Positions 1-52,616 of a stretch of DNA of 52,616 nt are shown here, piece by piece (the first letter of the stretch is position 1; each line of letters opens with the position of its first letter). The stretch lies in contig NZ_CAMCEC010000018.1 of NCBI RefSeq assembly GCF_945873775.1, positions 1-52,616 of the forward strand. Direction: 5' to 3'. The notes beneath the pieces were generated by a model. It searched no databases. It had not been told where the DNA came from and was given only the letters and a program-made list of their open reading frames with translations. The position numbers were made by a program, and so were the translations under genes. Source of the DNA: an uncultured Treponema sp. (GTDB taxonomy: Bacteria; Spirochaetota; Spirochaetia; Treponematales; Treponemataceae).

Positions 1-55
1 TGAGAACTGAGAACTGAGAACTGAGAACTGAGAACTGAGAACTGAGAACTGAGAA
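1..55. repeat. Heptamer tandem repeat (TGAGAAC)n
   Basis: Seven full copies of TGAGAAC and a partial eighth run from the first base of the window, so the array may extend to the left. No coding frame covers it. A 7-bp unit changes frame with copy number, which makes it a plausible variable-number locus. Confidence 0.9.
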
Positions 56-141
56 GATTATGGGCATTAATTCTCCTGTGTCAAGTAATTAACTACACTA
101 GTTTATTATAGATTCATTTTACAAATAAATCCAGTCATTAA

Positions 142-234
142 TGTCATTATCGGGCTTGCACCTGCGATGTTTCTGAAGGAAGCCCGATAATGACAACCGC
201 TGCAAGATTGCCAGAACCATGCCCAGCAATGACA
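142..234 (+). repeat. Two-hairpin palindromic repeat element, copy A
   Basis: Hairpin 1 is a perfect 16-bp inverted repeat, TGTCATTATCGGGCTT at 142-157 against its complement at 180-195. A second imperfect hairpin spans 205-234, from AGATTGCC to GCAATGACA. The whole unit is bounded by TGTCATT and AATGACA. A second copy lies at 42202-42276 on the other strand with the same order of parts, so this is a dispersed REP- or MITE-like element. It encodes no protein. Nothing else is visible between the heptamer array and the hslO terminators. Confidence 0.75.
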
Positions 235-242
235 ATGCAATA

Positions 243-276
243 AAAAACACGCCGAGTTTTCTAAAATTCTCGGCGT
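243..276 (-). terminator. Rho-independent terminator for hslO
   Basis: On the minus strand an 8-bp stem ACGCCGAG/CTCGGCGT (249-256 with 269-276) is followed by a T-rich run. It lies about 55 bases past the hslO stop. Confidence 0.75.
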
Positions 277-304
277 AAAATTTAAAAAGCACGGCGTATT
301 TTTA

Positions 305-326
305 AAAAATTCTCGCCGAGAATTTT
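305..326 (-). terminator. Second, hslO-proximal hairpin with T run
   Basis: Read on the minus strand, AAAAATTCT-CGGCG-AGAATTTTT is an AT-rich stem followed by T residues directly after the hslO stop. It probably acts in tandem with the stronger hairpin at 243-276. Confidence 0.5.
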
Positions 327-329
327 TGA

Positions 330-1292
330 TTAAATCTCGCTTACAGGGATTTTGTAGACGCTTCCGCAGTTGCGGCAGACAATTTCAAGCGGGTCAGGGT
401 CGTTTTGTCTTATGTCGGCAAGCTCATTCTTTGGAAGAGTCTTTAAGTAGCCGATATATTTTTCCTTGCTGCACGGACAGTCAAAAATAATGTCGCGCTC
501 AACTGCAATCGCAGGCTCAAACTCGCGGAAAAGCCCATGAACAATGTCTTCTGTCTTGCCTTTTTCAGAAAACCATTTTCCAAGCGAAGGACAGGCAGAA
601 AAAGCGTTTTCAATTTTTTCTATAAGCTCTTCGTCAACTTTCTGGTCTGCGCCGCTTGGTGTATTCGAGCCAGCCTCTTTTGTTCCGCCAGTTTCAGGCA
701 TAACCTGCACAAACATTCCGCCCGCGCCCATCACACGTCCGTTTTTGTCCATAAAAATGCTTGTGTTGAACGCCGTGCGAATCTGGTCAGACTGCTGAAA
801 AAACCAAGCCAAATCCTTGGTGATATTTTTATAAAGAATTTCCACAGAACTGGTTTGCGGAGCTTTGTCGCCCGGATGAATTTTTGACATTGTCATTGTT
901 CCGTCCCCAAGAAAAGGGCTTAAATCCCAGCTTTCCAAAGGCTTTTCAACAGGAATATGGTTTTCATACAAAAATCCGCGCACATAGCCGGAAGAATCAG
1001 CTTCAACAGAAAAACCTTTTGCAGGGCCGTTTGTGTCATAATGCCAAGTAAGATGCTCTTTTCCTTTCATCGTGGGAATCATAAGAGCGGCACAGATTGA
1101 AGCCTGTCCCAAAACCATTGTCTCAAGAATTCCAAGGTTATGCTGAGCGCGAAGCTGATTTACAAAACGCGTTCCATGAAAAAGCGCGCCTCTTGCCCGT
1201 CCGTCCGCCATGACAAAAATAGAAAGTCCGTCCTTTTCAAGTGAATCAATATGGCTGTTCAGCTCGTTATCGTTTATCTGTGCTTTTATCAT
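330..1292 (-). CDS. hslO: Hsp33 family redox-regulated chaperone
   Basis: Hsp33 is a cytoplasmic holdase chaperone activated when its C-terminal zinc centre is oxidised. The four zinc cysteines are visible as CPC near residues 272-274 and CRNC near 306-309, with the N-terminal fold upstream. Length, 320 residues, is slightly above the usual 290-300. The reading frame also has an ATG at 1301, but that codon overlaps a -10-like TATTAT box (1300-1305). The ATG at 1292 lies 7 bases past the box, and no Shine-Dalgarno precedes either, so I place the start at 1292 as a probable leaderless mRNA. It is monocistronic, divergent from the gene at 1395 and followed by two terminators. The family assignment is firm; the start is inferred. 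Confidence 0.93.
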   Translation of the reverse strand: MIKAQINDNELNSHIDSLEKDGLSIFVMADGRARGALFHGTRFVNQLRAQHNLGILETMVLGQASICAALMIPTMKGKEHLTWHYDTNGPAKGFSVEADSSGYVRGFLYENHIPVEKPLESWDLSPFLGDGTMTMSKIHPGDKAPQTSSVEILYKNITKDLAWFFQQSDQIRTAFNTSIFMDKNGRVMGAGGMFVQVMPETGGTKEAGSNTPSGADQKVDEELIEKIENAFSACPSLGKWFSEKGKTEDIVHGLFREFEPAIAVERDIIFDCPCSKEKYIGYLKTLPKNELADIRQNDPDPLEIVCRNCGSVYKIPVSEI

Positions 1293-1299
1293 GCCATAC

Positions 1300-1328
1300 A
1301 TAATAGTAAGAAATAAAATTTATGTAAA
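1300..1328 (-). promoter_or_regulatory. hslO promoter, leaderless type
   Basis: On the minus strand a -35-like TTTACA (1323-1328) and a -10-like TATTAT (1300-1305) are separated by 17 bases. The -10 ends 7 bases before ATG 1292, so the expected +1 is the start codon itself. Confidence 0.6.
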
Positions 1329-1356
1329 CTTAAATCGGCGGCAATTATTTTATGAA

Positions 1357-1385
1357 TTGAACTGACGGCGCATTTGCATTAAAAT
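1357..1385 (+). promoter_or_regulatory. Promoter of the HEXXH-protein operon
   Basis: TTGAAC (1357-1362), a 17-base spacer and TAAAAT (1380-1385) stand 9 bases before ATG 1395. The predicted 5' leader is only about 2-3 bases. Confidence 0.6.
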
Positions 1386-1394
1386 GCAAGGTCT

Positions 1395-2204
1395 ATGGAC
1401 AACGAATCAATTAAAAATATGCTTTTGGACATTCAGCCTTCAAACCTTGAATTCACTGTAACAATGACAGGCAAGGAAAGCAGCCGGGTAAACGGACTTT
1501 ACAAGCCGGAAACAAGGGAAATCCTTCTTCACAACAAAAATTTCAAGACAGAAAACGAGCTTGTCTACACGGCAATCCACGAATATACGCACCACCTTAT
1601 AAACGAAGAGCAGATAGAGCTTTCAGGCGGAAAAAATCCACCTATAAAATCAAAAAGCCACACAAACTATTTCTGGGCAAAATTCCATGCGCTTTTGGAC
1701 ATTGCGGAAGAAAAAAATTACTACAAGCTGGACGTTTCTCTTTCCCCGGAACTTGAGCAGCTAACAAAAGAAATCCGTGAAAAATATATTGAACCAAACG
1801 GACACATAATGCATGAACTCGGAAGAAGCCTTGTAAAAGCACATGCGCTTTGCGAGCAGGCAAATATCCGCTACGAAGATTATTTGGATAGAATTCTTCA
1901 GATTCCGCGGACAACGGCAAAGAGCGCTTCAAAAGTTGGCTTGCTCCCGGACGAAGATTCGGCTCTTGGATTCGACAACATGAAAATTGTAGCGGGCTGC
2001 AAAAAGCCTGGTGAAAAAGCAAAAGCAGTAGAAGCAATCAAAAGCGGAAAAAGCCCAGACAGCGTAATTGCCATGATGAAGAAAAAGGCAAAAGAAATCG
2101 ATCCAAAAGAAAAACTTGAAAAAGAACGCGACAGGCTTACAAAGACAATAAACGAGCTTACCCACCGCTTGGAATTTGTGGAGGAAAGTCTTGCAAATCT
2201 CTAA
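1395..2204 (+). CDS. Putative zinc metallopeptidase-like protein (HEXXH), coiled-coil C-terminus
   Basis: I do not recognise a named family. Residues 62-66 form HEYTH, a classic HEXXH zinc motif, followed 22 residues on by H89 in an HTNYFW context. This resembles the HExxH...HxxxF arrangement of SprT/WLM-like peptidases, so zinc binding is a reasonable inference. The second half has no obvious catalytic motif, and residues about 237-268 are charged and heptad-like, suggesting a coiled coil. No signal peptide or membrane segment is visible, so it is probably cytoplasmic. It heads an operon with an exported protein, rsmG and an M48 protease. The next gene's ribosome-binding site and TTG start lie inside its last codons. 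A non-enzymatic role cannot be excluded. Confidence 0.8.
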   Translation: MDNESIKNMLLDIQPSNLEFTVTMTGKESSRVNGLYKPETREILLHNKNFKTENELVYTAIHEYTHHLINEEQIELSGGKNPPIKSKSHTNYFWAKFHALLDIAEEKNYYKLDVSLSPELEQLTKEIREKYIEPNGHIMHELGRSLVKAHALCEQANIRYEDYLDRILQIPRTTAKSASKVGLLPDEDSALGFDNMKIVAGCKKPGEKAKAVEAIKSGKSPDSVIAMMKKKAKEIDPKEKLEKERDRLTKTINELTHRLEFVEESLANL

Positions 2205-3081
2205 AAAAAGCATTGTTCTTGCTTTGTCCATAGCCACACTTTTCAATGCAAGCGCGCAAAGCACACCGTTCAGTTCCATTACATCTCCTTCCATGCCAAC
2301 AGTTTCTTCCCCGGAAATTGGCAACGGCTTTTATTCTCCCGGCTCAGTTTTAAAGCCTGAATACAGCAAAAACGCAAGCCAAAATAATTCAAGCCAATCA
2401 GAAAAAACAAAAGCGGAAAATAAAAACGCAGAATCTTCAAATGCAAAAAGCGAAATGCAAAAGAAAATTTTATCCGCACTGAGCGCAAAAGATATTTCAC
2501 TTTTAAATGAGAAGGGATTTTCCAGCGACATAAATTCCATGATATTTTCACTTTCATCATCAGATAATTCGCAGGAAACAAAAATTCTTCTAAATAAAAT
2601 TCTTGCTGAAATAGAAAAAATCAAAGACAAATCCAGCCAAGACAACAGCAAAAAAACTGACGAAGTTTCAGCCGCTCCTGCAAAAGAAGAAAAACTGCCA
2701 GAAAAAGCAAAGGCAAGGCTTCTTAGGTTCAGCGTAAACGGCTACGACATTTTAAGAACCTGCCGCAAAATTTATATTTCGGAAGTGCAGCTGGACGGAA
2801 CATTTTTAATTACAGGCGACAGAGTTTATTCAAGCGACGGAAAAAACAGAACAGAAACTTTCCATATTTTATTTAAAACTTCTCCAAACGAAAACGGAAC
2901 TTTAAATTACAAAGCCGCAGCAAATGTAACGCAAGACTACCTGAATGAAAATTCATTTTTATATCAGCTTTCCAAATTTGAAAGTCTTCCTGCAATGCGG
3001 GTTGGAAACCTTGTTTCAATGCGCACAGAAGATCCAAACTGGAAACTGGAACTTTTAATTGATCTTGGAGAACAAGCGTGA
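2191..3081 (+). CDS. Exported protein of unknown function
   Basis: Not recognised. The start is taken as TTG 2191 because GGAGG lies 6 bases before it; an earlier in-frame TTG at 2176 would read through that site. From 2191 the protein is 296 residues and begins with a good signal peptide: two lysines, a hydrophobic core, then NASA-QS as the likely cleavage site. Residues about 40-180 are rich in Ser, Lys, Asn and Glu and of low complexity. The C-terminal ~110 residues look like a compact beta-rich domain. There is no lipobox cysteine, so a periplasmic location is inferred. It overlaps the upstream gene by 14 bases and rsmG by 4 bases, so translation is probably coupled. Confidence 0.8.
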   Translation: MQISKKSIVLALSIATLFNASAQSTPFSSITSPSMPTVSSPEIGNGFYSPGSVLKPEYSKNASQNNSSQSEKTKAENKNAESSNAKSEMQKKILSALSAKDISLLNEKGFSSDINSMIFSLSSSDNSQETKILLNKILAEIEKIKDKSSQDNSKKTDEVSAAPAKEEKLPEKAKARLLRFSVNGYDILRTCRKIYISEVQLDGTFLITGDRVYSSDGKNRTETFHILFKTSPNENGTLNYKAAANVTQDYLNENSFLYQLSKFESLPAMRVGNLVSMRTEDPNWKLELLIDLGEQA

Positions 3082-3740
3082 ACGAAAAACTTAATGAAGG
3101 TTTAAAAAAACTAGGATTGGAATTTTCGCAAAATCAAATCAGCCAAATTGAAACTTATATTTCATGCGTTCTTGAATTCAACAAAACTTACAATCTTATG
3201 AAAGCGGATTCGGCAGATGAGCTTACGGTAAACCACATTCTTGACAGCCTTGCGGCGGCTCCTAGCATTGCGTCTATTATCAAAAAAATTCAAGAGAAAA
3301 AAAACATTGCATCTCTTCAAATTGCGGACATAGGCTCTGGCGGCGGATGTCCTGGAATTCCTTTGGCGGTGGCGTTTCCTGAGCAAAATTTTATGCTTGT
3401 TGAGCGCATGGAAAAAAGATGCGGATTCTTGGAAAGCGCAGTTTGCAAAATGAATCTTTCAAATGTAAAAGTAAACTGCATTCAGGCTGATTTAATAAAG
3501 CCGGAATCATTTGACATTGAAGTGTTCCGCGCGTTTCATCCGTTTGACTCAAAAAATACAAAGCTGCTTTTAAGAATGCTAAAGAAAGGCGGAATTCTTG
3601 CGGCATACAAAGCAAGGACAGAAAAAATTTCTGCGGAAATGGAATCTATAAAATTCCTTGTTCCGTCGTATAAAAAAATAAAACTGGAAGTTCCTTTTCT
3701 GGAAGATCATGAAAGAAATCTTGTTGTGGTGGAAAAATGA
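3078..3740 (+). CDS. rsmG: 16S rRNA (guanine527-N7)-methyltransferase RsmG
   Basis: RsmG (GidB) methylates G527 of 16S rRNA using S-adenosylmethionine. The SAM-binding glycine-rich loop is seen as IADIGSGGGCPGIP near residues 82-95, followed by the acidic VERMEKRCGFLE strand typical of the family. At 220 residues it has the normal length. The start is GTG 3078, overlapping the previous stop as GTGA, with GGAG 7 bases upstream. It is the third gene of a four-gene operon and overlaps the next start as ATGA. Loss of RsmG gives low-level streptomycin resistance in other bacteria. Confidence 0.93.
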   Translation: MNEKLNEGLKKLGLEFSQNQISQIETYISCVLEFNKTYNLMKADSADELTVNHILDSLAAAPSIASIIKKIQEKKNIASLQIADIGSGGGCPGIPLAVAFPEQNFMLVERMEKRCGFLESAVCKMNLSNVKVNCIQADLIKPESFDIEVFRAFHPFDSKNTKLLLRMLKKGGILAAYKARTEKISAEMESIKFLVPSYKKIKLEVPFLEDHERNLVVVEK

Positions 3741-5005
3741 TTTTTAATTCGTCTGTTTTTTTTATTTTGTTTTTAGCGGGAACTGTTTTTGATTTTGCAT
3801 TAAATCAGTTTCTTGAAACTTCGGATTTCTTTTTCAGAAAAAAGCACGGAAAACAAATTCCAGAACGGCTAAAAAATTTTGTAAATGCCCAGGAACTAGA
3901 AAAAACCTGCGCCTATGAAGACGCAAAATATTTTGTTTGGATTCCTTCAAACATCCTGAATTTTATTCTAAAGCTTGTTCTTGTTCTGTCGGGATTCTAT
4001 GTTTTCCTTTATGAAGGATTCTACAGTTTTACAACAAATGTTTTTGCAACAGTGATTCTTTTTTCTATTGTTTCTGGAATTCCGTCTTTTATTTTAAATC
4101 TGCCGTTTTCACTTTACAGAGAATTCCGCATAGAAAAAAAGTTTGGATTCAGCAATATGAATTTAAAAATGTGGATTCTGGATTTTATAAAATCTACAGT
4201 TTTATCTGCAATCATAGCAATTCCAATTTTGTGCGCCGCAGTTGCCCTTATAGTCTGCTTTAACAAAATCTGGTGGCTTTTGTTTGCTATAGTTTACCTT
4301 GCATTTTCACTTGGAATAAGCTACATATATCCAGTTCTGATTGCGCCGATTTTCAACAAATTTTCTCCTCTTGAAGAAGGCGAAATAAAAGAGCGGATTG
4401 AAAAACTTTTTGCAAAAACTGGATTCAAGACTTCTGGAATTTTTACAATGGACGCTTCAAGGCGAAGCAACCACAGCAATGCGTATTTTACAGGCTTTGG
4501 GAAAAATAAAAGAATCGTTTTGTACGACACGCTATTAAAGCAGCTTGAGCCTTCAGAAATTGAAGCGGTTCTTGGACATGAACTTGGACACTGCAAAAAG
4601 CATCACATTGCAAAAAGAATGATTGTTATGATTCCACTTGTATTTGTTTCGCTGCTGGCGGCAAGTTTAATTGCAAAACTTCCTGCTCTTTATTCTGCAT
4701 TCGGATATGAGCCGCTCAACAATGTCGCGCCTTACATTCAGCCTTTGGGACTTTTGTTTATCGGATTAGTCTTTGAAGGCTACGGAAATATTGTTTCGCT
4801 TGTTTCTAATTTCTTTAGCAGAAAAGACGAATTTCAGGCAGACGCTTATTCAAAAGAAATGTGCGGAACATCCCAGCCGTTAATAAGCGCGCTTATAAAG
4901 CTGAACAAAGAAAATCTTTCTGAACTTGAGCCGCCAAAGATTTATTCAATGTTCAACTACAGCCATCCGCCTTTAATGGAAAGAATAAAAGCTTTGGAAA
5001 ACTAG
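3737..5005 (+). CDS. M48 family membrane metalloprotease (Ste24/CAAX protease type)
   Basis: This is an integral-membrane zinc protease of the M48 family. An N-terminal hydrophobic region with several helices (residues ~1-20, 70-125 and 150-195) is followed by the catalytic HELGH at 281-285; the third zinc ligand is probably E365 in the DEFQAD motif. The overall pattern and 422-residue length match Ste24-like CAAX proteases. As bacteria lack prenylated CAAX proteins of the yeast type, a membrane quality-control role is more likely. The ATG overlaps the rsmG stop as ATGA. The stop codon shares the palindrome CTAG at 5002-5005 with the stop of the converging gene, so the two genes overlap tail to tail by 4 bases with no room for a terminator. 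Confidence 0.88.
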   Translation: MIFNSSVFFILFLAGTVFDFALNQFLETSDFFFRKKHGKQIPERLKNFVNAQELEKTCAYEDAKYFVWIPSNILNFILKLVLVLSGFYVFLYEGFYSFTTNVFATVILFSIVSGIPSFILNLPFSLYREFRIEKKFGFSNMNLKMWILDFIKSTVLSAIIAIPILCAAVALIVCFNKIWWLLFAIVYLAFSLGISYIYPVLIAPIFNKFSPLEEGEIKERIEKLFAKTGFKTSGIFTMDASRRSNHSNAYFTGFGKNKRIVLYDTLLKQLEPSEIEAVLGHELGHCKKHHIAKRMIVMIPLVFVSLLAASLIAKLPALYSAFGYEPLNNVAPYIQPLGLLFIGLVFEGYGNIVSLVSNFFSRKDEFQADAYSKEMCGTSQPLISALIKLNKENLSELEPPKIYSMFNYSHPPLMERIKALEN

Positions 5006-6906
5006 GCTTTGCGAGAAAGGAACAAAACTGAAGCTGCAAAAAATATAAGCACATAAAAAGCCGCAGCAGCAAAAACAGCGTTTGTTCCTAAAAGTCCGAC
5101 CAAAACATAGCTAAGCATATTGAAAAAATAAAGCGCAATGTTAAAGGCAACAACCATCATAAAGCCCAAAACAGGAATAAGAAGAGTCCACTTGAATTTA
5201 AAAATTTCATCTGGATTCTCGATTCTGTAGTTCCAGCCAATGCAAGCGCAAAAAACAAACATTATCAGCATTATAAAAGGAAAAGTTCCTCGCTGAACAA
5301 GATTCTGCGCAAAAACTTCCTGCGAAAAACCATATCCAGACGCTCTAGGCAAAAGCTTAAATAAAACAGGAAGAGGCATTTCCTTAGCCCCGCAAGCCGC
5401 CGCATTTATAAGATTGAAATCAGAAAACTGCATTGGCAAAACCATTGACGAAGCTTTCTTTATGTTCAAAGGAATTCTTTTTGCGGAATGTTCTTTTTTC
5501 TGCGGATTTTCAATTCCAAGATTCTGCGCGTCAAGCTCTGAAAGTCCTGTAGGCTCATAAGAATAAACTGGGCGCGAAACCAAGCCTTCCGTATTTCGGT
5601 CTACAGACTGAAGGATAACAAACGGAACATATTCCCACTTTTTTTCAATTCCCAAAAGCGCAAGATTTTCTTCGCCAAATTCAGAAACTGGCTGGGCAAC
5701 AGCTTTTGCAAACGGAACAAAAAATGAATAGGCAAATTTTCCGTTTTCATTGTAATGCACAACATTGAAATTTTCCATGTAGCGGACAAGGCTGCCTTCT
5801 TTTTTTATGTCCATCGCATTCGAAATATAAAAAATATTTTTTGATCCGTCAGGATAATCAAGTGAAAAATAAACTTTATGGCTGTCGGAAAGCTCTTCTA
5901 TGTATTTTGTTTCGTCAAAAAAGAAATATTGATTTTCCAAATCTTCTTCCGAAAGCGCAAGAAATTTTTTTACATCAGGATCATCAGCAGCCTGAGCATA
6001 ATTGTTTTTTAAGCCAAGAAAAGTGTAATATGCCTTTAAAAAATCTCCGCGGGAAAAAGCAATGTATCCGTCTTTTTTTATTTTGTAATAATTCCGCTCA
6101 GCAGAATTGTCAAATTCAACTGGAAGGCTCAGCATTTTCCAGGCATAGTTTGATTTTTCAACTGCCGCATCAAGATTTGTATTTTTTCCGTCGCAAGCTT
6201 CAACTGCAAGACTCGCCCAATAATGAGCGTCAAACCACTGTTTTTTTTGCGCCGCAGAATCAGACTTTTCCAAGAGCTCAAGAATTGTGTGGCCTTTATC
6301 TTTTATGTGAAGCGGCTTTTGCACTTTTTCTGCAGCAGGCGCATTTTTCTTTCCATGCATTTCATTGTCAATAAGAAGATCAACAGAATCTTCTGCAAGC
6401 TTTAAAACTCTTTTTGCATCCGTGTCTTTTGGCGAAATTTCCACTGCTTTTTTTGCATATTGAAGCGCAAGAATCGGCTGGTTCTGCTCCAAAAAATGTC
6501 CGGCAATAGAAATCGCATCCGCAAAATCCGACGGAGCTTCTTTTATAAAATCAATTTTACGTTTTGCAGACGGCTTGAAAATTTCTTCATTAAGCGAAAG
6601 AAAAAGAATAAACGCAAGCGACGAAAACAAAACAAGCTTGAACCTTGAAAACATTGCAGGAGAAAACCTTGAGCGGCTGTTTCCCGTTTTTTTCTGCCAA
6701 AGAACCGCGCAAGAAACTGTAAATCCGCTTAAAAGAATTCCCGGAAGGCAAACTAAAAAAATATAAAGTCCGTAATAAAACACAAACGATTTTTCTGTGC
6801 CGGCTATCAAAGATTCAGGACGCGGAATAAAAAAAACAGAAATCAAAAGGCAAAGAGCAAAAATAATTGCCGTATATATTCCAGTAATAAAAATAACTTT
6901 TTTCAT
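5002..6906 (-). CDS. Large membrane protein with 3+3 TM helices and a TPR-like middle
   Basis: Not recognised. Three hydrophobic segments lie in the first ~110 residues and three more in the last ~100. Between them is a soluble region of about 420 residues. Its first part (residues ~129-175 and again ~205-300) has alternating small and aromatic residues typical of tetratricopeptide helices, for example LALQYAKKAVEISPKD. The start overlaps the stop of the upstream gene by 4 bases, so the pair is a two-gene operon. Both proteins share a TM-soluble-TM plan. This plan recalls LptF/LptG permeases, but I see no sequence match to them and treponemes generally lack LPS, so I leave the function open. 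Confidence 0.8.
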   Translation of the reverse strand: MKKVIFITGIYTAIIFALCLLISVFFIPRPESLIAGTEKSFVFYYGLYIFLVCLPGILLSGFTVSCAVLWQKKTGNSRSRFSPAMFSRFKLVLFSSLAFILFLSLNEEIFKPSAKRKIDFIKEAPSDFADAISIAGHFLEQNQPILALQYAKKAVEISPKDTDAKRVLKLAEDSVDLLIDNEMHGKKNAPAAEKVQKPLHIKDKGHTILELLEKSDSAAQKKQWFDAHYWASLAVEACDGKNTNLDAAVEKSNYAWKMLSLPVEFDNSAERNYYKIKKDGYIAFSRGDFLKAYYTFLGLKNNYAQAADDPDVKKFLALSEEDLENQYFFFDETKYIEELSDSHKVYFSLDYPDGSKNIFYISNAMDIKKEGSLVRYMENFNVVHYNENGKFAYSFFVPFAKAVAQPVSEFGEENLALLGIEKKWEYVPFVILQSVDRNTEGLVSRPVYSYEPTGLSELDAQNLGIENPQKKEHSAKRIPLNIKKASSMVLPMQFSDFNLINAAACGAKEMPLPVLFKLLPRASGYGFSQEVFAQNLVQRGTFPFIMLIMFVFCACIGWNYRIENPDEIFKFKWTLLIPVLGFMMVVAFNIALYFFNMLSYVLVGLLGTNAVFAAAAFYVLIFFAASVLFLSRKA

Positions 6907-7871
6907 AAGTCATCTCCGTAGTAAGCAGGCTCTGGTGAATTTTCTTTTACAAGTCTTGAAATCAACCACAAAACAAATGCCGCCGCAAAAACAAAAATAT
7001 TTAGAATGCAAACTAAAAGCGATTTTACCGGAACAGATTTTATCAGCGCTGGAATTTTCTGAAACAAAGAATCGTCTGCGCCCAAAATAAAAAAATTCAA
7101 AAAGAAAACAAAAATGTAGTCCATCAAAATAAAAAGCACATTTACAAGCCGCCAGGCAGAAATATTTTTTATCCAGACCACAGAACTAAAAGCCAATATA
7201 ATTGAAGAAAAAATTATCCAGGAAACAAAATTTTCAGAGCATCTTGAATATGAAGCCACTGTAAACTTTTGAAAATACTTTAAAATTTCCTTTAGAAGAA
7301 CCGGCATTTCAACTGTATTTTTTATAAGCGGATCTGAAAATTCATCTTGAAAAACAGCGGGCCTTTCCGAACTGAAAGTAAAAACGTTGCCATTTGATTT
7401 TGACCGGTCAATGCAAATTCCAGAAGCATTGTTTTCTGAATCAACTTCTGAATAATACAAAACATAACGGCTGTCTTGCGAAGCTCTAAAATATCCAGGC
7501 GAAAGAGAAACTGAAGTTTGCATTTCTTTATTTTTACAAACTGAAATTTCAAGTTTTTCTTTTAAAGCCGGAATAAAAAAAATCCAAAGGCACAAATGCA
7601 AAATCATGCAGACAAGAACCGAATACCAAGGAATTTCTTTATGCCGAATTAAATAGAAAGAAATGAAAACAGGACATAATGAAAGCACAGCCGGCAAAAC
7701 TTCAAAAATTCCCTGTAAAAAAAATCCTGAACTAAATGCAGAAAATTTCTGCCCCGCAACAAGAACTGTGCAAAGCGAATATGTCATATAAAGAAACGCG
7801 CCAGTGCAAAGACCAAGCATAACAATAGCGATGTAGGCGGCAAAAATTTTTATGGAACAAATAAATTTCAT
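6903..7871 (-). CDS. Membrane protein, partner of the TPR-like membrane protein
   Basis: Not recognised. About three hydrophobic helices occupy residues 5-110, a soluble segment spans ~115-210, and three helices follow to ~312. It is the first gene of a two-gene operon and overlaps the next gene by 4 bases, which suggests the two products act together, perhaps as a membrane complex. No Shine-Dalgarno is seen; a promoter at 7882-7910 ends 10 bases from the ATG. A Cys pair in the soluble part (SVCKN and SGICID) could form a disulphide if it faces the periplasm. Confidence 0.78.
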   Translation of the reverse strand: MKFICSIKIFAAYIAIVMLGLCTGAFLYMTYSLCTVLVAGQKFSAFSSGFFLQGIFEVLPAVLSLCPVFISFYLIRHKEIPWYSVLVCMILHLCLWIFFIPALKEKLEISVCKNKEMQTSVSLSPGYFRASQDSRYVLYYSEVDSENNASGICIDRSKSNGNVFTFSSERPAVFQDEFSDPLIKNTVEMPVLLKEILKYFQKFTVASYSRCSENFVSWIIFSSIILAFSSVVWIKNISAWRLVNVLFILMDYIFVFFLNFFILGADDSLFQKIPALIKSVPVKSLLVCILNIFVFAAAFVLWLISRLVKENSPEPAYYGDDL

Positions 7872-7881
7872 ATATATTTAG

Positions 7882-7910
7882 AGAATAACACGGATAACTG
7901 ATAAAATCAA
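7882..7910 (-). promoter_or_regulatory. Promoter of the two-gene membrane-protein operon
   Basis: Minus strand: TTGATT (7905-7910), a 17-base spacer, and TATTCT (7882-7887) with an extended TG one base upstream. The box ends 10 bases before ATG 7871, giving a leader of about 3-4 bases. Confidence 0.45.
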
Positions 7911-7928
7911 ACCAGAAGAGCTGTTATG

Positions 7929-8516
7929 TTAAATTTTAACGCGTCCCTGAAAACTTCTTGCCAATGTGAGCCGGTCCGCATATTCCAAGTCGCCGCCAGC
8001 CGGAAGTCCAGAAGCAAGCCGCGTAACAACAACTTGAGTATCCTGCAAAACTCGCTGTATAAAAAGAGCCGTTGTGTCGCCTTCCACAGTGGGATTCGTT
8101 GCAATAATAACTTCTTTTATAACACCAAGTTTTACACGCTCAAGCAGCTGGGAAATTCTAAGTTTGTCCGGCGTAATTCCTTCAAGAGGAGAAATAACTC
8201 CGCCCAAAACATGAAACAATCCGTGGAATTCGTGGGAACTTTCGATTGTTGCAACATCCTGTGGCTGCTCAACAACACAAAGAATTGTTTTATCTCTTGC
8301 AATGTCGGAACAAATAGGGCAGGGATCTTCTTCTGTCCAGGCGCCGCAAATGGAGCAGGGTTTTATTCTTTCCTGCAACGACAAAATTTGATTTGAAAAA
8401 CGAATATTAAAAGAGCTGTCGGTTTTTAAAAGATGGCTTGCAATTCTAGCTGCGGATTTTTTTCCGATTCCAGGAAGCCTTGAAAAACTTTCTGTCAACT
8501 CGTCAAGAGCGTTCAT
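7929..8516 (-). CDS. recR: Recombination mediator RecR
   Basis: RecR acts with RecO (and RecF) to load RecA at single-strand gaps. The N-terminal helix-hairpin-helix (residues ~8-30, FSRLPGIGKKSAARIA), the four-cysteine zinc motif CSICGAWTEEDPCPIC (near 57-72) and the Toprim segment (CVVEQPQDV onward) are all present. At 195 residues it is full length. Its ATG lies 3 bases after the ybaB stop. The tRNA-Gly, ybaB, recR order suggests one transcript; ybaB-recR adjacency is widely conserved. Confidence 0.95.
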   Translation of the reverse strand: MNALDELTESFSRLPGIGKKSAARIASHLLKTDSSFNIRFSNQILSLQERIKPCSICGAWTEEDPCPICSDIARDKTILCVVEQPQDVATIESSHEFHGLFHVLGGVISPLEGITPDKLRISQLLERVKLGVIKEVIIATNPTVEGDTTALFIQRVLQDTQVVVTRLASGLPAGGDLEYADRLTLARSFQGRVKI

Positions 8517-8519
8517 TTT

Positions 8520-8831
8520 TTACGCGCCCATTCCCGGAATATTCATTCCTGCCACCATAGGTCCAAGCTGATTTTTTATTTCATCCTGCATTTTTTCAAG
8601 GGCGGCATGATGAGCGGCTTTTATTAAATCTTGAAGCATAGGAACATCTCTGTTATCAACACAGATTGGATCAAGCTTTATATCTACAAGCTCAAATTTT
8701 CCGTTTACAGTAACTTGCACCATATTTCCGCCGGAAGAGCCTTCAGCCTCAAGCTCAGCAAGCTTTTCCTGCGCCGCCTTAAGCTGGCTCTGCATTCCCG
8801 CAAGATTTTTTACCATATCAAAAGGATTCAT
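8520..8831 (-). CDS. YbaB/EbfC family nucleoid-associated protein
   Basis: Members are small DNA-binding dimers that coat the nucleoid; the Borrelia homologue EbfC binds a specific palindrome. The protein is 103 residues with the family pattern: an N-terminal amphipathic helix (MVKNLAGMQSQLKAAQEKLAELE), a short beta sheet containing VTVNGKFELVDIKLDP, and a C-terminal helix. The start is ATG 8831, preceded by CTGGAG at a good distance; the frame is open further upstream but there it runs through the tRNA gene. It precedes recR by 3 bases. Confidence 0.93.
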   Translation of the reverse strand: MNPFDMVKNLAGMQSQLKAAQEKLAELEAEGSSGGNMVQVTVNGKFELVDIKLDPICVDNRDVPMLQDLIKAAHHAALEKMQDEIKNQLGPMVAGMNIPGMGA

Positions 8832-8870
8832 TGTTTTCTCCAGAAAAGTCTTTGTAATATGCTGAAAACA

Positions 8871-8941
8871 AGCGGTCAACGGGAGTCGAACCCGCCTATC
8901 AGGCTTGGGAAGCCTGTGTAATACCGATATACGATAACCGC
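8871..8941 (-). tRNA. tRNA-Gly (anticodon CCC)
   Basis: On the minus strand the 71-base sequence folds as a cloverleaf: acceptor GCGGTTA/TGACCGC, a short D-arm, anticodon stem CAGGC/GCCTG with loop TTCCCAA (anticodon CCC), variable loop ATAG and T-arm loop TTCGACT. CCA is not encoded. It reads the rare GGG codon and lies 40 bases upstream of ybaB. Confidence 0.9.
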
Positions 8942-8951
8942 AAACCATAAA

Positions 8952-8980
8952 AGGATAATGCTATTCCGTCATTTTTTCAA
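8952..8980 (-). promoter_or_regulatory. Promoter of tRNA-Gly / ybaB / recR
   Basis: Minus strand: TTGAAA (8975-8980), a 17-base spacer and TATCCT (8952-8957), ending 10 bases before the 5' end of the tRNA. Confidence 0.5.
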
Positions 8981-8993
8981 CACCCGGCAAATG

Positions 8994-10007
8994 CTAAAGT
9001 TTTTTTACCGAATTTCTTTCTATAAATTCAGCTGGAACACGGACACATTCGCCCACAGGAATTCCAACAAGACGGTTCATAAGAATTTCTGCGGAAAGCT
9101 CGCCAATCGTTTTTATATCCTGCCTGAACGTTGTCAAAGACGGAGAATAAAATTCAGAAATCATTTCATTATCAAAACCAATAAAAGAAATGTCTTCGGG
9201 AATTCTTTTTCCAATTGATTTTACATATTCCATTGCGCCAACCGCCATATTGTCGTTTGCAACAAAAACTGCGGTAATATCGCTGTGCCGCTCAAGAAGT
9301 TCTTTCATAGCATCATGGCTTTCCGCCCGCGACCATTTATGGCAAAATTTTACATAAGATTCATCATATTTCAATCCGAAATCTTCAAAGGCATTTTTCA
9401 ATCCTTCCAAGCGGTCAATTGCAGCCATATTATACTGCGAATAAGTTCCGCCGATATAGGCAATTTTTTTATGCCCGTTTTCAATAAAGTATGAAGCCGC
9501 TTTATATCCAGCCTCAACATTTGCTGTTACAACAGTTGGAACTCCAGGAATTATAAAGTTTGTTGAAACGCAAGGAATGTCGGATTTTACAAGCTCCATA
9601 ATTTCATTGTCCGCGCTGATTGGATTTATAATTCCAACCGCATCTACATTTCTGTGATAGCAATGCTCAACGTAAGATTTTTTTTCTCCAATTGGAGCAT
9701 GGGAAATAAAAAGCAAATCGTATCCGGCAAACTCAAAATCTTCCCTGAATTTATTCAGAATTTTTCCAAACAAAGGATGGTCGAAACCTCTTTGCATATC
9801 GGCATCTTCATAAATTATTCCTATTAGAAAGGATTTTTTTGTTGTAAGAGTGCGGGCTGTTATATTTGGACGGTAACTTAATTCTTTGGCTGCATCAAGA
9901 ATTTTTTTTCTAGTTGAATCGCTTAAGCCGCCAGTTTTATTAAGAGCCTTGGAAACTGTAGGGGCAGAATAACCTGTTTTTGAAGCAATATCATAAATTG
10001 TAACCAT
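8994..10007 (-). CDS. LacI family transcriptional regulator
   Basis: A sugar-responsive repressor. The N-terminal helix-turn-helix and hinge (MVTIYDIASKTGYSAPTVSK to about residue 57) are followed by a periplasmic-binding-protein-like effector domain (FLIGIIYED onward) of normal length (337 residues). GGAGG stands before the ATG in GGAGGCGGAAAATTCAATG. It is transcribed in the same direction as the GH43 and ABC genes and most likely controls them and the divergent GH94 gene. A LacI-type dyad is present at 15078-15091. Part of its ribosome-binding site is complementary to an upstream 11-mer (10114-10124). Confidence 0.93.
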   Translation of the reverse strand: MVTIYDIASKTGYSAPTVSKALNKTGGLSDSTRKKILDAAKELSYRPNITARTLTTKKSFLIGIIYEDADMQRGFDHPLFGKILNKFREDFEFAGYDLLFISHAPIGEKKSYVEHCYHRNVDAVGIINPISADNEIMELVKSDIPCVSTNFIIPGVPTVVTANVEAGYKAASYFIENGHKKIAYIGGTYSQYNMAAIDRLEGLKNAFEDFGLKYDESYVKFCHKWSRAESHDAMKELLERHSDITAVFVANDNMAVGAMEYVKSIGKRIPEDISFIGFDNEMISEFYSPSLTTFRQDIKTIGELSAEILMNRLVGIPVGECVRVPAEFIERNSVKKL

Positions 10008-10010
10008 TGA

Positions 10011-10124
10011 ATTTTCCGCCTCCGCGTGAATTACGATTTATAATCTTAATCTAGGATAAACAAGAATTTCAATATTCTTACAAATAAATTTCTGTTAATC
10101 CTAATTCAAACAAAGGCGGAAAAT
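10011..10124 (-). promoter_or_regulatory. Leader of lacI with an 11-bp inverted repeat over the RBS
   Basis: ATTTTCCGCCT (10011-10021) and AGGCGGAAAAT (10114-10124) are perfect inverted repeats. Read on the minus strand, the downstream arm is AGGCGGAAAAT and overlaps the GGAGG site of the lacI gene. If transcription begins upstream of 10124, pairing would hide the ribosome-binding site. The transcription start is not known, so this is inference. Confidence 0.35.
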
Positions 10125-10142
10125 AAAATCCTAAATAAAAAT

Positions 10143-11738
10143 CTAGTCAAGCTTCTTGTAGGAAAAATATTCAAAGTCCGCAAATTTCTTATAAGAAATC
10201 AAGTCAGCGCAATACATTCCAACAAATGCTCCTGTAAATCCTTGAGTTCCATATTCATCAGAAAGTTTGCTTGCATCTATAAGCGGACGAATCTGCCTGA
10301 AATTTTTTCCATCCTGCGACCAATAGAAAAATCCAGTTTTCTTGTGAACTTCAAGTCTTATCCAAACAGGTTTTTCTTCGTCAAGCGGACATTCCATTTC
10401 ACGTATAAATCCTTCCGGCATAATGGACATAACCTGAATGACTTTTCCTTTTTGCTCATCCCGCGTTACAACACAAAGATACTGGGACTTTTCATCATAA
10501 CGGTAAATCATTCCTGCAAAATGCTGAAAACTTTCCGGAGTGAATTCCATTTTAGTTTCAGCAATAAAATCAAAATCAGTCTGACGGCGCGCTAAAAGGC
10601 TCTGCTCAAAACAAGAACTAGGAGATTGACCTCCGTGAATTCTTAAAAATCCCGGATGTTCTGAAATTGAAAACCGTTTATCATCAAAAGGAATTCTTAA
10701 AGTTTTAAATTCCGCTAGAAAATCCTTGTTTTTAAATTCATATTTTTCTGCAACATGGGCAACTCCGCATCCTGGAGCAATAATTCCGCGGCCTTTTACT
10801 TCTATATAATCAGGCGGACAATTCTTTAAAGTTCCGTCAGACTGCTTTACCCAAGGCCAGCCATCTTTCCACTCAAGTTCAGCAATTCCAGTTTCACGTC
10901 CAAGAACGCAGCGTTCAGTTCCTTCAAGAGGTCGTCCGCAAAGATAAACAAGATAATCTTTTTTTCCGTCTGGAGACTTGCACCAAGAGCCATGCCCAGC
11001 TCTTTTTATTTTGCAGCCGTAGCCATAAGAAGTAATAAGCGGATTTGCAGGATGAACTTCATAAGGCCCGAATAAATTCTTTGACCTTGCGCAAGTTATT
11101 GCGTGCTCATAACTAGTTCCGCCTTCCGCACAAACAAGATAATACCATCCATCACGCTTATAAAGATGCGGACCTTCCACAAGACCAATGTCTGTTCCTA
11201 GAAAAATTTTATGAACTTTTCCAACAAGTTTTTTTGCCTTGCAGTCATATTCCTGAACAAGAATTCCAGAAAACTGCCGCGGACCTTGCTGCCTATAATC
11301 CCATTCCATGTTCACAAACCATTTTTTTCCGTCATCATCATGGAATAATGAAGCATCAAATCCAGAGGCATTCATAAAAACTGGATCTGACCACGGGCCT
11401 TCAATCGATTCAGCTGTAGTTAAAAAATTCGGGCAGTCTTTCCAAGGACTATCGTTCCAGCTTCTTACATTTGTAAAAACAAGATAAAAAATTCCATCCG
11501 AATATGAAAGGCACGGCGCCCAAATTCCACACGAAGCTTTGTTTCCCGCCATATCCAAAAGACGTTTTTCAGAAAGCGGAGAAGGCACAGATTTCCAGGT
11601 CTTCATGTCTTTAGAACGGTGCAGCTCAACTCCCGGAAACCATTCAAATGTAGAATTTGCAATAAAGCATTCGCCATCCGCATTTACAATTGAAGGATCT
11701 GCATGAAATCCGGAAAGAATAGGATTATAGATTTTCAT
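10143..11738 (-). CDS. Glycoside hydrolase family 43 (beta-xylosidase / arabinofuranosidase type)
   Basis: An inverting exo-glycosidase of the five-bladed beta-propeller GH43 family. D14 in HADPSI matches the catalytic base. The FDASLFHDDDG segment (about residue 130) carries the pKa-modulating aspartate, and E in LVEGPHLYKRDGWYYL (about residue 185) is the likely general acid. Residues ~325-530 form a second beta-sandwich domain, as in xylosidases of about 530-540 residues. There is no signal peptide, so it acts in the cytoplasm on imported oligosaccharides. AGAGG precedes the ATG. It is the last gene of the ABC transporter operon. Xylo- versus arabino-specificity cannot be told from motifs alone. 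Confidence 0.9.
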   Translation of the reverse strand: MKIYNPILSGFHADPSIVNADGECFIANSTFEWFPGVELHRSKDMKTWKSVPSPLSEKRLLDMAGNKASCGIWAPCLSYSDGIFYLVFTNVRSWNDSPWKDCPNFLTTAESIEGPWSDPVFMNASGFDASLFHDDDGKKWFVNMEWDYRQQGPRQFSGILVQEYDCKAKKLVGKVHKIFLGTDIGLVEGPHLYKRDGWYYLVCAEGGTSYEHAITCARSKNLFGPYEVHPANPLITSYGYGCKIKRAGHGSWCKSPDGKKDYLVYLCGRPLEGTERCVLGRETGIAELEWKDGWPWVKQSDGTLKNCPPDYIEVKGRGIIAPGCGVAHVAEKYEFKNKDFLAEFKTLRIPFDDKRFSISEHPGFLRIHGGQSPSSCFEQSLLARRQTDFDFIAETKMEFTPESFQHFAGMIYRYDEKSQYLCVVTRDEQKGKVIQVMSIMPEGFIREMECPLDEEKPVWIRLEVHKKTGFFYWSQDGKNFRQIRPLIDASKLSDEYGTQGFTGAFVGMYCADLISYKKFADFEYFSYKKLD

Positions 11739-11762
11739 AATGAATTTACCTCTGTCTTTATT

Positions 11763-12602
11763 TTACTCTTTTACGCTTCCCATTGTAATTCCAGAAATAA
11801 TATACCTTGACATAAACGCATAGAACACAAGAATTGGAATTAATGAAACCGCAACTCCAAGATAAATTGAACCGTATTCTGTGCGGTAAATATCGCCTCG
11901 CAAAGACTGAACGAGCATCGGCAAAGTATATTTATCCTGATCAGAAAGAAGAACAAACGGCGTCATAAAATTGTTCCAAGATGCAACAAAAGAAAAGATG
12001 CTCTGCGCCGCAATTGCCGGTGTCAAAATCGGAAGCATTATTGTGTTGAAAATTCTAAATTCACCAGCTCCGTCAATTCTTCCAGCATCAATAAGCTCAA
12101 ATGAAAGAATTGATTCCATATATTGACGCAAAAACAAAACAGTTCCAGCAGAAGCAATCGAAGGAATAATCAGCGGAATAAAGCTGTTTGTAAGATGAAT
12201 TTTCGCCATAAACTGATAGAATCCAATAAACGAAAGAGTTCCAGGAATCATAATCACAACAAGAATAAATCCCCAGAGCAAATTTCTTCCTTTAAATTTA
12301 TAAACTTGAATTCCATAAGCTGTCAATGTAGAAAAATAAACGCCAAGCACAGTTGAAAAAATCGCAATAACCGCACTGTTTCCAAATCCACGCCAGATTT
12401 TAAAGGAACGGCTTGTAAGGTTTTTCCAGTTCTGCAAAGTATTAGTTCCCGGCAAAAGAGAAATTCCAGAGTTAATCTGCGCATTTGTTCTTGTTGCGTT
12501 TATAAGCATAAGATAAATTGGAATAACTGCAAGCAACGCAAAGAAAATCATCAGCACATATAAAATAGTTCTTTTTAATGAAAGTTCAGATTTATATTTC
12601 AT
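11763..12602 (-). CDS. Carbohydrate ABC transporter permease, MalG type
   Basis: One of two inner-membrane subunits of a CUT1-type sugar importer. Six hydrophobic helices are visible, with the ATPase-contacting EAA-like loop seen as IDAGRIDGAGEFRIF...LPILTPA (about residues 180-205). At 279 residues it has the usual length. AAGGAG stands before the ATG. It is downstream of the MalF-type permease by 15 bases and followed 24 bases later by the GH43 gene. No ATPase gene is present in the locus, so the pair must share an ATPase encoded elsewhere, as MsmK/MsmX does in other bacteria. Confidence 0.92.
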   Translation of the reverse strand: MKYKSELSLKRTILYVLMIFFALLAVIPIYLMLINATRTNAQINSGISLLPGTNTLQNWKNLTSRSFKIWRGFGNSAVIAIFSTVLGVYFSTLTAYGIQVYKFKGRNLLWGFILVVIMIPGTLSFIGFYQFMAKIHLTNSFIPLIIPSIASAGTVLFLRQYMESILSFELIDAGRIDGAGEFRIFNTIMLPILTPAIAAQSIFSFVASWNNFMTPFVLLSDQDKYTLPMLVQSLRGDIYRTEYGSIYLGVAVSLIPILVFYAFMSRYIISGITMGSVKE

Positions 12603-12617
12603 ACCAAGCTCCTTATA

Positions 12618-13577
12618 TTAGTCTTCCTTGCGGGATTTTACAGGACGCTCCTTTACAAGAGCATTTATTCCAATGGATAAAATAATTGTGATAATAAATA
12701 TAGCAATCGCAATTGCAGCGGCATAAGAATAATCTGTTCCGCCTTGGAATCCCATATTGTAAAGATAAACCGACATTGTTCTAATTTTAAAGTCAGGCTC
12801 ACCATGCATTCCAGTAAGAAGGAAAGGAATTTCAAAAAGCTGCATTCCGCCAATCATCGAAGTAACAAGAATATAAAGCATCATCGGGCGCAAAAGCGGC
12901 AATGTTATATAGAAAGTCTGCTGACGGTTATTCGCTCCGTCAACAATCGCAGCCTCGTACAAGGAAGGAGAAATGCTTGTTATTCCAGCCATGAGCATAA
13001 TCAAAGTATGGCCGCACCACATCCACCACTGAATAAAAGAAACAATCAAGCGCGAAGCATTTGGCATTCTAAAGAAATTGAATCCTTGCTTTACAACTTC
13101 ACCATCAACAACTCCAGTAGACCAAATTCCCAAAGTTCCTGTCAAAAACTGATTCACAGGTCCGACTGGATAAGCAAAAAGGCTTCTAAAAAGAATCGCA
13201 ATAGATGCGGTTGTCAAAAGATTCGGCATATAAAAAACCGCGCGGAACAATCCTTTTCCCTTTAAATTCAGCCTTACATCAGTGAACCAAATTGCAAAAA
13301 GCAAAGCGATTCCAAGCTGAGGGATAAAGTTGCAACCCCACATTATAAACGTATTTTTTACTGAACCCCAGAAATATTTATCATTTATAAGCTTCTGAAA
13401 ATTTTTCAGCCCAACAAAACTAAAGTCAGAGCGAAGACCTTTTAAATCACTGAATCCTAAAATCAATGTATACAAAATCGGCCACAACTGAAAAGCCGCA
13501 TAAACCAGTATAAAAGGCAAAACAAAAAAGTATCCGCTTCTATTTGTCTTGGTTTCTATTCCGGATTTTTTCTTCAT
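12618..13577 (-). CDS. Carbohydrate ABC transporter permease, MalF/UgpA type
   Basis: Partner of the MalG-type permease in a CUT1 sugar importer. About six TM helices span the 319 residues. The EAA loop is EAAIVDGANNRQQTFYITLP (about residue 212), the site that contacts the ATPase. GGAGG lies before the ATG. The order solute-binding protein, MalF-type, MalG-type, GH43 on one strand fits an oligosaccharide uptake operon. Confidence 0.93.
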   Translation of the reverse strand: MKKKSGIETKTNRSGYFFVLPFILVYAAFQLWPILYTLILGFSDLKGLRSDFSFVGLKNFQKLINDKYFWGSVKNTFIMWGCNFIPQLGIALLFAIWFTDVRLNLKGKGLFRAVFYMPNLLTTASIAILFRSLFAYPVGPVNQFLTGTLGIWSTGVVDGEVVKQGFNFFRMPNASRLIVSFIQWWMWCGHTLIMLMAGITSISPSLYEAAIVDGANNRQQTFYITLPLLRPMMLYILVTSMIGGMQLFEIPFLLTGMHGEPDFKIRTMSVYLYNMGFQGGTDYSYAAAIAIAIFIITIILSIGINALVKERPVKSRKED

Positions 13578-13667
13578 CTTGAAACCTCCAAAAAGTTCTC
13601 CGGCAGAAACCGGGCAAACAAAGCCTGATGCAGCAAAAAACTACATCAGGCACAAATATTTATGTTA

Positions 13668-14972
13668 TTACAAAGAAAGTGAAAGTGTTGAAGAAACCTG
13701 AGCCTTGAAGTCATCAAGAGCCTGCTGCTTTGTTTTTTCTCCGTTTACATAAGCCGCAGTTTCCTCTGCAAAAATAGACTCAATTGCCTGATCTGTTCCC
13801 TGTGAAAGCTTTCCGTTTACAGATTCAGCCATCTGCGCAAAAGCAGAGTAATGATTTTGTCCTGCAAGGTAAGGGTCTGCATAGCTGTCTTTGATTTTTT
13901 CAACAACATTTTTGTTTGAAACAACATCACCTGTATCTTTTGCCCAAGCCTCAAGGAAAGCGTCATCTGTTGCAATGTATTTTATAAGTTCTTTTGCGGC
14001 ATTAGGATTTTTTGTTCCTTTCCATGCGCCAACCCAAGTTCCGCCCCAGCGATAGCCTACAGGACCTGCGCACATTGCCCAGTCTCCAGCAGATTCAGGA
14101 GCATTTGTCTTAAGAACATAATGAAGTCCCCAAGTTGGAAGGAAATAGCTGAATACTTCTTTATTCTTTCCAGCTTCGTCTTTAAAAGTTCCTTTCATTC
14201 CTGCAAACCAGCCTTCCGACCATTGATTTACACGGCCTTCATAGCCTTTATCATGCAAAGTTTTGCACATATCCATGTAGTCGTACATTTTCTGGTCAAT
14301 AACAAGCTTGTCATCAACAACCCAAGGAGATGCGCGGCCTGCGCTGTAAGGCTTAAACATATCGCCAGTTGAAGAAACAACATAGCAGTCGCCATTTGAT
14401 TTCTGCTTTAAAAGTTCTGCAGTTTCAAGGAATTTGTCCCAGTTAGCAAGATGTTTCTGAACTTCGGCTGGATCATCTGTTCCAAGATATTTTTTTGCAA
14501 GCGAGCGGCGGTAGAAAACTGCGCCCGGAGTAACTTGCCACGACATTCCGTAAACTTTTCCGTTGTAAGTTCCAACTTCTACAGGATAAGGATAAACTTT
14601 GTCTTTTACTTCGTTGTAAATGTCTGTAATGTCAAGCAAAAGACCTGATTCAATGTATTTGCGCACAAAAGCATCTTCAAGAGCAAAAACATCAGGGCAG
14701 CCGGAACCAGATGCCAAAACAGGGTCAAGTTTATTCGGAAACTGATCTGTCGGTGTAAGTGAATATGAAATTTCATATTTTCCTGCAAAGCGCGAATCTT
14801 TCTGGAAATAATTTTTTATCATTCCGTCCAGCTCGTCCGTAAAAGACCAGACTACAAGCTTATTGTTTGCATCTGACTTTCCCTGAGGCGCTTTATCTTT
14901 AGAGCACCCCCCCCCGATAAAAGCAAAAGCTCCGATCATTGCCGCAGAAATAACTGCAAAAGTTCTCTTCAT
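13668..14972 (-). CDS. Sugar ABC transporter solute-binding lipoprotein with a G9 lipobox
   Basis: The extracytoplasmic binding protein that delivers an oligosaccharide to the two permeases. ATG 14972 is chosen because GGAGG precedes it; an ATG 12 bases upstream overlaps that site. The signal peptide ends in FAFIGGGC, with C23 as the lipidated residue. Three consecutive GGG codons (residues 20-22) form an unbroken run of nine G, directly before the cysteine. One slipped base would shift the frame and abolish the protein, so this is a candidate phase-variable gene. The rest matches extracellular solute-binding family 1 at 434 residues. The dyads at 15061-15091 lie about 90-120 bases upstream. 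Confidence 0.93.
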   Translation of the reverse strand: MKRTFAVISAAMIGAFAFIGGGCSKDKAPQGKSDANNKLVVWSFTDELDGMIKNYFQKDSRFAGKYEISYSLTPTDQFPNKLDPVLASGSGCPDVFALEDAFVRKYIESGLLLDITDIYNEVKDKVYPYPVEVGTYNGKVYGMSWQVTPGAVFYRRSLAKKYLGTDDPAEVQKHLANWDKFLETAELLKQKSNGDCYVVSSTGDMFKPYSAGRASPWVVDDKLVIDQKMYDYMDMCKTLHDKGYEGRVNQWSEGWFAGMKGTFKDEAGKNKEVFSYFLPTWGLHYVLKTNAPESAGDWAMCAGPVGYRWGGTWVGAWKGTKNPNAAKELIKYIATDDAFLEAWAKDTGDVVSNKNVVEKIKDSYADPYLAGQNHYSAFAQMAESVNGKLSQGTDQAIESIFAEETAAYVNGEKTKQQALDDFKAQVSSTLSLSL

Positions 14973-15060
14973 AAGTTCCTCCATTTTAACTTTATGAAAA
15001 ATATTAGCCGGAAAAAAATCCAGCTTGCCTAAATAGAAATACCGGCCGCCAAGAAGGACG

Positions 15061-15076
15061 TGTGAAGTTAATCACA
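15061..15076. promoter_or_regulatory. CRP-like dyad TGTGA-N6-TCACA
   Basis: TGTGAAGTTAATCACA matches both half-sites of the Escherichia coli CRP consensus exactly. It stands between the divergent sugar-uptake operon and the GH94 gene, 89 bases from the first start and 180 from the second. The regulator in this organism is unknown. Confidence 0.55.
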
Positions 15077-15077
15077 T

Positions 15078-15102
15078 GGCAACCGGTTTCCTAAAAATTA
15101 GG
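15078..15102. promoter_or_regulatory. LacI-type operator candidate plus adjacent dyad
   Basis: GGCAACCGGTTTCC (15078-15091) has the perfect core palindrome AACCGGTT with a central CG step, as in many LacI-family operators. CCTAAAAATTAGG (15090-15102) is a further dyad touching it. The position, one base from the CRP-like site and shared by two divergent units, fits repression by the LacI protein at 8994-10007. Confidence 0.5.
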
Positions 15103-15255
15103 CTAACACCGTTTCTTTTATTTGTCAAACAAAAAATTCATTTTTTTTATAAATTCTTACAATTTTTCTAAAACTTTCGTTTCCACAGAAAATTCTATTC
15201 TACTAAATGCAAAAATTCATTATGATTTGAAAAAGCAAATTTTACGGAGAACAAA

Positions 15256-17682
15256 ATGCAATACGGATATTTTGACGATGAAGCCAAAGAATACGTTGTT
15301 ACACGTCCAGACACACCGACTTCCTGGAGTAACTATCTTGGCTCAACTGAATATGGAGCTGTCATAACAAACAATGCCGGTGGCTACGGATTCTACAAGT
15401 CTGGAGCGCAGGGAAGATTTATGCGCCTTAGATTCAATTCAATTCCAACGGATCAGCCTGGCCGCTATTTTTACTTGCGCGACATGGAATCCGGAGACTA
15501 CTGGTCAGCTTCATGGCAGCCTGTAGGAAAACCTTTGGACAAATTTAAAAGCGAATGTCGCCACGGAACCGCATACACAAAAATCACTTCTGAATACGAA
15601 GGAATCAAGTCTGAAACGAAATACTATGTTCCGCTCGGACAAACATTTGAATACTGGCGTTTAAAAGTTACAAACACCGGCAGCAAAAAACGCAAGCTCC
15701 GCGCATTCAGCTACTGCGAATTTTCAAATCAGTGGAACACGACGCAAGACCAAGTAAATTTGCAGTATTCAATTTTCATTGTTAAGGGTGAAAAATCCGC
15801 GCCAAATATGCTGCGTTATTCAATACACGAAAATCTTTATATTCAGCATCAGAAAAATCCAGCGGTCAACGACTACATGAGCGAATGGATGGCTCTTGCC
15901 GGCGCGCCAATGACAGGATTCGACATAAGCCGTGAAGCATTTATCGGAACTTACGGAAGCTACAAAGAGCCAGCGGCAGTTTTAAAAGGCGAATGTTCAA
16001 ATTCAGAAGCGTTCGGAGACAATTCTTGCGGAACAGTTCAGGCTGACCTTGAATTGAATCCGGGAGAAACAAAAGAAATCATGGTTCTCCTTGGAATCGG
16101 AGACGCAAATGTTGAAGGCAAGAAAACTGTAGAAGAATTTGGAACATTTGAACGCGCAGATAAAGAATTTAAAAAGCTTGTAAAAAACTGGCATTCAAAG
16201 CTAGACAGTTTTTCAACAGTTACGCCAGACGAAGACATAAACCACACAGTGAATATGTGGGGACTTTACAACTGCCTTATAACATTCGCCTGGTCAAGAG
16301 CAGCATCTTTGGTTTACAACGGAGAACGCGACGGACTTGGCTACAGAGATTCAGTTCAGGATATTCTTGGAGTAAGCGCGGCAATTCCACAGGAAGCAGA
16401 AGAACGTCTTGTTCGGCTTTTAAGCGGACAGTTCTCAAACGGAGGAGCATTACCTGTAATCAGCAAGGATTTTGAAGCCGGAAAACAAAAAATGATTCCA
16501 GCAGAGGAATTCCGCTCAGACGATTGCCAGTGGTTCTTTAACGCAGTGCCTTGTTTTGTCGCAGAAACTGGAAACTTTGATTTCTTTAACCGCGTAGTTC
16601 CTTATGCAGACAAAGGCGAAGCCACAGTTTACGGACATTTAAAGCAGGCTCTTTTGTTCAACCTTGAGCGCATGGGAAAAGACGGACTTCCATGCGGACT
16701 TCTTGCCGACTGGAACGACTGCCTTAAGCTTGGCTACCATGGAGAAAGCCTTTTTGTTGCATTCCAGCTTAGACTCGGACTTACAACTTATACCGATATT
16801 TCAAAACGCCTCGGAAAAAATGACGAAGCTGAATGGGCTTTGAGCGAGCGCAAAAAGCTCGATGAAAACATCCAGAAAAAATGCTGGGATGGAAAATGGT
16901 TTATCTGGGCAATCGCAGAAGACGGAACAGTTTACGGAACTCAGTCAATCGAAGAAGGACAGATTTACTTCAACACGCAAGTATGGTCAGTTCTTTCAGG
17001 AGCGGCAACTCCAGACCAAGTAAAAACCTGCCTTGAATCTGTAAAAGAAAAACTTGCAACACCTTATGGACTTATGCTTTGCGCGCCGCCATTTATCTAT
17101 GCAAGCCGCGACATAATGAGCTCAGTTGTATATCTTCCGGGAATCAAAGAAAACGCCGGAATTTTCAACCACACTCAAGGCTGGGGAGTTATCGCTGAAA
17201 TCATGAACGGAAACGGCGACAGAGCTTATGAATATTGCAAAGCCGCGCTTCCAGCCGCATACAACACAAAGGCAGAAATCCGCCAGAGCGAGCCTTATGT
17301 TATCGGTCAGACAACTTATTCTACATATTCAAAGCGTCCGGGCAACACAAGAGTTTCATGGCTTTCTGGAGCTGCAACTTGGAACTATTATTCAATCACG
17401 CAGTATATGCTTGGAATTCGCCCGCAGTACAACGGACTTTTGATTGATCCGTGCATTAAGCATGACTGGGACGGATTTAAAGTTGAACGTCGCTGGAGAA
17501 AAATGAATCTTCACATTGAAGTTAAAAATCCTTCGCACATTTCAAAAGGAATTGAATATATTGAAGTAGACGGAAAACGCATAAATTCTTCTACAATTCC
17601 AGCTGAAATTCTAAAAGACGGAAGCAAAATAATTGCCGTAATGGGCAAAAATGCGCTTTCTGTAGAAAACGAGCGTATGTAA
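15256..17682 (+). CDS. GH94 glycoside phosphorylase (cellobiose phosphorylase type)
   Basis: GH94 enzymes cleave beta-linked disaccharides with phosphate to give a sugar 1-phosphate, saving ATP. The 808 residues match the usual length. The N-terminus YGYFDDEAKEYVVTRPDTPT is typical of cellobiose-phosphorylase entries. The ADWND motif at residues 484-488 holds the acid aspartate of the (alpha/alpha)6 barrel. GGAG lies 7 bases before ATG 15256. No signal peptide, so it is cytoplasmic, consistent with ABC import of intact disaccharides. Divergent from the importer operon across a 283-base control region. Laminaribiose, chitobiose or other beta-disaccharides remain possible substrates. Confidence 0.9.
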   Translation: MQYGYFDDEAKEYVVTRPDTPTSWSNYLGSTEYGAVITNNAGGYGFYKSGAQGRFMRLRFNSIPTDQPGRYFYLRDMESGDYWSASWQPVGKPLDKFKSECRHGTAYTKITSEYEGIKSETKYYVPLGQTFEYWRLKVTNTGSKKRKLRAFSYCEFSNQWNTTQDQVNLQYSIFIVKGEKSAPNMLRYSIHENLYIQHQKNPAVNDYMSEWMALAGAPMTGFDISREAFIGTYGSYKEPAAVLKGECSNSEAFGDNSCGTVQADLELNPGETKEIMVLLGIGDANVEGKKTVEEFGTFERADKEFKKLVKNWHSKLDSFSTVTPDEDINHTVNMWGLYNCLITFAWSRAASLVYNGERDGLGYRDSVQDILGVSAAIPQEAEERLVRLLSGQFSNGGALPVISKDFEAGKQKMIPAEEFRSDDCQWFFNAVPCFVAETGNFDFFNRVVPYADKGEATVYGHLKQALLFNLERMGKDGLPCGLLADWNDCLKLGYHGESLFVAFQLRLGLTTYTDISKRLGKNDEAEWALSERKKLDENIQKKCWDGKWFIWAIAEDGTVYGTQSIEEGQIYFNTQVWSVLSGAATPDQVKTCLESVKEKLATPYGLMLCAPPFIYASRDIMSSVVYLPGIKENAGIFNHTQGWGVIAEIMNGNGDRAYEYCKAALPAAYNTKAEIRQSEPYVIGQTTYSTYSKRPGNTRVSWLSGAATWNYYSITQYMLGIRPQYNGLLIDPCIKHDWDGFKVERRWRKMNLHIEVKNPSHISKGIEYIEVDGKRINSSTIPAEILKDGSKIIAVMGKNALSVENERM

Positions 17683-17686
17683 AATA

Positions 17687-17727
17687 ATTAACTAACGATA
17701 GTTGTATTAAAACTATCGTTAGTTAAT
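17687..17727. repeat. Perfect 16-bp inverted repeat between GH94 and pyrE
   Basis: ATTAACTAACGATAGT (17687-17702) pairs perfectly with 17712-17727 across a 9-base loop. It could end the GH94 transcript, but no clean T run follows. A related hairpin with the same words lies at 36316-36345, so it may be a dispersed element. Confidence 0.7.
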
Positions 17728-17767
17728 GGCATTAATTTTCAAACTAACCAATTCAAGGAAATTTCTT

Positions 17768-18454
17768 ATGGAACAATACAAAAAAGACTTTATAGATTTT
17801 ATGGTTGAATGCAACGTGCTTAAATTCGGCTCATTTACACTCAAAAGCGGAAGAAAATCTCCATTTTTTATGAACGCAGGAGCATACACAACAGGAAGCC
17901 AGCTTGCACGCCTCGGAGAATTCTATGCAAAAGCAATCCACGATAATTTTGGAGACGATTTTGATGTTTTGTTTGGACCAGCATACAAAGGAATTCCTTT
18001 AGCCGTAACAACAGCAATCGCGTACCACAGCCTTTATGGAAAAGAAATCAAATACTGCTCAGACAGAAAAGAAGAAAAAGATCACGGCGCAGACAAAGGC
18101 TCTTTGCTAGGATACAAAATTCAAGACGGCGACCGGGTTGTTATAATAGAAGACGTTACAACTTCCGGAAAGTCAATTGAAGAAACTTACCCAAAAATCA
18201 AAGCACAGGAAACAGTCTCAGGCGGAATAAAAATTGTAGGCGAAATTGTAAGCTTAAACCGCATGGAAAAAGCTCCCGACAGCACAAAAGCCGCCCTCGA
18301 TGTCATAACAGAAAAATACGGATTTCCTGCACGTGCAATAGTTTCAATGGCAGATGTTGTTGAATGCTTATACACAAATGGCGACAAAAAAATCATTACT
18401 GACGAAATAAAAAAAGAAATTGACGCATATTACAATGAATGGGGCGCAAAATAA
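17768..18454 (+). CDS. pyrE: Orotate phosphoribosyltransferase
   Basis: Transfers ribose-5-phosphate from PRPP to orotate in UMP synthesis. The PRPP-binding signature is visible as VVIIEDVTTSGKS near residues 121-133, and the N-terminal SGRKSPFFMNAG motif is typical of PyrE. The start is ATG 17768 with AAGGAAA upstream; the frame continues 42 bases further up into the inverted repeat, which is unlikely to be translated. The length, 228 residues, is normal. Its stop abuts the TTG start of the btuF-like gene with no gap, linking pyrimidine synthesis and a metallo-cofactor transporter in one transcript. Confidence 0.93.
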   Translation: MEQYKKDFIDFMVECNVLKFGSFTLKSGRKSPFFMNAGAYTTGSQLARLGEFYAKAIHDNFGDDFDVLFGPAYKGIPLAVTTAIAYHSLYGKEIKYCSDRKEEKDHGADKGSLLGYKIQDGDRVVIIEDVTTSGKSIEETYPKIKAQETVSGGIKIVGEIVSLNRMEKAPDSTKAALDVITEKYGFPARAIVSMADVVECLYTNGDKKIITDEIKKEIDAYYNEWGAK

Positions 18455-19297
18455 TTGAATTTTCAAGTTAAAAAATTAAAATTCTTTGCATTTTTCGCAT
18501 TAATTTCAATCTGTACCCTTTTATCATTGGGTGCAGAAGATAAATTTTCACCGCAAAAAATAGTATGCCTTTCACCTTCAGGGGCAGAAATATTATGCGC
18601 CTTAGACAGTTTTGACAAAATAAAAGCAAGAACAGACTACTGCGACTACCCGGAAGAGTTAAAAAAATTGCCTTCAGTTGGCGGATTCGACGGAAAAACT
18701 TTAAGCATTGAAACAATACTGGCATATTCCCCGGATTTTGTTTACGGCTCGCAAGGAATGCACGATTTTTTGAAAAAGCCCCTTGAAAATCTAGGCATAA
18801 AAGTTTTTTTAAGCAACGCCGCAAACGGAATTTCCCAGACAAAGCAAGAAATCCTTTATATTGCAACTCTTCTTGAAAAACAGATTGAAGGGAAAAAAAT
18901 CGTCGAACACATAGAACAGCAGATAAATTCTGTACCCAAATCTGCTCCCATAAAAACTGTTTACTACGAAGTCTGGAATGAACCTTTTATGACAGCAGGA
19001 AAATCTTCTTTTATAAATGAGCTTTTAGAAGCAGCAGGCTACAAAAATGTATTCGATTCAATAAAAGAAAGCTATCCAATGATAAGCGAAGAATCAATTA
19101 TCGCAAGCCAGCCACAAATAATAATCTTGCCAGATGCAAATGACATAACCCCGCAAGATATAAAAATGCGCCGAGGCTGGAACAAAATACCGGCTGTAAA
19201 AAACAATGCAATTTTTACCATAAATGCTGATTTAATTTCAAGGCCAGGTCTTAGAATAGGAGAAGCTGTGCTTGCATTAAGCAAACTGACAAATTAA
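18455..19297 (+). CDS. Periplasmic binding protein of a cobalamin/siderophore-type ABC importer (BtuF-like)
   Basis: Captures a corrinoid or iron chelate for the adjoining permease and ATPase. The signal peptide (MNFQVKKLKFFAFFALISIC onward) probably ends near LGA-ED. The mature part has the two-lobe pattern of the BtuF/FhuD family: IVCLSPSGAEILCALDSFDKI, YCDYPEELKKLPSVGGF and SPDFVYGSQG. The start is TTG, directly after the pyrE stop. No lipobox is present. Three-gene order binding protein, permease, ATPase is intact. Cobalamin is the best guess from the YCDYP and VGGF segments, but heme or siderophore cannot be excluded. No cobalamin riboswitch can fit upstream. Confidence 0.82.
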   Translation: MNFQVKKLKFFAFFALISICTLLSLGAEDKFSPQKIVCLSPSGAEILCALDSFDKIKARTDYCDYPEELKKLPSVGGFDGKTLSIETILAYSPDFVYGSQGMHDFLKKPLENLGIKVFLSNAANGISQTKQEILYIATLLEKQIEGKKIVEHIEQQINSVPKSAPIKTVYYEVWNEPFMTAGKSSFINELLEAAGYKNVFDSIKESYPMISEESIIASQPQIIILPDANDITPQDIKMRRGWNKIPAVKNNAIFTINADLISRPGLRIGEAVLALSKLTN

Positions 19298-19305
19298 AGC
19301 ATTAA

Positions 19306-20274
19306 ATGAAAAAAGCCTCACTGTTTATAATATTAGCAGCAAGCATATTTTTCTCTTTAATTTTTGGAGCTGAGCAAATAAAGGTTACAGAACTATTCTG
19401 TAATGGTGACAGTTTTTCCAAAATAATATTTTTTAACATAAGGCTTCCACGCACAATTCTTTGTCTTATCGCAGGCATAACGCTAGCTGGAAGCGGCTCT
19501 GTATTTCAGCTGTTTTTTAGAAATCCGCTTGCAGAACCCGGAATAATGGGAGTTTCATCTGGCGCAACATTAGGCGCAGTCTTAGCTTCTTGCATAGGAA
19601 TTTTCAATACAACTTTTTTTTCGTCCTTGCAGCTCGGCTCTTTTTTAGGCGCGCTTATATCTGGAATCATTGTAATAGCCATTGCCGGGAAAAAATCACC
19701 GTCAACACTGTTGCTTTGCGGAACTGCGCTTGGCACACTGTATTCCGCATTCAGCTCAATTTTACTTTCTTTAAATGACAGGCAACTTCATTCTATTTAT
19801 ATGTGGATGTTAGGAAGCTTTAGCGGAAGAGGCTGGGAAGAAATTTTGTTTATTCTGCCACCATTTTTGGGTGCAGTTGCAATCTTTTGCCGTTGCATAT
19901 TCAAGCTGGACATTCTTTCCTGTGGAGAAATAAATGCCATTTCACTAGGGCTTTCTGTAAAAAAACTTCAGCTTATAATTTTAATTTCTGGAGCTCTTGC
20001 AGTTTCTGCGGCAGTATGCGCTGGCGGCACAATAGGATTTGTAGGCTTGATTGCGCCTCATATAACACGAAAAATTTTTGGAGCAAAGGCAAAAACTGTA
20101 GTTCCTCTTTCAATGGTTACAGGCGCTTCAATCCTGCTTATTTCTGACACCATTTGCAGAACCGTAATCGCACCGGCAGAACTTCCAGTGGGTACAGTTA
20201 CAGCAATACTTGGCGCGCCATTTTTTATTTCACTTTTGTTTTCAAAAAAAAGAGGTACAGAATGGACGAACTAA
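19306..20274 (+). CDS. FecCD/BtuC family ABC permease
   Basis: Membrane subunit of the corrinoid/iron-chelate importer. The 322 residues are largely hydrophobic, about ten helices as in BtuC. Family motifs include RLPRTILCLIAGITLAGSGS, FFRNPLAEPGIMGVSSGA and GTIGFVGLIAPHITRKIFG, the last being the ATPase contact. It begins 8 bases after the binding-protein stop and overlaps the ATPase start by 13 bases. Confidence 0.92.
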   Translation: MKKASLFIILAASIFFSLIFGAEQIKVTELFCNGDSFSKIIFFNIRLPRTILCLIAGITLAGSGSVFQLFFRNPLAEPGIMGVSSGATLGAVLASCIGIFNTTFFSSLQLGSFLGALISGIIVIAIAGKKSPSTLLLCGTALGTLYSAFSSILLSLNDRQLHSIYMWMLGSFSGRGWEEILFILPPFLGAVAIFCRCIFKLDILSCGEINAISLGLSVKKLQLIILISGALAVSAAVCAGGTIGFVGLIAPHITRKIFGAKAKTVVPLSMVTGASILLISDTICRTVIAPAELPVGTVTAILGAPFFISLLFSKKRGTEWTN

Positions 20275-21032
20275 AAGTGCGCAACCTCAATGCCGGCTGG
20301 AATAAAAAGCAAATTCTTTTTAACATAAATCTTTCTATAAAAAAAGGAGAATTTGTCTGCCTTTCAGGGCCAAACGGAAGCGGAAAATCAACATTGCTTT
20401 CAATAATGGCAGGGGTACAGACAGAGCCAGTTTTTGGAAACATAAAAGAATCTGTACCCATTTCTTGCCTTACCATAAGACAAAGAGCAAAAACTGTATC
20501 CTATATGCAGCAAAAAGAATTTCCTGTCTGGGATTACAGTGTAAAAGACATTGTTCTTACAGGAAGATTTCCGCATACAAACTTCACTGGATTCTATTCA
20601 AAAACTGACTTTTATGCGGCAGACAAAGCCATAGAACAGCTTAATATAGAAAATTTGACAAGCAAAAGCATTCTGGAACTTTCAGGCGGAGAATTTCAAA
20701 AGGCCAGAATTGCAAGAGCTATTGCGCAAGAAACAGATTTCATGCTTTTAGATGAGCCAGTAGCCGGACTTGATTTTACTTACCAAGAGGAGCTTTTGTC
20801 CCTTTTAAAATCAATTGTAAAAGAAAAAAATACTGGAATTCTTATTTCAATTCACGACATAAACACAGCCGCAAGGTTTGCACAAAAAATTGCGTTGCTC
20901 CCAAAATTCAAGCCTTGCATCTATGGAACTCCAGAACAAATAATGACAAAAGAAAATCTTTCCGCAGCATATAATGCAAACATAGAAATCTGTACCCATC
21001 CAGTTTACAAAACACCTTTGGCAGTCTTTTAA
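20262..21032 (+). CDS. ABC transporter ATP-binding protein (BtuD/FhuC type)
   Basis: Energises the adjacent permease. The 256 residues contain Walker A GPNGSGKST, signature LSGGEFQKARIARA, Walker B FMLLDEP and the H-loop ISIHDIN. ATG 20262 is chosen because AGAGGT lies just before it and the protein then starts at the normal MDELKVRNLNAGW; the open frame further upstream lies inside the permease gene. It ends the pyrE-btu-like operon. Confidence 0.93.
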   Translation: MDELKVRNLNAGWNKKQILFNINLSIKKGEFVCLSGPNGSGKSTLLSIMAGVQTEPVFGNIKESVPISCLTIRQRAKTVSYMQQKEFPVWDYSVKDIVLTGRFPHTNFTGFYSKTDFYAADKAIEQLNIENLTSKSILELSGGEFQKARIARAIAQETDFMLLDEPVAGLDFTYQEELLSLLKSIVKEKNTGILISIHDINTAARFAQKIALLPKFKPCIYGTPEQIMTKENLSAAYNANIEICTHPVYKTPLAVF

Positions 21033-21041
21033 AAAACGCTC

Positions 21042-21070
21042 TTGGTAAAAAACAGAAAATCCGCTAAAAT
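21042..21070 (+). promoter_or_regulatory. Promoter of the RluA-type gene, leaderless type
   Basis: TTGGTA (21042-21047), a 17-base spacer and TAAAAT (21065-21070) end 6 bases before ATG 21077. No Shine-Dalgarno is present. Confidence 0.5.
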
Positions 21071-21076
21071 ACTTTT

Positions 21077-21823
21077 ATGAAAACAACTCCAAGCTACACA
21101 GTAATTTACAGCGACGATGAAATTGTAGTGCTGAATAAAAAAAGCGGACTTTTAGTTGCCGCAGATAGATATGATGCTGAAGCTCCACGGTTGGATCTTC
21201 TTGCTGAAAAAGAATTCGGAAGCCTTTTTGCAGTGCACAGAATTGACAAGGACACAAGCGGAATTGTAGTTTACGCAAAAACTCCAGAAGCCCACAGAAA
21301 TATTTCAATGCAGTTTACAGAAAGAACTGTAAAAAAAACATATCATTGCCTTGTAAACGGGCATCCAACTTGGAACAATTTTACTGTGGATCTTCCGCTT
21401 CTTCCAGATGGAGATGACAGGCACAGAACTGTAATCAACAAGAAATTTGGAAAACCGTCTGTAACTTATCTTGAAGTTGCGGGAAACTGCGGACCTTACA
21501 CTTGGATAAAGGCGTTTCCAAAAACTGGAAGAACCCATCAAATCCGCGCGCATCTTCAGTCCACGGGATTTCCAATTGTATGTGATCCGCTTTATTCAGG
21601 AAATCAAAAACCTGTCCGGCTTAGCGACATCAAGCGAAAATGGAACGGAGATGTTTATGAAGAACGTCCGCTTTTAAACAGGCTTGCGCTTCATGCTTAT
21701 TCAATTGAAATTACGCATCCAAAAACAGGCGAGCAAGTTGTTTTTACAGCTCCTTATCCAAAAGACCTTGACGCAGTAAGAAATCAACTTGCAAAAATTT
21801 TCAAAGTAGATCCTCTAGCATAA
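21077..21823 (+). CDS. RluA family RNA pseudouridine synthase
   Basis: Isomerises uridine to pseudouridine in rRNA or tRNA. The catalytic aspartate sits in HRIDKDTSGIVVYAK (near residues 56-70), and the later KTGRTHQIRAHLQSTGFPIVCDPLY block is characteristic. The 248 residues begin directly with the catalytic domain; no S4 RNA-binding domain is seen. It is monocistronic with a promoter that ends 6 bases from the ATG. RluA versus RluC/D target choice cannot be read from the sequence. Confidence 0.9.
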   Translation: MKTTPSYTVIYSDDEIVVLNKKSGLLVAADRYDAEAPRLDLLAEKEFGSLFAVHRIDKDTSGIVVYAKTPEAHRNISMQFTERTVKKTYHCLVNGHPTWNNFTVDLPLLPDGDDRHRTVINKKFGKPSVTYLEVAGNCGPYTWIKAFPKTGRTHQIRAHLQSTGFPIVCDPLYSGNQKPVRLSDIKRKWNGDVYEERPLLNRLALHAYSIEITHPKTGEQVVFTAPYPKDLDAVRNQLAKIFKVDPLA

Positions 21824-21894
21824 AAAACTTAAAAAAAATTTATGCGATTCCTAAAAAACTATGATAAAATATAAAAAATAACAGGAGGACAAAA

Positions 21895-22545
21895 ATGAAA
21901 AAATACATAACTATAAGCCGTGAATATGGCAGCGGCGGACATACAATCGGAAGTATCGTGGCAAAAGAACTTGGAATTCCTTTTTACGATAACGAAATAA
22001 TTGACCTTGCAGCAAAAGATTCCGGACTTCATCCTGATTTTATAAAAAAGAATGAGCAAAACATTTCTTCTGGCTGGCTTTACACGCTTTTGCTTGGAGC
22101 AAGTTACGCCACACCGGGAACAGGCACAATGCATCTTGGAATGAACTCCGCAACATCAGCAGCTCCTCTTGCCGACCAAGTTTTCAATGCGCAAAGAAAC
22201 GCAATTATTCAGCTTGCAAAAAAAGGACCTTGCGTTATTGTCGGACGCTGTTCAGATTATGTTTTGCGCCACTGTGAGGAAATCGACAGAAAAGATATTT
22301 TGAATATTTTTATTTATGCGCCGCTTGCTGACAAAGTTAAGTACGCAATAAAAACAAAAGGACTTGATCCTGCCACAGCGGAACGCGATGTAAAGCTCAT
22401 AGACAAAAGAAGAGCAAACCATTACAACACATTTACAGAACGCACTTGGGGAAATAGAGCGCACTACGATATGCTTATAAACAGTTCTCTCCTCGGAATG
22501 GAAAAAACTGCGCAGATGATTGCACAAATTGCAAAGGAATCATAA
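21895..22545 (+). CDS. Cytidylate kinase-like family protein
   Basis: A P-loop protein of the group related to CMP kinase. The nucleotide loop is SREYGSGGHTIG (residues 8-19), typical of this group and different from true CMP kinase. Further motifs are IVGRCSDYVLR (about 115) and the C-terminal RRANHYNTFTERTWGNRAHYDMLIN block. AGGAGG lies 7 bases before the ATG, so this gene has a conventional leader, unlike several neighbours. The substrate is not known. It overlaps the converging gene by 6 bases. Confidence 0.87.
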   Translation: MKKYITISREYGSGGHTIGSIVAKELGIPFYDNEIIDLAAKDSGLHPDFIKKNEQNISSGWLYTLLLGASYATPGTGTMHLGMNSATSAAPLADQVFNAQRNAIIQLAKKGPCVIVGRCSDYVLRHCEEIDRKDILNIFIYAPLADKVKYAIKTKGLDPATAERDVKLIDKRRANHYNTFTERTWGNRAHYDMLINSSLLGMEKTAQMIAQIAKES

Positions 22546-23805
22546 CCTGATTCTTACAGTCTGAATACGACGGGCGCTTTGATCTTCAACAATGAAAAGT
22601 GTCCCGTCTTTTTTATATACAGAGCCTACAGCCGGAAGCTCGTCAAACCGCTCAAGAAGCCAGCCGCCTAAAGTATCAAAATTTTCACTTGAAAGATTCA
22701 TGTAAAGCACATTATTCAAATCGTCAAGTTTCATGTCTCCAGGAACAAGAAATTCATTCACGCCAACAAGTGTTATGCGTTTTTCAGGAGGAACATCCGC
22801 CATTCCATGCTCATCTGTAATTCTTCCAAAAACTTCGTGCAGAATATTGTCCAAAGTTACAATTCCAGTCATTTCACCATATTCATTTACAGCAACTGCA
22901 AAATTGTTTTTTTCCGCCTTGAATTTCTTTAAAAGCTCAATTGCGCTTAAAGTCTCCGGCACAAAAAGAACCGGCCGCATACACTGGCGAACAAAATCCT
23001 TGCAAGAACAAATTTTTTTATCAGCAAAAAGAACATCCTTAAAATAGAGCACGCCAACAATTTCTTCACTGTCATTCTTATAAACCAGAATTCTTGAGTA
23101 GCCGGTTTCTTCAAAAATTTTTATGACATCTTCAAAAGAATCCGCCTCATAAATATGGCGCACAAGGGAACGATGCCGCATTATATTGTGAACGCGCAAA
23201 TCAGAAAATTCAAAAATCCGCTCAAGCATTTTGCGCTCGTCCTGCTCCAGCGTGCCTTCGTTTTCCCCGATTGCAATAAGCGCTTTCAGTTCTTCTTCTG
23301 TAATCAACGGACGTTTTGCCTTTATAAGTTTTTTTTCAAGAAAGTCAAGAAGCTTTGTAAACTGAAAGAAAAGCCAGATTACAGGAAAAAATATTTTCTG
23401 AATAATCAGAATCGGAACTGCGGAATTTTGCGCCACAGTTTTCTGATTAAAGCTCGCAAACGTCTTTGGAATTATTTCAGCAAAAACAATAACTAAAATT
23501 GTAATTGCGGCAGTGGCAAAAGAAACATATTCCGCCCCGAAAACTTTTATTGCAAAAGCCGTAGCAATTGAAGAGTTCAGTGTGTTTACAAAATTCGTTC
23601 CTATTAAAACTGTTGAAATAAGCTGATCAAGCTCCGATTTTATTTTGTAAACTCTTATTGAATTTTTTGCGTTTTCCTTGAGCATTTGCCTTACAGAAAT
23701 TCTTGAAATGCTGGTAAACGCAGTTTCTGTCGCTGAAAAAAATGCGCCCAAAAACAAAAGAAATGCAATTGCAAAAAGATTCAAAAGAATATAAGGCACG
23801 CTCAT
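22540..23805 (-). CDS. Hemolysin-family CNNM/CBS-pair membrane protein (second copy)
   Basis: A CNNM (DUF21) transmembrane domain with about four helices (residues 1-145), two CBS domains (about 195-320) and a C-terminal CorC/HlyC domain (about 340-420). Members are linked to magnesium or cobalt efflux; the name hemolysin is historical. Its ATG overlaps the stop of a paralogue by 4 bases, and GGAG lies upstream. The two share about the same length (421 and 424 residues) and domain order, so they arose by tandem duplication and may form a heteromer. Confidence 0.9.
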   Translation of the reverse strand: MSVPYILLNLFAIAFLLFLGAFFSATETAFTSISRISVRQMLKENAKNSIRVYKIKSELDQLISTVLIGTNFVNTLNSSIATAFAIKVFGAEYVSFATAAITILVIVFAEIIPKTFASFNQKTVAQNSAVPILIIQKIFFPVIWLFFQFTKLLDFLEKKLIKAKRPLITEEELKALIAIGENEGTLEQDERKMLERIFEFSDLRVHNIMRHRSLVRHIYEADSFEDVIKIFEETGYSRILVYKNDSEEIVGVLYFKDVLFADKKICSCKDFVRQCMRPVLFVPETLSAIELLKKFKAEKNNFAVAVNEYGEMTGIVTLDNILHEVFGRITDEHGMADVPPEKRITLVGVNEFLVPGDMKLDDLNNVLYMNLSSENFDTLGGWLLERFDELPAVGSVYKKDGTLFIVEDQSARRIQTVRIRL

Positions 23806-25076
23806 TTTTTTTCTCCGTCTTTCTGCATTTTGATTTTTTTTACGCGGTTGTCTTCCATTTTTATTACTGTGAATTTATATCCTTCCGCAACAATGAAGTT
23901 TCCTTCCTGCGGAATAGAACCAAGTTTTTCGCAAATAAAGCCGCCTATAGTTTCGCAGTTTTCAGAAGAAAGATTTATTCCAAGTTTTTCATTTAAATCA
24001 ATAAGACGCGCAAAACCGTCAAGCTCGCATTCATTAGTATTTTCAATTATAAGATTTGCTTTATGCGCGCGGATGTTTTTTCCATCTGTAACAGGACCGA
24101 AAATTTCACGGACAATGTCTTCTCTTGTTAAAATTCCGTAAGTTCCAGAATATTCATCAATTACAACCGCCATGCTCTGCCTGTTTTCCCAAAGCATTTG
24201 CTGAACACCGGACATTTTTTTTGTTTCAAGAATGAAAAGGGGAGGGCGCATTGTTTTTTGCACGCTAAATTCTGAAGTTCTGTTTTTAAACGACAGCATA
24301 TCTTTTATATAGATAATTCCCACAATATCATCAATGTCTTTTTTATAAACAGGAAACCGGGAAAAACCAGAACGCTGGGCTTTTTCAATAATGTCGGAAT
24401 AAGAATCATTTACACTTACGGCTTTGATTTGCTTGCGCGGAATCATAATGTCTTTTGCCTCAAGGTCAGTGAACTTAAAAACCTGCGACATCATGTTTTT
24501 TTCATTTATTTTTAAAATTCCCTGCTCGCATCCAACATCCAAAAAAGTTTTTATTTCTTCTTCAGTGTAAGAAACTTTTTTTGGATTTACATTGATTTTT
24601 AAAGCTTTAAGCACAAGCCTTGAAAAAGAAGTGAAAACAATTACAAGCGGAAAAAGAAGAGTTTCAATAATCTGAACAAAAAAACTAAAGAAAAACGCGA
24701 CAGCTTCCGGGTGATGAGTTGCGATAATTTTCGGTGTAATTTCACCAAAAACCAAAAGCAAAATTGTTACTGCAAAAGTCGCAAGCCCGATTCCAGCCGA
24801 ACCAAAAAGTCCGACCGCTATAAAAGTAAAAACCGCAGAAAGGGCAATGTTGACAATGTTGTTTCCAACAAGAAGCGTGTTTATAAGTCTGTCTTTATTT
24901 TTAAGAAGATTCCATACACGGATTGCGCGTTTGTCTTGCTTTCCACGCAAAAGCCGCACACGGAGCTTGTTAACTGAAAAAAATGCGCTTTCCGCGGCAG
25001 AAAAAATTGTTGAAAGAACAATAAGAACTACCGCAGTTGCCAATAGCGCAGGCAAAGGAACAGCCAGAGAATCCAC
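23802..25076 (-). CDS. Hemolysin-family CNNM/CBS-pair membrane protein (first copy)
   Basis: Same domain order as the adjacent paralogue: four-helix CNNM region, a CBS pair beginning near DIMIPRKQIKAVSVND, and the CorC/HlyC C-terminal domain (ECELDGFARLIDLNEKLG onward). The GTG start shares one base with the stop of the upstream lipoprotein gene (TAGTG), so it is probably translationally coupled. Its C-terminal tail is lysine-rich. Function in metal-ion export is family knowledge, not shown here. Confidence 0.9.
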   Translation of the reverse strand: MDSLAVPLPALLATAVVLIVLSTIFSAAESAFFSVNKLRVRLLRGKQDKRAIRVWNLLKNKDRLINTLLVGNNIVNIALSAVFTFIAVGLFGSAGIGLATFAVTILLLVFGEITPKIIATHHPEAVAFFFSFFVQIIETLLFPLVIVFTSFSRLVLKALKINVNPKKVSYTEEEIKTFLDVGCEQGILKINEKNMMSQVFKFTDLEAKDIMIPRKQIKAVSVNDSYSDIIEKAQRSGFSRFPVYKKDIDDIVGIIYIKDMLSFKNRTSEFSVQKTMRPPLFILETKKMSGVQQMLWENRQSMAVVIDEYSGTYGILTREDIVREIFGPVTDGKNIRAHKANLIIENTNECELDGFARLIDLNEKLGINLSSENCETIGGFICEKLGSIPQEGNFIVAEGYKFTVIKMEDNRVKKIKMQKDGEKK

Positions 25077-26071
25077 TACTTTTGGTTCTCCTGACTTTCT
25101 TTTATTGCTGAAAATTTGCGCACAGTTTCCAATGCCTTTAAAATTTCCTCTGAATATCCGCCTTCAGTTTTTATGCTGTAAGCTTTTTCCAAGCACTGCT
25201 GAACACGCTCAAAATCAATATCCGGCAAATTTACAAGAACATAAGCCGCCATATACATAGCTTCCTGACGCTGCAAATCTGAAAGGGAAGTTTTTTCTGC
25301 AATCTGCTCAAAAGGCTCGGCGGGATCTTTTCCTTCTGCAAATGCTTCAAGCGATTTATTGTAAGCGTTGCGGACTTCGTAAGCACCCAAAAGTCCTGTT
25401 GAATCCTGTTTATCAAGAACAATAAATTCCTGAATCAAATCTTTTAAAAGGAAACAATGTTCTTGACTTGTATTTTCAACCAGCTCATTTATAGCCTGCG
25501 CTTTTTCTATTCCGGAAGAATTTTCAACTTTTTCAACCAAGGCTTTTGTCTTTAAAGCTTCCTGCCCGGCATCTTTCATTTTTGCAGAATACTCTTCAAA
25601 AGTACATTCAGGCTTTTCTTCAAAATCAACAGAAGCCAAAACATATCCGTCTTTTGAAACAAGATATGCGCATGGCCATTTGCGGACATTGTAATAGCGC
25701 GCAAGCAATTCCTTTTTTTCGTAGGATTCTTTAATTTCCGCAGCCGCTTTCAATTCATCTTCGGAAGCATTTTCTGGAACATTTGTCTTTGCATATTCAG
25801 TTTGAGAAAAATCCAAATTCGCAAAAACATATTTTTTTCCAAATTCGTCTGAAAAGTCTTTTGTTAAAACAATTTTTTCCTTAAAAGGCTTGCTTGTTTC
25901 CGCCCAGTCATCTCCGCTGAACAAAAGATAAATATCTTTCTTCTGCTTTTTGGCAGCTTCCTTTGCAGAATCAAAATCCGAATACCACTTTGGCGCGCCG
26001 CATGAAACAAGAAGAAATACCGCTGTAAGAACAGCAATAAAAATTCCATGTCTTTTCATTTTTCTATCCAT
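25076..26071 (-). CDS. Lipoprotein with a thioredoxin-like domain lacking CXXC
   Basis: The signal peptide ends in LLVSC, giving a lipidated cysteine at residue 24 (20 if the in-frame ATG at 26059 is used; that start has a weak GGAT upstream). Residues ~30-165 resemble a thioredoxin-like fold: WYSDFDSAKEAAKKQKKDIYLLFSG, a KWPCAYLVSKDGYVL strand, and DFEEKPECTFEEY. The usual catalytic CXXC is replaced by SGDDW, so a redox role is unlikely. The C-terminal half is helical and TPR-like. It lies 4 bases after purL and before the CNNM pair. I do not recognise a characterised homologue. Confidence 0.8.
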   Translation of the reverse strand: MDRKMKRHGIFIAVLTAVFLLVSCGAPKWYSDFDSAKEAAKKQKKDIYLLFSGDDWAETSKPFKEKIVLTKDFSDEFGKKYVFANLDFSQTEYAKTNVPENASEDELKAAAEIKESYEKKELLARYYNVRKWPCAYLVSKDGYVLASVDFEEKPECTFEEYSAKMKDAGQEALKTKALVEKVENSSGIEKAQAINELVENTSQEHCFLLKDLIQEFIVLDKQDSTGLLGAYEVRNAYNKSLEAFAEGKDPAEPFEQIAEKTSLSDLQRQEAMYMAAYVLVNLPDIDFERVQQCLEKAYSIKTEGGYSEEILKALETVRKFSAIKESQENQK

Positions 26072-26075
26072 TAAA

Positions 26076-29000
26076 TTAGTTAAAATATCTTATTCCAGCC
26101 GCAAAAATATTTTGGCAAGAACTTTCGTTTGAATCCATTCCTGCAATATTTTTTATAAGGTCAATGCTTGAGCCGCCTTTATCTGTGCCCATTGTGCGCT
26201 CGTTATGTCCCATTTTTCCAAGAACACGACCGTCCGGACTTGTAAGACCTTCGATTGCAAAAAGGCTTCCGTTAGGATTGTCCGGCTCTATTATTGAAGG
26301 AATTCCATTTTCGTCAACATACTGAGTAAAGACCTGTCCGTTTGCAAAAAGTTTTTCCGCAAGCTCTTCAGTGATTACAATGCGTCCTTCTCCATGGCTT
26401 ACAGGAATAAGGTGAATCTTTGAATTCAAAATACTGGAATCCTGCGCCCAGGGACTTTTTGCGCTGACCATTCTTGTGCGAACAACTCTGCTTATATGCC
26501 GTCCGATTCTATTGTAAGTAAGTGTAGGCATATCTGCGGAAGGTTCTTTTATTTCGCCATAAGGAACAAGCCCTGTTTTTATAAGCGCCTGGAAACCGTT
26601 GCAAATTCCAAGCACAAGGCCATCGCGTTTTTTTAGCAGCTCCATTATGCTGTCTGCAATTCTGTGCTCGCGGATTACATTGGCAATGTATTTTCCTGAA
26701 CCGTCCGGCTCATCTCCTGCGCTGAATCCGCCTGCAAAAGCAAGAATCTGCGCCTCGTCAATCTCCGCCTTGAACAAATCCAAGGATTCTGCCAAGTCTT
26801 TTGGAGTTCTATTGCGGAACACAACAATTTTTGTTTCGCCGCCATTCAAGTTAAACGCACGCGCCATGTCGTATTCGCAGTTTGTTCCAGGGAAAACAGG
26901 AATCACAACTTTTGGCTTTGTTTTTCCGGCTGAATAATCAAACGTAGAAGATTTTTTTCTAGTTTCTTCAAGCGACTCATGCTCTTTCAATGCAAAAGAA
27001 GGCAATGGTGGCTGAAGCTCTGCGCCAGAAACTGGAGGAAAAACTTTTTCAAGCTTTGATTCCCAGGCAGATTCAATTTCATCAAGAGAAATTTTTACAT
27101 CTTCAAGTTCAATGCTAGGCTCGCAAATAGTTTCTCCAATTTTAGAAACTGTTCCTTCAATAAAATCTTTTTCCAAGTCAAGGTCAAAATCCGACTCAAC
27201 TAAAATTGAACCATAAAGTGGAGTAAACAAATCGCTAACGTCGGCTTCTTTTATTCCAGAGGCGGCTGTGCAGCTTAAAGGAATTGTGTCCAAGGAAACT
27301 CCGATTTTATTTCCAAGCGACATTTTGCTCAATCCTTCTGCAATTCCGCCGGCGCAAACCGGGTACATCGCATTTATTTTTTTCTGGCTATTAAACTTGT
27401 AAAGCGCGGCAGTGTTTTTCTTGAACACTTCAAAATCCGGAACAAGCTCAGCAGAATATGGAACGCTCACAAGGAAAACTTTGCTTCCCGCTTTTTTGAA
27501 AGAGCCGCTCACAACATTTTTTACATCGTCAACATTCACGGCAAAAGAAACCAATGTGTGCGGAACGTTAAGATTTTCAAAAGTTCCAGACATTGAGTCT
27601 TTTCCGCCGATTGAGCCAGTTCCCATTGCAAGCTGGGCATCAATAGAACCAAGCAATGCGGCTGCAGGATACCCCCAAGTTTTTTCTGTTACAGCGCGCC
27701 CAAAAAATTCCTGGAATGTAAGACGGCAAGTGTCGGTTTTTCCACCTATGCAGGCAATTTTTGCCAAGCTAGAAAGAACTGCAACCTGCGCTCCGTGCCA
27801 TGCCGACCACTGGGAAACACGAGGATCAAAACCGTAGCTCATAAGGCTGACTGTAGAAGTTTCGTGCGGGGAAACAACTGGAATTTTAGCAGCCATTCCA
27901 GCTTCCGGTGTTCCCTGATATTTTCCTCCGTAAGGCATAAGAACAGAACTTGCGCCAATAGAACCGTCAAACCGCTCGCCAAGCCCACGCTGACTGCAGC
28001 AAGCCAAATCGTTCATATTGCAAAGCCATGCTTCTTTTATGTCCGGATTTTCTGAATCTTCAAGAAGAATTTTTTCAACTGATTCAAGAGGATGAACCAA
28101 AGGAGAATTTTTCTGTTCTGCAGGACTTTCTATTGAAGCAACCGCATGATGCTCAGCTCCGGCTGTATCAAGGAAAGAGCGGTCAATGTCTACAATTGTC
28201 TTTCCGCGCCACTTCATTACAAGTTTATTTGTATCTGTAACAACCGCAACTACAACCGCGTTCAAATTCTCTTTATTGCACTCCAAGATGAATTTCTGCG
28301 CGTCTTCCTTGCGGACAACAACTGCCATTCTTTCCTGGCTTTCTGAAATTGCAAGCTCTGTCCCGTCAAGACCTTCATATTTTTTTGGAACAGCATCAAG
28401 GTTTATATCAAGTCCAGAAGCAAGCTCACCAACCGCAACAGAAACTCCGCCCGCTCCAAAGTCGTTTGAACGGCGAATCATGCGGCACACATCTTTATTT
28501 CTAAAAAGACGCTGAATTTTACGCTCTTCAACGGCGTTGCCTTTTTGAACTTCAGCAGCGGCAGTTGCAACAGACTTTACATCGTGAACTTTTGAAGAGC
28601 CTGTAGCACCGCCAATTCCGTCGCGTCCAGTTCCGCCTCCAAGAAGAATTACAACATCCCCGGTTTCAGGCTCTTCGCGCATAACCTGATCACAAGGGGC
28701 AGCAGCAATAACCGCGCCAAGCTCCATGCGCTTAGCAACATATCCCGGATGATAAACTTCAGAAACCTGACCTGTTGTAAGTCCAATCTGATTTCCGTAA
28801 GAAGAAAATCCCTGGGCAGCTTCACGTGTAAGCTTCATCTGCGGAAGTTTTCCAGAAAGCGTCTGGCTTAAAGGAACTGTAGGGTCGGCGGCTCCAGTAA
28901 CACGCATCGCCTGATAAACCCAGGAACGTCCGGAAAGAGGATCACGGATTGCGCCACCAATACAAGTTGCCGCTCCACCAAAAGGCTCAATCTCTGTAGG

Positions 29001-30011
29001 ATGATTGTGAGTTTCATTTTTAAACTGCAAAAGCCAGCGTTCATCAGGTTCGCCGCTTGTATAATGAACATCTATAAAAACAGAGCAGGCATTTATTTCC
29101 GCGCTAACTTCAAGGTCGTCAAGTTTTCCGTGCTTGCGAAGATATTTTGCACCAATGCAGGCCATGTCCATCAAAGTAACAGGCTTGTCTTTGCGGTCGG
29201 CATACAAATCCGCACGAACAGCTTTATAATTATCAAACGATTTTTTCAAGGCGGAAGCATAAGGTCCGTCTTCAATTTTTACATCGTCAAGAACTGTAAG
29301 GAAGGTTGTGTGGCGGCAATGATCTGACCAGTAAGTATCCAAAACGCGGATTTCTGTAAAGGTTGGATCGCGGTTTATTGACTTAAAGTAATCCTGCATG
29401 AATTTAACATCAGCCAAATCCATGGCAAGACCAAGTTCTTTTCTATATGAATCAAGCTCGCTTTCTGACTTTGAAATAAATCCAGATACAACTGCAATAT
29501 CAGCCGGTGTAATAGAAGACATTTTAAGCGTTGCAGGCTTTGAGCTGTCTGTAAGCCGGCTGTCAACTGGATTTATAAGATACTTCTGGATTTTTAAAAC
29601 GTCATCCGCGCAAACACTTCCTTCAAGGAAAACAATCTTTGCGCATCTTACAGCAGGCGGCTCTGTTCCGACTTTTGTGGCAGACTTCATTCCTTCACGC
29701 AAAAGTGTAAGGCACTGCTCTGCGCTATCCGCACGCTGGTCGTACTGCCCCGGAAGATATTCCCATATAATCTGGGTAACATCAGCAGGAACTTCAAGTG
29801 AATCGTAAATAACAAAATCGCTTTGAGGCTCAGAAAAAATTCTTACAGCAGAAGCCTTTGCAACTTCATCCGCGACATTTTCTATGTCATACCGGTTGAA
29901 ATAACGGACGCCGGTAACTCCACCAATTCCTAAAAAACCTGTAATCTCGGAAAAAATCCGCGCCGCTTCATTCTGAAAACCGGCCTTTCTTTCAACATAG
30001 ATACGAAACAT
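26076..30011 (-). CDS. purL: Phosphoribosylformylglycinamidine synthase, single-chain (PurL)
   Basis: Converts FGAR, glutamine and ATP to FGAM in purine synthesis. The 1311 residues match the long one-chain form: an N-terminal PurS-like region (~1-150), a linker helical domain, two AIRS-type halves (about 220-1000) and a C-terminal glutaminase (about 1045-1311) with nucleophile C1137 in LGICNGFQ. An ATG at 30017 also exists, but ATG 30011 lies exactly 6 bases past a -10-like TAAAAT and neither has a Shine-Dalgarno, so I use 30011. It leads an operon with the thioredoxin-fold lipoprotein and the CNNM pair. Many Gram-positive bacteria use the split PurS/L/Q form instead. Confidence 0.96.
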   Translation of the reverse strand: MFRIYVERKAGFQNEAARIFSEITGFLGIGGVTGVRYFNRYDIENVADEVAKASAVRIFSEPQSDFVIYDSLEVPADVTQIIWEYLPGQYDQRADSAEQCLTLLREGMKSATKVGTEPPAVRCAKIVFLEGSVCADDVLKIQKYLINPVDSRLTDSSKPATLKMSSITPADIAVVSGFISKSESELDSYRKELGLAMDLADVKFMQDYFKSINRDPTFTEIRVLDTYWSDHCRHTTFLTVLDDVKIEDGPYASALKKSFDNYKAVRADLYADRKDKPVTLMDMACIGAKYLRKHGKLDDLEVSAEINACSVFIDVHYTSGEPDERWLLQFKNETHNHPTEIEPFGGAATCIGGAIRDPLSGRSWVYQAMRVTGAADPTVPLSQTLSGKLPQMKLTREAAQGFSSYGNQIGLTTGQVSEVYHPGYVAKRMELGAVIAAAPCDQVMREEPETGDVVILLGGGTGRDGIGGATGSSKVHDVKSVATAAAEVQKGNAVEERKIQRLFRNKDVCRMIRRSNDFGAGGVSVAVGELASGLDINLDAVPKKYEGLDGTELAISESQERMAVVVRKEDAQKFILECNKENLNAVVVAVVTDTNKLVMKWRGKTIVDIDRSFLDTAGAEHHAVASIESPAEQKNSPLVHPLESVEKILLEDSENPDIKEAWLCNMNDLACCSQRGLGERFDGSIGASSVLMPYGGKYQGTPEAGMAAKIPVVSPHETSTVSLMSYGFDPRVSQWSAWHGAQVAVLSSLAKIACIGGKTDTCRLTFQEFFGRAVTEKTWGYPAAALLGSIDAQLAMGTGSIGGKDSMSGTFENLNVPHTLVSFAVNVDDVKNVVSGSFKKAGSKVFLVSVPYSAELVPDFEVFKKNTAALYKFNSQKKINAMYPVCAGGIAEGLSKMSLGNKIGVSLDTIPLSCTAASGIKEADVSDLFTPLYGSILVESDFDLDLEKDFIEGTVSKIGETICEPSIELEDVKISLDEIESAWESKLEKVFPPVSGAELQPPLPSFALKEHESLEETRKKSSTFDYSAGKTKPKVVIPVFPGTNCEYDMARAFNLNGGETKIVVFRNRTPKDLAESLDLFKAEIDEAQILAFAGGFSAGDEPDGSGKYIANVIREHRIADSIMELLKKRDGLVLGICNGFQALIKTGLVPYGEIKEPSADMPTLTYNRIGRHISRVVRTRMVSAKSPWAQDSSILNSKIHLIPVSHGEGRIVITEELAEKLFANGQVFTQYVDENGIPSIIEPDNPNGSLFAIEGLTSPDGRVLGKMGHNERTMGTDKGGSSIDLIKNIAGMDSNESSCQNIFAAGIRYFN

Positions 30012-30017
30012 TCGCAT

Positions 30018-30046
30018 ATTTTATAGCAAAACCGCTGTTTGTTCAA
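30018..30046 (-). promoter_or_regulatory. purL promoter, leaderless type
   Basis: Minus strand: TTGAAC (30041-30046), a 17-base spacer and TAAAAT (30018-30023). The box ends 6 bases before ATG 30011. Confidence 0.5.
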
Positions 30047-30101
30047 CGCAACTAAATTTTGAAATGCAGTTTTAACTTTTTTAGAAGCAGATTCCTTTAA
30101 C

Positions 30102-30133
30102 AAAAAAAGAGCTCCAGATATTTTACCTGGAGC
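30102..30133 (-). terminator. Terminator of the small lipoprotein gene
   Basis: Minus strand: 7-bp stem GCTCCAG/CTGGAGC (30111-30117 with 30127-30133) followed by TCTTTTTTT. The bases just before the stem, CTGATAATGACA in the plus direction, resemble the end of the two-hairpin repeat. Confidence 0.85.
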
Positions 30134-30171
30134 CTGATAATGACAATAAAATTTAAAACTCGAAATTGAAA

Positions 30172-30648
30172 CTACTTTCTATATGGTTCTGTTGGCTTTT
30201 TAGTAACTTTTGTATACTTAGTTGTATCAGTTCCAGATTCGCCTTTCTTTGTGCACTTAAATACCTCAGTCAATTCCGAGCCAGAAATTGTGTAAGTCAA
30301 TGACCAGTCTGTGCCTTCATCAACAATATCTTCAATCTTGTCATAAGGCCAATCACCTTTTTCATAGTAATAAAATTTGCCGTCTGTTACAGTCAATGTA
30401 TTTCCGTTAGTTTTAAAATTAACTTCAGTATCTAAGAAATATCCAACAGAAGGAGCAGCTTCATCATCAACATCTTCCTGGTCAAAATATTCGTAGCATT
30501 TTGCAGTTGTGTCGCTAGTAAATTCGATGTAAGACTCAGCATATTTTACAGAACCATCATCGTCATCACTGCTAGAATTGCAACCTGCAAATGCAAGCGC
30601 AAGAACCATAGCTGCCAATACAGCTGAAATTTTAGCAAACTTTCTCAT
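30172..30648 (-). CDS. Small lipoprotein, function unknown
   Basis: Not recognised. A clean signal peptide ends in LAFAGC, lipidated at C23. A Ser/Asp linker (SSSDDDDGS) follows, typical of surface lipoproteins. The rest, to 158 residues, looks like one beta-rich domain with alternating charged and aromatic residues. ATG 30648 has AAGGAG upstream; an in-frame ATG 111 bases earlier would place the signal peptide internally and is rejected. A promoter with G6 in its spacer lies 53-78 bases upstream, and a terminator follows the stop, so it is monocistronic. Confidence 0.85.
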   Translation of the reverse strand: MRKFAKISAVLAAMVLALAFAGCNSSSDDDDGSVKYAESYIEFTSDTTAKCYEYFDQEDVDDEAAPSVGYFLDTEVNFKTNGNTLTVTDGKFYYYEKGDWPYDKIEDIVDEGTDWSLTYTISGSELTEVFKCTKKGESGTDTTKYTKVTKKPTEPYRK

Positions 30649-30675
30649 AAGTTCACTCCTTAAAAAATAGATTCC

Positions 30676-30726
30676 GCTGAAAAAAAATTCAGCAACGCCT
30701 ATTGTACCCCCCTCGGGATTTGTCAA
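30676..30726 (-). promoter_or_regulatory. Promoter with G6 spacer tract and leader hairpin
   Basis: Minus strand: a consensus -35 TTGACA (30721-30726) and TACAAT (30701-30706) are only 14 bases apart, and six of those bases are a G run (30707-30712). The leader contains a GCTGAA/TTCAGC hairpin (30676-30693). Changes in the G run would alter spacing, as in known phase-variable promoters; longer runs would approach the ideal 17. Confidence 0.5.
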
Positions 30727-30782
30727 GTACTTTGAGGAATTTTTATGAGTTTTTTTCAAAAAATAATTTCCATTAAATTCTG

Positions 30783-30811
30783 TTGAAAATAAAATGCGGT
30801 TTGAATAAATT
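30783..30811 (+). promoter_or_regulatory. Cardiolipin synthase promoter, leaderless type
   Basis: TTGAAA (30783-30788), a 17-base spacer and TAAATT (30806-30811) end 6 bases before ATG 30818; no Shine-Dalgarno. Confidence 0.45.
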
Positions 30812-30817
30812 TATTAT

Positions 30818-32362
30818 ATGAAGAAAAAACTAAAGCTTTTTAAGCGTTTTATTTACAGCCGCGTAGTTTTCTGCTTTTTGCTGCTTGCAATGCAGATTTG
30901 CATGTATCTGTTTTTCATAATAAAATTTTCTCCTTACTTCTTTTATTTTGCCGGAGTAAACTTGGCGTTAGGCTTTCTTTTTATGGCTTATCTTTCAAAC
31001 TGCGATGGAAAGAACGAGTTCAAAATCGCATGGCTTTTTCCTACAATGATTTTTCCGTTGTTCGGAATTTCACTTTATGTCTATACAAAAATGGCAACAC
31101 GGAACTCAAGGCTCAAAAATAAAATTGAACAAAGCGAAATTCAAACTTGGAAATTTGTTCCAAAGTCTGCGGAAACAAAATCAGCATTTCCTGAAATTTC
31201 CGACCTTGCATTTTATCTTTACGAGAGCGGCAAATTTCCTGCATACACAGATTCTGATGTTGAATATTTTTCATGCGGGGAAGATTTTTTTCCGGATTTT
31301 ATGCAGGAACTTAAAAATGCGAAAGAATTTATTTTTCTGGAATTTTTTATAATAACGCCTGATGATTCGTGGCAGAAGATACTTGAAGTCCTAAAGCAAA
31401 AAGTCAGTGAAGGCGTAGAAGCCAGAGTTCTTTACGACGGAATAGGCTCTGTGCTTGCGTCCACAAAAGTTTACCATAAATATTTGACAAGCCTTGGAAT
31501 AAAGTCAAAAATTTATATGCCGCTGACTCCAGTTTTTAACTTGCAGCAAAACAACCGCGACCACAGAAAAATTGCAGTGATTGACGGAAAAATTTCCTAC
31601 ACAGGCGGATTAAATCTTGCAAACGAGTATTTTAACTTTGGGCAGAACAAATTTTCGTACTGGAAAGATTCAGCAGTAAAAATCAGAGGAAACGCGACAA
31701 AAACTTATACCGCGCTTTTTCTGCAAATGTGGAATCTTGCAAAATTTCCAGAAAAGAAACTGAATAAAAATTACGAAAAGTTTTTTCCGACAGCACAAGA
31801 AAATTCTTGCATCGAAGGTCTTTTAATTCCTTATGCCGACAACGCTTACAACGAAAAAGACATTGCGGAAAATATCTGCCTCTACATTCTGTCAAAGGCA
31901 ACAAAAAATGTCTGCATAACAACTCCGTACATTATAATCGACAACCAGCTTAAAAGCGCGCTGATTTTTGCGGCAAGCAGAGGAATAAATGTTTCGCTTA
32001 TTGTTCCTTCCAAGCCTGACCATTTTTTGACATTCTGCATTGGAAAAACTTTTTTAAAGACGCTTGTTGAAAATGGAGTTCATGTTTATCTTTATTTGCC
32101 GGGATTTATACATTCAAAGCTTTTTACAAGCGACGGAAAAATAGCGACTGTAGGATCAATAAATCTTGACTACAGAAGCCTTTTCCATCACTTTGAAGAC
32201 GGACTTCTTATTTACAATAAATCCGTTATAGAAAAAATTCAGCGCGACATTGAGCTTACAAAACTTTCGTGCAAAGAAATGACTTTGGACGACTACAAAA
32301 AACTTCCGCTGATTGTAAAAATGCTTGGAAGAATTTTCAGAATATTCGCGCCGCTAGTTTAA
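30818..32362 (+). CDS. cls: Cardiolipin synthase (phospholipase D family)
   Basis: Joins two phosphatidylglycerol molecules to make cardiolipin. Two HKD motifs are seen: HRKIAVID at residue 249 and HSKLFTSD at 432. Two or three N-terminal hydrophobic helices (about 12-35, 40-60 and 70-90) anchor it in the membrane, as in bacterial ClsA. At 514 residues the length is normal. No Shine-Dalgarno precedes the ATG, and a promoter ends 6 bases upstream. It converges on pdxT, 6 bases apart. Confidence 0.92.
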   Translation: MKKKLKLFKRFIYSRVVFCFLLLAMQICMYLFFIIKFSPYFFYFAGVNLALGFLFMAYLSNCDGKNEFKIAWLFPTMIFPLFGISLYVYTKMATRNSRLKNKIEQSEIQTWKFVPKSAETKSAFPEISDLAFYLYESGKFPAYTDSDVEYFSCGEDFFPDFMQELKNAKEFIFLEFFIITPDDSWQKILEVLKQKVSEGVEARVLYDGIGSVLASTKVYHKYLTSLGIKSKIYMPLTPVFNLQQNNRDHRKIAVIDGKISYTGGLNLANEYFNFGQNKFSYWKDSAVKIRGNATKTYTALFLQMWNLAKFPEKKLNKNYEKFFPTAQENSCIEGLLIPYADNAYNEKDIAENICLYILSKATKNVCITTPYIIIDNQLKSALIFAASRGINVSLIVPSKPDHFLTFCIGKTFLKTLVENGVHVYLYLPGFIHSKLFTSDGKIATVGSINLDYRSLFHHFEDGLLIYNKSVIEKIQRDIELTKLSCKEMTLDDYKKLPLIVKMLGRIFRIFAPLV

Positions 32363-32368
32363 AAATTT

Positions 32369-32926
32369 TCAGCTTTGAATCCACCACTCGTAAAGCCTTT
32401 TATCGCTGTTAAGCTCTGGATGAAAGCTAAGCGCAGTTTGGTTTTTAAATTTTGCGGCAACAATTTTTCCATCGACTTTTGAAAGAATTTCAACATCTTC
32501 CCGAGCAGTTTCGATATAAGGCGCACGGATAAAAGTCATCGGAATTTTTCCAAGATTTCCAAATGTTTCTTCTGTAAAAAAACTTCCAAGCTGGCGGCCG
32601 TAAGCATTTCTTTTTACACAAACCGGCATTGTTCCAAAATGGACACGCGGATCATTTTCAATTTTTTCGGCAAGCAGAATAAGGCCTGCGCAAGTTGCAA
32701 GAACTTTTATTCCGGACTCAATGCGCTGCTTTAAAGGCTCAAACATTTCAAGCTCACGCAAAAGTTTTCCCTGCACAGTGCTTTCTCCGCCCGGAAGAAC
32801 AAGAGCATCAAAATCTTTTTCCAAGTCTGATTTTTTTCTAAGCTCAAAGCAAGGCACGCCTAAAGACTCAAGAATTTTCTCGTGCTCTAAAAACGCGCCT
32901 TGAAGCGCAAGAACTGCCGCTCTCAT
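32369..32926 (-). CDS. pdxT: Pyridoxal 5'-phosphate synthase glutaminase subunit PdxT
   Basis: Hydrolyses glutamine and passes ammonia to PdxS. The class-I nucleophile is C79 in [10 protein letters not shown], and the FHPEL histidine-glutamate pair is near residues 168-171. The N-terminal [12 protein letters not shown] is typical. At 185 residues it is full length. It overlaps pdxS by 4 bases, so the two subunits are coupled. Confidence 0.95.
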
Positions 32927-33801
32927 TTTCCGCGCTCTGCCATAAGAATGGCGATTTCACTTTCATTGATTCCAACCATAGCTTCACCCAAATCTTCTGA
33001 AAGCTGGGCAATCAGTTTTGCATCATTGAAATTTGTAACAGCTTTTACAATTGAAGCCGCTCTTTTCTTTGGATTCCCTGATTTGAAAATTCCAGAGCCT
33101 ACAAAAACTCCTTCCGCGCCAAGCTGCATCATAAGAGCCGCATCAGCAGGAGTTGCAACACCGCCAGCCGCAAAATTCACAACAGGTAGCTTTTTGTTTT
33201 CATGCACAAACTTTACAAGCTCATAGGAAACCTGAAGGCTTTTTGCTTCTTCATAAAGCTCATCCTCACGCATAGAAACAATTCTTGAAATTTCTGAATT
33301 CATTTTTCTCATGTGGCGGACAGCCTGAATTATATCTCCTGTTCCCGGTTCGCCTTTTGTTCTAATCATTGACGCGCCTTCACTGATTCTTCTTAATGCT
33401 TCGCCCAAATCTTTTGCGCCGCATACAAACGGAACTTTAAAATTCTTTTTGTTGATATGATAAACATCATCAGCTGGAGAAAGAACTTCACTTTCATCTA
33501 TATAGTCAATTTCAATTGCTTCCAAAATCTGTGCTTCCACAAAATGCCCGATGCGGCACTTTGCCATTACAGGAATTGAAACCGCTTCCTGAATTCCTTT
33601 TATCATTTTTGGATCGCTCATTCTGGAAACGCCGCCAGCAGCTCTTATGTCCGCCGGAATCCGCTCAAGAGCCATTACCGCGCACGCTCCTGCTTCTTCT
33701 GCAATCTTTGCCTGTTCTGGAGTTGTAACATCCATAATTACGCCGCCCTTAAGCATCTGGGCAAGATTTTTATTCAATTCATACTGTTTTCCTGATTCCA
33801 T
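32923..33801 (-). CDS. pdxS: Pyridoxal 5'-phosphate synthase lyase subunit PdxS
   Basis: Builds PLP from ribose 5-phosphate, glyceraldehyde 3-phosphate and ammonia. The sequence is highly conserved: [39 protein letters not shown] with the Schiff-base lysine, and the phosphate loop [20 protein letters not shown]. At 292 residues it has the standard length. GAGG precedes the ATG. This deoxyxylulose-independent route means PLP need not be imported. The gene pair stands alone between two convergent or separate units. Confidence 0.97.
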
Positions 33802-33845
33802 ATTTTTCCTCGCATAATTTATTTATAAAAAAAATTAGCAAAAAT

Positions 33846-33892
33846 CTGGTATGATATAAATATTCAGTTTTATTAAATTTTAATAATACCAG
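33846..33892. promoter_or_regulatory. Dyad upstream of pdxS, possible operator
   Basis: CTGGTAT (33846-33852) and ATACCAG (33886-33892) are 7-bp inverted repeats flanking an AT-rich core about 45-90 bases upstream of pdxS. It may bind a regulator or be chance. Confidence 0.25.
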
Positions 33893-33910
33893 CTAAATTG
33901 CATTTTTCGC

Positions 33911-33948
33911 AAAAAAATCCCCGGAAATCTACATAAAGAAAACCGGGG
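33911..33948 (-). terminator. Terminator of the O-acetylhomoserine sulfhydrylase gene
   Basis: Minus strand: CCCCGG/CCGGGG stem (33919-33924 with 33943-33948) followed by ATTTTTTT, 19 bases after the stop. Confidence 0.85.
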
Positions 33949-33966
33949 AACTTTAATCAAAGAAAA

Positions 33967-35247
33967 TTATTTTAATGCATTGAACCCATTTTCCAAGTCA
34001 GCAATTATGTCATCAATATGTTCTGTTCCAATGGAAAGACGGATTGTATTCTGGGCGATTCCTTGGTCTGCAAGTTCCGCATCAGAAAGCTGGCTATGAG
34101 TTGTTGAAGCCGGATGAATGACAAGCGATTTTACATCCGCAACATTGGCAAGCAAACTGAAAATCTTTAAGCTGTCAATAAATTTCCAAGCTTCTTCTTT
34201 TCCGCCTTTAATATTGAAAGTAAAAATGCTGGCACCGCCATTCGGAAAATACTTTTCATAAAGCGCGTGGTCAGGGTGATCCGGCAATGAAGGATGATTC
34301 ACTTTTTCAACAAGCGGATTGTTTCTCAAATACTCAACAACTTTCTTTGTGTTTTCAACATGGCGTTCAATTCTAAGCGACAAAGTTTCCACGCCCTGAA
34401 GAAGAAGGAAAGCGTTGAACGGAGAAATCGCAGCTCCTGTATCACGCAGCAAGATCGCGCGGATATAAGTTGCGAATGCGGCTTTTCCGGCAGCTTTGGT
34501 AAATGAAACTCCATGATAGCTTGGGTTTGGTTCTGAAATCCACGGATAGCGGCCGGATTTTTCCCAGTCAAAATTTCCAGAATCAACTATAATTCCGCCG
34601 AGAGTTGTTCCGTGTCCGCCTATAAATTTTGTCGCAGAATGCACAACAATGTCAGCGCCATGTTCAATCGGACGAATCAAATACGGAGTTCCAAACGTGT
34701 TGTCAATCACAAGCGGAAGTCCGTGCTTGTGCGCAATTTCTGCAATAGCGTCAATGTCTGGAATGTCAGAATTCGGATTTCCCAAAGTTTCAATATAAAC
34801 AGCCTTTGTGTTAGGCTGAATCGCATTTTCAAGCTCAGAAAGATTGTGGGCATCAACAAAAGTTGTTGTTATTCCGTAAAGCGGCAAAGTGTGCGCAAGC
34901 AAATTGTAGCTTCCACCGTAAATTGTTTTTTGCGCAACGATATGCTCGCCTTGTTTTGCCAAAGCCTGAATCGCATAAGTTATAGAAGTCGCGCCGGAAG
35001 AAACCGCAAGAGAAGCAACTCCGCCTTCAAGAGCCGCAATTCTTTTTTCAAGAACATCTTGCGTTGAATTCGTCAAGCGTCCGTAAATATTTCCTGCGTC
35101 TTTTAAACCAAAGCGATCCGCCGCATGCTGTGAATTATGAAATACATAGCTCGTTGTCTGATAAATTGGAACAGCCCTAGAATCTGTAGCCGGGTCAGCG
35201 TTTTCCTGTCCTACGTGAAGTTGAAGCGTTTCGAATTTGTAACTCAT
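33967..35247 (-). CDS. metY: O-acetylhomoserine sulfhydrylase
   Basis: A PLP enzyme of the Cys/Met metabolism family making homocysteine from O-acetylhomoserine and sulfide. The PLP lysine is K207 in [15 protein letters not shown]; the N-terminal [30 protein letters not shown] is typical of OAH sulfhydrylases. At 426 residues it has the expected length. ATG 35247 has GGAGG upstream; an in-frame ATG 45 bases further up is not preceded by one. The LysR-type gene just upstream on the same strand, 108 bases away, may control it. No S-box or SAM riboswitch is seen. Confidence 0.93.
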
Positions 35248-35355
35248 ATTTTCCTCCAAGCAAAGTTTTATTTTCTGAGAAAAGAATAGCAAATTTCAAA
35301 AGGCATGAATAATATTAAATTTTTATTCGGAGATATAGATTTTTTTTATAACAAC

Positions 35356-36273
35356 TTACGCCTTCAAATAAGACTTTAGCTGCTCAATATATTCTTCGCC
35401 CGTTTTTGAAAGAATTATATTTTTCTTTAGAATATATCCGATTTCCATTACACTGTTTGGATTTTCCTTGTCAGATTTAAAAGGAACTGCAACAAAATCA
35501 GAGCTGTTCAGCTCTTCGCAAATTATTCCAGAGCAAAGAGTATAACCGTTCAAGCCAACCATAAGATTTAAATTTGTGGCGCGGTCGCTTGTCTTGATTG
35601 TTTTTGGATATTCATTTTCCGTGAGAATTTCCTCTGCAAAATAAAACGAACTGTTTCCGCCCTGATCAAAAGAAAGGCACGGATAATCTTTTAGCTCATC
35701 AAGAGAAATTGAAGTTTTTTTTGCCAGCGGATGATTTTTCCAAAGATAAACATAAGCCTTGCAGTCAATAAGCTTTTCAAAAACAAGATCGTTTGCATTT
35801 AAAATCTTCTTGATTGCCTTTCTGTTGAAATCGCTCATATAAAGAATTCCGATTTCACTTTTTTGAGTTGCAACATTTTCAATTACATCAAGCGTTTTTG
35901 TTTCAAAAATTGAAAACTCATATTCTGAAGTTCCGAATTTTTTTACAAGCTCAACAAAAGATTTTGTGGCAAAAGAATAATGCTGGCATGACACGCTGAA
36001 TTTTTTCTTGCGCTGAAATCCTTCCCCGAACTTTTCCAAAAGATTTTCATACTGCGCATAAATCTGACGGGCATACTGAATAAATTCCTTTCCGTCTTGA
36101 GTCAAAGAAATTCCTTTGCTTGAACGGTTGAAAATTGAAATGCTGAATTCCTTTTCGACTTCTTTTATTGCCGATGTAAGAGAAGGCTGAGAAACATAAA
36201 GATTTTCCGCCGCCTTGTTAAAAGAGCCAGATTCTGAAACGCCTATAATGTAATGAAGCTGTTGCAATGTCAT
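35356..36273 (-). CDS. LysR family transcriptional regulator
   Basis: A tetrameric regulator with an N-terminal winged helix (MTLQQLHYIIGVSESGSFNK to about residue 60) and an effector-binding domain to residue 305. AGGA lies before the ATG. It lies upstream of metY on the same strand, so control of sulfur-amino-acid genes such as metY is a reasonable guess by analogy with CysB/MetR, not shown. A TAACGATAGT-type hairpin (36316-36345) stands just upstream. Confidence 0.9.
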   Translation of the reverse strand: MTLQQLHYIIGVSESGSFNKAAENLYVSQPSLTSAIKEVEKEFSISIFNRSSKGISLTQDGKEFIQYARQIYAQYENLLEKFGEGFQRKKKFSVSCQHYSFATKSFVELVKKFGTSEYEFSIFETKTLDVIENVATQKSEIGILYMSDFNRKAIKKILNANDLVFEKLIDCKAYVYLWKNHPLAKKTSISLDELKDYPCLSFDQGGNSSFYFAEEILTENEYPKTIKTSDRATNLNLMVGLNGYTLCSGIICEELNSSDFVAVPFKSDKENPNSVMEIGYILKKNIILSKTGEEYIEQLKSYLKA

Positions 36274-36315
36274 AAAAATATCCTAATATAAATTTTAAAA
36301 TCGATACAAAAAATG

Positions 36316-36345
36316 ACTATCGTTATTTTAATTAACTAATGATAG
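36316..36345. repeat. Hairpin related to the GH94-pyrE inverted repeat
   Basis: ACTATCGTTA (36316-36325) pairs with TAATGATAGT (36336-36345), one G-T pair. The words match the perfect inverted repeat at 17687-17727. It lies between the LysR gene and the phosphatase gene. Confidence 0.5.
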
Positions 36346-36360
36346 TTTTAAGACGGAATT

Positions 36361-36831
36361 TCATTCAGTTTCCAAACTTCCGTTAGTTAACTTCTGTAAA
36401 AAACAACTGCATCCTTCCCAAATATCGTTAAAAGTTGCATCAAAATTTCCTGTATACCAAGGATCGGCAATATTTCCGGGACGCAAAGTAAAATCAAGCA
36501 AAAGAAAAATATTTTTATTAAAACTGCTTCCCAAAATACGCTGAATATTTTTTAAGTTAAAACTGTCCATTCCAATTATAAAGTCGTATTTTTCAGCATC
36601 AGACTTTTTCATTTGAACAGCTTTATGCGGAAAAACCGGAATTCCCTGCTGCGCAAGTTTTTTCAAAGTTCCAGGATGCGGCGGATTTCCAATTTCTTCC
36701 GTGCTTGTAGCTTTTGATTCAATTAAAAAATTGTTTTCAAGCCCGGCTTTTTTTACAAGAAATTTCATTATAAATTCAGCCATTGGAGAACGGCAGATAT
36801 TTCCGTGGCAAACAAAAAGGATTTTTATCAT
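36361..36831 (-). CDS. Low-molecular-weight protein-tyrosine-phosphatase
   Basis: A small cysteine phosphatase, often tied to exopolysaccharide kinases in bacteria. The active-site loop is C8-HGNIC-R14-S15, and the acid aspartate is in DPWY (about residue 122). At 156 residues it has the standard length. It follows the OmpA-domain gene by 5 bases, so the two are co-transcribed. No tyrosine kinase is found nearby. Confidence 0.93.
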   Translation of the reverse strand: MIKILFVCHGNICRSPMAEFIMKFLVKKAGLENNFLIESKATSTEEIGNPPHPGTLKKLAQQGIPVFPHKAVQMKKSDAEKYDFIIGMDSFNLKNIQRILGSSFNKNIFLLLDFTLRPGNIADPWYTGNFDATFNDIWEGCSCFLQKLTNGSLETE

Positions 36832-36836
36832 AGCTT

Positions 36837-38303
36837 CTATTCCAAAATCGTAATTTCTACACGGCGGTTTTTAGCTTTTCCTTCCTGCGTTGAATTGTCC
36901 GCAATCGGTTTTGTTCCGCCCGAGCCTTTGCAGATAAATTTTTCACGCGGAATTCCTCTTTGAATCAAAGCGTTTGCAACAGAATTTGCGCGCTCAACAG
37001 AAAGCTTCATTTCGCCCTTTTCATAGCCAACGCTTGCCGTATGTCCTTCCACAAGGAACATCTGATCGGGAACTTCTTTTAGAACCTGCGCAATTTGATC
37101 CAGCCGCTCGTTTTCTCCAGGCAAAAGTTCCGCGCTGTCCGGCTTAAAATTCAAATTCTGCATTGTAAGACGGATTCCTGCCGCAGTGTTTTCTACAATG
37201 ACTTTTTTTTCTGACTTTGAATTTGAAGAAGAATTTTTTCCTGCTGAAATTTTCGACTGAATCTCATCCGCAGAATCCTTTTTTTTCTGAGGATGATTTT
37301 TTGCTCCATAAGTTTGATTTTCATTTTTTGCAATTTTCTTTTCAGCATAAGAATTATTTCTTCTTGAATTCGCGCCAGATTCAAAATCATTTTTTTCAAT
37401 TGAACCGCTAGATTTTTTTTCATTTTCAATCCAGCTGCTTTCATTAACAGGTTTTTCAAGAATTTCTTTAATCTCTTTTTCCGAAACAGAAGCTACACGC
37501 TGCAACGCCGGAATAAGCTTGTTTTTGTCGTAAGCCGGCGGATATTCCGTGAACATTGAAATCGAGCCTTTAAACGAATAGATGTTGCCGTCATTGTAAA
37601 TAAAAGTTTCGTCAACCATATCGCGGACAACAAGAGCATTCCCGCTTTTTTTGCTCACATACATTGTCGCCTTGTGGCTTCCTTGCGCTGATTTTAAATC
37701 CTTGTCGCCTGCAAAATCCCAGTAGGAAATTCCATAGCGAGTTGCCCATTGCGCGCTAAAAACATAAACTTCCTCTCCGTGAAAAAGTTCATCCTTAAGA
37801 TAAGTGTATTCAACTAAAATCGGAAGCTTTGTAAAAATTCCTTTGTTAAGCGGATCAACAACACGCTCAGCTTTTGCCTGCCATTTGTCTCCAATGCTTA
37901 TGCGCTGATTTGTAAAAGCCGGAAAACTTCTAAAAGACGGATAGCCGTTGTCAACAAGCATTGTCAGAATTCCATCCGAAGAAATTTTAAAGCTTGAAGG
38001 AACAGCACCATTTATGCCAAGATTCACTTCTCGTGAATTCCGCTTTGTGGCTTCGTCTATAAAAAAACTTCCGTCATAATATCTGTCTGAAATTTTTCCG
38101 CCGGAAGGAACAGAAGTCGGAGCAATAAAAGAGCGGACTTCCCGGCTAACCAGTCCTGTATATTTTCCATTGTCGTAGCGTCTTACATCGGTGCGCTCAA
38201 TATAAACATAGCTTCCGCTTCCATTGTATTTTAAAAGCACATTCTGACAAAAAACATTCTGAAAAAACAAAAAAAATATTGCTGACAAAAAAATTTTCTT
38301 CAT
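36837..38303 (-). CDS. Exported OmpA-domain protein
   Basis: The signal peptide (MKKIFLSAIFFLFFQNVFCQ) is followed by a domain of about 250 residues without a family I recognise. A low-complexity linker (about 285-355, Ser/Asn/Lys/Glu) leads to a C-terminal OmpA domain (about 370-488) that binds peptidoglycan, with LNFKPDSAELLPGE, VEGHTASVGYEKG, LSVERANSVANAL and NRRVEI. It probably links the outer membrane or periplasm to the cell wall. No Shine-Dalgarno is seen; a GCCGATAA box ends 7 bases before the ATG. Confidence 0.88.
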   Translation of the reverse strand: MKKIFLSAIFFLFFQNVFCQNVLLKYNGSGSYVYIERTDVRRYDNGKYTGLVSREVRSFIAPTSVPSGGKISDRYYDGSFFIDEATKRNSREVNLGINGAVPSSFKISSDGILTMLVDNGYPSFRSFPAFTNQRISIGDKWQAKAERVVDPLNKGIFTKLPILVEYTYLKDELFHGEEVYVFSAQWATRYGISYWDFAGDKDLKSAQGSHKATMYVSKKSGNALVVRDMVDETFIYNDGNIYSFKGSISMFTEYPPAYDKNKLIPALQRVASVSEKEIKEILEKPVNESSWIENEKKSSGSIEKNDFESGANSRRNNSYAEKKIAKNENQTYGAKNHPQKKKDSADEIQSKISAGKNSSSNSKSEKKVIVENTAAGIRLTMQNLNFKPDSAELLPGENERLDQIAQVLKEVPDQMFLVEGHTASVGYEKGEMKLSVERANSVANALIQRGIPREKFICKGSGGTKPIADNSTQEGKAKNRRVEITILE

Positions 38304-38310
38304 GTTTAAA

Positions 38311-38338
38311 TTATCGGCAGTAATGACACAATCTTTTA
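38311..38338 (-). promoter_or_regulatory. Sigma28-like promoter of the OmpA-domain gene
   Basis: Minus strand: GCCGATAA (38311-38318) is an exact FliA -10 element, with TAAA 16 bases upstream (one more than ideal). It ends 7 bases before ATG 38303, so the mRNA may be leaderless. Confidence 0.5.
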
Positions 38339-38351
38339 TTTTTTATAGAAT
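38323..38351 (+). promoter_or_regulatory. MATE transporter promoter, leaderless type
   Basis: ATGACA (38323-38328), a 17-base spacer and TAGAAT (38346-38351) end 7 bases before ATG 38359. It overlaps the divergent sigma28-like promoter. Confidence 0.55.
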
Positions 38352-38358
38352 AGAATTT

Positions 38359-39741
38359 ATGTCAGAAAAAAATACAGCTTTAATAAGAACACATCTTCCT
38401 GGATTTTATAAAACACTTTTTTCACTTGCGCTTCCAATCACTCTTCAAAACCTAATGCAAGTTTTTGTAAATATGCTGGACACAATCATGGTTGGACAGC
38501 TTGGAGCCGCAGAAATCGCATCAGTAGGACTTGGAAATCAAATTTACTTTATACTGAATATGATTCTTTTTGGAACATCTTCAGGCGGCGCAATTTTTAT
38601 TTCGCAGTTCTGGGGAAAAAACGACATAAAAGGAATTCAAAAAACGCTCGGAATAATGCTCGGATTTTCAATTTTTGTTTCCATTGTTTTTACAATAGCG
38701 GCTTTGTTTATTCCGGAATTTTTAATCAGCCTTTATTCAAAAGATCCGGTTGTAATTTTGTATGGCGCAAAATATTTAAGATATGTTGCAATAAGCTATA
38801 TTTTTCTTGCAATAAGTTTTCCGTTTGAATTCGCATTTAAAAGCACAAACCATGCGTATCTTCCGATGATATGCACAACAATTTCAATTATCCTGAATGC
38901 AGTTTTCAATTACATTTTTATATTCGGATTAAAAACTGAATTTTTCACAATCGCGCCAATGGGAGTTGCCGGAGCCGCAATCGGAACAGTAATTTCAAGA
39001 GCAGCAGGAACTTCTGTTCTTTTGATATATTCTTCTGCAAAAAAATTTGAAATTCTGGGACCTTTTAAAAACTACTTTTCTTTCAACAAGAAATTTGTTT
39101 TAAAATATATTTCAGTAGCGTTGCCTGTGCTTCTAAATGAAACCGCCTGGGGAATGGGAATAACATTTCAGAATTCAATTTTCGCGCATACGGGAACGGA
39201 CGCAATCGCCGCATTCAATATAACCGGAACAATCTCTCAGCTGACCTGGGTCTTCTTTATAGGAACAGGAAACGCAGCCGGAATAATCCTTGGAAAAAAA
39301 ATCGGTGCTGGAAATTTTGAAGAAGCAAAACTTTACACTTACAGATTCGCGTGGTTTCTTCCTTCTTGCGCAGCTTTAATCGGACTTTTCCTTTATCCTC
39401 TTTCATCAATGCTTCCGTACATTTTTAATGTAGACTCTTCAATTCTTTTGCAGGCAAAAAAAATGCTCACAGAACTGATTTGCTTTTATCCGTTCAATGC
39501 GTTCTGTATGTTTTTTATTGTAGGATTTTGCCGCGCCGGAGGAGACACAAAATATGCCGCATTCCACGACATTTTCTGGATGTGGTGCGTTGCAATTCCA
39601 GCAGGCTACATTGCAGCTTTTGTTTTCCATCTGCCGCCAAACTTTATTTACTTATGCTTGCTTTCAGAAGGATTTCTTAAAACATTCGCAGGACTTTTAC
39701 GCCTTAAATCTGGAAAATGGCTCAAGGACATTACAAATTAA
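38359..39741 (+). CDS. MATE family efflux transporter
   Basis: A 12-helix antiporter exporting drugs or metabolites with sodium or protons. The 460 residues are hydrophobic throughout. The helix-1 motif FSLALPITLQNLMQVFVNMLDTIMVGQLG matches MATE proteins, and the second half repeats it (VALPVLLNETAWGMG). ATG 38359 lies 7 bases after a -10 box; an in-frame ATG at 38302 would lie across the divergent promoter and is less likely. The following GNAT gene starts at or just inside the end of this gene. Confidence 0.92.
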   Translation: MSEKNTALIRTHLPGFYKTLFSLALPITLQNLMQVFVNMLDTIMVGQLGAAEIASVGLGNQIYFILNMILFGTSSGGAIFISQFWGKNDIKGIQKTLGIMLGFSIFVSIVFTIAALFIPEFLISLYSKDPVVILYGAKYLRYVAISYIFLAISFPFEFAFKSTNHAYLPMICTTISIILNAVFNYIFIFGLKTEFFTIAPMGVAGAAIGTVISRAAGTSVLLIYSSAKKFEILGPFKNYFSFNKKFVLKYISVALPVLLNETAWGMGITFQNSIFAHTGTDAIAAFNITGTISQLTWVFFIGTGNAAGIILGKKIGAGNFEEAKLYTYRFAWFLPSCAALIGLFLYPLSSMLPYIFNVDSSILLQAKKMLTELICFYPFNAFCMFFIVGFCRAGGDTKYAAFHDIFWMWCVAIPAGYIAAFVFHLPPNFIYLCLLSEGFLKTFAGLLRLKSGKWLKDITN

Positions 39742-39743
39742 AA

Positions 39744-40565
39744 ATGCTGAAAATTATCCAAGCCGCAGAAAACGAAGAGCTCTTTCTTAAAGCAGAAAAT
39801 TTTCTTTTGCCGCATGAAAAAATATGCATTCAGCTTATGCAAATGGCAATGCAAAAAAGCAAAGAGCTTTATGTCATTTTTGAAACTGAAATTTTGGGCG
39901 TTTTTAATTTTTCAGAAGGCGGAACTCTTACAAGTTTTATTCCAAGGCTCACAAAAGAAATTGAAAAAGAACTTTGCAACTTTTTTTGTGAAAAGAAAAT
40001 TTCCTGCATAATGGGAGAAAAAAACGAAACAGAAAAAATCAGAAAACTGCTTTTCAAGCTGAAAAAAATTCAGCCGGACGACATAAGGCAAATGTTCTTT
40101 ATGGAATACAAACAAAGCAAAGAAAATTCCGTGCAAAATTTGGAAATTGCAGAATGCTCTTTGCAAGACGCCGAAAAACTTTTTCCTCTGCACATTTCTT
40201 ACACGCAGGAAGAAGTTCTACCTGAATGGAAAAAAATAAATCTTGCGCTAGAAAGGCTTAAGCTTGAGAAAATTCTCCGCACACAGAAAGTTCTTGCAGT
40301 CAAACAAAAAAACTCATTTTGCGCAAAAGCCCAGACAAACGCAATTTCAAAAAACTTTATTCAGATTGGTGGAGTCTTTACAAAAAAAGAATTCCGCTCA
40401 AAAGGCTTAGCTTCTTGCCTTGTAAAAAAACTTGCTGAAGAATTTCAAACTGAAAATAAAAAATCAGTCTTATTCGTAAACAAAAAAAACAAACCGGCAA
40501 TCTGCGCATACAAGAAAGCCGGCTTTTCAGCGTTTGCAAAATACGAAATGCTTTACTACAAATAA
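39744..40565 (+). CDS. GNAT family N-acetyltransferase
   Basis: Transfers an acetyl group from acetyl-CoA. The C-terminal third has the acetyl-CoA loop GGVFTKKEFRSKGLASCLVKKL (about residues 212-233) and the final strand YKKAGFSAFAKYEMLYY. The N-terminal half looks like a divergent GNAT-like region without a clear motif. An in-frame ATG at 39717, inside the MATE gene, is an alternative start. It is probably co-transcribed with the MATE gene and converges on proC with a 2-base gap. The substrate is unknown. Confidence 0.82.
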   Translation: MLKIIQAAENEELFLKAENFLLPHEKICIQLMQMAMQKSKELYVIFETEILGVFNFSEGGTLTSFIPRLTKEIEKELCNFFCEKKISCIMGEKNETEKIRKLLFKLKKIQPDDIRQMFFMEYKQSKENSVQNLEIAECSLQDAEKLFPLHISYTQEEVLPEWKKINLALERLKLEKILRTQKVLAVKQKNSFCAKAQTNAISKNFIQIGGVFTKKEFRSKGLASCLVKKLAEEFQTENKKSVLFVNKKNKPAICAYKKAGFSAFAKYEMLYYK

Positions 40566-40567
40566 AT

Positions 40568-41347
40568 TTATTTTTTCATTATAGCGTCAATGCTAGAAAT
40601 GCAAATTCCACGCAGACCGTTTTTTTCAAGAGAATCCACGCCACGGATTGTAGTTCCGCCCGGAGAACAAACCGCATCTTTTAAAATTCCAGGGTGAGCT
40701 TCTGTTTTTAGCTGAAGCTTCGCGCTGCCAAGCATTGTCTGTGAAACAATTTTATAAGCCGTCTGCCTTGAGATTCCGTATTTAACAGCGGCATCTGCAT
40801 AGGATTCAATTATCAAATCCATAAACGCCGGACCGCATCCGCTTATTGCGCCTCCAATTCCCATAAGGCTTGCAGGAAGCTCTTCTATAATTCCAAGCGA
40901 AGAAAACAAGTCTTTTATTTCCTTAAGCTCACCTGCATTTAAAGAATTTTCCTTTTCAAAAAGCATTACGCCTTCTCCAACCATCGCAGGAGTATTCGGC
41001 ATTATGCACTGAACACGCACATCGTCCCCAAGGATTCCATGGAATTTTTCATAGCTCCAGCCAGCCGCAATAGAAACCAAAACTTTTCCAAAAAGCCTTT
41101 CCTTGATTTCTGAAAGAACGCCTTCTATCTGGTAAGGCTTGCACGCCATTATAAAAACATCGCAGGAATCCGACAAAGCAAAAAGACTTTCGCACGGAAC
41201 AAATCCAATTTCATCAGCGTTTTTTTTAAGCTTTTCCTGATTCGGAGCAAAGGCAAAAATATTTTCTTTTTGAATTTTTTTTGAAGATATAAAGCCGGAC
41301 GCAATCGCCTTCGCCATGTTTCCCATTCCAATGAATCCGATTTTCAT
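40568..41347 (-). CDS. proC: Pyrroline-5-carboxylate reductase
   Basis: Final step of proline synthesis, reducing P5C with NAD(P)H. The Rossmann motif GFIGMGNMAKAIASGF is at residues 4-19, with the family C-terminal block SGCGPAFMDLIIESYADAAVKYG and SPGGTTIRGVDSLEK. At 259 residues it is full length. Its ATG overlaps the proB stop by 4 bases. Confidence 0.95.
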   Translation of the reverse strand: MKIGFIGMGNMAKAIASGFISSKKIQKENIFAFAPNQEKLKKNADEIGFVPCESLFALSDSCDVFIMACKPYQIEGVLSEIKERLFGKVLVSIAAGWSYEKFHGILGDDVRVQCIMPNTPAMVGEGVMLFEKENSLNAGELKEIKDLFSSLGIIEELPASLMGIGGAISGCGPAFMDLIIESYADAAVKYGISRQTAYKIVSQTMLGSAKLQLKTEAHPGILKDAVCSPGGTTIRGVDSLEKNGLRGICISSIDAIMKK

Positions 41348-42177
41348 TTGCTGCCTCCCATTATCGCATTGAACAAAGCGTTTTCATCAGCTGTAAAAAC
41401 AGTCGCCTTCAGTTCTCCGCTGCAAAGCTTTTCCAAAGCCTTTTCTTTTTTTCCGTTCGCAAGTATAAGCGGAATTCCAGAAGCCGTAGTTTTTTTTGCC
41501 GCTTCAATTTTTGTGGAAATGCCGCCTGTTCCAAAAGAGCTTTTTCCGCTGATTGTAATCTGATTTTTAAGCTCATTGATATTTTCAACAGTTTCAACAA
41601 GAACAGCGTTTTCATTCGTCTTAGGATTGTCCGTGTAGATTCCGTCGATGTCGCTAAAAAGAATCAGCAAGTCCGCGCTCCAAAGAACAGCAGTAAGCGC
41701 GCTAAGATTGTCGTTGTCTCCAATGCAAAACTCGTCAGTGGCAACAGAGTCATTTTCATTTATAACCGGAACAACGCCCTCGTCAACAAGCGTGAACAAA
41801 GTATTCCTTATATTCAAAGTGCGGTGGGAATCCATAAAGTCCTCTTTTGTAAGAAGAAGCTGAGCCGCATGAAGATTCTGCTTGCCGAACGCTTCACGCC
41901 ACTTGTCCATAAGCTCAACCTGGCCAATCGCGCACAAAGCCTGCCTGTAGTGAATGTCTCCCTTATGCGCCCAGCCGCTTATCGTGGAAAGACCTGCAAC
42001 CTGCGCTCCAGAAGAAACCACAATGACTTGCTTTCCTCTTGAAATCAAAGACGCGCACTCCGAGGCAAAAGTTTGCATAAAGTCCACGTTGATTGTTCCG
42101 TCGTTCTTTGCAAGCGTGTTGCTTCCGATTTTTATTACGATTTTTCTAGCCTTGTCGATAACTTCCTGCGGTGTCAT
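41344..42177 (-). CDS. proB: Glutamate 5-kinase
   Basis: First step of proline synthesis. The amino-acid-kinase fold is evident: IVIKIGSNTLAK, VIVVSSGAQVAG, PVINENDSVATDE and LILFSDIDGIYTDNP. The protein ends at 277 residues after the kinase domain, lacking the C-terminal PUA domain found in E. coli ProB; short forms are common outside proteobacteria. AAGGAAG precedes the ATG. proA is not in this window, so the pathway is split. Confidence 0.94.
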   Translation of the reverse strand: MTPQEVIDKARKIVIKIGSNTLAKNDGTINVDFMQTFASECASLISRGKQVIVVSSGAQVAGLSTISGWAHKGDIHYRQALCAIGQVELMDKWREAFGKQNLHAAQLLLTKEDFMDSHRTLNIRNTLFTLVDEGVVPVINENDSVATDEFCIGDNDNLSALTAVLWSADLLILFSDIDGIYTDNPKTNENAVLVETVENINELKNQITISGKSSFGTGGISTKIEAAKKTTASGIPLILANGKKEKALEKLCSGELKATVFTADENALFNAIMGGSK

Positions 42178-42201
42178 AAAACTTCCTTAAAGCCATTTAT
42201 T

Positions 42202-42276
42202 TGTCATTGCCGTGCTTGACACGGCAATCTACTGAAATTTTTCAACGGATTATCGGGTCAAGGCCCGATAATGACA
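42202..42276 (-). repeat. Two-hairpin palindromic repeat element, copy B
   Basis: Plus-strand TGTCATTGCCGTGCTTGACA begins one hairpin (42202-42230), and ATTATCGGG/CCCGATAAT (42249-42257 with 42263-42271) forms the other. The element ends with AATGACA at 42276. On the minus strand the order and termini match copy A at 142-234. Confidence 0.75.
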
Positions 42277-42336
42277 TCAAAATTCAATATTCAATCTTAC
42301 AGAATTTATATCACATCAAAGAATTTTATAAAAGCA

Positions 42337-42590
42337 GAAAAGGAATTCTTCTAAAATATTTAATTTTCATCTGGAATTCTTTAAAAACTTCAGGAATATT
42401 GTATTTTCCAGATGGAATTCGTCAAAAAACTCAAGAATATGGAATTTTCCTGAAGAATATGCATAAAAAGTCTGGAACACCTTATATTCTTCAATATTTA
42501 TACAAATTCTTCAGGAATATACAATATTCTTGGAAAATACAGTTTATTCCTGTATATTTATGCAAATTCCAGAAGAATTTGTTCCGTATC
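42337..42590. repeat. Mosaic of degenerate ~41-bp repeats in the proB-lrgB gap
   Basis: Two adjacent 41-base units (42369-42409 and 42410-42450) agree at 32 of 41 positions, both containing TGGAATTC and ending ATTTTCC. An inverted relative occupies about 42519-42576 and further fragments lie on either side. With copy B, this accounts for most of the 424-base gap 42178-42601. The plus frame stays open here, but units of 41 bases cannot keep one frame, so I do not call it coding. Confidence 0.6.
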
Positions 42591-42601
42591 ATTGCAAAAC
42601 T

Positions 42602-43297
42602 TCAAGGAATAAGGCCTGCAAAGACCGGGGCAAGAATTACGGTTAGAATTCCTGCAATTCCTATGGAAAGTCCGCTCATTGCTCCTTCAACTTCGCCAAT
42701 TTCAATCGCCTTGGAAGTTCCAAGAGCATGGGAAGCAGTTCCTATTGCAACTCCTTTCGCCACAGGCTCCGTTATCTTGAAAATCTTGCAGACTTGGACA
42801 GCAAAAAGATTTCCGAGGTTTCCTGTAAGAACAACCATCACAACAATTACAGGAATAATTCCGTTCAGTTCTTCTGTTATTCCAAGCGCAATCGCAGTTG
42901 TAATCGACTTGCCCAGAATCGAAACATATTCCGTGTGCTCCATTTTAAACAGAAGGCAGAAAAGAAAAATCAGAACCAAATTGACCACAACTCCGCAGAA
43001 AATTCCGCACAGAACGGCAAGCCAGTTTTCCTTGAGCTTTTCAACTTGCTCGTACAAGGGAATCGCAAGGCAGACTGTCGCAGGAGTAAGAAGGCAGGCA
43101 ATAAAGTCCGCGCCGGCAGCATAAGACTCGTAAGGAATTTTTGCGGCTACAAGAAAAACAATGCAAAGGACAATCGAAACAATAAGCGGACTGAACAAAA
43201 AGAATTTTGTCTTCTTGCTGATTACAATTCCAAGCGCATAGGAAACCAAAGTCAAAAATATCCCAAAATAAACAGAGTTCATAAAAAAATCTTTCAT
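42602..43297 (-). CDS. lrgB: LrgB family membrane protein
   Basis: Partner of LrgA in holin/antiholin-like systems affecting murein hydrolase activity and, in several bacteria, pyruvate uptake. About six to eight helices fill 231 residues. The family motifs LTPATVCLAIPLYEQ and GTASHALGTSKAIEIGEVEGAMSGLSIGIAG are present. ATG 43297 has AAGGAAA upstream; the longer open frame runs back into lrgA and is rejected. It begins 2 bases after the lrgA stop. Confidence 0.92.
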   Translation of the reverse strand: MKDFFMNSVYFGIFLTLVSYALGIVISKKTKFFLFSPLIVSIVLCIVFLVAAKIPYESYAAGADFIACLLTPATVCLAIPLYEQVEKLKENWLAVLCGIFCGVVVNLVLIFLFCLLFKMEHTEYVSILGKSITTAIALGITEELNGIIPVIVVMVVLTGNLGNLFAVQVCKIFKITEPVAKGVAIGTASHALGTSKAIEIGEVEGAMSGLSIGIAGILTVILAPVFAGLIP

Positions 43298-43299
43298 TG

Positions 43300-43668
43300 C
43301 TATTTTTCCTTTAAAGCCTTTTTGTTTTTTGCGCGGATTATAAGCTGAACGATATGTCCTGTAATAACCATGACGCAAAAAGTTGTAACAACTGCAATCA
43401 CCACAAAGCATAAGCCGTATTTTTTCATAACCGGAAACGCCGTCATAAAACCAACGCTGGACGGAACAAACATCACGGGCATCATAACAAGAAGAAAATC
43501 TCCAGCTTCCTTTACCTGATGAAGCTTTATGATTTTTAGCTCCAGACATAAAAACAAAATAACAAGTCCGTAAATGCTGGCGGGAACGGGCAGGGGAATA
43601 AGCTTGTTGAGAATTTCCCCGATAAAAGAAATTGAAATTATAAGTGCAAACTGAAACGCGTATTTCAT
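43300..43668 (-). CDS. lrgA: LrgA/CidA family holin-like protein
   Basis: A small four-helix membrane protein that works with LrgB. The motifs IGEILNKLIPLPVPASIYGLVILFL and FVPSSVGFMTAFPVMKKYG are typical of CidA/LrgA. AGAGG lies before the ATG. It begins 16 bases after nnrDE and shares its promoter. The C-terminus is lysine-rich. Confidence 0.93.
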   Translation of the reverse strand: MKYAFQFALIISISFIGEILNKLIPLPVPASIYGLVILFLCLELKIIKLHQVKEAGDFLLVMMPVMFVPSSVGFMTAFPVMKKYGLCFVVIAVVTTFCVMVITGHIVQLIIRAKNKKALKEK

Positions 43669-43684
43669 TTTTACCTCTAAAAAA

Positions 43685-45157
43685 TTAAAGCTCTGAAATT
43701 TTTTCGATTAAAAGCTGCGGTGTAAGGGCAAAGCTGTTCTTCACTTTTTCCGAAGCAAAACTGTGCGCCAAAGATGCTGTTACAGCCGCATTCGCACAAT
43801 CATATCCTTGCGCAAGAAGTGAAGCAATAAGGCCAGCAAGAACATCTCCAGTTCCGCCTTTTGCAAGGGAATTTTTCCCATAAGGATTTAGATAAATTTT
43901 TGCGCGTCCTTCATTCTTTGACCACATTCCAATTGCAACAACCGCGCCTTTTAAAACAAGAACTGAATCCTTGAATTTTCCGCAGAAAAGTTTTATAAGC
44001 TCAATTCTTTTTTCAACAGTTTCCTGAACTGAAAATTTTCCAAGAGAGCAGTTTTCAAGCAGAACAGAAAATTCTTTTGGATGCGGAGTTAAAACAAAAT
44101 TTCCTCGCTCCGTTAAAAGATTTAAAATTTCCTTGTAGTAAAAAATGTCAGCGTCAAGAACACACGGAATGTTTTTGTTTTCTTTTAAAAAGTCAAAATA
44201 TTTTTGAAAGCTGGAATTTTCTCTTCCGAATCCGCAGCCGAGCACAAGAGCCGTTGTGTTTTCAGGAAGCTCCAAGGAAGCCATAATATTCATAAAGCCG
44301 GAATCTTCTGTTCCAACAAGAGTAGCTAATCCAGCTCCAAAAGAAAAAGCGGCATTTGCGGCAATTTTTGCAGCTCCAGTTTTTTCACCAGCAGCAACCG
44401 CAACGTGCCCAAATGTTCCTTTGTGGACATTTTGCATTTTTCTAAACGGAAGTTTCATTTCTTCTTTTTCAAGCAAAAAAGCGTCAGGAGAATCAAGGAA
44501 CTCAAAATTATTTCTGCTTATTCCAAGATTGCAAACTTTTATTTTTCCGCAGAAATCTTTTGCCTTGTCGCTGAACAAACTTAGCTTCAAAGCTCCCATC
44601 GCAACAGTTTCGTCAGCACAAAAAACAGTTTTTCCATTTCCTGCTGAATCAAGTCCGCTTGGAACATCGCACGAAATTTTAAAGGCTTCTATTTTATTTG
44701 CACTCTGGATAACTGCTTCTGACTCCGCGTCCAACGGCAAGTGAAATCCGCTGCCATAAATGCAGTCAACGACAACGCTAATGTCAAAGCTTTTTTCTTC
44801 CGCAAAAGAATCCAAATCATAAGGCGAAATAAAAGAAACTCCAAGAAGCTCAGCGCGTTTTTTTTGAACCTTTGCAATTTCAGAGGAAGGCTCGCCAATG
44901 CAGCAAACCGCCACACAAAAATCATGGCAAGAAAGCCTGCGTGCAAGAGCGTATCCGTCAGCTCCGTTATTTCCACGGCCTGCAAGAATCAAAACGCAAG
45001 GACGGTTTATGTAGCGCGCGCTTTCATGGAAAACATGAGGCATAACGCAAGATTCAAGTCCCTGCGCCGCATTTTCTATCATAATCTCTTCTGTCAAAGA
45101 AAATTTTTCACGTGATTTTTTATCAAGAATTCTAGTATCAAAAAAAATATTTTGCAT
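43685..45157 (-). CDS. nnrDE: Bifunctional NAD(P)H-hydrate epimerase / ADP-dependent dehydratase
   Basis: Repairs damaged NAD(P)H hydrates. The N-terminal epimerase (YjeF_N) has AGRGNNGADGYALARRL (residues ~57-73); the C-terminal dehydratase (carbohydrate-kinase fold) has LDADIFYY, LTPHPKEF and KGGTGDVLAGLIASLLAQG. At 490 residues it is the full fused form seen in many bacteria. A perfect TATAAT with an extended TG lies 6 bases before the ATG and no Shine-Dalgarno is visible. It leads an operon with lrgA and lrgB, a combination I would not have predicted. Confidence 0.94.
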   Translation of the reverse strand: MQNIFFDTRILDKKSREKFSLTEEIMIENAAQGLESCVMPHVFHESARYINRPCVLILAGRGNNGADGYALARRLSCHDFCVAVCCIGEPSSEIAKVQKKRAELLGVSFISPYDLDSFAEEKSFDISVVVDCIYGSGFHLPLDAESEAVIQSANKIEAFKISCDVPSGLDSAGNGKTVFCADETVAMGALKLSLFSDKAKDFCGKIKVCNLGISRNNFEFLDSPDAFLLEKEEMKLPFRKMQNVHKGTFGHVAVAAGEKTGAAKIAANAAFSFGAGLATLVGTEDSGFMNIMASLELPENTTALVLGCGFGRENSSFQKYFDFLKENKNIPCVLDADIFYYKEILNLLTERGNFVLTPHPKEFSVLLENCSLGKFSVQETVEKRIELIKLFCGKFKDSVLVLKGAVVAIGMWSKNEGRAKIYLNPYGKNSLAKGGTGDVLAGLIASLLAQGYDCANAAVTASLAHSFASEKVKNSFALTPQLLIEKISEL

Positions 45158-45163
45158 ATCAAA

Positions 45164-45172
45164 ATTATATCA
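45164..45172 (-). promoter_or_regulatory. nnrDE extended -10 promoter, leaderless type
   Basis: Minus strand TGATATAAT: perfect -10 with extended TG, ending 6 bases before ATG 45157. The -35 region at 17 bases is weak (TTCCTT), as expected for extended -10 promoters. Confidence 0.5.
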
Positions 45173-45197
45173 TTCAGAAAAAATAAAAGGAATATTT

Positions 45198-46661
45198 TTA
45201 AAAACTTAAAAGCAATGCAAGAATTTCTTTTTCAAGCACAGCCGGATTTTTTTTGTCTTCCGCAGAAACTAAAAAAGATTTTAAAGGAAGCATTGGAGAT
45301 GAAGAATAAAAAATTATTTTATCTGAAAGCGAAACTGCTTCTTTTATTTCGTTTGCGGCAAAGATTACAGTCCGAGGATTTTCTTTTTGACGCTCTAAAA
45401 TAAATTCAATGCACTTCTTTTTTACTGAAAAATCCAAAAACTGAAACGATTCATCAAGCAAAAGAATTCCGCTTGGAAAAACAACTGCGCGCGCAAGAGA
45501 AACACGCTGCCTTTCTCCGCCTGAAATTTTTTCAACGGAAGATTCTTCTTTTCCATTCAACCCAAAACTGTTTAAAATATTCTGCGTTATTTCAAATGAT
45601 TTTTTTCTTCCAAAAATATTTAAAAGCGGAAGCTGCACATTTTGAAAAACACTAAGGCACAAAAATAAATTCGGAGTCTGCATTGAATACGAAACAGAAG
45701 AAAAATTTGCAGACACAAAATCAAGCAATGTTGTTTTTCCGCTTCCGCTTGGCGCGACAATTGAAGTTATTTTTTTCTGCTCAAAAGTTTCTGAATAATT
45801 CTTAAAAACAAATTTTCCGTCGTATTCAACGCAAAAATTCTTTAGTTCCACGGAAAATTCTTTTTCTAAGGAAAGATGAGGCAGTTTAAAAAAATCAGAC
45901 TGAAAATAAAAATTTATAAAATTCTTATAAAATTTTTTTAAGGTAAAAAAGAAAAGCAAAAGAATTTTTTCACTTAAAAATCCAAGCAAAACAATAAAAA
46001 TTGTAACGGCAAAAACTTTTGAAATTTCAAGAACAACCTGAAAATTCTGAAGCTGGCTTCCAAGCGCGAATTTTGGAACAGAAAGAACTTCCGCGGCGGC
46101 AACTGCTTTCCAAATCATTCCGCAGGAATTTTTCATTGCATCTTTTAAAAATTTCTGAGCGTAAGGAATTTTCAAAAATAAAAATTTCTGCATTTCTGTA
46201 ATTTTAAAAATTTTACAGACGCTTTCCATTTTTTTATTTTCAAACGAAAACCCCGAAAAAGCCGATGTAAAAACAATAGGAAAAGACAAAAGCACCGCAG
46301 CAAAAACCGGCACAGAATCAGAGCCAAGCCAAAAAAGAACAATCAAAATTACAGAAACAAGCGGAACCGAGCGGACAAACGCAAGCGGAATTTCAAAAAG
46401 AATTTTCAAGACGGAAAATTTCGTGCATAAAAAGCCAAATAAAATTCCTAGAAAAGACGAAATAAAAAATGCGCAGAAAACTCTAAAAAAAGTAAAAGCT
46501 AAAGATTTAAGAAAAACTTTTTCTGAAGCGAGAGAAAAAAAATCCGCAGCGACAGATTCAGGAGAAGGAAGAATCAAAGGTGAATCTATCGCCAGTGAAA
46601 AAAATTTCCAAACTAAAAAGAGAAACGCAACAGAAAAAGCAAAAACTTTTTTTTTATTCAA
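45198..46661 (-). CDS. Fused ABC permease-ATPase, NitT/TauT type, with altered H-loop
   Basis: One polypeptide holds an SsuC/TauC-type permease (residues ~10-245; EAA-like loop EMQKFLFLKIPYAQKFLKDA) and a nucleotide-binding domain (~270-487). Walker A is APSGSGKTT with K309, the signature is ISGGERQRVSLARA and Walker B is ILLLDES. The usual H-loop THD is replaced by ANE, so the switch histidine is missing. The start is inferred as TTG 46661 because the longer open frame lies inside the binding-protein gene; an A9 run follows within the first codons. It overlaps that gene by 8 bases. It forms a two-gene importer with the SBP at 46654-47589. The substrate is unknown. Confidence 0.85.
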   Translation of the reverse strand: MNKKKVFAFSVAFLFLVWKFFSLAIDSPLILPSPESVAADFFSLASEKVFLKSLAFTFFRVFCAFFISSFLGILFGFLCTKFSVLKILFEIPLAFVRSVPLVSVILIVLFWLGSDSVPVFAAVLLSFPIVFTSAFSGFSFENKKMESVCKIFKITEMQKFLFLKIPYAQKFLKDAMKNSCGMIWKAVAAAEVLSVPKFALGSQLQNFQVVLEISKVFAVTIFIVLLGFLSEKILLLFFFTLKKFYKNFINFYFQSDFFKLPHLSLEKEFSVELKNFCVEYDGKFVFKNYSETFEQKKITSIVAPSGSGKTTLLDFVSANFSSVSYSMQTPNLFLCLSVFQNVQLPLLNIFGRKKSFEITQNILNSFGLNGKEESSVEKISGGERQRVSLARAVVFPSGILLLDESFQFLDFSVKKKCIEFILERQKENPRTVIFAANEIKEAVSLSDKIIFYSSSPMLPLKSFLVSAEDKKNPAVLEKEILALLLSF

Positions 46662-47589
46662 AGTAAAATTCGCCGTCAGGAAGTTTTCCGCCAACAGAAG
46701 CCGGCTCAAATTCCATAAACACAGAAAGCAGTTTTTCAATTCCGTTTTTTGCCTGATTTCCTGTTTCAAAAACAAAGGCGCATTTTGGAATTGCCTTTTC
46801 TACAATTTGCGCATTTAATCCAAGCTGAAATTTTTCTACAAGCAAACCTGCTTCCTTTGGATTTTTTAAAGTCCATTCTGAAGCGTTTTTATATTCTTCA
46901 AGAAACTTTTTTACTTTTTCAGGATTTGATTTTGCAAACTTCGCATTCACGGCAATAACCGTCATAGGAAAATTTTCAATTCCAGAAAGCTCAAAAAATT
47001 CCTTCTGAAAATCAACCGCTCTTAAAATATTTTTATCTTTTTCACAGGCAACAGTTGCAAACGGCTCAGGAACAACCGCATACTGAATTTTTCCAAGAAT
47101 CAAAGAAGGCGCAAGCTCAGCATTTGGAACTGAATAAGAAAGCTGAACGCTGTTTTTTGTTCCGTCAAATTTTATTTTGTTCTGCTTTAAAATGTAGCGG
47201 AACATAAAATCTGGAGTCGCTCCCTGGCCCGCAACAAAAATTTCCTTTCCTTTTAAATCTTTGAGCTTCTTAATAGAAGAATCTTTTGTTACAAGACTTA
47301 CCATTCCATTTCCGCAGACAGCCGCCATTACAACCGCGCCTTTATTTACGTTGTAAACTTTCGCAGCGACATTCGGCGGAAGAAATCCAATTTCAACTTC
47401 GCCTTTTATAAGTTTTGGCAAAAGAAAATTCGCGCCGGAAAAAACTTCATATTCCGCATTATCAGAAAAATTTTCCATTAAATACGCTGAAGGAATTCCG
47501 CTTGGACCTTTTAAAACTCCAATTTTCTGCGGAAAGCAAAAAAACACGCAAACAAACAGACTAAAAAACAAACAAGCAATTTTTTTCAT
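46654..47589 (-). CDS. ABC transporter substrate-binding protein, NitT/TauT (NMT1) type
   Basis: Periplasmic receptor for the fused permease-ATPase. A signal peptide (MKKIACLFFSLFVCVFFCFP) precedes a two-lobe binding fold with GFLPPNVAAKVYN, LKDLKGKEIFVAGQGATPDFMFRYIL and YAVVPEPFATVA, all typical of the NMT1/SsuA group that binds sulfonates, nitrate or thiamine and riboflavin precursors. ATG 47589 lies 7 bases after TAAAAT; the ATG at 47598 overlaps that box, and neither has a Shine-Dalgarno, so I use 47589 (311 residues). Binding residues are not diagnostic of substrate. Confidence 0.88.
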   Translation of the reverse strand: MKKIACLFFSLFVCVFFCFPQKIGVLKGPSGIPSAYLMENFSDNAEYEVFSGANFLLPKLIKGEVEIGFLPPNVAAKVYNVNKGAVVMAAVCGNGMVSLVTKDSSIKKLKDLKGKEIFVAGQGATPDFMFRYILKQNKIKFDGTKNSVQLSYSVPNAELAPSLILGKIQYAVVPEPFATVACEKDKNILRAVDFQKEFFELSGIENFPMTVIAVNAKFAKSNPEKVKKFLEEYKNASEWTLKNPKEAGLLVEKFQLGLNAQIVEKAIPKCAFVFETGNQAKNGIEKLLSVFMEFEPASVGGKLPDGEFYFE

Positions 47590-47596
47590 ACAAGAC

Positions 47597-47602
47597 ATTT
47601 TA
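47597..47602 (-). promoter_or_regulatory. -10 box of the NMT1-type operon, leaderless type
   Basis: TAAAAT on the minus strand, 7 bases before ATG 47589. It overlaps the alternative ATG at 47598, as at hslO. The -35 region is weak. Confidence 0.4.
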
Positions 47603-47645
47603 ATATTTTTTTAGATTTTATAGAAGTTAAAACAAAAATTTCCAC

Positions 47646-47674
47646 TTGAAACAAAAGATAAACTTAGATAAAAT
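47646..47674 (+). promoter_or_regulatory. tRNA-Ala promoter
   Basis: TTGAAA (47646-47651), a 17-base spacer and TAAAAT (47669-47674). The expected +1 is about 20 bases before the mature tRNA 5' end. Confidence 0.6.
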
Positions 47675-47700
47675 ACAAAACAAGCAGTTTTTCTGCATTC

Positions 47701-47773
47701 GGGGTATTAGCTCATCTGGTAGAGCGATTGGTTCGCAATCAATAGGTGGTCGGTTCGAGTCCGATATACTCCA
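47701..47773 (+). tRNA. tRNA-Ala (anticodon CGC)
   Basis: A 73-base cloverleaf: acceptor GGGGTAT/ATACTCC with the G3-U70 wobble pair that specifies alanine, D-stem GCTC/GAGC, anticodon stem ATTGG/TCAAT with loop TTCGCAA (anticodon CGC) and T-loop TTCGAGT. CCA is not encoded. It reads the GCG codon. Confidence 0.93.
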
Positions 47774-47828
47774 TATCTGAACAGCAACCCTTTCAGGATT
47801 TATAAAACTTTTCAATCTAGGAGAGGAA

Positions 47829-48350
47829 ATGCTTAAAAAAATCATAAAATTCTTTAAAGCACTCAATTCAAATTCAAAGCCATCAGAACTTGCAAACGCG
47901 CTCTGCCTTGGAATCATGCTTGGATTTATTCCCAAAAACAACGCATTGTGGTTTTTAATTTTTATTTTTTTCTGCTTTGTGCGAATAAACAAAGGACTTT
48001 ATTTTGTAGCAATGATTGTGGCTTCCCAGTTTGCCTGGCTGTTGGATTCCAAATTCGATTCAATCGGATTTTATATCTTGAACTACGCGCCTTTAACTAA
48101 AACTTTTTCCACGCTGATTGACATTCCGTTCGTCGGATTCACAAAATTCAACAACACAATTGTAATGGGTTCTTTTGTATTTTCTCTTCTTATTTATATT
48201 CCATGTTTTATATTCGGAATCGCATTTGTAAAACTTTGGCGCAAATATGTTTCTTCAATTTTCGCACGCACACCACTTGCAAAAGCCATCGCAAAACTTC
48301 CATTTGCTGAAAAAATCACAAGCCTTATTACACAGGATGACGCTTTATGA
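47829..48350 (+). CDS. TIGR03546 family membrane protein (DUF2062-like)
   Basis: An uncharacterised membrane protein with about three hydrophobic helices (residues ~25-75 and ~112-140) and a family N-terminus (KFFKALNSNSKPSELANALCLGIMLGFIPKNN). AGGAGAGG precedes the ATG. It overlaps the TIGR03545 gene by 4 bases. The two families are known to occur as neighbours in spirochaetes and some gammaproteobacteria, so they very likely work together. No catalytic motif is seen. Confidence 0.87.
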   Translation: MLKKIIKFFKALNSNSKPSELANALCLGIMLGFIPKNNALWFLIFIFFCFVRINKGLYFVAMIVASQFAWLLDSKFDSIGFYILNYAPLTKTFSTLIDIPFVGFTKFNNTIVMGSFVFSLLIYIPCFIFGIAFVKLWRKYVSSIFARTPLAKAIAKLPFAEKITSLITQDDAL

Positions 48351-50551
48351 AAAAAAACAAAGTCAAAAAAGAAAAACTTGTTTCAGCAAGAAAACTTCCT
48401 GGAATATTTAAGAAAACTTATTCGCCAAAAAAAATTGAAAATAAAATTTACAAGAAAATTTTTATTCCTGCTGACCTTGAGCTGATAAAATCAATTTTTG
48501 CGCCGCATCCAAAAAAGCAAGGAAAACTTTTTGTTCCACGCGACAAGCAAATTTCAAAACGGCAGCTGAAAAAATTCAAGGCAATTGCAAAAGAAATCAA
48601 AAGACAAAAAGCTTCATTTAAACTTGTTCCTTTTGCCGCAACAATCGGAATAATCGCAGCCGCAGTTCTTCTCTTCATCACGTTCAAAAACGTAATTGCA
48701 AAAAAAGCTATAACCGGCGCAATGCAAACTGCTTTTGGCGCAAAAACCGAAATTTCTTCTGTAAATGTTGAACTGATCGGAGCAAGCGTAACTATAAAAA
48801 ATCTTCAGCAGACAAACAAAAATTCACCAATGAAAAATTTGTTTCAAGCTGACAAAATCGAAATCAAATTTAATTTGACACAAGCCTTGCGCGGAAAATT
48901 CGACGCTGAAAATATTGAGCTTTCAGGATTCGCAGTAAACACAGAAAGAAAAACTTCCGGCGAGCTTCCTAAAAAAGAAAAAAAGCAGAAAGAGCAAAAA
49001 CAAAAGTCCGAAAATTCATTTGATTTTTCAGAAAAAAAGAATGAGGCTCTTAACGCCGTAAAGAATTCAATACAAGAAGTTTTTGCAGAATACAATCCGC
49101 AGAACATAATAAATGAGCTTGAAGGAAATTTAAAATCTCCAGAAACCGCAAAACAAGTTCAGGCAGAAGCTGAAGCCCTTGTTTCAAAGTGGAAAAACAA
49201 GCCGGAAGAACTTGAATCTCAAGTAAAAGACCTTGACCAAAGCGTCCGTTCAGTTCTTGATACAAACTGGGGAAACATTGACGACGTTGCAAAGCTAAAA
49301 CAGGCAATCGAAAATGTAACCAGCGCAATGGAAAAAAGCAAATCGCTTACAAAAAATATTCAGTCAACAGCAAATGATGTAAAATCTGATTCAAAAAAAA
49401 TAAACGCGCTTTCTTCACAAGTAAAAGACGCAATCGCTTCGGACAATGCGCTCATAAACAAGCAGCTTTCAAAAATCACTTCGTTTAAAATTTCAGACGG
49501 AAAAAAGATTTTGGGCAACACATTGGACAGCGTTTTCTATTCAATGGCAGGCGATTATTATCCATATATAAAGCAAGCCGCAGATTACGCTCTTCAGGCA
49601 AAAGCATCTTCTTCAAAATCAGAAAAACCTAAAAAAGAAAAGAAAGAAAAAAAGCAGACGATTGCAAGAACAAAAGGAACTGATGTTTACTGGAAGCAGG
49701 ACAGAATCCCAAAATTCTTAATTGAAAAAATAAGTTTCAGCGGACTGAATCTTGACGCAAAAGGAACTGACATCACAAACGATATGGACAAACGTGGTTC
49801 TCCCGCTTTACTCAACGGAAGCTATTCCACAAAAAAGCAGACTCACAAGGCGAATGTAATTGTAGACACAAGAACGGAAACAAAAAATCCTTTGGTCAGC
49901 GCAGATTATTCCGGGGACAATTTCCCAATCAAATTTTCAACGCCTTACCTTGGACTAAATTCAAGCACTGATGTAACTGCAAAAGGAACGATGGGCGATG
50001 ACGGAAGCATAACACTCAAGGCAAAATTCAACTTGGAAAACATTTCATTTTCTTCTGAAAGTTTTGAGCCGAAATTCGCATACAATCTTTACAAAACCGC
50101 GCTTTCAAACATAAAAGATCTTGATATGGAAGCAACTGCAATTTTCAACGGCGAAAAGAAATTCAGCATTTCAGTTGATTCCGACCTTGATAAAAAATTC
50201 ATAAAAGCATTAAAGAAAACCGCAGACGCAGAAATTTCAAATCTTGTTTCAGAAGCCAAAAAAGAAATTGCCGCAAAGCTGAACGAAAAAACTGGCGGAG
50301 TAACAGAAAAAATTTCAGAGTTCGTGAACATTGAAAACGGAATAAACCGCCAAAGCGTAAATATGGACAAGTTGAATTCGCTTCTTGAAAAAAAGAAAGC
50401 CGAACTTCAAAAGCAGCTTGAAGACAAAACAAAAGCCACAGCAGAAAAAGCTTTAAAAGACGCAGGAATTTCAATTCCAGAAAACGAAAAAATTAACAAC
50501 GCACTTGAAAAAGGAGCAAGTTCTTTAAAGGGATTTTTAAATAAGAACTAA
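48347..50551 (+). CDS. TIGR03545 family protein, AsmA-like exported scaffold
   Basis: A basic cytoplasmic N-terminus (1-92) precedes one TM helix (~93-114). Then follows a region (~117-200: AITGAMQTAFGAKTEISSVN, then IELSGFAVN) that resembles the start of AsmA-type proteins. A long helical, coiled-coil middle (~225-400), Lys/Glu-rich linkers (~205-225 and ~425-440) and a beta-rich C-terminal part (~455-590) complete it, with a final helical tail. At 734 residues it is large. AsmA-like proteins can act in lipid transfer across the periplasm; that role is inference here. It is coupled to TIGR03546. Confidence 0.85.
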   Translation: MKKNKVKKEKLVSARKLPGIFKKTYSPKKIENKIYKKIFIPADLELIKSIFAPHPKKQGKLFVPRDKQISKRQLKKFKAIAKEIKRQKASFKLVPFAATIGIIAAAVLLFITFKNVIAKKAITGAMQTAFGAKTEISSVNVELIGASVTIKNLQQTNKNSPMKNLFQADKIEIKFNLTQALRGKFDAENIELSGFAVNTERKTSGELPKKEKKQKEQKQKSENSFDFSEKKNEALNAVKNSIQEVFAEYNPQNIINELEGNLKSPETAKQVQAEAEALVSKWKNKPEELESQVKDLDQSVRSVLDTNWGNIDDVAKLKQAIENVTSAMEKSKSLTKNIQSTANDVKSDSKKINALSSQVKDAIASDNALINKQLSKITSFKISDGKKILGNTLDSVFYSMAGDYYPYIKQAADYALQAKASSSKSEKPKKEKKEKKQTIARTKGTDVYWKQDRIPKFLIEKISFSGLNLDAKGTDITNDMDKRGSPALLNGSYSTKKQTHKANVIVDTRTETKNPLVSADYSGDNFPIKFSTPYLGLNSSTDVTAKGTMGDDGSITLKAKFNLENISFSSESFEPKFAYNLYKTALSNIKDLDMEATAIFNGEKKFSISVDSDLDKKFIKALKKTADAEISNLVSEAKKEIAAKLNEKTGGVTEKISEFVNIENGINRQSVNMDKLNSLLEKKKAELQKQLEDKTKATAEKALKDAGISIPENEKINNALEKGASSLKGFLNKN

Positions 50552-50585
50552 TAAAACAAAAAAAACAGAATATATTGAATTCCTA

Positions 50586-50633
50586 GCCGAAAAACTGTAC
50601 AAATAGGGAGGGAGTTAGAACTTTACAGTTTTT
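50586..50633 (+). promoter_or_regulatory. MCP leader: sigma28-like -10 and a 10-bp hairpin
   Basis: GCCGAAAA (50586-50593) matches 7 of 8 bases of the FliA -10 element; its -35 is poor. AAAAACTGTA (50590-50599) and TACAGTTTTT (50624-50633) form a perfect inverted repeat, possibly a weak terminator of the TIGR03545 gene or a leader structure. The ribosome-binding site at 50640-50645 lies just downstream. Confidence 0.4.
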
Positions 50634-50654
50634 CAAAATAGGAGGAAAAACAAC

Positions 50655-52550
50655 ATGAGTTCTGAAGATTCTGTTCAAAAAATCGTTATTCCAGAGGACA
50701 GCAGCCCGGCAACGCTGATATGTCTTCTCTGCGTTTCTACCGTGCCTTTTATAATCGGTCCAATCTACATGATTATGACTGGTATTCTCACACCTCACGA
50801 AGTTTTTATTGCTTTAACTTATCCATTTTGCATTTTCAGCCATCTTTTAGCTATTATACTTCCAATTGCTTATACAAATATTCTTGAAAAAAAATTAAGA
50901 TCTTATGACGGAACTGAGCAATCAAAAAAATCCTGCAATAATTATATTTCCTTATCAAGAAAAATAATCGTTGGCTACAACATTTTTCTTTCTATATTTG
51001 TTCCTTCTACAATCGCAAATTCTATCAGTGCGCGCGGACTTAGTTTTTCAGCATTTGAAAATCAGGAATCATATCTTTCTTTAACGCTGATTTACCTTGG
51101 ATTAATCTGCCTTTACAGCATTGCTTTCTATACAATGTACAATTCTTTCCTTGAAAGAAAAATGCATTATCTTCCTTTTGACAAGACAAATATGACATCT
51201 TCAAACAAAGAGCGTCTTATTTTAATGACAACTTTGAATTTAATCGGTTCATTCCTTCTTTTGAACGGCTCAATGTCTGTTCCTAAGCTTATGGAGCAAG
51301 ACAAGTTAATGGAATTTCTTTCGGTTCTTATTCCTATTGAAGTTCTTTCACTTATAGCAATTGCGATTACAACTGTTACAAACACAAAAGATATTGCAAA
51401 AAATCTTGACGCTGTAAACGAAGTCATTTATTCTCTTGCGCACAAAAATTATCAAATGCAGCCGATTCCAGTTATTACAAGAAATGAATTTGGACTTCTT
51501 ACAAACAACTTGAACAGAGCATTTAAAGCTGTAAAAGAAATTTTCTCTGAAATAAAAACAAATGTTTCTTCAACGCTGACTGTTTCAAAAGAACTTGCAG
51601 AAAACATTGACAATTCCGTAACTGAACTTTTGGATGCAAAAGACATTGCAAATTCTGTAAAAACAGAAATGACAAATCAGGTTGCCGGAGTAGAAGAAGC
51701 AAACGCAACTGCAAATGAAATTATTCAGCACATCCGCCATTTGAATAATGAAATTGAAAACCAGACTTCTGCAATTACCCAGTCTTCAGCCGCAATTGAA
51801 GAAATGGTTGCAAACGTTGACGGCGTAACAAACATTCTTAAAAAGAACAATCAAACTACGCAGGATCTTGAAGCCGCAGCAGACAGCGGAATGAAAAAAG
51901 TTCAGGAAGCTTCCGACTTGTCAAAAGATGTTCTTTCAAAATCAACGCTTCTTCTTGACGCCAGCAAAATCATTCAGGATATTGCAAGCCAGACAAGCCT
52001 CCTTTCAATGAACGCAACAATTGAAGCCGCTCACGCAGGAGATGCAGGAAAAGGATTCGCTGTTGTTGCTGAAGAAATCAGAAAACTTGCGGAACAAACA
52101 GACACTCAGTCAAAGTCAATTGAAAAAGACCTCAAGGCGCTTTCTGAATCAATTGCCGCAGTTGCAGACAACACAGAAAATGTTCTAAAGCAGTTCAATG
52201 TAATCTATCAGCTTTCACAAAAAGTAAAGCACGAGGAAACTGTTATTTCCAACGCAATGACAGAGCAGACAGAAGGAAACAAGCAGATTCTTGAAGGAAT
52301 CGGACTTATTACTGACTCAACAAACTCTGTAAAAGACGGAGCAAGCGAAATGCTTCACGGTGGCGAGCAGATTGTAATTGAAATGGAAAACTTGAACAAG
52401 GCAACTCTTGAAACAAACGAAAAAATGGACAACATCAACGAAAGCCTTAACAACATAAACAACACAATTTCAACTGCAAAAGACCACGTTTCAAAGAACA
52501 CAGAAGGCGTTGAAAAACTTAGCGGTGAAATGAGCAGCTTTAAATTCTAA
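50655..52550 (+). CDS. Methyl-accepting chemotaxis protein with a multi-TM sensor
   Basis: A chemoreceptor. The signalling tip is intact: [32 protein letters not shown]. Unlike the usual two-TM receptor, the first ~250 residues contain about six hydrophobic helices and no large periplasmic loop, so the ligand is probably sensed in or near the membrane. A HAMP-like segment (about 255-300, [20 protein letters not shown]) and long methylation helices follow. No C-terminal CheR-binding pentapeptide is seen. AGGAGG precedes ATG 50655. A strong terminator follows the stop. Confidence 0.93.
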
Positions 52551-52569
52551 CACAAATTCTGTAAATCAC

Positions 52570-52594
52570 AAACCACCCGTCAAACGGGTGGTTT
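52570..52594 (+). terminator. Terminator after the MCP gene
   Basis: AAACCACCCGT (52570-52580), a CAA loop and ACGGGTGGTTT (52584-52594) form a perfect 11-bp stem, 20 bases past the stop. The stem's own A and T ends make it work in either direction. A second hairpin follows at the window edge. Confidence 0.8.
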
Positions 52595-52598
52595 GCAC

Positions 52599-52616
52599 TT
52601 AGCCTATAAGGCTAGG
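52599..52616. other. Partial palindrome at the window edge
   Basis: TAGCCTATAAGGCTA is a 6-bp stem with a 3-base loop, immediately after the MCP terminator and cut by the window end. Two adjacent hairpins recall the boundary of an IS200/IS605-type element; the evidence is weak. Confidence 0.3.

Follow-up and report, generated by a model that had tools for sequence, protein, structure and literature searches.

A G9 tract at the lipobox of a Treponema sugar-binding lipoprotein as a candidate on/off switch of a glycan importer

Does a run of nine guanines at the lipobox of a sugar-binding lipoprotein allow a treponeme to switch an oligosaccharide importer on and off? The question is raised by a 52,616-nucleotide stretch of DNA from an uncultured Treponema sp., referred to here as the window. 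In an initial annotation, the run was taken to encode three glycines directly before the lipidated cysteine, and this placement is exact. Nine C residues on the plus strand at 14907–14915 form codons 20–22 (Gly-Gly-Gly) of a 434-aa reading frame on the minus strand (13668–14972), where the codons ATC GGG GGG GGG TGC specify Ile-Gly-Gly-Gly-Cys. The TGC (14904–14906) encodes the lipobox cysteine, which is the expected lipidation site judging from the signal-peptide pattern. Signal peptide and lipobox together (14904–14972, minus strand) translate as MKRTFAVISAAMIGAFAFIGGGC, the codons being ATG AAG AGA ACT TTT GCA GTT ATT TCT GCG GCA ATG ATC GGA GCT TTT GCT TTT ATC GGG GGG GGG TGC. The codon numbering assumes the ATG at 14972, with GGAGG just upstream of it, to be the start; this is the likely one because the first ATG (14984) overlaps that ribosome site. 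Counted from there, the tract begins at +58 of the gene.

The lipoprotein can be assigned to the CUT1-type ABC sugar-binding proteins by its SBP_bac fold (SBP_bac_8, PF13416, E 1.7e-20; SBP_bac_1, PF01547, E 5.5e-18), an adjacent permease pair and a lipoprotein signal read from the sequence. Its relatives in the PDB are sugar-binding proteins and include a Lin1841 protein (5ysb) as well as cellobiose- and xylo-oligosaccharide-binding ones. It is the first gene of a minus-strand operon that continues with two ABC sugar permeases (12618–13577, PF00528, E 3.2e-11; 11763–12602, PF00528, E 9.5e-13), a GH43 beta-xylosidase-like enzyme (10143–11738; PF04616, E 2.9e-93; PF17851, E 6.2e-57) and a LacI-family regulator (8994–10007; PF00356 and PF13377). 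A GH94 glycoside phosphorylase is encoded divergently (15256–17682, plus strand; PF17167, E 1.4e-122). This gene neighborhood points to a role of the operon in the import of plant-derived oligosaccharides.

The run had also been described as long for an AT-rich genome, and the counts agree with this. The GC content of the window is 38.5% and the lipobox tract is its sole G9, against a mean of 0.01 in 100 dinucleotide-preserving shuffles. Codon use fails to explain the run because GGG makes up only 4.4% of the glycine codons in the 39 window ORFs, a usage that gives a p of about 9e-5 for three consecutive GGG codons at a given Gly-Gly-Gly. The excess extends to the whole genome (2.59 Mb in 49 contigs, with the window being contig C18), in which 27 runs of G9 or longer were seen and 0.1–2 are expected by geometric extrapolation from short runs. 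Exact run lengths of 7, 8, 9, 10 and 11 occur 8, 33, 21, 4 and 2 times, as derived from the numbers of overlapping G7, G8 and G9 words (163, 95 and 35); all 60 runs of eight or more were recovered individually. Chance predicts a several-fold drop with each added length, so the peak at 8–9 reflects the genome itself. Given the shuffles, the rarity of GGG and the genome-wide excess, a chance origin of the G9 was ruled out: as in a contingency locus, the run is uninterrupted and longer than chance allows.

The second feature of such a locus, a change of frame upon gain or loss of one unit, was found in silico. With 6, 9 or 12 guanines the gene stays open (433–435 aa), whereas 8 guanines leave 39 aa and 10 leave 24 aa, so that the frameshift upon a one-base change foreseen by the initial annotation is borne out. 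A switch can be pictured from these lengths. Replication slippage would add or drop one G in the tract. At n=9 (also 6 and 12), signal peptide, lipobox and mature protein would be in frame and the gene ON, while at n=8 or 10 translation would stop after 39 or 24 codons, within or just beyond the signal peptide, and the gene would be OFF. An OFF cell would have an oligosaccharide importer without its binding protein, and polarity might also cost it the downstream permeases and the GH43 enzyme. A rate of length change in this tract high enough to be relevant, an effect of the missing binding protein on sugar uptake, and polarity of the OFF state on the operon are inferred. A role as a promoter spacer was also considered for the tract and rejected, since it lies inside coding sequence.

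Poly-G-driven variable expression in Treponema pallidum, to which the tract had been likened, is already established and includes a tract in the 5' coding region of TP0969 (PMC7864442, PMC10013896). Among clones and stocks of the Nichols strain, length varies in 24 of the 46 poly-G/C tracts with at least 8 residues and in none of the poly-A/T tracts; in TP0969, 8 versus 9 G residues frameshift the N-terminus (PMC10013896), and the tract lies at +56 (PMC7864442). Like that of TP0969, the window tract is a poly-G of 8–9 that lies around codon 20 in the gene for an exported protein, and a one-base change truncates the product. The two differ in cargo: TP0969 is predicted to be an efflux protein of the outer membrane in a pathogen restricted to its host, whereas the window gene, a candidate switch, encodes the sugar-binding component of a glycan importer, a lipoprotein. 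Transcription of the T. pallidum tpr genes (tpr subfamily II), TP0126 and tprL is also set by poly-G length, in this case in the promoter (PMC7864442). The present genome has a promoter-spacer form of the tract as well, TTGACA-N-G8-10-TANAAT. The variable poly-G tracts of those T. pallidum promoters and of Neisseria porA affect transcription by way of promoter length or spacing (PMC7864442); the window tract is coding and would act through the reading frame.

Two further systems bear comparison. In Neisseria, hemoglobin uptake through hpuA and hmbR is phase-variable by way of poly-G tracts, which likewise switch the frame of a surface component for nutrient uptake, but the nutrient is iron and the phylum a different one. 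Bacteroidales invert promoters of surface and glycan-related loci by recombinase action; this is also phase variation of glycan functions in gut bacteria, but it proceeds by DNA inversion and not by the homopolymer slippage proposed here.

When the flanks of all 27 long runs in the genome were inspected, a promoter-spacer group and a group in 5' coding regions could be recognized among them. In the former, the tract separates a -35 TTGACA from a -10 TANAAT, as in TTGACAAATCCC-G9-TACAAT, and the genes downstream encode small lipoproteins in most cases, or an outer-membrane barrel. Among the matches listed, the spacer pattern occurs at 21 places in 10 of 59 genomes of the genus, and the reversed control gave none. 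Eight such sites in this genome (L017, L022, L024, L023, L026, L118, L119 and L114) have G8–9 between TTGACA and TANAAT or TACACT upstream of small lipoproteins, several with MRKFAKISAVLAAMVLA in common, or of the outer-membrane barrel. Their spacer lengths are 14–16, under the optimum of 17, and in the orthologue of L022 one G is replaced by C with the spacer length unchanged. In the coding group, five genes are OFF in this assembly, with long open frames past the tract: the related lipoproteins L012, L016 and L029, in which another frame is open for more than 400 codons beyond it, as well as L021 and L011. The family of three would span about 510–540 aa in frame and carries its G9 about 75 codons in. 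A glycosyltransferase (L020), an EcoRI homologue (L028) and an exported protein (L116) are in frame here.

A sister genome, MAG JAUNWH01 (S8M_St_45; G039, apparently the same assembly as G175), allowed these states to be compared between species. It is 96.6% identical over 7.3 kb at the window locus and about 94.7% identical over 45.7 kb of tract-bearing blocks. Three genes differ in frame state: the lipoproteins L021 and L011 are both G9 and OFF here but G8 and ON in the sister (as L087 and L158, respectively), while the exported protein L116 is G8 and ON here but G9 and OFF there (L166). All three tracts lie within or beside a signal peptide or close to a lipobox, and tracts of the same class as the one in the window thus occur in both states, as in contingency loci. 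L016 is G9 and OFF in both genomes. Of the five gene-gating tracts that can be compared, three have flipped frame, which is suggestive although the number is small. The window tract itself has nine guanines and is ON in each of the two genomes in which it occurs; since the second copy comes from a single assembly of the sister species and not from a read population, it is neither proof nor refutation of switching. Between the two copies of the lipoprotein gene, dS is 0.14 and dN/dS 0.06, a sign of purifying selection that fits an always-needed gene equally well. The aligned blocks contain 19 G tracts with at least 8 residues, of which 13 are the same length in the two genomes, 4 changed and 2 interrupted, while 2 of 23 A/T runs of this size changed; a faster rate for G tracts between the sisters is statistically unsupported by these counts (4/19 vs 2/23, Fisher p 0.38), which come from a set biased by including only sister tracts of 8 or more.

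The placement of tracts at signal peptides recurs across the genus. A frame-blind search of 59 genomes for ATGAA followed 25–55 bases later by G8 was extended in 200 genomes to tracts followed by TGY, and the loci were inspected. This gave 41 genes with a cysteine no more than 35 residues from the tract, of which eight were dropped as non-lipoproteins by judgement. Of the remaining lipoproteins (about 33), all with the tract in or beside the signal peptide, 18 are ON and 15 OFF. The OFF genes are one base out of frame and retain a long intact coding sequence past the tract, so that the mixture fits phase variation, unlike decaying pseudogenes. A G9-encoded [ILMV]-Gly-Gly-Gly at the lipobox recurs in unrelated lipoproteins, and in L254 and L264 the G9 lies immediately 5' of the cysteine codon. 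Pfam matches of tract lipoproteins include Ig-like domains, InlB/Listeria-Bacteroides repeats, FGE-sulfatase-like domains and beta-helix. A scan of 20 other tract-gated lipoproteins turned up no solute-binding protein, and a lipobox tract in a gene of this kind was seen solely in the window and in the sister copy. The use of such a tract in a sugar transporter, which had been flagged as new, therefore does look unusual. Two MglB-type sugar-binding proteins (PF13407; L252 in G109 and L267 in G212) have an internal G9 near codon 60 that keeps the frame in each of the two species, so flipping is not a necessary consequence of a G9 in a sugar-binding gene.

Taken together, on/off switching of the glycan importer is the best-supported reading of the G9, and we lean toward the view that it is a slippage-prone contingency tract able to switch translation of the glycan-binding lipoprotein. 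The part of the proposed switching that stood comprises a tract beyond chance length at the lipobox, closure of the frame by one base, and apparent poly-G switches elsewhere in the genome and genus; against it stands the window tract's own length, G9 in both copies. That constancy is what would be seen if the tract were an incidental, recent expansion within a glycine-rich lipobox of a constitutive gene, kept in frame by selection, with OFF variants being merely harmful mutants. We consider this a serious contender, although on balance it is probably not the explanation. Its origin would be slippage in a lineage prone to the growth of G runs, and the low dN/dS accords with it. So does the history of the site: none of about 25 other orthologues inspected (49–87% identity) has the tract, which therefore arose recently in the lineage of these two species, and their lipoboxes are ordinary (AFVGC, TSC, TGC and others). 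The shorter glycine lipoboxes of relatives (AFVGC in L075, ALVGC in L081) indicate that a net gain of about two glycine codons gave the tract. A fixed or tolerated, always-ON window tract is possible. An incidental expansion does not readily account for a stretch of three consecutive rare GGG codons with no synonymous interruption, and the genome is otherwise full of gene-gating tracts.

Steps of three bases could also act without any switching, n=6, 9 and 12 tuning the quality of the lipobox or signal cleavage. From the sequence, position -3 would be Ile at n=6, as in a classical lipobox, and is Gly at n=9, and Gly-Gly-Gly-Cys is found in other lipoproteins of the genus. Slippage, however, is mostly by one base, so loss of frame would dominate, and spirochaetal lipoboxes accept varied -3 residues; tuning is accordingly improbable. 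Long G runs are error-prone in sequencing, but an artefact of sequencing or assembly is less probable still, in that two separate metagenome assemblies agree on G9 and the observed length is the one that keeps the frame.

If the G9 is indeed a switch, the glycans imported would vary randomly from cell to cell within a single Treponema clone of the gut or rumen, which would amount to bet-hedging in nutrition rather than in antigen display. We tentatively suggest, while regarding it as somewhat short of an even chance, that the genus runs a broad, stochastic repertoire of surface lipoproteins through poly-G tracts in signal peptides and lipoboxes, and that this has been extended to a glycan importer, with cells differing in oligosaccharide uptake. 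More interesting than the single tract is the wider pattern, in which poly-G switches recur in signal peptides throughout this genus of Treponema. It would take such switching from single genes of the syphilis spirochaete to a device used again and again in a large genus of treponemes that are mostly uncultured. In the open-licence literature, we found nothing specific on switching by poly-G or other homopolymers in the signal peptides of lipoproteins or in treponemes of the gut, and no description of either the extension to a glycan importer or the recurrent placement in lipoprotein signal peptides across this genus.

Poly-G tracts are unevenly distributed and reach other kinds of genes. Individual genomes of the genus have between 0 and 35 G9 words, and some in the order's other families have far more, so that lineages seem to have acquired and lost the use of such tracts. 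Surface-sugar genes with a poly-G run at the 5' end or close to it include L020 (G10), L015 (a WecA/MraY-type GT4 gene) and L190, a gene of another species that resembles L015 and has its tract out of frame. The L015 tract, upstream of the glycosyltransferase, is G11 here and G10 in the sister. The EcoRI restriction endonuclease homologue (L028:755–1615, minus strand; PF02963, E 5.6e-132) carries its G9 (C23:12025–12033) near codon 20, in frame, and adjoins an N6/N4 DNA methylase and an AAA ATPase; it is possibly phase-variable.
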